Below, piece by piece: positions 1 to 33,554 of a DNA stretch of 33,554 nucleotides. Below the pieces are notes generated by a model that made no database searches, was not told where the DNA came from, and saw only the letters and a program-made list of their open reading frames with translations. A program made the translations under genes and the position numbers. Each line of letters starts with the position of its first letter. The stretch's first letter is position 1. The DNA comes from Rugosibacter sp. (lineage in GTDB: Bacteria; Pseudomonadota; Gammaproteobacteria; Burkholderiales; Rhodocyclaceae), in assembly GCA_011620215.1 (NCBI GenBank), contig WOZP01000144.1, positions 1 through 33,554 of the forward strand. The letters are read 5' to 3'.

Positions 1-258
1 CTTAATCCAATAATAATTTCAAACCATGTCTTGGTTTTCATAATATTTTCTGGGGGATCCACATGCAAGCCGACATCAAGTCTGCTCATATAGTGCAGTT
101 TTTTCTCACTGAGCGCTGCCTGGGGTTGGCATCTGTAATTTGCATACCTTGGCACGAGGATACGCTATAGAATAAAAACTTCAATTGGCTCTGCGGAATA
201 TGCAGACTTGTCCCGTTGAAACAACGCTTCACTTTACATACACTGGAGAGAACGCATT
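1..258. other. Upstream intergenic region, no gene seen
   Basis: No convincing open reading frame, RNA gene or strong promoter is visible. A weak 6-bp hairpin (AAACCA/TGGTTT at about 21-37) followed by an AT-rich stretch could be the tail of a terminator for a gene left of the window. The last bases carry GGAG at a loose distance from the glutathione S-transferase ATG. A TTGGCACG box at 149-156 resembles a sigma54 -24 element, but the -12 GC is one base too far away. Confidence 0.5.
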
Positions 259-876
259 ATGAAACTATATTACGCCCCTGGCGCCTGTTCGCTTGCGCCA
301 CACATTGTGCTCGAAGAATCCGGCCTCGCTTATGAGTCAGAAGCCATTGACCTGCGTGGCAACCGTATGACCAGCTCTGGCAAAGACTTTAGCCAGATCA
401 ATGCCAAAGGCTATGTTCCCGCGCTGGTACTGGATGACGGCCAACTCCTCACCGAAGGCCCGGCAATTAACCAATACCTCGCTGACCGTGTACCAGAAAA
501 AAAACTGGCCCCCGCCAACGGCACGATAGACCGTTATCGCCTGCAAGAATGGCTGACTTTCTTGGGTACCGAATTGCACAAAAGTTTTTCGCCACTCTTT
601 AATCCTGCTACGTCCGACGACTGGAAAAAAGCATCTCTTGAGACGGTGAATCGCCGCCTGGAATATGTTGCTACGCAACTCGCTGGCAAGCAGTTTCTCG
701 TCGGAGATAACTTCACCATTGCCGATGCGTACTTGTTCACCATCCTCGGCTGGGGGCAGTACGTTGGTCTGGATATCGGCAAATGGCCTGTGCTGAAGGA
801 ATACCATGGCCGCATCTTCATGCGTCCCGCTGTGCAAGCCGCACTCAAGGCAGAAGGCCTGATTCCTTCCGCTTAA
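259..876 (+). CDS. Glutathione S-transferase, beta class
   Basis: A 205-residue cytosolic enzyme predicted to conjugate glutathione to electrophilic or aromatic substrates. The N-terminal thioredoxin-like half starts MKLYYAPGACSLAPHI, the usual opening of bacterial beta-class enzymes, including the Cys10 that beta-class enzymes use in place of a catalytic Tyr or Ser. The VPAL and TEGPAI segments form the glutathione site. The all-alpha C-terminal half contains the FTIADAYLF capping motif. Length is normal for the family. The ATG has GGAG about 11 bases upstream. It lies just ahead of an SRPBCC gene and an HpaB-type monooxygenase on the same strand, so a role in aromatic compound handling or detoxification is plausible. 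The exact substrate cannot be read from the sequence. Confidence 0.9.
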   Translation: MKLYYAPGACSLAPHIVLEESGLAYESEAIDLRGNRMTSSGKDFSQINAKGYVPALVLDDGQLLTEGPAINQYLADRVPEKKLAPANGTIDRYRLQEWLTFLGTELHKSFSPLFNPATSDDWKKASLETVNRRLEYVATQLAGKQFLVGDNFTIADAYLFTILGWGQYVGLDIGKWPVLKEYHGRIFMRPAVQAALKAEGLIPSA

Positions 877-896
877 GATGCAATAAAAACTCTGCA

Positions 897-935
897 GCAG
901 GTGGCTCCAAACCAGAAAACTCTGGGGCTGCCTGC
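897..935 (+). terminator. Imperfect hairpin after the GST gene
   Basis: Arms 897-908 and 924-935 can form a 12-bp stem with three G-U pairs and a 15-base loop. No T-run follows on the + strand, so it is more likely an attenuating or RNA-stabilising hairpin than a full terminator. The next gene starts 40 bases downstream. Confidence 0.25.
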
Positions 936-974
936 CGCATCATGTATAACTAAAAAAAACGAGGAGAAGATACT

Positions 975-1400
975 TTGAGCGATAAAAAAACCACCGTCCA
1001 TGTCACCCGTGAGATGGATGCACCAGCCAGTGCCGTGTGGACAACCGTACGTGATTTTGCTGGCATTGCTAAATTCCTGCCCATGTTCGAATTGGTCGGC
1101 AAGGCTGATAACACCATAGGCTCAATTCGCACCCTTAAACAAGGCGATGCTATTTTTCGCGAGCGCCTCGAAGCACTGGATGACGCAGCACGCATCCAGC
1201 GTTATTCCATTGTCGAAGCACCTGTTCCTTTTCAGGATTATCTTAGCGAACTGGCAGTGCGTGATCTGGGCAACAATCGCTGCGCCGTAAGCTGGTCATC
1301 GACTTTCGTCGTCGTCGGCGCCCCTGAGGCTGATGTCGTTGGCATGATTAATGGCCTCTACAATGCGGGAATTGACCAGCTCGTGAAACTGCACACCTAA
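975..1400 (+). CDS. SRPBCC-fold protein (polyketide cyclase / START-like)
   Basis: A 141-residue single-domain protein. The opening pattern (VHVTREMDAPASAVWTTVRDF) and the hydrophobic strand/helix order match SRPBCC proteins of the polyketide cyclase 2 / MxaD-like group, which bind hydrophobic ligands in a deep cavity. No signal peptide is seen. The start is TTG, chosen because GAGGAGAAGA sits 5-14 bases before it. The first in-frame ATG (about codon 15) would delete the first beta strand. It lies between a glutathione S-transferase and an aromatic monooxygenase, so it may bind or transform a ring compound, but this is context only. The family is functionally diverse and no substrate can be assigned. 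Confidence 0.8.
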   Translation: MSDKKTTVHVTREMDAPASAVWTTVRDFAGIAKFLPMFELVGKADNTIGSIRTLKQGDAIFRERLEALDDAARIQRYSIVEAPVPFQDYLSELAVRDLGNNRCAVSWSSTFVVVGAPEADVVGMINGLYNAGIDQLVKLHT

Positions 1401-1508
1401 AAATTGCGAAGTCGCTCACGCTGACCTGTCATCAGTTGCTATAAACGCTATAAACACTTGACGGCATTGACGGCAGGCAACCAACTCTTAATGCACGAGG
1501 AGGAAAAG

Positions 1509-3062
1509 ATGGCCAAAAAAGAAAATGAAAAAGCCGCCGTTACCCGCCCCATGACGGGGGACGAATATCTGGAAAGCCTGCGCGATGGGCGTGAAGTTTA
1601 CATTTTTGGCGAGCGCGTCAAGGATGTCACCGCCCACCCGGCCTTTCGCAATTCAGCGCGGATGACTGCACGTTTATATGACGCGATGCATGATCCGGCC
1701 AAAAACAGCCAGTTGGCCGTACCCACCGATACAGGCAGTGGCGGCTTTACCCATCCGTTTTTCAAGGCGCCGCGCAATGCTGAAGACCTGGTTAAATCGC
1801 GCGATGCGATTGCGGAGTGGCAGCGCATCGGCTACGGCTGGCAAGGGCGGGCACCCGATTACAAAGCCAGTTTTATTGCAGCGATGGGCGCCATCCCCGA
1901 GTTTTTTGGCGAATACGAGGGCAATGCCCGTGCCTGGCACAAGAAAACCCAGGAGAGCCTGCTCTACTGGAACCATGCCATTGTTAACCCGCCGATTGAT
2001 CGTAACAAGGGTTCATCTGAAATAGAAGATATCTGCGTGCATGTGGAGCGCGAAACCGATGCCGGCATTATCGTTTCAGGTGCTAAAGTTGTTGCTACCA
2101 ATTCGGCGCTAACCCACCAGAATTTTGTCGGCTTATACGGTGTTCCCGTCAAAGACCCTCGCTTCGCTTTGATTTTCACCCTGCCAATGAACTCACCCGG
2201 CCTGAAGATTATCTGCCGCACCTCATATGAGTATGCCGCAGCCGTCATGGGCACCCCTTTTGACTACCCGCTCTCCAGCCGCATGGACGAAAACGACTCC
2301 GTCCTCGTGCTCGACAAGGTTTTAGTGCCTTGGGAAAATGTCTTTGCCTATCGCGACATCAATATCGTGAATAACTTCATTTTTGGTTCAGGTTTCATGT
2401 CGCGCGCCTTGTTTCATGGCTGCACGCGACTGGCAGTCAAACTTGACTTCATCACCGGCTTGTTTATCAAAGCGACAGAAACAACCGGTGCCAACGAATT
2501 TCGTGGCGTGCAGGGGCGTATCGGCGAAGTACTGGCCTGGCGCAACTTGTTCTGGAGTCTCTCGGAAGCCATGGCACGCAACCCGGAACCGTGGGGCAAG
2601 AATTCTGTCCAGGTCAATAACGAAGCCGCCAGCGCTTATCGCGTGTTTGCGCCCATGGCCTACCCCATGATCAAGGATCTGATCGAAAAAGACCTCGGTG
2701 CTGCCCTCGTCTACTTACCATCGCATGCCGCTGATTTTCTCAACCCGGATACCAGGCCTTACCTTGATCGCTTTGTGCGTGGATCCAATGGGATTACGGC
2801 AGAGAGCCGCGTAAAAATTCTCAAGTTGCTCTGGGATGCCATTGGCACTGAATTTGGCAGCCGACATGAGTTGTATGAGCGCAACTACGCAGGCAATCAC
2901 GAAGACAACCGGATACAGACACTCGGTTACGCTACTGCGACGGGAAAAATAGACCAGCTCAAGGGGTTTGTCGATACCTGCCTGAATGAATATGACCTCA
3001 ATGGCTGGATAGCCCCAGACCTCATCAACCCGACCGATGTCGGCCTGTTTGGTAAAAAGTAA
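1509..3062 (+). CDS. HpaB-type flavin-dependent aromatic monooxygenase (4-hydroxyphenylacetate 3-hydroxylase family)
   Basis: Large oxygenase component of the two-component FADH2-using family that includes HpaB, PheA, TcpA and PvcC. Typical segments are [33 protein letters not shown] and the C-terminal [20 protein letters not shown] followed by [13 protein letters not shown], all close to classical HpaB wording. The track ORF begins at a TTG at 1458. The ATG at 1509 is preferred because GAGGAGG lies 5 bases before it, giving 517 residues, which is normal. No HpaC-like flavin reductase is encoded in the window, so reduced flavin must come from elsewhere. The family also contains 4-hydroxybutyryl-CoA dehydratase, but the C-terminal wording favours the monooxygenase branch. 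A strong hairpin follows. The substrate is probably a phenol or related aromatic. Confidence 0.85.
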
Positions 3063-3091
3063 AGCTTCATTCCCTGATTGATTTAATCAGC

Positions 3092-3132
3092 ACGCACGAT
3101 GGCGCGACGATACTTGTCGCGCCATCGTGCGT
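3092..3132 (+). terminator. Strong 17-bp hairpin after the monooxygenase gene
   Basis: Perfect inverted repeat, arms 3092-3108 and 3116-3132 (ACGCACGATGGCGCGAC and its complement) with a 7-base loop, 30 bases after the stop codon. The following bases (TAACAATTTA) are AT-rich but not a pure T-run. It probably acts as a terminator or 3' mRNA stabiliser and closes the aromatic gene group. Confidence 0.7.
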
Positions 3133-3167
3133 TAACAATTTACAACCTGACTAATTGATTGGCCCAC

Positions 3168-3193
3168 AAAAAGTCGGCGCTGCTGATACGGCG
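3168..3193 (+). repeat. Dispersed 26-bp repeat, copy 1
   Basis: Starts AAAAAGTCGGCGCTG and ends GATACGGCG. The first 15 bases are identical to the copies at 4169, 30510 and (opposite strand) 17864, and the ACGGCG end is shared by all. It lies between the monooxygenase terminator and the dead regulator fragment. Its function is unknown. Internally it carries two (G)CGGCG blocks in direct orientation about 14 bases apart. Confidence 0.75.
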
Positions 3194-3259
3194 GACAAAT
3201 GCTGCAGCACGGGTATAAGCGGAGAAAACTGGCTGCCGTGGTTATGCGAATCCGTTCAT

Positions 3260-3424
3260 TTATGTTCTGCGCCGCAACTGCGACTCTAACCCAAGCTTCT
3301 TTGCTTGATATGCCACGCGCGGACGGGTAACACCCAAGGCTCTGGCCACGGCAGACAGGTTGCCACGATGCGGTTCTATCGCCGCTTGCAGTTAAAACGC
3401 CGTGATGGGATTCAATACCCCCTC
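3260..3424 (-). pseudogene. Remnant of a sigma54-dependent activator (C-terminal Fis-type HTH)
   Basis: Not in the ORF track. Reading the - strand toward the stop at 3260-3262 gives LQAAIEPHRGNLSAVARAL, then GVTRPRVAYQAKKLGL and a short basic tail. This is the classic Fis-type helix-turn-helix at the C-terminus of NtrC/AcoR/XylR-class sigma54 activators. The same frame continues upstream as NPITAF, but a TAA at 3392-3394 interrupts it just before LQAA, where family members usually carry a codon such as CAA. No central AAA+ domain is present upstream. I infer a decayed regulator, possibly the former activator of the neighbouring aromatic genes. Confidence 0.65.
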
Positions 3425-3570
3425 ATGATTTACAGCACCTCTGTCGCATATGGACTGATCATTAACAATGCCCGACGTTGAACTAGCAAAAACAGGCTGC
3501 GGTGCCACTTGCGAGGTTCCCTCTGTTTTTCGCCTTCCAACCCATCGGCATTATGCCGCCAATTCTTTCT

Positions 3571-3669
3571 CATGCCGAGAACTGAGCTAGTACGCTTCCG
3601 GTTGTAGAACGGTTCGATGTCATCGAACAAGTCAGCCTTCGCTCCGTCCTTGTGCTCTCGATCAAACCC
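3571..3669 (-). pseudogene. IS3-family transposase (OrfB) C-terminal remnant
   Basis: The 66-residue track ORF and its upstream extension read HKDGAKADLFDDIEPFYNRK followed by RTSSVLG. This matches the extreme C-terminus of IS3-family integrase-type transposases (usual wording: D-FDYIE-FYN-RRHS-LGY). The DDE catalytic domain and the terminal repeats are absent, and downstream the reading turns into unrelated sequence. It is a fragment of an old insertion lying against the dead regulator, with no coding potential of its own. Confidence 0.6.
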
Positions 3670-3719
3670 TAGTACGCACTAAAATATGCTGCTCATTTCA
3701 AAAACGAGGAGATCTCATC

Positions 3720-4118
3720 ATGCAAAGTACCCTTGAACAACGCAATATCGACATCGTTCGCAACTTCTGCGCTGACTGGAGCAAGTGCTCAAACCAGGCG
3801 CTACTCCCCTACTTCACTGAAGATGCCATCTACCACAACATGCCGTGGGTGCCACTCAAGGGACATCAAGCCATTGGAGATTTTCTTGCGCCCTTTTGGT
3901 CCATGCTTGATAGCATTACCTTCGATGTGCTCAACATTGCCGCAAACGGCGCGGTTATTTTTACCGAACGCGTTGACTATTTTCGGTTTAAAAATGGAGG
4001 AAAACTCGATCTTCCCGTCAACGGCGTGTTTGAACTGAACGCTGAAGGAAAGATTACCCAATGGCGCGAATATTGGGATCTTGCCGACTGGATAAAGCAA
4101 GGCGGCCCGACAGCTTGA
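3720..4118 (+). CDS. Limonene-1,2-epoxide hydrolase-like protein (NTF2 fold)
   Basis: A 132-residue cytosolic protein of the SnoaL/NTF2-like superfamily with the signature of limonene-1,2-epoxide hydrolases. The Arg-Asp-Asp catalytic set is visible as ERVD (R84, D86) and EYWD (D120). The supporting Tyr and Asn that position the water are in YHNMPW (Y38, N40). Family enzymes open epoxides by direct water attack activated by the Asp. Length is normal (130-150). The start is supported by AAAACGAGGAG about 8 bases before ATG. It stands alone between decayed mobile-element and regulator sequence and is followed by a weak hairpin. The substrate is not deducible. A steroid-isomerase-like NTF2 protein is less likely because the hydrolase residues are all kept. 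Confidence 0.8.
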   Translation: MQSTLEQRNIDIVRNFCADWSKCSNQALLPYFTEDAIYHNMPWVPLKGHQAIGDFLAPFWSMLDSITFDVLNIAANGAVIFTERVDYFRFKNGGKLDLPVNGVFELNAEGKITQWREYWDLADWIKQGGPTA

Positions 4119-4127
4119 GTCGAGTCT

Positions 4128-4148
4128 AGCCGGTTTTTCATACCGGCT
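4128..4148 (+). terminator. Short hairpin after the epoxide-hydrolase-like gene
   Basis: AGCCGGT/ACCGGCT stem of 7 bp with a 7-base T-rich loop, 10 bases after the stop. There is no T-run after the right arm, so termination strength is doubtful. Confidence 0.35.
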
Positions 4149-4168
4149 TAATGTGCACGCGAAATTGC

Positions 4169-4194
4169 AAAAAGTCGGCGCTGGGGATACGGCG
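4169..4194 (+). repeat. Dispersed 26-bp repeat, copy 2
   Basis: Carries AAAAAGTCGGCGCTG and GATACGGCG, then ATTCAA. It is 25 of 26 positions or nearly so identical to copy 1 at 3168 outside the variable centre. It lies about 50 bases beyond the stop codon of the IS30 remnant. Confidence 0.75.
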
Positions 4195-4242
4195 ATTCAA
4201 CCGGGATAACATCCATTGACCCGTCGTTTTATCCGGGCAGTT

Positions 4243-4705
4243 TCAGGTCCGAAGTGCAACGAGTTGATGATGATGCTCAAAGAAGTTGAAGGACTCAGGC
4301 ATAAGCAATTCGGCAGGGCACTTCCAGTCGAGGCTTTTGCGCGGCCGGGTGTTGAGTTGCCAAGCAACGGCATCGAGTTGGGCCTGAGTGAATCCAGAGA
4401 GGGCTGTGCGGATCGGCGAAATAGATATTGACGCCAGTCATCTCGGAGAACCGCTCGTGCTGCGCCATTTTTTGAATCCGTGTCTGGACACGCCCCTGAT
4501 TGTAAGTCAAAGAGAGCCGACGCTGCGCGTCGATGCGATTGAGGACGGTCCCGAAGCCGGTAACTGCCGCGTCGGCGGTGGCGTTGTCCATTCTTGCCAA
4601 GGCCACGAACAGCGTGGTTCGCTCGACCAACGTACCGACGGCAGACGCGTTGCGAGCGCCCTTGATCAGATCACCCTCCCAGTGTCCGGGGATGCTGCTA
4701 CGCTC
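4243..4705 (-). pseudogene. IS30-family transposase remnant, frameshifted and internally deleted
   Basis: Reading the - strand, ERSSIPGHWEGDLIKG, SAVGTLVERTT and YFADPHSP match the DDE catalytic core of IS30-family transposases. The N-terminal HTH domain is missing. After DPHSP an internal deletion removes the segment with the third catalytic residue (normally SNENTNG). The coding then resumes in another frame as SGFTQAQLDAVAWQLNTRP and KSLDWKCPAEL, ending at a TGA at 4243-4245. A short insertion also disturbs the segment after TYNQG. The element cannot be active. At its 5' end it is fused in frame to an unrelated signal peptide (4727-4786). Confidence 0.85.
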
Positions 4706-4726
4706 AATAATCAATGGGCCATAGCC

Positions 4727-4786
4727 TGCCGCCCAAGCCACCGGAGTTAGCAGCAGGCATAAAACAAAAATCAAAAAACGATTCAT
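4727..4786 (-). pseudogene. Orphan signal peptide fused to the IS30 remnant
   Basis: MNRFLIFVLCLLLTPVAWAA is a textbook Sec signal peptide (basic n-region, hydrophobic core, AWA cleavage site). AAGGA lies about 9 bases before the ATG, so it looks like a genuine start. It is followed almost at once by IS30 transposase sequence, forming the 163-residue track ORF 4295-4786. I infer that a secreted-protein gene at the 3' end of the EPS operon was interrupted by an IS30 element and its remainder lost. The identity of the lost gene cannot be read. Confidence 0.6.
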
Positions 4787-4876
4787 TACGATGTTCCTTT
4801 CAGTGCTTCAAGCGCGCTTTTCAGGCCAAAAGATGATGCTAGCAGAAGTAGTTCATACGCATAAAGCCTACTCTAG

Positions 4877-5635
4877 TTAGCAACGAAGCAATTGCCGCAT
4901 CGCCTTAGCAATGAAAATAGTATTCGTCACCAGATAGCGCTTCCATAAACGTCGCGGCTCTGAGCACAGGCGGTGCAGCCACTCCAGCCCTGCGTTCTGC
5001 ATCCATTTTGGCGCCCGTTTAATCGTACCCGCATGGTAATCAAAAGCTGCACCTACACCGATCATCACACCCTTCACTCGACCCCGATGGGCGGCCATCC
5101 ATTGTTCCTGCTTGGGGCAACCTAGGCTCACCCAAATGGTGCCAGCGCCAGCAGAATTAATCCGGGCCACATCAGCCTCGTCCTCTTCAGCCGTGGCTGA
5201 TCGAAAAGGCGGCGAATAAGCACCTGCAATGAGCAAACCCGGGAAGGCCGCTTTCAAGCGCTGCTGCAATAATTCCAGAGTAGTGGATAGCCCACCATAA
5301 AGATAAATGCTCTCCCCACGTAACGCCGCCTGCTCGCAATACTTCCACATAAGATCCGGCCCGTTGATACGCTGCTGGTCAGGGAAACCAAGTATTCGCA
5401 GCATCTTGGCCACAGGCGCGCCATCCGGCGTCGCCATATCAGCGGATTCAACAATGCGTCCAAAGGCTGCATCCTGCCCGGCTGTTACCACCGAATGCAC
5501 ATTGCATATACACACATAACGCGATTCACGCGCCGCTGCCCATGTGCTAATCCGCGACAGCGCGTTATCCCATCCCACCACATCAATTGATGCCCCCAGC
5601 ACCGGAGCCCTCACCCGCTTGTCTTGCATCGTCAT
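4877..5635 (-). CDS. WecG/TagA/CpsF-family glycosyltransferase
   Basis: A 252-residue GT26-type enzyme that adds an N-acetylmannosamine-type or related sugar to a lipid-linked saccharide at the inner face of the membrane. Family signatures are NVHSVVTAG, ADMATPDG (holding the proposed catalytic Asp), YLYGG, WVSLGCPKQEQWM and GVGAAFDYHAG. The basic, hydrophobic C-terminus (EPRRLWKRYLVTN) is the usual membrane-contact appendage. Length is normal. Its ATG overlaps the stop of the preceding GT4 gene by 4 bp (ATGA), implying translational coupling. It is the last intact gene of the EPS operon. The donor sugar is not certain. Confidence 0.9.
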   Translation of the reverse strand: MTMQDKRVRAPVLGASIDVVGWDNALSRISTWAAARESRYVCICNVHSVVTAGQDAAFGRIVESADMATPDGAPVAKMLRILGFPDQQRINGPDLMWKYCEQAALRGESIYLYGGLSTTLELLQQRLKAAFPGLLIAGAYSPPFRSATAEEDEADVARINSAGAGTIWVSLGCPKQEQWMAAHRGRVKGVMIGVGAAFDYHAGTIKRAPKWMQNAGLEWLHRLCSEPRRLWKRYLVTNTIFIAKAMRQLLRC

Positions 5636-6858
5636 CTAACTTCCTTTGCAACCGCACTAATCGCCTCTTCGTAGATCGCGATGAGTTGTGCGTAATTTCG
5701 CGTTGCAGAAAACTCTGCTTCGTACTTTGCCCGCGCGTTACGCCCCATTTCTGCCATGCGCTCTGGATGTGCGTGAGCCCAATTCAACTTATGCGCCAGA
5801 TCAGCGGCATTTCCCGGTTCGAACAACAGGCCGGTAACACCCTCTTCAATCAAATCGATCAACGGCCCAAGCCGACTGGCGATCACAGGCAGGGCACAGG
5901 CAAACGCTTCCACCAACGTTCTTGGAAAGCTTTCGTAACAAATACTCGGTAGCACCAGCGCCACCGAACATCCCATTTCGGTTCGCACTGCCTCCTCGGA
6001 GAGCGCACCCAACGCAGTCAGCCCGGAATGCCCCTCAAGCAAGCCCGACTCAGGCCCTGTTCCCGCTACCCGTAAGCAGGACGCTATGTCCAGTAACGCC
6101 CAGGCCCGAACCAGCACATCAATACCCTTTTCGGCCGACAAACGCCCAACGAAGAGAAAACTCGTACGCTCGGCAAGTGGTGGTGGCGGGGAGTCCACGA
6201 AATTCGGCTTCACCATCACGCGCTCCGCAGGCAAACCGCCCTCGATGAACTTGCGTCGGCAAAACTCATTGAGCGCAATGTAGCGCGTTACCTTGTCGCG
6301 GTAGGTGTTCAGTATTGAACGATGCAAGACCAGCATACCAGTCAACACCGCCGACTGCGCCCTTGAATCACGGTAGCAACCATGCAGCACACTGCGCCAT
6401 GGCAAATGGCCAAGGCAGTCTTCGCACACCCGCCCTTCACGCAGATACGTCGCTTGAGGACAGTGCAGACGAAAATTATGCAATGTCTGCACCACCGGCA
6501 AACCGGCCGCCCTCACCGCCCAGTATGCAGAAGGAGAAATTAGCGGGAAAGTATTGTGGAAGTGCACGACATCCGGCCGAAACCGACGAATCGATTCAGT
6601 CAAAGCGGTTACGGAACAGGTTGACCAGACGGTATCCACCGCTGCCTTCCAGCGCGGTGTGACCTTCAATTCATCATTATGCCGCTGAAAAATATCGACT
6701 TCATGCCCACGCCCGCGCAATAACTCAAATTCCGCATTAACAACGGCATCCTCCCCGCCACGCAACTGGTAAGCGTTGTGTACGATCAAGACACGACGCT
6801 GCGGCGTTACCAATTGTGCCGACACATCTTCGCGACCAATCAAGACTGACATGCTCAT
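5632..6858 (-). CDS. GT4-family glycosyltransferase
   Basis: A 408-residue GT-B fold enzyme. The N-terminal Rossmann domain begins RRVLIVHNAYQLRGGED. It includes DVVHFHNTFPLISPSAY and a Cys cluster (HCPQATYL-CEDCLG) often seen in EPS GT4 enzymes. The C-terminal domain has SFLFVGRLSAEKGIDVLV and the donor-site E-x7-E motif ESFPRTLVEAF. It probably transfers a hexose from a nucleotide sugar to the growing lipid-linked repeat unit. The start ATG overlaps the stop of the upstream three-domain transferase (ATGA, 6855-6858). A second ATG two codons in is equally possible. Donor and linkage are unknown. Confidence 0.9.
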   Translation of the reverse strand: MSMSVLIGREDVSAQLVTPQRRVLIVHNAYQLRGGEDAVVNAEFELLRGRGHEVDIFQRHNDELKVTPRWKAAVDTVWSTCSVTALTESIRRFRPDVVHFHNTFPLISPSAYWAVRAAGLPVVQTLHNFRLHCPQATYLREGRVCEDCLGHLPWRSVLHGCYRDSRAQSAVLTGMLVLHRSILNTYRDKVTRYIALNEFCRRKFIEGGLPAERVMVKPNFVDSPPPPLAERTSFLFVGRLSAEKGIDVLVRAWALLDIASCLRVAGTGPESGLLEGHSGLTALGALSEEAVRTEMGCSVALVLPSICYESFPRTLVEAFACALPVIASRLGPLIDLIEEGVTGLLFEPGNAADLAHKLNWAHAHPERMAEMGRNARAKYEAEFSATRNYAQLIAIYEEAISAVAKEVR

Positions 6859-9800
6859 GCCGTTTTATCCGCAATGGACATTACGCCATGCTGTTCAAGG
6901 CATCGAGTAATCCCTTCGCAAAAGCGATTTGCCATTTTTTCCAGCGAGATTTTGTCTGCAGAATGCTCACAACCTTCCTGAAGTTTTCGATAGAGCACTT
7001 CGTCATCGAGCAAACCAAGCACTGCTGTGGAATAAGCATCGACATCGACTGGCGTCATCAGCCCGTTAATACCGTGCTCCAGATAGGCGATCTCTGGTGA
7101 GTGATATTCGTACGCCGTGGTCACCATAGGCACTTTCGCAACAAATGAATCCAGTATGCCCAAGCCAACCATCCCGGGATTGAGCATGACTTTTGAAATT
7201 TTCAAAAGCAGCGCCTTCTCGCGCCCCTTGCGAGCACCTAGCCAATGAATCCAGCCATCAGAGTTTGTAACGGCTTGCTGTACCTTTCCACGCAACGAGC
7301 CATCACCCACAATCACCAGCTGAAAATCCGGAATGCTTTGACGCAAGCATCGAGCTGCCTCAAATAAAAAATCAAGCTGCTTGTCCGCATGCAATGAGCC
7401 AATCATTATCCCGACTGTTCCCGCGCCAATATCAAACATCTCACGAGCCTGATGTATATCGGCATTCATTATTCCGTCCAGATCGCTGGCGAGCGCATGA
7501 GTGTCTATCGAGTTATTCAAAACCGTGACCTGCTCCATGGGAAAGCCGGCATCCATCACGGCTCGCGCACTGAGTTCCGTGTAGGCAAACCACCAGTCCA
7601 CCTTGGTCACCAAGCGGCGTTTAATTTGCTCGCTTAACGACTGTGAATTGGATGCTTGGAAATTGCGCCCATGCCCCCAAAATGCCAGCTCCTTGGGGCG
7701 CTGAAAAATCCCCAGGAAATAATTAAAAAGCAGCCGGTTTTCCTGCGTCACCACGACCAGATCAGCCCCGCGTATCGCTGCACTGGAGTTTTGCCAGCAG
7801 ATTCGGCCGTTTAACCAATAAGTGCAGGGCACATAAACGCCCCACGACAGCGTGCCCGAATCCTCCTTCTCCTGCTCTTCCGGGGTTGGATCGCCAAACA
7901 CCACAATCAACTCAATGCCTGCCTTGCCAAGCTGGTCGCGCATCAACTCGAATAGCGGAATACGGTAGTGCGTCATTCGCCGCTGAATGATTACAACCCT
8001 AGCCCGTTGCGTATTTGCAAATTGGTACGGCGCTAGCGACTTTTGCTCTTGAGTGGCAACGCTCACCCTTACCGCATTAACAATGCCCGCCGCCGCATTC
8101 TCGAAACTGTATTCCTGAACCAGCGCCCTGCCTCTCGCCGACATAGAGTCATACAAATCGGAGTCAGACAATAAACGAACGCTTGCATCGGTCCAACGCT
8201 GAACATCAAGCGGTAGCACAAAACCATTTTCTCCGTCCCGAATCAAGTCACCGATAGTTTCAGCAAAAGGCGATACCAGGATCGGCAGGCCAGCAGCACA
8301 GGCCTCATTGGCAACTACACCCCAAACATCCCATTGGGTTGGAAAAAACAAAATCCGAGCCGAACCATACAGCTTCGGCAACTCATCCTGGTAGGCAAAG
8401 CCCGCAAATTCACACGTCACCTCCTGCGCTGCGGTTACGCCAGCGGCACGCATCTCAGGCTCCATTTCACCGGAGCCCACAAAGAGAATCGACACCCGTC
8501 GCCCCAGGCGCTGAGCAACACAGCGTGCGACTTCAATCGCAAATAGCGGGTTTTTCATCCCCACAAAACGGCCGCAAAAAATGAAGTCAAAACGCTTTTC
8601 AACGAGGGGAGCATTGAAAAAAGCCGCGTTGTTCGCACACAAATGAGACTTGAACAGGCGCTTCGAATCGATGCCATAGCTACGGTAAAGTGCCAACGAA
8701 CCATCGCTCGCTCCGATGAAAGCTTGCGTTCCCGCATACACCCTTCGACGGACCCAGCGATGAATCAAAGAAAGTTTAGTTTCAGACTGGTAAGTACCAT
8801 CAGTCATAGCAATATGCCGCACGCCATGCAAGCGCGCGTAGGTATACGCGAGCAGATGCGTGGGGTTGAACCCCGTTGTTATAACCACATCAGGACGAAA
8901 AGCACGCAACCTCCCCCACACGTCAGGGTTTATGTGAATGAAACGGCCGCGAAAGTTAATAAATTTTTCACGCAGAAAAACCTGTTTGAATTTACTAGCC
9001 GCCAAATCCCATTCCCTATCAGGTTCCCGGCCACTGCAAAAGAACGCACAAAATTCAATATCAGGTGCGGCCGCGATTTGTTCAAATACAGGCAGGCGAT
9101 AAGGCGCAGGAATATTGGTGACCATCGCCACTTTTAAACGCGTGGTATCACCTTTTGCACTGTGTTCCGAGGGGGGCAGCCCCTGCTTGTCAGGAAGCAT
9201 GTGCTGCACCACATGACGCTGTCGCCAACGGGACAGGAGCTTTGCCCGCACCGTTGTCGGCAGCAACAGCAAGCCTAGGCTAACGACATCCCGGAAACGA
9301 ATCCCGCTGACCTTGACAGACTTGTCAAGCTCAACGAGGCAATCAACACGTTCGCCCAACTCCATGAATAAAGTGGCTCTCATTCGATGCCAATCACCTC
9401 TATACCGCCGCAGACCTGAGCGAACTCGACCGTACTGCGAATCCAGTTTTGCCAGCTCATTACCAACGATATCGGGCTTCGCCGGACGCCGAATGGCGTT
9501 CTGGTTACGTGCGACTGAAATTGGCGGCGCGACAATATAGGCCGTGGCAGTCATCGAGTATGCAACATTACCGACGCAGGCCAGTCTTGCCCATGTAAGG
9601 AGATCTTCGCCGGACTTCAGTCCCAGCGGAAACCCGCCAATTTTTGCAAATGCTGTCTTGCTCACCGCTACCGCTGAACTGCAAACTGGTGGAGCGACAC
9701 CCAATGCTTCAGTGAAATAGTCCAGAGCTCGTTGTTTTTCCGGGTTATCTTTTTCGTCGTGCAGACGAGTCTTACGAATCCGCCCCACTTCGTCGACAAT

Positions 9801-10148
9801 AAAGTAAGCTGTTGCAAAAATACTTGCATCAGGGAAGCGGCCGACCAATTGTTCGATACTGGCAAGGTGTTCGGGATCCCAGTAATCATCTGCATCAACA
9901 AAAGCCACTGCATTGTTCGAAGACTGTTCAACGCCATAGTTTCTGGCCGCCGATACACCCGCATTCGCCTGCGTAAGCACGCGAATGCGGGTGTCTGCAA
10001 AGCCCCGCACCAATGCTAGGCTATCGTCAGTGGAGCCGTCATCGACAATGATCAATTCCCAATTGGTGACGCTTTGGGCCAGCACCGAAGCAATTGTTCG
10101 CTCGATGGTGCTTGCCTTGTTGTACAGGGGAATTACAACAGAGATCAT
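6855..10148 (-). CDS. Three-domain glycosyltransferase fusion (GT2-GT4-GT4)
   Basis: One uninterrupted frame encodes three transferases. The track start (10322) would overlap wzx by 178 bases. The ATG at 10148 is preferred because it gives a 4-bp ATGA overlap, has AAGGA just upstream, and starts exactly at the GT2 opening MISVVIPLYNKASTIE. The protein is then about 1,097 residues. Domain 1 (about 1-270) is GT2 with DDGSTDD, DADDYW and GEDLLTWARL. Domain 2 (about 350-690) is GT4 with NIPAPYRLPVFEQ, FDFIFCGRFVGMKNP and WDVWGVVANEACAAGLP (a D-x7-E variant of E-x7-E). Domain 3 (about 730-1097) is GT4 with RRMTHYRIPLFELM and VGLGILDSFVAKVPMVTT, lacking a canonical E-x7-E. It could add up to three sugars in sequence. 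Confidence 0.88.
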   Translation of the reverse strand: MISVVIPLYNKASTIERTIASVLAQSVTNWELIIVDDGSTDDSLALVRGFADTRIRVLTQANAGVSAARNYGVEQSSNNAVAFVDADDYWDPEHLASIEQLVGRFPDASIFATAYFIVDEVGRIRKTRLHDEKDNPEKQRALDYFTEALGVAPPVCSSAVAVSKTAFAKIGGFPLGLKSGEDLLTWARLACVGNVAYSMTATAYIVAPPISVARNQNAIRRPAKPDIVGNELAKLDSQYGRVRSGLRRYRGDWHRMRATLFMELGERVDCLVELDKSVKVSGIRFRDVVSLGLLLLPTTVRAKLLSRWRQRHVVQHMLPDKQGLPPSEHSAKGDTTRLKVAMVTNIPAPYRLPVFEQIAAAPDIEFCAFFCSGREPDREWDLAASKFKQVFLREKFINFRGRFIHINPDVWGRLRAFRPDVVITTGFNPTHLLAYTYARLHGVRHIAMTDGTYQSETKLSLIHRWVRRRVYAGTQAFIGASDGSLALYRSYGIDSKRLFKSHLCANNAAFFNAPLVEKRFDFIFCGRFVGMKNPLFAIEVARCVAQRLGRRVSILFVGSGEMEPEMRAAGVTAAQEVTCEFAGFAYQDELPKLYGSARILFFPTQWDVWGVVANEACAAGLPILVSPFAETIGDLIRDGENGFVLPLDVQRWTDASVRLLSDSDLYDSMSARGRALVQEYSFENAAAGIVNAVRVSVATQEQKSLAPYQFANTQRARVVIIQRRMTHYRIPLFELMRDQLGKAGIELIVVFGDPTPEEQEKEDSGTLSWGVYVPCTYWLNGRICWQNSSAAIRGADLVVVTQENRLLFNYFLGIFQRPKELAFWGHGRNFQASNSQSLSEQIKRRLVTKVDWWFAYTELSARAVMDAGFPMEQVTVLNNSIDTHALASDLDGIMNADIHQAREMFDIGAGTVGIMIGSLHADKQLDFLFEAARCLRQSIPDFQLVIVGDGSLRGKVQQAVTNSDGWIHWLGARKGREKALLLKISKVMLNPGMVGLGILDSFVAKVPMVTTAYEYHSPEIAYLEHGINGLMTPVDVDAYSTAVLGLLDDEVLYRKLQEGCEHSADKISLEKMANRFCEGITRCLEQHGVMSIADKTA

Positions 10149-11431
10149 GCTTGTTCCTTCATTTGTAGCGGGAGTGATCGGCACACACCCGCGTAACTCA
10201 GTATTAACAGGGCTATGCCTGCCACAAGCACGCCGCCTGCTACCACCCATAATCCTTTGGCTATAAACAGCCAGGTCAGCACCATTTGCACAGAAACACT
10301 GGCGAGGGAGAAAAACAACCACCAGGCTTGACGATCCAGCGCCAGCAAAAAACGCTCAAAAACGTTGTTGACCGAAGCAACCAGGGCGTATGTGGCATTG
10401 ACGCAGATCAGCAAGGCAACTTCCGTATCGCTCAATCCGTATGCCCGCGCGATAAGTCCTGATGCCAAGGCAATCAACCCGGCCAGCGCCAGTGTCACCA
10501 ATAGATTTTTTTGCATCAATCCGGACGAAGCACGCCAGGCTGTTTTTTCGTCGCCGCTTGCAATTGCGTCGGCTAGCGCTTTTAGCGAAACGCCACCCCA
10601 ACTCGTCGCAGGAATAAGCATCAGGTTAAGCCACTGTGCCGCCACAGCGACAACCCCAACACCTGCAGCACCATAGATCGACTGCACCAGATAAATTGTG
10701 CAGATCCAGTTGACGCCGTTGTTAACCGTGGTGGCTGCCACGCTGGGTAGTGACCGAACAAACTGCGACTTGACCTGCCTCCAAGCCTCGGAAGGGGATT
10801 CTGTCGCATCACCGAATGAGCAATCCCTGGTGAGTACCCGTATCCCCATGAGCACCGGCGGAAAAAGTGACGCAAGGAGCAGCAGGCACAGCGCACCGTT
10901 CAGCCCATAGTTTTGAATGGCCGGATAAGCGGCCAGGCAAACGGCCAAAGCCACCAGGAAGGATAGCCGCGATGCCAGCATGAATTCGCCCGCACCGTAC
11001 AGAAAGCCCAAGCTGACAGCGCCAAGCACTTGCGCAATGACCACGAAAATACCCACCGCCAACAAGATTGGTGACTGTGACGCCGCACCATCCAGGCTGA
11101 ATTTGTAGAGCAGAAGCAATGCCGTAGCAGAAAAGGCAGACAGAAGCAGCGCAAGTACAAAACTGGCTCGCGCCTTCAATCGATAATCATCGCCCCCACT
11201 TCTTGAGCTTTCGGCCCCCATTACTGTGGAGTTGTTTGTCAGTACTTGGGCAAAGGGGATGGCGACTGATGCGGCCGTATTTACCAGCGCTGAGTAGGTT
11301 CCGAGAGCGGAAGCCCCTGCCAGGCGAGCAATGAGGAGCGATGTTAAAAACCCTGCCCCTCTTGTAGAAAGACTGGCAAAAAGCATAGAAAAACGAGCGT
11401 TATTTAGAATGGCTCTAAGCGTTTTGAACAA
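10145..11431 (-). CDS. wzx: Wzx-type polysaccharide flippase
   Basis: A 428-residue integral membrane protein of the MOP/PST flippase superfamily, with about 12 hydrophobic helices (for example GFLTSLLIARLAGASALGTY, MLIPATSWGGVSLKALADA and WLFIAKGLWVVAGGVLVAG). The role is to move the undecaprenyl-linked repeat unit across the inner membrane for Wzy. The N-terminus is typical of the family. The start codon is TTG; the next ATG (codon 16) has no ribosome site and would cut the first helix. It is followed with a 4-bp overlap by the three-domain transferase. The family is recognised by topology and a few motifs rather than strict residues. Confidence 0.85.
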   Translation of the reverse strand: MFKTLRAILNNARFSMLFASLSTRGAGFLTSLLIARLAGASALGTYSALVNTAASVAIPFAQVLTNNSTVMGAESSRSGGDDYRLKARASFVLALLLSAFSATALLLLYKFSLDGAASQSPILLAVGIFVVIAQVLGAVSLGFLYGAGEFMLASRLSFLVALAVCLAAYPAIQNYGLNGALCLLLLASLFPPVLMGIRVLTRDCSFGDATESPSEAWRQVKSQFVRSLPSVAATTVNNGVNWICTIYLVQSIYGAAGVGVVAVAAQWLNLMLIPATSWGGVSLKALADAIASGDEKTAWRASSGLMQKNLLVTLALAGLIALASGLIARAYGLSDTEVALLICVNATYALVASVNNVFERFLLALDRQAWWLFFSLASVSVQMVLTWLFIAKGLWVVAGGVLVAGIALLILSYAGVCRSLPLQMKEQA

Positions 11432-11491
11432 GATGAGAGCCTTTGAGCTTTGTTTTATGCTGCGCGAAGGGAAGAAGCCTACATGCCATGA

Positions 11492-13288
11492 CTAATGTGT
11501 CGTTGTGTTTTGCGATTTGAAAACCAGGATCGGCTCTGCTCCCACTTCCATCTGTGTGGAAAGCAGTGGGTGGCTAGCGCCTCCACCGGCGTACATGTAG
11601 CGATCGCCCACCGCGAACTCCTCCAGAGTAAATGTCACTGGAGCTCCGGATGACCACAGCACAAGAGATTTCGCGTTGTTCTTTTGAACTTCCACCACAT
11701 TGAGACCGCTTCGGTTCGCTGTTCGATACTGCACTTGCGAGCCACTTAGCCATGCTTTGAGTGTCCCAAAAATAAGACTCGCTTTTGTCGGAACCCGATA
11801 ATTTGATTCAACAAGAGGCAGGTTGCCGTACTCAAGTGCCGCACCTTCCCATGTGTAATAAACAAAACTTTTAACGCCAAGTGCGGCATTGCCAATCAAT
11901 CCTTGGGCCAGCGAATTTTCTCCGCTCAAAACCTTCTGGCTTTCTAGTTGCAGTGGTTTGCAATCCTCAAGCAATGTATTGCATGAAACTGCCGTTTCAG
12001 TATTCCAGATGGGCATGTTTCCAAGGCCTGAATCTATGAGCATTTGTCGCACGTTGCGAATCTGTGCAAGAGAAAGCTCTGGCACTCGGCCCAGATAGCC
12101 ATGGATGCTCACCCCGTCCAGATATGCACCACCGCCTGCGGCAAGAAAGTGGCTCAAGAACCTCAACCCGCCTCCAGTAATATTCGGGCCGATAATCTGA
12201 TTAGCCGGATCAATAGCTTTGAGTTCCTGGGCTGCAATTTTTACCAGCGGAAGCAAATCTTCAGGCGTATGGTCCCAATGAATCCATATATCTGCCTCAT
12301 TCCATATTTCCCAGATGCGAATTAAACCTTTATATCGAGTCCCCAAAGTTTTGACATGTTGACGCCAGGACGCCAAGCTAATGGGTTTAGTACAGCTTGA
12401 CGGTCCATATGAAGAATTGTTGCAGTTTTTTCTGTGTTGACTTCCTGCCCAGCTTGGCGTCATGCCCATCGTGTAAATGAACTGGAGATTGCGATGCTTT
12501 GACAAGCCATGTTTTACGTAATAATCAAGGCGCTGAGCATAGGGGTTTTTTTGCCAATCAATTGGCGAATTTTCTGGCTGTAATTGAGACCAGGTGGTTC
12601 CTGAATCCCAAAGCCGCAAGGTGCCTGGGTCAAATGTCGGCCAACCGTTATGCACCCCCAGTCGATTTAGGTGAACACCAAAGAAATTAGGGTCGATATA
12701 GCGAGGGATGTTCTGAGCGCCGATGGCAGAAAACTTTGAAGGCACCAAGGTTGCGGAGTTTATGCAGAGCGCTATATTTTCTTTTCTGACTGCAATTCTT
12801 ACAGAGCCACGCCCAGTTGATGCATGGATACCGCTGAGGCTAACCTCTGTCCATCCCGAAATCTTGATTGAACGAATGGCAGTTGTTTCGTACGGAAAGC
12901 CATTGCGACGGAAGAAAACGTCTACCGAAGTTGGGCTATTGCTACGCAACCATACATTGAAGCGATAGGCCTTATTCGGCTCCAGGACCCCAGGCAGCGT
13001 TACCTCTGCATCCCCATTTCCTCGGGAAATGACTTTGAAGGAAGATGAAGCAATTCCATCACGCGAACATGAGGGATCAAGTCGCTGAAATGAAACTGAT
13101 GGAGCTACACTACCCCAAGCGTTTACTTGCCACTCGCCTGTTTCCAAGGCGCTACAAGGGGCCATTAAAACCAAAGCGAAAAGAGCCAAAAGAGCGCGAC
13201 ACCAAGAGAGGTTTAGCTCGTGAGCCAGTCTCTGGATTGATTTTCCGCAAGGGATAATTTCCTTTTTCGCTGGATGTACGTTATCCAT
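11492..13288 (-). CDS. Secreted GH39-like glycoside hydrolase with N-terminal carbohydrate-binding-like domain
   Basis: A 598-residue protein with a long n-region and a signal peptide core at about 31-48 (ALLALFALVLMAPCSALE). Residues about 50-185 form a beta-rich module with the feel of CBM4/9-like domains (YRFNVWLRSNSP). A TIM barrel follows from about 195. The two clan-A glutamates are visible: acid/base E331 in IWEIWNEADIW and nucleophile E431 in IWNTETAVS. Barrel strands GVHLNRLG, FIYTMGMTPSW and SIHGYLG also fit. Similar GH39-type hydrolases sit in EPS loci (PslG in Pseudomonas). It probably trims or releases the polymer in the periplasm. It lies between wzy and wzx. GAGGAAG precedes the ATG. 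The exact GH family is not certain. Confidence 0.75.
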   Translation of the reverse strand: MDNVHPAKKEIIPCGKSIQRLAHELNLSWCRALLALFALVLMAPCSALETGEWQVNAWGSVAPSVSFQRLDPSCSRDGIASSSFKVISRGNGDAEVTLPGVLEPNKAYRFNVWLRSNSPTSVDVFFRRNGFPYETTAIRSIKISGWTEVSLSGIHASTGRGSVRIAVRKENIALCINSATLVPSKFSAIGAQNIPRYIDPNFFGVHLNRLGVHNGWPTFDPGTLRLWDSGTTWSQLQPENSPIDWQKNPYAQRLDYYVKHGLSKHRNLQFIYTMGMTPSWAGSQHRKNCNNSSYGPSSCTKPISLASWRQHVKTLGTRYKGLIRIWEIWNEADIWIHWDHTPEDLLPLVKIAAQELKAIDPANQIIGPNITGGGLRFLSHFLAAGGGAYLDGVSIHGYLGRVPELSLAQIRNVRQMLIDSGLGNMPIWNTETAVSCNTLLEDCKPLQLESQKVLSGENSLAQGLIGNAALGVKSFVYYTWEGAALEYGNLPLVESNYRVPTKASLIFGTLKAWLSGSQVQYRTANRSGLNVVEVQKNNAKSLVLWSSGAPVTFTLEEFAVGDRYMYAGGGASHPLLSTQMEVGAEPILVFKSQNTTTH

Positions 13289-13303
13289 GATTGCTTCCTC
13301 GGC

Positions 13304-14434
13304 TCAGGGTGTTGCTTCTTGTCGAGGGTACTGATAAGGAGAAAATCTGGTGACTTGTGGCTGCTCGTAATCCATATGGCGAGCACAATATATAAATAAA
13401 AAAATCATGAATGCATAAATCAATGTATTGTCCGAGAGGAAAATAACATTCATGAATACAAATGCAATTCGAGTTGAAAATTTCTTGGCTGAATACATCA
13501 GGCCAATAAATATTGAAAAGAAAACAAGACCGTATTCGTAGAATATTTTTAGAACATCACTATGGAGTCTTTGTGCTGTCGTGTACGATCCAATCGCCTT
13601 GTTTGCGAGTATGTAGGTTGAGCCTGGCCCTTGACCAAAGAGAAAAAACTGCTCCGGATGTGAAAAAATTTCGATTGCAGGTAGCGATAACAACGCTTTT
13701 CGCCCTTGACCAAATTCGTTAGCACTTTGCCCGGTCCATTGAGTGATGAAGTAATCAAATGTCCCGTAGCCATACAGTAAAACCAATAGCAACAGCAGGC
13801 AGTTTATGGCTATCATTACAACAGGGTTGAGAATAAGTCGGGCACGCTTCTCACCCAGTAATATAAAAGTTGAAGCAACAATAACCGCTAAAACCGCAAT
13901 TCGTTTCAGCGATAAAACGGTCATCAGAGAACATAAAATAAATAATCTGTATCGTTTTTCCAGTAGAGCAAATGGTGCAAGAAGTCCGAACAGAAAGCTA
14001 AAACTTCCCTCAAATGGGGACGACGATTTTGAAATATCGAAGCTGATGCTTGACCGTAAATCTCCAAATAGGCCAAAGTAAATTAGCCAGCATGTCAGCA
14101 ACGTGAGAAACAAGCTCCACAATCTGATGCGAGGAATATCAATTAAGAATGCTATTGAAACCCCAGTGAGTATGAAGTAAATGTCTTTCATGCCTTCATC
14201 AGTCGCAATCGGGGAAAGGCATATTCCGGCAATTACAACGGCAAGAAAAGGCTTTGCTTCATCCCCAAAGCGAATTTTTTGATCTCCAAGAACTGTAAAA
14301 AGAACCAATATAGGTAGGAGATAGATAAAGTGGCGTAAAAAGGGAAGCGCAATACTCAAGCAAGTGAACGTCAGTCCAGCCCAGAAAACCATGTCCCGAA
14401 CAAGATAATCGCGTCCAAACTCAACTGACTTCAT
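13304..14434 (-). CDS. wzy: O-antigen-ligase-like polymerase (Wzy)
   Basis: A 376-residue protein that is almost wholly hydrophobic, with about 10 membrane helices. A large periplasmic loop carries FGQGPGSTY and then [18 protein letters not shown], the His-containing pattern found in Wzy/WaaL proteins. The expected role is block polymerisation of flipped repeat units, with chain length set by EpsF/EpsG. The gene is clearly more AT-rich than gmd and fcl, as usual for polymerase genes exchanged between EPS loci. Its ATG overlaps the fcl stop by 4 bp (ATGA, 14431-14434). The C-terminal tail ([15 protein letters not shown]) is unremarkable. A ligase role is possible but the operon position favours polymerase. 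Confidence 0.82.
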
Positions 14435-15432
14435 TGAGATTTAGATGTGCTGCTACGCTGAATGGACACATATTCTTTCAGCGCAACCATTAGCCCATTC
14501 TGTAGCGTAGTTTTTGCCGTCCAGCCGATTCCGTTAAGACGGCTTACATCCATCAGTTTTCTTGGCGTGCCATCCTGCTTGCTGGTATCAAAGACGATCT
14601 CGCCTTCAAAACCTACGACTTGCTTTACCGTCTCAGCCAGCTCCCTGATCGTTACATCTTCTCCGACGCCGATATTCACCAGCGGCGGTTCAAATTTCCC
14701 GGTTTTTACTTCATCACTGCCTAGCAAGCTAGCGTATTCCTCATCCGGTAGATTCATCAGGAAGACACAGGCATCGGCCATGTCTTCGCTGTACATGAAT
14801 TCGCGCTTTGGTGTGCCGGTGCCCCAGACGACCACCTGTTTCTCGCCATTTTGTTTGGCCTCGTGAAACTTGCGAATCAGCGCCGGAATGACATGGGAGT
14901 TTTCCGGGTGATAGTTGTCGCCCGGGCCATACAGGTTGGTGGGCATCGCAGCAAGATATTGGGTGCCGTATTGCCGGTTGTAACTCCAGCACATTTCGAT
15001 GCCGGCAATCTTGGCCAGGGCGTAGGGGCGATTAGTCGGCTCCAGCGGGCCGGTGAGGAGATATTCTTCCTTCATCGGCTGCGGGGCGAGCTTGGGGTAA
15101 ATGCAACTGGATCCGAGAAACAGCAAACGCTTGACATTGTTCTGCCAGGCGGCGTGGATGACGTTGGTTTGTATGGCCAGATTATCGCGAATGAATTCAG
15201 CGGGGTATTCGTTGTTGGCGTGGATACCGCCGACTTTGGCGGCAGCAAGGAAGACGTAATCAGGCTTTTCGGTGGTGAAGAATGCCTCGACAGCGCTTTG
15301 GTTGGTCAGATCGAGTTCGGCATGGGTGCGGGCCAGGAGTTTGGTGTAACCCTTGGCTTGCAGATTGTGCATGAGAGCCGAGCCAACGAGGCCACGGTGG
15401 CCGGCGATGTATATCTTGTCTGTGAGCTTCAT
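14431..15432 (-). CDS. fcl: GDP-L-fucose synthase
   Basis: A 333-residue epimerase/reductase that converts GDP-4-keto-6-deoxy-D-mannose to GDP-L-fucose with NADPH. The extended SDR fold has the GHRGLVG cofactor loop at 11-17, catalytic Ser in GSSCIYP (about 108-113), and Tyr137/Lys141 in the YALAK segment. The numbering is offset by one from the E. coli enzyme. [20 protein letters not shown] and the KREFMY segment are standard. It completes the pathway begun by gmd two genes upstream. The ribosome site is weak. It is followed by wzy with an ATGA overlap. The product predicts fucose (or a fucose-derived sugar) in the EPS. Confidence 0.96.
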
Positions 15433-15458
15433 GTTCTAGATTGCATTTGGAAGGAAGA

Positions 15459-16052
15459 TTACTTAACCGCCTCGACGAATAGCGACCCGGGACGGTTATC
15501 CAGATTTTCAACGTCGGGGCAATCGCCCTTCTGGTAGTCGCAACGAGTCACTTGAGAAAATCCAACTGATTGGAGCAACGTGCGAAGACTCTCAAAGTTG
15601 TACATAAAATGATGCATATTCTTCTCTGATCTCTCGTTGGCCTCAAACAGATTGATTGACCAATCCATGGATCGATTCGGATCATAGTCACGTATTTGCG
15701 TATCCAGATCAGGTACGGAAATACGCAGAACTCCCCCTTGCCGCAAACATCGGTAGCTCTCTGCAAGACAAGTTTTTGCACCATGTAAAGGGAGGTGTTC
15801 AAGCACATGAGAGGAATAGATCGCCTCGAACATTCCGCTTGAATACGACCAAGACTTGGTGACGTTAAGATAATGAATTTTCCTGTAAATGCCCTGTCGA
15901 TGCTCTTCGAGGCGCTCATCAGTCATCTTGCCCATTTTGTGCATCAGCCAAGCCAGGCCGGGTACTCGAGCCACAAACAGATGGGGAGTAACATCGGTAT
16001 TCAACCAACCCTCCCGAGGACAATTAAAGCAGCCAAAATGAAGACGGTTCAT
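15459..16052 (-). CDS. SAM-dependent methyltransferase (type 11-like)
   Basis: A 197-residue protein. It opens with LHFGCFNCPREGWLNTDV, the substrate/SAM start seen in small EPS-locus methyltransferases. The core has AIYSSHVLEHLP (motif near the SAM ribose/acid site), CLRQGGVLRISVPDLD and a C-terminal SVGFSQV segment. No membrane helix or signal is present. It sits between gmd and fcl with 5 bases to gmd, so it belongs to the operon. It may methylate a sugar of the repeat unit, possibly a deoxyhexose, but the position is only suggestive. It is more AT-rich than its two neighbours. Confidence 0.8.
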   Translation of the reverse strand: MNRLHFGCFNCPREGWLNTDVTPHLFVARVPGLAWLMHKMGKMTDERLEEHRQGIYRKIHYLNVTKSWSYSSGMFEAIYSSHVLEHLPLHGAKTCLAESYRCLRQGGVLRISVPDLDTQIRDYDPNRSMDWSINLFEANERSEKNMHHFMYNFESLRTLLQSVGFSQVTRCDYQKGDCPDVENLDNRPGSLFVEAVK

Positions 16053-16057
16053 GTGAG

Positions 16058-17143
16058 TTACTCGTGATAATCCATGGCCTTGAAGCCATGTTTCTTGACC
16101 AGCTCGTCGCGCTCGGCGCTCTTCAAGTCATCACGTACCATTTCAGCGACTAGCTCATCAAAGCCGGTTTTGGGCGTCCAGCCAAGTTTTTCACGCGCCT
16201 TGGTCGGATCACCCAGCAGGGTGTCCACTTCAGTCGGACGAAAATAACGGGGATCTACCTTGATAATGACTTTGCCGTTCTGATCGGTGCCGGTTTCTTC
16301 AATCCCTTCGCCGTGCCAGGTGAGCTGAATGCCGAGTTCTTTCGCTGCGGCATTCACAAACTGGCGCACGCTGTATTGCACACCGGTAGCGATGACGAAG
16401 TCTTCAGGCTGGTCTTGTTGCAGCATCAGCCATTGCATCTCGACGTAATCCTTGGCGTGGCCCCAATCGCGCAGAGAATTCATATTGCCCAAGTAGAGAC
16501 AGTCTTGCAGGTTGAGCTTGATGCGGGCAAGCGCACGGGTGATCTTGCGTGTGACGAAGGTTTCGCCACGCAGGGGAGATTCATGGTTGAACAGGATGCC
16601 ATTGCAGGCATAGATACCATAGGCTTCGCGGTAGTTGACGGTGATCCAGTAGGCGTACATCTTAGCCACGGCATAGGGGCTGCGCGGGTAGAAGGGGGTG
16701 GTTTCCTTTTGCGGGGTTTCTTGTACTAAACCGTAAAGCTCGGATGTACTGGCTTGATAGAAACGCGTCTTTTTTTCCAGGCCGAGAATGCGAATGGCTT
16801 CCAAAATGCGCAGGGTGCCGATGCCATCGGCATTGGCGGTATATTCGGGGGTTTCGAAGCTGACGGCGACATGGCTCATGGCAGCGAGGTTATAGATTTC
16901 GTCGGGCTGAACTTGCTGAATGATGCGGATCAGGTTGGTTGAATCAGTCAGATCGCCATAGTGGAGAATAAAGTTTTTATTCTCGACGTGCGGGTCTTGG
17001 TACAGGTGATCAATGCGATCCGTGTTGAAGAGCGAGGCGCGACGCTTGATGCCGTGCACGATATAACCCTTCTTGAGTAAAAATTCCGCGAGGTAGGCCC
17101 CGTCCTGTCCGGTAATGCCGGTGATGAGTGCAATTTTCTTCAT
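16058..17143 (-). CDS. gmd: GDP-mannose 4,6-dehydratase
   Basis: A 361-residue extended SDR that forms GDP-4-keto-6-deoxy-D-mannose from GDP-D-mannose. [20 protein letters not shown] is the invariant NADP loop. The catalytic set is T133, S134, E135 in ASTSELYG plus Y157 and K161 in [31 protein letters not shown] and the C-terminal [12 protein letters not shown] segment are diagnostic. Length is normal. It starts 3 bases after epsI. With Fcl it supplies GDP-L-fucose. The mannose-activating enzymes (ManA/ManB/ManC) are not in the window. Confidence 0.97.
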
Positions 17144-17146
17144 ATG

Positions 17147-17833
17147 TCAGCTTTTGCCAAGGGAACCTGCAAGACGTTGCCGTTGTTCCGGCGTTACTGC
17201 GCCAAGCATTTGGTTAATAAATTTTTCCTGAATATCGTAAGCATGCACCGTGTCCTGATCGATGGAGGACACTCGGGTTAATAGTCCATCCGGAATCTTT
17301 CCGGTGAAGCCATAGCGCATTTCGATCAGTTTTTTCTGAATGCCACTCTGAACCACTTGATCACCGATGGTTATCCAGTAGGTTATCGGTTCACGACGTT
17401 GTCCAAGCTCGGTATCGACTCGCGTTACCAAAAGTGGTCCAAAAGGCAAAACAATCGTTGTAGCGCTCTTTTTTAATAACTGAAACCCTTGAGCTGGATA
17501 GCACACCTCGGGCCTATGTACCTGCGTCCCATCGCTTTGGTCTCCCCCGTAGGCTATCAAGAACATGATGCGATAGCCTTGGCTGTTCGAATACGTTCGA
17601 GACAAAGTCTGGTTGTATATTTTGTTGAGTAATTCTATTTGCTGGGGATTCGCCAAGATAGCCAAGCTCTGTGGCACTTCATGCCAATCACCAAAGCGCT
17701 GCGGAATCATCGCTTCCAAATTAATCGCCGGCTTTTGGTCGGCAATTTTTTGTGTAGGATGCAATACGACGGCCAAGACAGAAGCCACACACATCAGCGT
17801 CAAGAGCAGGATACTTTTGCGAATTACATTCAT
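17147..17833 (-). CDS. epsI: EpsI, exosortase-associated protein
   Basis: A 228-residue protein with an N-terminal membrane anchor (about 8-24) and a periplasmic EpsI domain. The family hallmark HRPEVCYPAQGF (H106-C111) is present, with the preceding MFLIAYGGDQSDGTQ. EpsI proteins are encoded with or fused to exosortases and are thought to act in the same EPS/sorting process; their biochemical role is not settled. The ATG overlaps the exosortase stop by 4 bp. The C-terminus is plain. Its pairing with exosortase B supports the XrtB-type assignment. Confidence 0.92.
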   Translation of the reverse strand: MNVIRKSILLLTLMCVASVLAVVLHPTQKIADQKPAINLEAMIPQRFGDWHEVPQSLAILANPQQIELLNKIYNQTLSRTYSNSQGYRIMFLIAYGGDQSDGTQVHRPEVCYPAQGFQLLKKSATTIVLPFGPLLVTRVDTELGQRREPITYWITIGDQVVQSGIQKKLIEMRYGFTGKIPDGLLTRVSSIDQDTVHAYDIQEKFINQMLGAVTPEQRQRLAGSLGKS

Positions 17834-18765
17834 GATCTCGCCGTCTCACCAGCGCCGACTTTTTGTCTTTGATGACGCCGGATGCGAATAATCACCTGCA
17901 ACAACGAATCCACACTAATGATCAAAAGCAAGGCGCTGATAAATAGCACCATGCCCGCAAAGCCATGCAAGAAGCCCTGCCCTGCTTCGTCGCCAAAATA
18001 GTAGGTGATCAGAGTCAAGGTAATTACGCGGATCACGTTGGCGGTAAATGAGATGGGTACGATACAAATCGCCAGCGCGGTATTGCGAAACCATGAGCTG
18101 TGCCGCACAGTGTTGAGATACAAAAGCCCCATAGCTTCCAACGTGAATAGGGTATGCAAACCAGCGCAGGCATCAGCCACAAGTAACTGGTATTGCCCGA
18201 TCTGAAGCATGACCCCCGTGCGAGAAATAGGATAGCCAGCGGCGAAAAGAATGACGTCGGCCATATAGGAAACCGCCATTTTCATTGGCAAGGTGAGCGA
18301 ATCGACAATCGGCCCTGGCAGCGGCACCATGAACAACATGAAGAAAAGCGGAAACCAGAGAACCATCAATGCCCGTCGACCGACAAGCAACAATACGATG
18401 GCGATCAGCAACCAGAGCAGAGAGCCGATCTCGAATATCAAAATACCTTGCGAACGTCCCAGGATATAGAGAAGCAGACCGATGATGAGTACAGGCCATC
18501 CCCAAGCTGTCGAGACTGAATCCGGCGCACGCTCTACTGCAGCTTTCATGACAGGCCACTGGCGATAGAGCAGCCACACTGAAACGGCTAAAACGATGGG
18601 ACCATGTCCTTGCTCAGGGGTGCTCCAGAGACCACGAAAGAGATCGACAAAGCTGGGCACATACATGGCCGCCAATCCGAGCACAACCAACCCCCATGCA
18701 AACATTGGCGGAAAATCGGCGTTCGTGACACGGCGATTCAATCCTGGCGGCTGCACAGAGGCCAT
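17830..18765 (-). CDS. xrtB: Exosortase B
   Basis: A 311-residue membrane protease/transpeptidase of about 8-9 helices that cleaves PEP-CTERM tails. The catalytic triad of the family is visible: Cys200 in LLVADACAGLHTLFTLEAMG, Arg246 in FTANVIRVITL and His267 in GFLHGFAG. The GLHTLFTLEA wording is that of the B type in betaproteobacterial EPS loci. Likely substrates are the five PEP-CTERM proteins at 25.6-30.3 kb. The last codons (KVGAGE) are encoded by a copy of the 26-bp dispersed repeat, antisense to the other copies. It starts 10 bases after epsG and overlaps epsI by 4 bp. Confidence 0.95.
   Translation of the reverse strand: MASVQPPGLNRRVTNADFPPMFAWGLVVLGLAAMYVPSFVDLFRGLWSTPEQGHGPIVLAVSVWLLYRQWPVMKAAVERAPDSVSTAWGWPVLIIGLLLYILGRSQGILIFEIGSLLWLLIAIVLLLVGRRALMVLWFPLFFMLFMVPLPGPIVDSLTLPMKMAVSYMADVILFAAGYPISRTGVMLQIGQYQLLVADACAGLHTLFTLEAMGLLYLNTVRHSSWFRNTALAICIVPISFTANVIRVITLTLITYYFGDEAGQGFLHGFAGMVLFISALLLIISVDSLLQVIIRIRRHQRQKVGAGETARS
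17839..17864 (-). repeat. Dispersed 26-bp repeat, copy inside the exosortase 3' end
   Basis: On the - strand it reads AAAAAGTCGGCGCTG then GTGAGACGGCG, matching the 30510 copy at 25 of 26 bases. It forms the coding sequence for the last residues of exosortase B (KVGAGETA), just before the ATGA junction to epsI. The other three copies are intergenic. Confidence 0.75.
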
Positions 18766-18775
18766 AGCGTAGCAG

Positions 18776-19675
18776 TCAGAACTCGTTCAGTACAGTGCCC
18801 ACCACCAGGACGCTGGCCTGGGTAAGCTCGTCAACCAAGCGACGCGTCGCACGTAACCGGGAGGTATTTTTGTGCGCAACAACCATTGCACCACCAGCAC
18901 GGGTTGCCAGTGTTTGCGCGTCCGCGTAATTTTCTCCCGCTGGGGTGTCGATGATAATGATGTCAAACTCACGACTTAACTCTTCCATGAGTTGTGAAAA
19001 AATCGGCCGGGAAATCAGTTCCTGTGGGTTCGGTGGTACAGCACCCGCAGGCAAAACCGAGAGATCAATGAGTGAAGGAATTCGCTCAATGGCACTCACT
19101 TCGCCGCGACCAGAAAGAATGGCCGAGAGACCGACACGATTTTCCAGACCAAATAGTTCGTGCTGACGGGGATTTCGCATATCAGCATCAATCAGCAGGG
19201 TGTGTTCTCCCAATTGTGAAAAAACCACTGCTAGATTAGCTGCGAGAAAACTGCGACCTTCACCTCTAACCGGGCTAACGATGGCAAGTGCCTTGCGCTC
19301 CAGCTCAGTGCTGAACCAGCGCAGCATGAGTTGGCTACGCAGGGCGCGTAACGCCTCTACTTGTGGCGAAAAGGGCTTGTAGGCGGCGATAATTTCCTCA
19401 CTGACCAAAGCCTCACCTGCCATGAGATAGGGGTAATCAAATTGACGTGAAAGTACCTGCTGGATATCGGCCTCACTCACCAAACCGAGCTTTACCGCAG
19501 CTTCACCAAAGCGAATGCCTTCTGCTTTCTGCAAACGCAAAATACGCTCAGCGCCTTCGAGCGTGAGTTTGCCTGCATCAATGAGTGTTGCCCCTATCGA
19601 ACGATCTTTATGCGTATCGTTTTCAGTATGACGTGGCTCGAAAGCCTTGAAGATGTTTTCGATATCTGTTTTCAT
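18776..19675 (-). CDS. epsG: EpsG, chain-length tyrosine kinase-like ATPase with MshEN-like N-terminal domain
   Basis: A 299-residue BY-kinase-type ATPase, partner of EpsF. The C-terminal part has a Walker A at 134-142 (SPVRGEGRS, Arg where most have Lys), Walker A' LLIDADMR (160-167) and Walker B IIIIDTPAG near 240. There is no Tyr-rich tail. The first 80 residues hold two 24-residue motifs of MshEN/GspE-N type: SIGATLIDAG... (26-49) and RFGEAAVKLG... (55-78), separated by exactly 5 residues. MshEN domains of this layout bind cyclic di-GMP in MshE. The RLG Arg is kept in the second motif (RFG) but is Ser in the first. It lies between epsF and xrtB with 1-10 base gaps. Confidence 0.92.
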   Translation of the reverse strand: MKTDIENIFKAFEPRHTENDTHKDRSIGATLIDAGKLTLEGAERILRLQKAEGIRFGEAAVKLGLVSEADIQQVLSRQFDYPYLMAGEALVSEEIIAAYKPFSPQVEALRALRSQLMLRWFSTELERKALAIVSPVRGEGRSFLAANLAVVFSQLGEHTLLIDADMRNPRQHELFGLENRVGLSAILSGRGEVSAIERIPSLIDLSVLPAGAVPPNPQELISRPIFSQLMEELSREFDIIIIDTPAGENYADAQTLATRAGGAMVVAHKNTSRLRATRRLVDELTQASVLVVGTVLNEF

Positions 19676-19676
19676 G

Positions 19677-21134
19677 TTAGCTCACCGATACCGCCTGTTT
19701 GCGCTTGAATGGCAAGGCTCGCAAAAACTTCTCCCATGTCTGTACACCTATCTGCATGGTTTCTTTTCTTGTTGGCCATTTGAATGGTGTCCTGAGTTTT
19801 TCAATCACGCCAAGAACAGGCAAGCCCAGCCCTTGGGTCAGATCATCAAGACCACGAATGCGTTGGTCAGCCAGCTCGAGTACCAATGCCCCACCAAGAC
19901 CCAACATTGCACCTATAAAAAATGAAACCAGCACGTTCAGAAAAATTTTCGGACTGGAATGCTTGAGTGGCTCAACAGCCGGATTCAGCAGGGCAATGTT
20001 AGTCTGGGTCGATTGGCTCTCCAGGTTAGATTGCGCCAGCCGTTGTGTGACCAATTCGTAAGTGCGCTGCGCGCTTTCCACTTCACGTTGCAAGACAGAC
20101 ATCTCATCGCGCTGTTGCTTTAACTCAAGTACTTTGGCCTTCTGTGCCGCCAGCGCAGCATTAATCTCCGATTCACGCTGGGCATTGACACGGTTAGACG
20201 TAGAGATACTGCCAACGATCTGTCTTGTCTCCGCTTCAATTTTTGAGCGTAGCGACTGGGCCTCGATCTCCATTTGTTGAATCTGTGGGTGATTTCGACC
20301 CAATTGGCTTCTGGTTTCATGCAACTTGGCTTCTAGCCGGGCGAGATCCCCCTTCAGGCTTTGTATGAGTCCGCTTTGTAACGCCTCGGGCATGCTGTCA
20401 GTACCACTGCGCGCCTGAAACTGACGGGATTGCGATTCGGACTTCAGTGCCTGAATTTCAGTTTTCTGAGCAGAGAGTTGGGTTAGGCGCGAGTTCTCGA
20501 TATCAAGGTGTTCTTCAGTCGCCACAATACCGTGCTCGCGTTGATAGGCAGAAAGCTTTTCTTGAGCCTTCTCTAAACTATCGCGGAGCTGTTTTGTACG
20601 ATCATCAAACCAGCTGGCATATTGGCGCGCCGGCTCGACCTTGAGTTCCAGGTTAGTGTCGATATAGGCTTGTGCAAATGCATTGGCAAGCACTGCAGCA
20701 AACTTGGGGTCTGCGGCAGAGTAATTGATCTGGATAACATTGCTTTCGCGCGACGGTTTGACATCAAGCTTCTTCTGGATGGCCTCAGCAAGCCAGACGT
20801 CAATCCTGCCCTTACCTTCGGTTGCTTCTTGCCATTGCTCGATGGCAGCCGCGCTCTCTACCATCTTGAGCATCTTGACTACTTTTAGTGCTACTTTTTG
20901 ACTATTGATAATATCGATTTGCGTTGCCATATAGCCGGGCATCATTTGCGCCGGAAGAGCAATGCCACCCATTGGGTCAGGGGTTTTCACGTCAACCAAT
21001 ACCGTCGCAGTAGAGGAATATTCTTTGGGTAAAAGCAGGCTGGCTACCAGAGTTATCGCCACGACGGCCAGTAAGGTATACAGCACAACCTTGTAGCGCG
21101 CCTTAAGAATCAGAAGAAATTGCAGAAGATTCAT
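19677..21134 (-). CDS. epsF: EpsF, Wzz/PCP-type chain-length determinant
   Basis: An inner-membrane co-polymerase of about 485 residues. The N-terminal helix (about 16-35, VVLYTLLAVVAITLVASLLL) is followed by the Wzz periplasmic segment (EYSSTATVLVDVKTPDP). A long coiled coil (about 180-390, with repeated Q/E/K heptads such as KAKVLELKQQRDEM) leads to a second helix near 410-430. A short cytosolic tail would contact EpsG. The track start 21137 is GTG; the adjacent ATG at 21134 is preferred because AAGG lies 7 bases upstream. Together with EpsG it would regulate Wzy chain length. Length and order match EpsF proteins of XrtB loci. Confidence 0.94.
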   Translation of the reverse strand: MNLLQFLLILKARYKVVLYTLLAVVAITLVASLLLPKEYSSTATVLVDVKTPDPMGGIALPAQMMPGYMATQIDIINSQKVALKVVKMLKMVESAAAIEQWQEATEGKGRIDVWLAEAIQKKLDVKPSRESNVIQINYSAADPKFAAVLANAFAQAYIDTNLELKVEPARQYASWFDDRTKQLRDSLEKAQEKLSAYQREHGIVATEEHLDIENSRLTQLSAQKTEIQALKSESQSRQFQARSGTDSMPEALQSGLIQSLKGDLARLEAKLHETRSQLGRNHPQIQQMEIEAQSLRSKIEAETRQIVGSISTSNRVNAQRESEINAALAAQKAKVLELKQQRDEMSVLQREVESAQRTYELVTQRLAQSNLESQSTQTNIALLNPAVEPLKHSSPKIFLNVLVSFFIGAMLGLGGALVLELADQRIRGLDDLTQGLGLPVLGVIEKLRTPFKWPTRKETMQIGVQTWEKFLRALPFKRKQAVSVS

Positions 21135-21149
21135 CACTGTACCTTAGGT

Positions 21150-21995
21150 TCAGAAGAGACTTTCGCGGACGTAGATCACATCATCCGCCTTGACCACATC
21201 ATCCATCGCTGGATTTAATTTTTCGACCTTGCCCTCCTTGTTGCGTCGATGCACGCGGATGCCGCGCTCCGTGCCGCGCAACGTTAAACCGCCGCCTTGC
21301 GCCAAGGCTTGCATCACCGTCATGTTGCTCTCGACACGATAAGCACCCGGGCGCTGTACCTCACCATAAACATAGAACATCGGCGCACGGTGAACATAAA
21401 TAATGTCGCCGTTTTGCACAGCGATGTTGCTGCTCATATCGCCACTTAGCGTCATTGCGGGGATGTCCACCTCGACATGGAAAGACTTGCCTTCACGCAT
21501 GCCAGTGATAACTGCAATGTCGGCAGCGCCCGGCATGATGCCACCGGCTAACGCCAAAACATCGGTAACGCGATTACTAGCCAGCTCCAGCGGATATTTA
21601 CCGGGACGATTGACCAGCCCCAGCACGGAAACCTGGGAACTACGATATTGCATCACGATGGCATTCACTTGCGGCTGGACGACAAAACCACCCTCCCGCA
21701 GCATGCGGGCTATAGTCTGTTCGGCAGACTGAATCGAAAGCCCGCCCACCGGCACCGTACCGACTAGAGGGAAGGTAATCGTGCCTGCTTCGGAGATACG
21801 CGTCTCAACGGTGAGATCCGGATTCTGGAACACGCTGACCCGAATAATGTCGCCAGCACCCAGCACGTACTCGCGCTGACTGTCAGCGGCAGGATTGGCA
21901 ACCCGGGCAACTTCAGCAGTCTCTGCAGCCTCGGCACCGAAGAATATAAAGAGAAACAGAAAAAGGGTGCAGGTCCGCGTAAAGAATGAACTCAT
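21150..21995 (-). CDS. epsE: EpsE, Wza-type polysaccharide export protein
   Basis: A 281-residue periplasmic or outer-membrane export protein. A signal peptide (LFLFLFIFFGAEA) comes first, without the lipobox Cys found in Wza. The Poly_export domain follows (YVLGAGDIIRVSVFQNPDL to TVPVGGLS). Two SLBB beta-grasp modules come next, one at SVLGLVNRPGKYPLEL and one at FYVYGEVQRPGAYRVE. The C-terminus is VKADDVIYVRESLF. It probably forms the periplasmic ring of the export channel, with the EpsL barrel as outer-membrane partner. It is followed by epsF with 15 bases between. The Shine-Dalgarno signal is weak, suggesting coupling to epsD. Confidence 0.93.
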   Translation of the reverse strand: MSSFFTRTCTLFLFLFIFFGAEAAETAEVARVANPAADSQREYVLGAGDIIRVSVFQNPDLTVETRISEAGTITFPLVGTVPVGGLSIQSAEQTIARMLREGGFVVQPQVNAIVMQYRSSQVSVLGLVNRPGKYPLELASNRVTDVLALAGGIMPGAADIAVITGMREGKSFHVEVDIPAMTLSGDMSSNIAVQNGDIIYVHRAPMFYVYGEVQRPGAYRVESNMTVMQALAQGGGLTLRGTERGIRVHRRNKEGKVEKLNPAMDDVVKADDVIYVRESLF

Positions 21996-22055
21996 GTTTT
22001 CATTTTCGAAGTATTGGTCATGCCGATAAAAAAACTAGGGGATGGCACATTACGA

Positions 22056-23033
22056 TTACTTGAGCCCTGAAATTCCCTTATCCATGTGAGCATCGTCGGC
22101 CTTGGTTGGCACTGATACCGTTTTTGTATCAGGATTTGCATGAGTTGCAGCCTTTGTTTTTTCGTCGGCCTTAGCCGTTGCAAAATCGCCCAAGTATTCG
22201 ATTTTGGCTTTTTCACGCAACTGCTTCATTTCCTTTTCAGCAGCTTCCGTACGTTTCTGATTACCGAGATACTGCTCAATAAATGCAGCGGATGATTTTT
22301 CGTCCATCGGCATACTGCGCGATGCAGCCAATTGCACTACCATCACGCCATCACGCCCGCCGATAACACCAATCTGACCATCTTTCATCTGGGAGAACTT
22401 CGGCAGCAACCCCAGTGGCAATTCCTCGGCAGCCTTGGTGCTTGTGTTAGCCGTAAAAGGAATTTTTTCTGCTTTCAGCCAGGCAGCAACATCCACCAAC
22501 GATTTGGCGCTGCTCATCTGCTGCTGCAACTTCGCTGAAAAATCAGGTTGAGCGGTCTGGATCACCAGCTGTTGAAACTGGTAAATACGACGCTCGCTGA
22601 AAAGCTCGGGATGTTTGCTATAGAAGTCCCTGGTTTCATCAGGAGTAGGCTTTGCCACGCGTGATAAAACAGTTTCGATATAAGCACGTGAAAGAATCTC
22701 TCGCCGGGCAGCTTCCAACGCCTGCACAACCCTGGGATCACGTTCGAGCTTGTTTTCTTTCGCTTGCTGCACCAGCAATTCCTGATCAACCAGCTTGTCA
22801 AGAATCTGCTTGCCTGCCACTTTAGCCTGCTCTGGCGGGATATTGCCCGCGCGCTCTAATACATTGTTGATCTGATGAACGGTAATTTCCTCTTTGTTAA
22901 CCTTGGCGGCAACCTGGGTAGCGGGTTTTTTTCCATCGTCGCTACTGCAACCAACAAGAACAGCGACAATCAGAAAAAGGATCAGGTTATTGCGGCACAT
23001 AAATGAAGACGAAGACGAAGAAGAAGCAGGCAT
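22056..23033 (-). CDS. epsD: EpsD, lipoprotein peptidyl-prolyl isomerase-like protein
   Basis: A SurA/PpiD-related parvulin-family protein found in XrtB loci. It is predicted to be a lipoprotein: hydrophobic LILFLIVAVLVGC with the lipobox Cys, then SSDDGKK. The SurA-N-like region (AAKVNKEEITVHQINNVLER) and a rotamase-like region (RRIYQFQQLVI to LPKFSQMKDGQIGVI) follow. The track start (23078) has no proper ribosome site. The ATG at 23033 has AAGGA 7 bases upstream and gives 325 residues with a serine-rich n-region (PASSSSSSSF). The ATG at 23000 (MCRNN) would also give a normal lipoprotein signal but lacks a ribosome site. It probably helps fold outer-membrane EPS components. It is first gene of the operon. 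Confidence 0.9.
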   Translation of the reverse strand: MPASSSSSSSFMCRNNLILFLIVAVLVGCSSDDGKKPATQVAAKVNKEEITVHQINNVLERAGNIPPEQAKVAGKQILDKLVDQELLVQQAKENKLERDPRVVQALEAARREILSRAYIETVLSRVAKPTPDETRDFYSKHPELFSERRIYQFQQLVIQTAQPDFSAKLQQQMSSAKSLVDVAAWLKAEKIPFTANTSTKAAEELPLGLLPKFSQMKDGQIGVIGGRDGVMVVQLAASRSMPMDEKSSAAFIEQYLGNQKRTEAAEKEMKQLREKAKIEYLGDFATAKADEKTKAATHANPDTKTVSVPTKADDAHMDKGISGLK

Positions 23034-23117
23034 TGAAAATTCCTTGGTATGCATCATGGAAGAAAGGGTGCCTAACATCTCCGCACCTGCGCTAACAGCG
23101 GGCTAAGTTACCAGCCC

Positions 23118-23147
23118 ATTATTACAACGCGATTACGCAACCAGCAA
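23118..23147 (-). promoter_or_regulatory. epsD: Candidate sigma70 promoter for the epsD operon
   Basis: On the - strand TTGCTG (23147-23142) and AATAAT (23123-23118) are separated by 18 bases, about 85 bases before the chosen epsD ATG and just after the 5'-nucleotidase terminator. The -35 is weak (3 of 6). This is a guess from position and partial consensus. Confidence 0.3.
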
Positions 23148-23181
23148 AATCTGCTTGCAGCGAAGCAGCTTGTAGATATAC

Positions 23182-23214
23182 AAAAAAACGGCGACAGCAT
23201 GAAGTGCCATCGCC
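23182..23214 (-). terminator. Intrinsic terminator after the 5'-nucleotidase gene
   Basis: On the - strand GGCGATGGCA, a 5-base loop and TGCTGTCGCC (two G-U pairs) are followed by a 7-T run. It lies about 185 bases past the nucleotidase stop, with the hairpin repeat at 23242-23324 in between. It separates the nucleotidase transcript from the epsD operon. Confidence 0.75.
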
Positions 23215-23241
23215 CAAATGAGGGGGAAGATCGAGTCTTGT

Positions 23242-23324
23242 GATTCCAGCAAAAGCTGAAATCCAGAAGGAAACCATGCAGCCCTGGATCCCGGATCTCG
23301 CTAGCGTAGCGGGCGAGATCCGGG
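23242..23324. repeat. Intergenic hairpin-rich repeat unit
   Basis: Nested inverted repeats: CCAGC/GCTGA around AAAA at 23242-23262, ATCCAG (about 23261) with CTGGAT (about 23284), and CCCGGATCTCGC/GCGAGATCCGGG at 23290-23301 and 23313-23324. The wording resembles short non-coding repeats that are scattered in many proteobacterial genomes. The 85-residue ORF over it is not believable as a gene. Confidence 0.55.
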
Positions 23325-23398
23325 GGTAACTTCTTTCGCCAGGGCAACAAGTCGATTGTCAACAAACGACCGGGGATTGCCCACCGATTATTTAAAAA

Positions 23399-25378
23399 TC
23401 AGGGGGTAACCGGGCAGGTAGCAACTTTGACAATACGGTCTTGAGTACCCGGGGCTGCAGGGGTATGGGCCGCGAAGTAGTCCTTCATGGCATCCAGATC
23501 GACAGCGCCGCCCAGCGGGGCGGTACCTGCATTGAACACCGTAAAGTTGTCGCCGCCGGTGGCCAGGAAGGAGTTCATGGTCACACGGTAGCTGGCAAGC
23601 TTGTCGATGGGCACGCCATTGAGTTGCACGCTGCCGTCACAGACGAACTTGCCGCCTTTTTGAGCCGCGAAGTTGGCGGGCGTAGTGTCGAAGGTATGCT
23701 GATAAGCGAAGCCCTTCGACACCTGCAGGATGCGGGCGAAAGGCTGAAGGACGCCCCACTGCTGCTCGAGCAAATCATAGAGCTGCTGGCCGCTCAACGT
23801 CTTGGTCACCAAGGAGTTGCCGAACGGCTGCACGATGAAGGCTTCGCCGTAGGTCACCACGCCATCGCCTTCGCCAGCGGCGCTGGAGGCGTAGGTGAAG
23901 TCGGCGCGGATGCCACCTGGATTCATGAAGGCGATGATTGCTCCACCCAGGTCTGCCGGGGCGGTAGCCTCCAGTTGCGCATCGGCGATCACGTCGCCAA
24001 GGGCGGATTCCCCTGCACTATTGCTGCTGCGGGTGATGGCAGCGGTGATCAGGCCAATGGCCTGATTGGCCAGAGGCGCGGCCAGCGCGTTGTAGTTGCT
24101 TACCAGTGTAGTTAACGCAGGCACCGCAGTCATGGCTGGGTTGCTGCGATCCACCAAGACGTTGTCAACGGCAATACTTTCCACCTCGCGCGTGGCAGTG
24201 TTGAGGGTCATGTCAATCTCGGTGACCATGCGGCCAATGGCATTGGTGCTGGTGACCGGGATATTACGGTCGACGCTGTTGGGCAGGCTGCACAGATAGG
24301 CCTGGTGGGTATGGCCGCTGATCACCAGATCTACCTCGTCATCCATACGCTTGACGATATCCAGAAGAGCACCTGAGATGCCAGTGCAGTCGTTGATGAC
24401 GCTGGAAGTGCTATCCACTGCGCCCTCGTGCACCACGACTACCACTGCCTTTGCACCTTGCGCCTTTAATTCTGGAATAAGCGCGTTGACGGTCTCGGCC
24501 TCGTCCTTGAAGTCCAGCGTGCTGATACCGCTGGGGGTGACGATGCTGGGCGTGGCTTTCAGGGTCATGCCGATGAAGGCCACCTTGTTACCTTTGAAAT
24601 TCTTGATGGCGTAGGCCGGGAACAGGGTCTTGCCATCGGCTTTTTCCACCACGTTGGCGGCCAGGAACTTGAACTTGGCGCCCTCGAACGGATAGGGCGT
24701 GCCCACCTGGTTGCCCTGGCAGGAATTAGCGTCGGTGGGATGGCAGCCACCGTTTTGCATGCGCAACAACTCGTCCTTGCCCTCGTCAAACTCATGGTTG
24801 CCCACGGCGTTAACATCCAGACCAAGAATATTCATGCCTTCAATGGTCGGTTCGTCATGGAACAGGGCGGAGATGAGCGGCGTGGCGCCAATCAGGTCGC
24901 CGGCGGAAACCACCACACTGTTGGGCGATTTGGCACGTATGCTGTTGACATACGCCGCCAGCATGTCGATGCCGCCCACCGGCTTGCCGGAAAAATTGCC
25001 CGGGCTTAATAACTGGCCGTGAAAATCATTGATGGCGGCGATTTTCACCGACAGGGTCTTGCCCACGGCGGCCTGGGCGGCGACTCGCATCAGCCCGGAA
25101 CGCTCCTGGACGGTAATTTTTTTCGTTTTCTGCCATTCCAGGGTAAGTGCGGAAACCGCGCTGACAAATTCACCATGGTTGCCCCAGTTGGCACCCTCAA
25201 CAGCAGTGTCAATGATGCGGTCATTGATGCAGATGCCGCCGATGTCCTTGTTGATGACACCCGAATCCACAGCGCCGACAAAAACATTGGTGCGGTTATC
25301 CAGACAAGCGGCCTGGACCTGAGCGGCACCGCAAGCGATTATCGTAGCCAGAGCGAGGGGTTTGAATAGGGTACGCAT
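23399..25378 (-). CDS. Secreted UshA-like 5'-nucleotidase / bifunctional metallophosphatase
   Basis: A periplasmic metallophosphoesterase that removes phosphate from nucleotides or related sugar diphosphates. The track start would add 82 junk residues. The ATG at 25378 begins the signal peptide MRTLFKPLALATIIACGAAQ and has AGGA upstream, giving 659 residues. After an unusual extension (about 24-112), the metallophos domain has NDFHG (117-121), SAGDLIGATP, GNHEFDEG (193-200) and SGHTHQAYLC. The 5_nucleotid_C domain has MNPGGIRADF, YGEAFIVQPFGN and FLATGGDNFTVF. Metal-binding residues look intact. There is no PEP-CTERM tail, unlike the cargo genes beside it. It ends before a clear terminator. 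Confidence 0.92.
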   Translation of the reverse strand: MRTLFKPLALATIIACGAAQVQAACLDNRTNVFVGAVDSGVINKDIGGICINDRIIDTAVEGANWGNHGEFVSAVSALTLEWQKTKKITVQERSGLMRVAAQAAVGKTLSVKIAAINDFHGQLLSPGNFSGKPVGGIDMLAAYVNSIRAKSPNSVVVSAGDLIGATPLISALFHDEPTIEGMNILGLDVNAVGNHEFDEGKDELLRMQNGGCHPTDANSCQGNQVGTPYPFEGAKFKFLAANVVEKADGKTLFPAYAIKNFKGNKVAFIGMTLKATPSIVTPSGISTLDFKDEAETVNALIPELKAQGAKAVVVVVHEGAVDSTSSVINDCTGISGALLDIVKRMDDEVDLVISGHTHQAYLCSLPNSVDRNIPVTSTNAIGRMVTEIDMTLNTATREVESIAVDNVLVDRSNPAMTAVPALTTLVSNYNALAAPLANQAIGLITAAITRSSNSAGESALGDVIADAQLEATAPADLGGAIIAFMNPGGIRADFTYASSAAGEGDGVVTYGEAFIVQPFGNSLVTKTLSGQQLYDLLEQQWGVLQPFARILQVSKGFAYQHTFDTTPANFAAQKGGKFVCDGSVQLNGVPIDKLASYRVTMNSFLATGGDNFTVFNAGTAPLGGAVDLDAMKDYFAAHTPAAPGTQDRIVKVATCPVTP

Positions 25379-25504
25379 AAAATAAATTCCTAAGTTGTGT
25401 GTGAAACAGGCAGTTTGGATGTTTTGAATTCTCCGCCAGGATTGTGACAACCGATTGGTGGGAAGGCAGCGCGGATATAGGTAATTCGGTCTACGGACTG
25501 CAAT

Positions 25505-25540
25505 AAAAAAGCGGTGATGGCAGAGCCATGCCATCACCGC
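25505..25540 (-). terminator. Intrinsic terminator after the first PEP-CTERM gene
   Basis: On the - strand GCGGTGATGGC and GCCATCACCGC form a perfect 11-bp stem with an 8-base loop, followed directly by six T. It lies 47 bases past the stop of the gene at 25587-26294. This is a textbook rho-independent terminator. Confidence 0.9.
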
Positions 25541-25586
25541 GAGGGGCCATCCCCCCAGCCTGTATGGCCGGAAGGAAAACTGCGGA

Positions 25587-26294
25587 TCAGGCCACCTTGT
25601 CCTGCTTCCGGCGGCGGGCGGCAAAGCCGACCAGACCGAGGCCTGCCAGCAGCATGGCGTAGATTTCAGGTTCGGGTATGGGTGAATTTATGAAGCTTTC
25701 GCTGAAACCCCCTGCGAAGCTTTGCACATGGAGGCCAACACGCAACCAGGGGGTGGCGGCGGTTGGAATGCTACCGGGCAGGGCCAGCGCGGCCAGCACG
25801 TCGGCAAAAGTCTTGCCGCTCTTGAGCGAGAAATCGATCGCCAGCCACTCGCCGGTCGCATCGCTGTTCTGGACGCCATTCTTGGTTGGCGGGCTATCGG
25901 CATCTGCCAAAAAGCCGGCGGTCGTCTGAAAAGCAGGAGAAACGCTATTCCCACCGGGCAGGTCGGGTGGCGATGCACTTCCTCCCGTAAAGCTTACCCC
26001 GCTGCTGGAGGCGACTCCGCTGATCCCGAGCAGTGCCCCATCAGCGAAATAGACGTCGGTCAGACTCGAATAATTGGAGTTGTTGGTGAACTTGAACCGC
26101 ACCAAGCTCTCACCGATATCACTTACTTCCGCCCGCAAATTCGCTACGCCGTCAGCGACCGCATTGCCAGTCGAATCGTTGCTGGTGATGCCATAAAAAT
26201 TCAGAACTGCCGGCGCGGCATATGCAGGAGCCGCCGACAGCAGGCCGATGCAGCAGACGGCGCCGACCAGTGACTTGAGAAATTTCGTATTCAT
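25587..26294 (-). CDS. PEP-CTERM protein of unknown function
   Basis: A 235-residue secreted protein. The signal peptide is LVGAVCCIGLLSAAPAYA. The mature part is rich in Ser, Gly, Ala and Asn with a beta-strand look (VRFKFTNNSNYSSLTDVYFAD). The C-terminus has the full exosortase signal: PIPEPEIYAMLLAGLGLVGF and then the basic tail AARRRKQDKVA. It is probably exported by Sec and cleaved at the PEP motif by the exosortase B encoded in the same locus. AAAGGAGAGCACG precedes the ATG. I do not recognise the mature domain beyond its resemblance to other unnamed PEP-CTERM proteins. It is monocistronic with its own terminator. Confidence 0.88.
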   Translation of the reverse strand: MNTKFLKSLVGAVCCIGLLSAAPAYAAPAVLNFYGITSNDSTGNAVADGVANLRAEVSDIGESLVRFKFTNNSNYSSLTDVYFADGALLGISGVASSSGVSFTGGSASPPDLPGGNSVSPAFQTTAGFLADADSPPTKNGVQNSDATGEWLAIDFSLKSGKTFADVLAALALPGSIPTAATPWLRVGLHVQSFAGGFSESFINSPIPEPEIYAMLLAGLGLVGFAARRRKQDKVA

Positions 26295-26454
26295 GACGCG
26301 TGCTCTCCTTTTTCAATGCGCACCTGGAAGTGCCAAGCAACAAGGGAATGGCGACATGCCTTTCCGCATGGATTGCATCTTGAAGGAAGCAAGTTACAGG
26401 AATTGCAGCAGTCGACGTGCAGCACATGGTATGAACAGACCATATCGATCGAGC

Positions 26455-26485
26455 GAAAAAACCATGGGGATGGCTACCCATGGTT
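26455..26485 (-). terminator. Intrinsic terminator after the second PEP-CTERM gene
   Basis: On the - strand AACCATGGG and CCCATGGTT form a 9-bp stem with an 8-base loop, followed by a T-run of about six. It lies 23 bases after the stop of the gene at 26508-27026. Confidence 0.85.
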
Positions 26486-26507
26486 CCTGCTGATGAACTA
26501 CCCTAGT

Positions 26508-27026
26508 TCAGGAGCGATTCGCGCGACGCCGACTCATTACACCAAGAAGACCCATTCCTATGGCGAATAGTGCCCATTGCTCAGGCTCTGGAACTGCGAC
26601 AACCGAGAACAGGTAAGCACCACCCGACAAACCATTGGCTTGACCAGCTAATTCAAAATGATAGTTGCCAACACTCAGTACAGAATCAAAAGCCGGTGGG
26701 CTTCCACTTGAGGAGGCAATTAGCGTATTGGAACCATCGTAAAGAGAGAAGGCAAGATTGTTGATGTGTAAGAAGCTCATGTTACCCAGCAGTAAATCAA
26801 GTGATACGGCACTTGCGGCCACATCATTCGCCAAGGCTGAGACGCTGAAATTATAGTTATCAAGAAAATTTCCGGCTGGCAACACGACCGAATTGATGTA
26901 CGGGGTACTGGATACCGTACCAATGTTGTAGATCGTCGCAGAGGCCGGTGCTGCGTAGAGCCCAATGGCAAGCGTGGCCATAGCGAGTGTTTTAGCAAAG
27001 ATAGAACGAGGTTTTTGCGATTTCAT
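26508..27026 (-). CDS. PEP-CTERM protein, FxDxF-like
   Basis: A 172-residue secreted protein with a signal peptide (LAMATLAIGLYAAPASA). Early in the mature part it carries FLDNYNFSVSALAND, similar to the FxDxF motif that defines a PEP-CTERM subfamily. A compact beta-rich domain follows (LAFSLYDGSNTLIASSSG, GNYHFELAGQANGLSGG). The tail VPEPEQWALFAIGMGLLGVM ends in SRRRANRS, a standard exosortase signal. AAAGGAG is 8 bases before the ATG. It has its own terminator and reads away from the protease gene across a 380-base AT-rich gap. Function is unknown; members of this group are assumed to be surface or matrix proteins. Confidence 0.87.
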   Translation of the reverse strand: MKSQKPRSIFAKTLAMATLAIGLYAAPASATIYNIGTVSSTPYINSVVLPAGNFLDNYNFSVSALANDVAASAVSLDLLLGNMSFLHINNLAFSLYDGSNTLIASSSGSPPAFDSVLSVGNYHFELAGQANGLSGGAYLFSVVAVPEPEQWALFAIGMGLLGVMSRRRANRS

Positions 27027-27406
27027 GGGATAGCTCCTTTAAAGTAAGTCAGGCTAGACAACAATCGATGGGGCATAAAACTCGATGGCATATTTGCTAT
27101 GAGACTTATCCAGAAAAACTGCATCAACCATCGTTACAGCAATGTGAAAATTAAATACGATTTCTTTAGTACTAAAGAATCAATAAAAAAAATTAACTTG
27201 TAGTGCTCTGCTCATTTTCCACCGAATGTATTGCAATTATTATGGCGCTTAAGCTCCTGGATATAGTCTGAAAAGCCCATCAAACCGCAGGGACAGTAAA
27301 CCCCGACAGCGCCTATCGAATGCAGCTTCCAAAATAGTCCAAAAGAACTATATGTCGTTGCGCATCGACTATTTGTTATGCAATGTAATACCGTTAGCAT
27401 TGCTAA
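27027..27406. other. Divergent intergenic region, AT-rich
   Basis: 380 bases between two divergent PEP-CTERM genes. No open reading frame or RNA gene is convincing. It is richer in A and T than its surroundings and presumably holds both promoters. No sigma54 GG-N10-GC pair was found on either strand by eye. At the right edge an inverted repeat touches the protease start codon. Confidence 0.6.
27394..27406. promoter_or_regulatory. Inverted repeat at the protease start codon
   Basis: TTAGCA-T-TGCTAA is a perfect 6+1+6 inverted repeat that ends one base or less before the ATG of the protease gene, where a Shine-Dalgarno would be expected. A second pair, GCAATG (27380-27385) and CATTGC (27398-27403), overlaps it. 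It could be an operator or an RNA structure controlling translation. There is no functional proof. Confidence 0.35.
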
Positions 27407-28351
27407 ATGACACTCCGTTCTCTGATTGTTTCAGCCTTGTTCGTCCTGTCCATCAACCAGGCACATGCACTTATGTCAGGCGTGAGCCCTGATTCCCCTG
27501 CGGCCCGCATTGATCCGAACACGACGACTTCACCCTGGGCAGGCGTTGGTAGCCTGTCAGTAGGGACAGGCACTTACACCGCAACATTAATTGCGCCAAA
27601 CTACATTTTGACCGCCGCCCATGTCGTCGCTAATGCAACGCTTGAGAGTGTCACCTTTAACTTGAACTTCGGTGGCGATCTAACGCAACGGATCGGTGCC
27701 GCAGAAGTCTTTATTCATCCTGATTATCACGGCTTCAATTCGCCCAACTTGAACGACGATCTTGCCATCATCCGCCTCGCCAATCCAGTGCCAGCAGGCG
27801 TGCCAATTTATGAATTGCAACACGATGTACTTGCAACGGGTACAACGTTAACCTTTGTTGGCTATGGGGCCAGCGGTATGGGCAATACAGGTGCCACAAT
27901 ACCTGCCAACCCTGCAATCAAACGTACAGGGCAAAACAATGCTGATCAATTCGCTCTTGATGACGAAGGTAACGGCAAAGCAGAGATCTATTATTTCGAC
28001 TTTGACGGGCCTAGGGGTACAAGCAACCTAATGGGAGGAAGCACGCTTGGAAATGCTTTGGAAACAACCGTTGGCGGAGGCGACTCAGGCAGCCCGGCCT
28101 TCATTCATAGCAGTGATGGCAAGTGGCGGCTGGCCGGCGTAAACACTTTCACCTTCACAAGTATGGCGGGGCAAACCGCCTCCACATTCGGCACAGGCGG
28201 TGGTGGGATGCTCGTTTCTACCTACACTCAATGGATCAGTAGCGTCGTCATGCCTGTACCCGAACCAGCACCGTATGCACTCATGCTAACGGGCCTCTGT
28301 CTGGTGAGCGTTGTGGCCTTCAGAGGTTCGGCAACCACCTCAGCCAGATAG
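27407..28351 (+). CDS. Trypsin-like serine protease with PEP-CTERM anchor
   Basis: A 314-residue secreted S1-type protease. The signal peptide is SLIVSALFVLSINQAHA. The catalytic triad is complete: His72 in TAAHVV, Asp118 in NDDLAII and Ser228 in GGGDSGSP. The domain begins soon after the signal, with little room for a propeptide. The C-terminus VPEPAPYALMLTGLCLVSVV then AFRGSATTSAR is a PEP-CTERM tail, with a less basic end than its neighbours. This predicts a protease delivered by exosortase B to the surface or matrix. The ribosome site is poor, and an inverted repeat sits in its place. It is transcribed alone or with the following PEP-CTERM pair. The substrate is unknown. Confidence 0.92.
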   Translation: MTLRSLIVSALFVLSINQAHALMSGVSPDSPAARIDPNTTTSPWAGVGSLSVGTGTYTATLIAPNYILTAAHVVANATLESVTFNLNFGGDLTQRIGAAEVFIHPDYHGFNSPNLNDDLAIIRLANPVPAGVPIYELQHDVLATGTTLTFVGYGASGMGNTGATIPANPAIKRTGQNNADQFALDDEGNGKAEIYYFDFDGPRGTSNLMGGSTLGNALETTVGGGDSGSPAFIHSSDGKWRLAGVNTFTFTSMAGQTASTFGTGGGGMLVSTYTQWISSVVMPVPEPAPYALMLTGLCLVSVVAFRGSATTSAR

Positions 28352-28588
28352 CAGTTAACTTTGTTACAGGTGCAACACTGATACAAACAAACTCTAAATT
28401 GGATTAAAACGCACGCTAGTCTAATCGGGCTAGTGCGCAAGCCATGTGGCTTCACCGGACTTTCACACAACAACCCTATATTGATGAATGCTGCGCTAAA
28501 AAAGCCATTCCGCAGACCAGCGGATTGGATATCAAAAAATATCACTTTGCTGCTTTTTTATTAACATTTATCCGTATCGGAGAAGTAT

Positions 28589-29275
28589 ATGAAAACAAAT
28601 TTAAGAAAGCCCTTACTGGGTGTTATTGCCGCTCTCTTGACAGCTGGTGCCACGATGGCGCACGCCGATGTCAGAATCACCGAAGTCGCCCCGTGGAGCA
28701 GCGGCAACTCGCCTGTCAATGCGGATTGGTTCGAACTCACCAATACCGGCGCTTCAGCGCTGAGTATCAGCGGCTGGAAGGTGGACGATAACTCTAACTC
28801 GTTCGCCTCGGCGGTGGCTTTAAATGGCGTTAGCAGTATTGCTGCTGGTCAATCAGTGATTTTCATTGAAGGTAACACTACTACTGCTGCCAGCTTTATT
28901 ACCAACTGGTTTGGTGCTAGCGCTCCGGCAAATTTTGCCATTGGCTACTACAGCGGCTCCGGCATCGGTTTTAGCGCTACTGCTGATGCGGTCAATATCT
29001 ATAATGACAGCGGCGTTCTGCAGGCTAACGTCAGCTTCGGTGCATCGGACAGTAGTTCTCCCTATCAAACATTCGACAACGCTGCAGGACTGAACAACAC
29101 TGCGATCTCGCAACTGAGTGTCGTTGGTACCAACGGTGCCTTTATTGCGGCGAACAGCGCTATCGAGATTGGTTCACCGGGCACTATCGCCGCAGTGCCA
29201 GAACCCGAAAGCTACGCACTGATGCTGGCCGGGCTGAGTCTGCTTGGATTCATTGCCCGTAAGCGTCAGGTTTGA
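28589..29275 (+). CDS. Lamin-tail-domain PEP-CTERM protein
   Basis: A 228-residue secreted protein. The signal peptide LLGVIAALLTAGATMAHA comes first. An LTD (lamin tail domain) Ig-like fold follows, with VRITEVAPWSS, ADWFELTNTGASALSISGWK and AAGQSVIFIEG. LTD modules are common in secreted bacterial proteins and are thought to act in binding. The C-terminal signal is VPEPESYALMLAGLSLLGFI then ARKRQV. GGAGAAGT lies just before the ATG. The next gene starts 11 bases later, so the two form an operon. It is likely an exosortase B substrate. The ligand is not known. Confidence 0.88.
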   Translation: MKTNLRKPLLGVIAALLTAGATMAHADVRITEVAPWSSGNSPVNADWFELTNTGASALSISGWKVDDNSNSFASAVALNGVSSIAAGQSVIFIEGNTTTAASFITNWFGASAPANFAIGYYSGSGIGFSATADAVNIYNDSGVLQANVSFGASDSSSPYQTFDNAAGLNNTAISQLSVVGTNGAFIAANSAIEIGSPGTIAAVPEPESYALMLAGLSLLGFIARKRQV

Positions 29276-29286
29276 GAGGAAATTTC

Positions 29287-30321
29287 ATGAAAATCAAAAA
29301 TCTAATTCTCGCGGTCGCAGCGGTATGCAGTATTCCCGCACACGCGGCGAACTCTATCAACCTGGGTAACTACGCTGTATCCAGTGTCTATGCACTTGAC
29401 ATCCTGAACGGCACTAGCGGAGGCATTTCTGGCCTCGAAGCATCGGCAGTAACTTATGCCCGGGACCGCGGTACGCTGTTCTTCGTTGGCGATGAAGGCA
29501 CGGGCGTGATTGAAACTTCGCTCACCGGCCAGACGATAAGCCATATGAACTTCGACTGGAATGGCACCGGTAGCACCAAACACGATACCGAAGGTTTGAC
29601 TTATCTGGGTGGCGGAGCGCTGGTTCTCGGGGAAGAGCGATTGCAAGATGCCTATCGCTTCAACTACACCGCTGGCGGCACCGCTACTCTGGTCAACAGT
29701 TTTGTGTCCACCAGCAATGTAGCCGTGGGCAACAACGGTATGGAAGGCATCAGCTACGATCCGCGTGACGGTAGTTTCATAACGATCAAGCAGCAGAGTC
29801 CGGAGAATATCCTTGCAGGAACGCTGACCTTCGCCGCCGCCACCGGTAGCCCACCCTCTCTCAGTGGTGACGGGTCTTCGCCTCCCGGCGGCGGCACGTC
29901 AACGATGACGCAGTTGTTCAACCCGACGCTGATGAATTTATCGACTTTGTCAGATGTGCAAACGCTGTCTCCCGTAAATGCACTGTTGGGCACTGCCGCA
30001 GCTGATAATCTACTGGTGCTAAGCTTGGGTTCGAAAAGCTTGGTTGAAGTGAACCGCCTCGGGCAGGTCTTGAGCAGCTTTGATCTCAGCAATATATTGC
30101 CCCACAATGCAATCGAAGGCGTCACTGTGGATGAGCATGGCACGATCTATCTGGTTGCTGAGCAGATACAAGATGGCACCCAGGGGTTAAACCCCGCATC
30201 ACAGCTCATTGTATTGACGGCACCAGTGCCTGAGCCAGAAACCTACGCGATGATGTTCGCCGGTTTGGGCTTGCTTGGCTTCATGACTCGTCGCAAAAAC
30301 AGCAGTCCAGCAAACATCTGA
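29287..30321 (+). CDS. SdiA-regulated-like beta-propeller PEP-CTERM protein
   Basis: A 344-residue secreted protein with signal peptide IKNLILAVAAVCSIPAHA. The track start is a TTG; the ATG at 29287 has AGAGGAAA at good spacing. The mature part resembles the SdiA-regulated / YjiK beta-propeller family. It has repeats of the type SGLEASAVTYARDRGTLFFV, HDTEGLTYLGGGALVLGEER, GMEGISYDPRDGSFITIKQ and AIEGVTVDEHGTIYLVAEQ. A Gly/Ser/Pro-rich loop (about 190-205) interrupts the repeats. The exosortase tail is VPEPETYAMMFAGLGLLGFM then TRRKNSSPANI. It is the second gene of the LTD pair and is followed by a strong terminator. The role may be binding or hydrolytic, and no catalytic residues can be named. 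Confidence 0.85.
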   Translation: MKIKNLILAVAAVCSIPAHAANSINLGNYAVSSVYALDILNGTSGGISGLEASAVTYARDRGTLFFVGDEGTGVIETSLTGQTISHMNFDWNGTGSTKHDTEGLTYLGGGALVLGEERLQDAYRFNYTAGGTATLVNSFVSTSNVAVGNNGMEGISYDPRDGSFITIKQQSPENILAGTLTFAAATGSPPSLSGDGSSPPGGGTSTMTQLFNPTLMNLSTLSDVQTLSPVNALLGTAAADNLLVLSLGSKSLVEVNRLGQVLSSFDLSNILPHNAIEGVTVDEHGTIYLVAEQIQDGTQGLNPASQLIVLTAPVPEPETYAMMFAGLGLLGFMTRRKNSSPANI

Positions 30322-30336
30322 TTTACGCTTGCTTAG

Positions 30337-30370
30337 ATCTCGTCTGCAGACTGTAGGCGAGATTTTTTTT
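30337..30370 (+). terminator. Intrinsic terminator after the PEP-CTERM pair
   Basis: ATCTCGTCTGC and its partner GTAGGCGAGAT (two G-U pairs) form a stem followed by eight T, 15 bases past the stop codon. It is a clear rho-independent terminator on the + strand. Confidence 0.85.
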
Positions 30371-30509
30371 GCGTTACCTCGATTGAAAGCTACCTGACGC
30401 ATTGGCAGAATTCAGCCTGAAAATTTAGTCTGCAACTAGCACTCAGCGCTAGTCGATGAGTCAGTAGAAAAATCGTACTCAAATCAGCATGGTGCATATC
30501 CGGCTAATA

Positions 30510-30535
30510 AAAAAGTCGGCGCTGATGAGACGGCG
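30510..30535 (+). repeat. Dispersed 26-bp repeat, copy 4
   Basis: Reads AAAAAGTCGGCGCTG then ATGAGACGGCG. It lies in the 284-base gap between the PEP-CTERM pair and epsL (both converging here), about 70 bases past the epsL stop. It differs from the exosortase copy by one base. Confidence 0.75.
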
Positions 30536-30605
30536 AAAAAGGGCCGTGAAAAGGGGCTGTTATGCTGCAACGTTATCGTCGCTTTGACGAGGATACTGAA
30601 AAAAT

Positions 30606-31829
30606 CTAAAAACTGAATTGTGCGTTAGCCACTATAATTTTGTCCCGATAAGGGAATCCCGAATAGTTTGATTCACGCTCCTCATTGGACAACGTCATGC
30701 TAAGTTTCAGGCTTGTAATTGGGACATAACTAACTGACAAAGAGGCAACGTTCAGTCTGTCTTTACGCTTCTCGATGCTACTCAGTATTGCGACGGGGTC
30801 CCCCAAGAAATCACGCACTCGCCGTTCGACTGACGCCTGCATGGATGTCTTGGCTGTCGGCATCCAGGTTGCGCCCAGACCGATACCTCGCGTGACTACA
30901 TAGCTTGACAAGATGTCATCCTGCGCCCCGATTTCCCGTCGTGTGGTGATGTTGAGCTGCGTCGATCCAGACATCAGCCAAGACCACGAGAGACGTCCTG
31001 TCACCCCTGAAAAATCACGCACCTTCACCTGCTTGTGATTACGCTTCACACCAGCAACAAGGGCATCGACTCGGCTTGCCCCCGTCAGGCGATACCCCAA
31101 GTTGCCCTCGATTTCATCTTGTGAGTAACTATTATCAACAAGACCATTCGGTGTCGGCTCGCGATTCGGGTAGTCACCCTCGGTACGGCGTAAGCGCAAG
31201 GCAAGAGAGTCTCCATTACGTGGCATAAATTTGGCGACCGCTTCAGCACCATTGGCCTCGAATTTTCCCGTTTCACGCAAGTCCGAGCTGTTATCACTCT
31301 TCGCCTGGAACATACTCACCCCCACCGACCAGTCTGGATGCAACCAGTAATTAGCGCCATAAGACAGTCGTTGGTAGGTATTGAGACTCTTCACCGGACT
31401 GCGAAAATCACTAAAACCTGTCAAGCTTTTATTCCGCGAAAAAGCAACTTCGCCGTGCCATCGGTTGCCTAGCACCCAATCCCAAACACCTTTGATATTC
31501 GACCCGTCGTAATCAAGAAAATTGAACTGTGCATAGCGCACGCGACTGGCATTCAAGTCAGCATGCAAACGCTGTCTGCCTAGCAGCTTATCCATAACAA
31601 CACCCACGGAAGTGATGGTAGTGCTATCCGCACGCTGACCAGTACCGATCTGCGACTGCAAACTCACATCGTCAGGTAACCGGAACACATTGCTATCGTG
31701 CATGACGCTCTGGTTAAGATTGAAATTAAAGACATCTGCCTCGTCGGCACGTACACCACCAACCCACGCAGTACTGCATGTAGCGACGAGCAAGGGCAAC
31801 CAGCGACGGTAGTTATTAATGCTTTGCAT
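30606..31829 (-). CDS. epsL: EpsL, outer-membrane beta-barrel of the EPS locus
   Basis: A 407-residue protein with a signal peptide ending near VGGVRA-DE. The mature part alternates hydrophobic and polar residues in strands such as RLSYGANYWLHPDWSVGVSM, GNLGYRLTGASRVDALVAGV and SMTLSNEERESNY. It ends in a terminal Phe (IIVANAQFSF), as outer-membrane barrels do. This matches EpsL proteins of XrtB/PEP-CTERM EPS loci, the probable outer-membrane exit for the polymer. It is transcribed away from epsB across a 158-base gap. It is separated from the epsD-I block by the PEP-CTERM cargo genes. No terminator was seen after it; a copy of the 26-bp repeat lies downstream. Confidence 0.88.
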   Translation of the reverse strand: MQSINNYRRWLPLLVATCSTAWVGGVRADEADVFNFNLNQSVMHDSNVFRLPDDVSLQSQIGTGQRADSTTITSVGVVMDKLLGRQRLHADLNASRVRYAQFNFLDYDGSNIKGVWDWVLGNRWHGEVAFSRNKSLTGFSDFRSPVKSLNTYQRLSYGANYWLHPDWSVGVSMFQAKSDNSSDLRETGKFEANGAEAVAKFMPRNGDSLALRLRRTEGDYPNREPTPNGLVDNSYSQDEIEGNLGYRLTGASRVDALVAGVKRNHKQVKVRDFSGVTGRLSWSWLMSGSTQLNITTRREIGAQDDILSSYVVTRGIGLGATWMPTAKTSMQASVERRVRDFLGDPVAILSSIEKRKDRLNVASLSVSYVPITSLKLSMTLSNEERESNYSGFPYRDKIIVANAQFSF

Positions 31830-31876
31830 GGATCCGGAATTCTAAGCACCGGATGTGACCGTTTCCTTACACAGGC

Positions 31877-31904
31877 AATTTACTTCGCGAGAAGTCTTGA
31901 TCAA
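31877..31904 (-). promoter_or_regulatory. epsL: Candidate epsL promoter with operator-like inverted repeat
   Basis: On the - strand TTGATC (31904-31899) and TAAATT (31882-31877) are 16 bases apart. Between them lies the inverted repeat ACTTC-GCGA-GAAGT (31882-31895). TTGATC belongs to the palindrome TTGATCAA (31897-31904), whose + strand reading also gives a -35-like box 15 bases before TAAATC toward epsB. A shared control site for epsL and epsB is possible. Confidence 0.35.
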
Positions 31905-31987
31905 AAACAAACCGTCATAAATCTCTCATGTTCACGCTGTAGAGTGGCTAGCTCAAGTACTTTCATATTATCAACCATCCATCTCAC

Positions 31988-33385
31988 ATGCTCTCCGCTC
32001 TGGGTCATCAGCAAAGCTTGCTTCGTTCGCAGCTCAGCATCCACTCGTTGCTCGGCATTTTTCTCGACCCACTGATCATTATCGCCAGCCTGTTTGGTGT
32101 CGCCTTTTTTCATGAAGAAACAATTGATGCACCATATGTCATCCTGGCGCTGATCGTATTTTCGCTCAGCTTTCCGGGAACATCGCGGCTAAACGACCGC
32201 TTTCGCAAGCTGCTTCGCGATATCGTCATCAGCTGGGTCATGCTGGCAGCCATCCTGTTTTTCTTCGGCTATGCCAGCGGCTATCTCAATCAGTTTTCGC
32301 AACAGGTGATGCTCTCCTGGTTCCTGGTCACGCCGACTGTGTTAGTCGCCGCGAATGAGATGGCCCGACGCCTAGTGCCACGAATCCTCTCGCTAGAAGG
32401 CTATCAGCGAACGGCAGTGATCGTTGGCATCAGTGAGACCGGTCTGCGTTTAACAAAGCATTTCCACGACAAGCCCTATTTAGGCACCCGGGTGATCGGT
32501 TTCTTTGACGACCGCGATAGTCAACGTCTTAACGACCCATTGGTGAAACGCAATTTGCTGGGCAAGATGGACATGCTTGCAGAATTCGTCAGGAAGAACG
32601 GCATTGATTTGATCTACATTACGCTCCCAATGACGACGCAGCCACGCATCCTTGCTTTACTAGAAGACCTGCGCGACACAACCGCCTCGATCTACTTCGC
32701 ACCTGACATCTTTGTTACCGACCTGATTCAGGGGCAAGTAGACGATGTAGCCGGTATGCCGGTCGTAGCCGTGTGCGACACACCATTTAACGGCGTGAAT
32801 GGCCTGATCAAGCGTGGCAGTGACATCATTCTGTCACTCCTGATTCTCGTTCTCATCGCGCCGATCATGCTGGCTATCGCCATCGGTGTAAAGATAAGCT
32901 CACCCGGTACTATTCTCTTCAAACAACGGCGCTATGGGGTGGACGGCAAAGAAATCATCGTCTACAAGTTCCGCTCCATGACCGTCTGCGAGGATGGGGC
33001 TCACGTTACGCAGGCGTCAAAGAATGACAAACGCGTCACACCGTTCGGTGCCATCCTGCGCAGAACTTCTCTTGATGAACTGCCACAATTTATAAATGTA
33101 TTACAAGGGCGCATGAGCATCGTCGGCCCCCGCCCCCACGCTGTCGCCCATAACGAACTCTACCGCAAGCTTATCAGGGGCTACATGGTGCGGCACAAGG
33201 TCAAGCCCGGCATCACTGGCTGGGCGCAGGTAAGTGGCTACCGTGGCGAAACCGACACAGTAGATAAAATGCAAAAACGTATTGAGTACGACTTGGAATA
33301 TCTACGCCATTGGTCACTCGGACTCGACTTATGGATCATCATGAAAACTATTCTTATCGTCGCACGTGACCAGCATGCGTACTGA
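31988..33385 (+). CDS. epsB: EpsB, undecaprenyl-phosphate glucose phosphotransferase
   Basis: A 465-residue polyisoprenyl-phosphate hexose-1-phosphate transferase that starts the repeat unit on undecaprenyl phosphate in the inner membrane. Four N-terminal helices (about 22-130) precede a Rossmann-like domain ([15 protein letters not shown]). The C-terminal sugar-transferase domain (about 275-465) shows [64 protein letters not shown] and [15 protein letters not shown]. This is the WcaJ/EpsB class. The upstream frame closes quickly, so the ATG at 31988 stands although its ribosome site is weak. Its last 11 bases overlap a VanZ-like gene. Glucose is the usual substrate; galactose is possible. 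Confidence 0.95.
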
Positions 33386-33554
33386 TCCAGCGAGTCGGGG
33401 CCGCTTAATCAGCATTATCGCAGCGGCTCTACTGGTTATTTTCTTGTTTATCTCCGCACCATCAACCGGCGGAATTTTTGTTCCACCTTGGGACAAGCTG
33501 GCGCACTTTACCTTCTACGGTGCCATTGCTTTTCTGCTTGCCATGGGTTTGGGC
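33375..33554 (+). CDS. VanZ-like membrane protein, 5' part (cut by window end)
   Basis: Not in the track because it runs off the window. The ATG at 33375 overlaps the epsB end by 11 bases. The 60 visible residues have a short basic start (RTDPASRGR), a first helix (LISIIAAALLVIFLFISA), then PPWDKLAHFTFYGAIAFLLA. The DKLAHF-YGAIAF pattern is typical of VanZ-like proteins, small membrane proteins often found in EPS/exosortase loci with unclear function. The rest of the gene lies beyond the window. Confidence 0.75.
   Translation, partial: MRTDPASRGRLISIIAAALLVIFLFISAPSTGGIFVPPWDKLAHFTFYGAIAFLLAMGLG

Follow-up and report, generated by a model that had tools for sequence, protein, structure and literature searches.

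EpsG of the XrtB-type exopolysaccharide operon joins an N-terminal domain, whose genuine homology to MshEN_N is supported by profile matches, predicted fold and ligand-contact residues conserved throughout the family, to a BY-kinase-like domain that has lost its catalytic lysine and tyrosine tail and conserved its ring motif. Its operon partner is the membrane protein EpsF. We lean towards reading EpsG as a BY pseudokinase that senses c-di-GMP and gates EpsF, with one c-di-GMP bound by the N-terminal MshEN_N domain.

The gene was analysed in a window of 33,554 nucleotides from Rugosibacter sp. (contig WOZP01000144.1), this term denoting the whole stretch. It lies on the minus strand, and translation of the plus strand over 18776-19675 was without any open frame. 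The initial annotation was silent on the strand, as it was on the deviation from Leu25 of MshE to Ala42 and on the loss of kinase catalytic residues, both described below. The EpsG profile TIGR03029 scored the window protein at 387.9 bits, above its equivalog threshold of 313.8, and profile matches gave the gene order epsD-epsE-epsF-epsG-xrtB-epsI, that of an XrtB-type exopolysaccharide operon (Table 1). An EpsF homologue was found close to epsG and on the same strand at 78 of 80 loci, adjoining epsG in all 78; the remaining two loci lie on contigs that end ~200 bases upstream.

Table 1. Positions of epsG, its sequence motifs and neighbouring operon genes in the window
Feature	Position	Strand	EpsG residues	Description
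epsG	18776..19675	minus		299 aa; ATG at 19675, stop 18778-18776; MshEN_N-type N-terminus and BY-kinase-like domain
MshEN motif I	19529..19600	minus	26-49	SIGATLIDAGKLTLEGAERILRLQ (written S26-IGATLIDAGKLTLEGAERILRLQ-49)
Spacer	19514..19528	minus	50-54	KAEGI, exactly five residues
MshEN motif II	19442..19513	minus	55-78	RFGEAAVKLGLVSEADIQQVLSRQ (written R55-FGEAAVKLGLVSEADIQQVLSRQ-78)
ExxRxxR ring-oligomerisation motif	19337..19357	minus	107-113	EALRALR; invariant in 100/100 EpsG
Degenerate Walker A	19250..19264	minus	138-142	GEGRS; Arg141 at the catalytic Lys position (aligned to CapB GAGKS)
Walker A'	19172..19201	minus	159-168	TLLIDADMRN; DxD retained here, DxN in about 40% of orthologues
Walker B region	18920..18964	minus	238-252	DIIIIDTPAGENYAD
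epsF	19677..21137	minus		Membrane/periplasmic chain-length determinant, PCP-2 partner without kinase domain; TIGR03017 611.2 bits, cut-off 422.75
epsE	21150..21995	minus		Polysaccharide export protein; TIGR03028 374.9 bits
Exosortase B (XrtB)	17830..18765	minus		TIGR03113 410 bits
EpsI, B-type, exosortase-associated	17147..17833	minus		NF045609 294.9 bits

Two 24-residue motifs, at residues 26-49 and 55-78 and five residues apart, had been proposed in the initial annotation, and the sequence itself, shuffling and the profile NF053729 all bear them out. The key residues of motif I are S26 (at the Arg position), G28, G35, A42 (at the Leu position), L46 and Q49, and those of motif II are R55, F56, G57, G64, I71, L75 and Q78. 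Arg is thus lost in motif I and kept in motif II, as had also been proposed, and Gly3 and Gln24 are present in both motifs. A regular expression demanding Gly3, Gly10, Gln24 and a hydrophobic residue in each motif matched EpsG from residue 26 and had no match in 300,000 shuffled versions of the protein. NF053729, the 53-residue NCBIfam model for MshE-type c-di-GMP domains, has a cut-off of 38 bits; it matched residues 27-78 with E 2.1e-9 and 37.0 bits by hmmscan, and EpsG scored 41.3 bits, above the cut-off, in a whole-genome scan. A chance motif was ruled out by the shuffles and the profile E-values. The rule for motif position 1 (R, K or L in both motifs) is followed by Arg55 in motif II and broken by Ser26 in motif I, so the domain is called MshEN-like by homology and not a proven c-di-GMP receptor.

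Absence of an MshEN profile hit had been named as grounds for rejecting the domain and, taken literally, this is what Pfam gives: its MshEN model (PF05157, 90 positions) matched neither EpsG nor any of 68 orthologues. NF053729, however, matched 68 of the 68 orthologues scanned, and for this reason the Pfam miss was not counted as a refutation. Judging from the model length, the likely cause of the miss is that PF05157 reaches past the ligand-binding half of the domain, the only part of it present in EpsG: the four-helix half is followed by the kinase-like domain, and the C-terminal half of MshEN is absent.

Homology to characterized MshEN domains was also detected directly. In phmmer searches against PDB chains, residues 23-86 matched Thermus PilF (E 5.8e-10) and residues 25-115 matched MshE (5HTL, E 3.5e-4). 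A profile built from 43 EpsG N-termini matched MshE 5HTL with E 1e-8, gapless over 62 columns, together with several PilB/PilF domains, and positions 3-74 of the EpsG family profile also matched frames of pilus-ATPase length in related genomes. AlphaFold2, run on 68 orthologues, gave a model with mean pLDDT 89.2 in which predicted helices 27-33, 39-52, 56-62 and 68-78 form a four-helix bundle. For residues 20-93 modelled separately (pLDDT 75), the best Foldseek match was MshE with c-di-GMP (5HTL; 0.8 Å over 52 columns, probability 1.00), at an E-value of 0.023 whose weakness reflects the shortness of the domain; c-di-GMP-bound PilF structures (GSPII-B holo forms) came next. The MshEN_N fold is what structure prediction returned, with the caveat that the software had probably been exposed to the MshE fold beforehand.

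Conservation was assessed in a set of 100 mostly beta-proteobacterial EpsG proteins, comprising the window protein, 19 from genome searches and the best 80 from a scan of 84,980 species genomes. G28, L31 and G57 are kept in all 100, followed by Q78 (99), F56 (96), Q49 and L75 (94 each), G35 (93), G64 (90), R55 (89) and L46 (75); G28, Q49, G57 and Q78 occur jointly in 93. Position 1 of motif I is Ser in 64 and Arg in four, and the equivalent of MshE Leu25 is Ala in 77. The expected conservation of the motif Gly and Arg across orthologues thus held for both glycines and for R55 but failed for the Arg of motif I. At the c-di-GMP contact positions, defined as the residues touching c-di-GMP in MshE (PMC5013675), the mean share of the majority residue was 0.88, compared with 0.59 elsewhere in the domain; since the two classes were compared inside one domain, relatedness is controlled for.

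Mapped on MshE, the main EpsG deviations cluster in the guanine-1 half-site: Ser26 takes the place of the stacking Arg9, and Ala42 and Phe56 replace Leu25 and Leu39, which share one hydrophobic triangle. The exchange of small for large at one position and large for small at the other suggests compensation. Leu/Leu occurs at these positions in a single EpsG row (L039, from the deepest EpsG branch), and also in all of the three fetched PF05157 loci that alone satisfied the strict double pattern. In MshE, substitutions of Arg9, Asp12 or Gln32 shift affinity about fivefold at most (PMC5013675). PilF GSPII-B binds c-di-GMP at 6 nM with Lys and Leu at motif position 1, and GSPII-C binds it at about 0.3-0.5 µM despite Pro at one of these positions (PMC11731258). 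Given these precedents, loss of the motif I Arg does not rule out binding. The MshEN_N half without its C-terminal partner is also sufficient in MshE, where it binds c-di-GMP at 0.35 µM (PMC5013675). Among the tested MshEN domains in the literature searched, none with Ser at motif position 1 came to light. The EpsG sequence appears compatible with c-di-GMP binding, and we predict that its MshEN domain probably binds this ligand.

The genomic setting was also surveyed. In the Rugosibacter assembly, which is about 90% complete, there are 14 GGDEF genes, one PilZ gene and just two NF053729 loci, EpsG and a 586-aa frame. EpsG is therefore among the few recognizable candidate c-di-GMP receptors there, and such receptors are scarce relative to the 14 cyclase-type genes.

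The deviations at the guanine-1 site bear on two other accounts of the domain. It may be a vestigial MshEN fold that serves as a docking module for EpsF or a polymerase and has lost c-di-GMP sensing, like the N-domain of XpsE. The prevalence of Ser at position 1 of motif I and of Ala at the Leu25 equivalent agrees with such a loss, and XpsE (PMC5013675) and PilF GSPII-A (PMC11731258) are relatives that do not bind c-di-GMP. Yet most of the residues lost in XpsE (G11, G40, L29, L58, Q61 and R38) are kept in EpsG (G28 and G57 100%, Q78 99%, L75 94%, R55 89%, L46 75%), no structural reason for the Gln at motif position 24 is evident when the ligand is absent, and the contact positions are better conserved than the rest of the domain. 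We therefore regard a purely docking role as unlikely. The grouping of the main deviations (S26, A42 and F56) in one half-site could instead reflect a pocket altered for another cyclic dinucleotide such as 3',3'-cGAMP, which MshEN binds weakly (PMC5013675); however, with 14 GGDEF genes in the genome c-di-GMP is the obvious ligand, and we give this alternative very little weight.

The kinase-like part of EpsG is degraded across the family. Foldseek placed it with CapB/Wzc kinase-domain entries (TMt 0.74-0.85). At the Walker A lysine position the 100 EpsG proteins have Arg in 56, Ala in 17, Cys in eight, Val in six, Thr in five, Ser in four, Ile in two, and Leu and Lys in one each; the sole lysine belongs to a protein on a long branch (L017, G033). 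The window protein ends in VVGTVLNEF, so that the tyrosine-rich tail is absent, and the last 25 residues contain no Tyr in 87 of the 100 and a single Tyr in 13. As controls we used 18 other BY-kinases from the same genomes, 17 of them readable at Walker A: lysine was kept in 16 of the 17, and at least four Tyr were present in the last 40 residues in 15 of the 18. One non-EpsG BY-kinase (L129, G040) likewise lacks both the lysine (GDGAS) and the tail. In a tree with the control BY-kinases, a well-supported branch (98/96) sets the EpsG kinase-like domains apart on one side. The second BY-kinase of the Rugosibacter genome (L134, G000:C6:15500-18500) has a canonical GEGKS and the tail GYGYGYGYGYG, and an active-looking and a degraded BY-kinase type thus coexist in one cell.

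From these substitutions, kinase activity has very likely been lost in EpsG. The alternative, in line with the kinase of the initial annotation, is an active BY-kinase in which Arg141 replaces the lysine and c-di-GMP modulates activity through MshEN. TIGR03029 is named a tyrosine kinase, Walker A' and B are kept in the window protein, and Arg is the commonest replacement; with Arg141, about half the family might retain some activity. Against this, 43 of the 100 have neither Arg nor Lys at this position but Ala, Cys, Val, Thr, Ser, Ile or Leu, and Lys-to-Met at this residue is the mutation used in the solved Wzc (K540M) and CapB (K55M) structures. Moreover, DxD of Walker A' has become DxN in 38 of these 43 proteins compared with two of the 56 with Arg, a concentration suggesting that catalytic decay went through a second step. 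With the tyrosine tail gone as well, we consider an active kinase improbable. Of the earlier proposal of a c-di-GMP input on the chain-length kinase, what survives is an MshEN_N homologue on the BY-kinase-like partner of EpsF; the word kinase does not, and tuning of a kinase activity by c-di-GMP is probably not what occurs, since EpsG has neither Walker A lysine nor tyrosine tail. By analogy with the solved Wzc K540M structures, which contain MgADP, nucleotide binding by EpsG may persist. The database name 'tyrosine kinase EpsG' may accordingly mislead.

In the pseudokinase reading that we favour, EpsG would be a stand-alone BY-kinase-fold partner of EpsF without phosphotransfer chemistry, and its MshEN_N domain (residues 26-78) would take up one c-di-GMP. 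The domain ends about 25 residues ahead of the helix (residues 104-121) containing ExxRxxR, the motif through which BY-kinases form their kinase ring. In PilF GSPII-B, binding of c-di-GMP undoes the first turn of helix 1 and gives the next subdomain a new orientation (PMC11731258). Ligand at residues 26-78 of EpsG might similarly alter ring packing of the kinase-like domain through the 104-121 helix, and altered packing would change how EpsF is engaged or assembled. The change in EpsF would in turn switch or tune assembly and export of the polymer, substituting for the Wzc-type cycle of tyrosine autophosphorylation. For the gating of EpsF by c-di-GMP itself, we judge the case evenly poised. 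More tentatively, c-di-GMP binding may have replaced tyrosine autophosphorylation as the putative switch of the PCP-2 cycle in XrtB-type EpsF/EpsG systems.

The two halves of EpsG have separate precedents. With MshE (Vibrio cholerae, 5HTL) and Thermus PilF GSPII-B it shares the two 24-residue motifs, the five-residue spacer, the four-helix bundle and Gly3 and Gln24. It differs from them in lacking the C-terminal alpha/beta half, in having Ser rather than Arg, Lys or Leu at position 1 of motif I and Ala/Phe rather than Leu/Leu in the guanine-1 triangle, and in being fused to a BY-kinase fold rather than a pilus or secretion ATPase. Its kinase-domain fold is that of CapA/CapB (Staphylococcus) and Wzc (E. 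coli), at about 30% identity, but these active BY-kinases have the Walker A lysine and a tyrosine cluster and no MshEN. A similar arrangement is that of EcpK/EpsV (Myxococcus xanthus) and HfsB/HfsA (Caulobacter), in which a BY pseudokinase accompanies a kinase-less PCP-2 protein (PMC12004946), just as EpsG, a stand-alone fold without catalytic Lys or tail, is paired with EpsF. EcpK, however, has lost all Walker motifs, whereas Walker A', Walker B and ExxRxxR are all retained in EpsG, which carries the MshEN domain in addition. The Wzc-type cycle consists of tyrosine phosphorylation and dephosphorylation, and the driver of the EcpK/EpsV type was left open in the same paper, in which c-di-GMP does not appear (PMC12004946). 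An MshEN-type domain is found elsewhere in exopolysaccharide pathways, in NfrB of E. coli, a c-di-GMP-controlled exopolysaccharide synthase (PMC8669469). The NCBIfam model for NfrB matched 13 of 68 EpsG proteins, through residues 21-98 in the window protein, although NfrB is a glycosyltransferase and EpsG a co-polymerase partner.

The eps gene names presumably originate from Methylobacillus. Wang et al. 2016 (PMC5013675) had already included a Methylobacillus exopolysaccharide-biosynthesis protein in their list of MshEN proteins. This entry is very likely an orthologue of EpsG, so that the presence of MshEN in EpsG is not new. The protein is listed only, and the main text gives no analysis of its kinase domain or variant site. 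The open-access literature searched held no description of the EpsG variant site or of family-wide loss of the catalytic lysine, no source linking c-di-GMP to a BY pseudokinase or MshEN to a degraded BY-kinase, and nothing direct on EpsG with c-di-GMP. In Herbaspirillum, an eps cluster with a gene named epsG is induced in biofilm (PMC4195743); that gene is termed a glucosyltransferase gene and may therefore differ from the TIGR03029 EpsG.

If the favoured reading is correct, EpsG would be a BY pseudokinase gated by a second messenger, and this would explain the cycling of at least one class of pseudokinase-dependent co-polymerases. As a c-di-GMP sensor fused to a pseudokinase, it offers a concrete and testable answer to the open question of the EcpK cycle. 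A biofilm signal would then be tied directly and post-translationally to polymer assembly and export, in many environmental beta-proteobacteria (nitrifiers, methylotrophs, Herbaspirillum, Janthinobacterium).

The genes flanking the operon in the window were also inspected. Upstream of epsD, on the minus strand, are genes for proteins resembling a 5'-nucleotidase and an FxDxF PEP-CTERM protein (23399-25624 and 25587-26294); the PEP-CTERM-like protein (46.5 bits, cut-off 50) is a possible exosortase substrate. After epsI, also on the minus strand (14431-17143), are GDP-mannose dehydratase-like and GDP-fucose synthase-like genes, assigned by eye, with a methyltransferase-like gene between them. 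A relative of the gene at 16058-17143 was present within the fetched epsG flank at just seven of 80 loci, indicating that the part of the cluster after epsI is variable.
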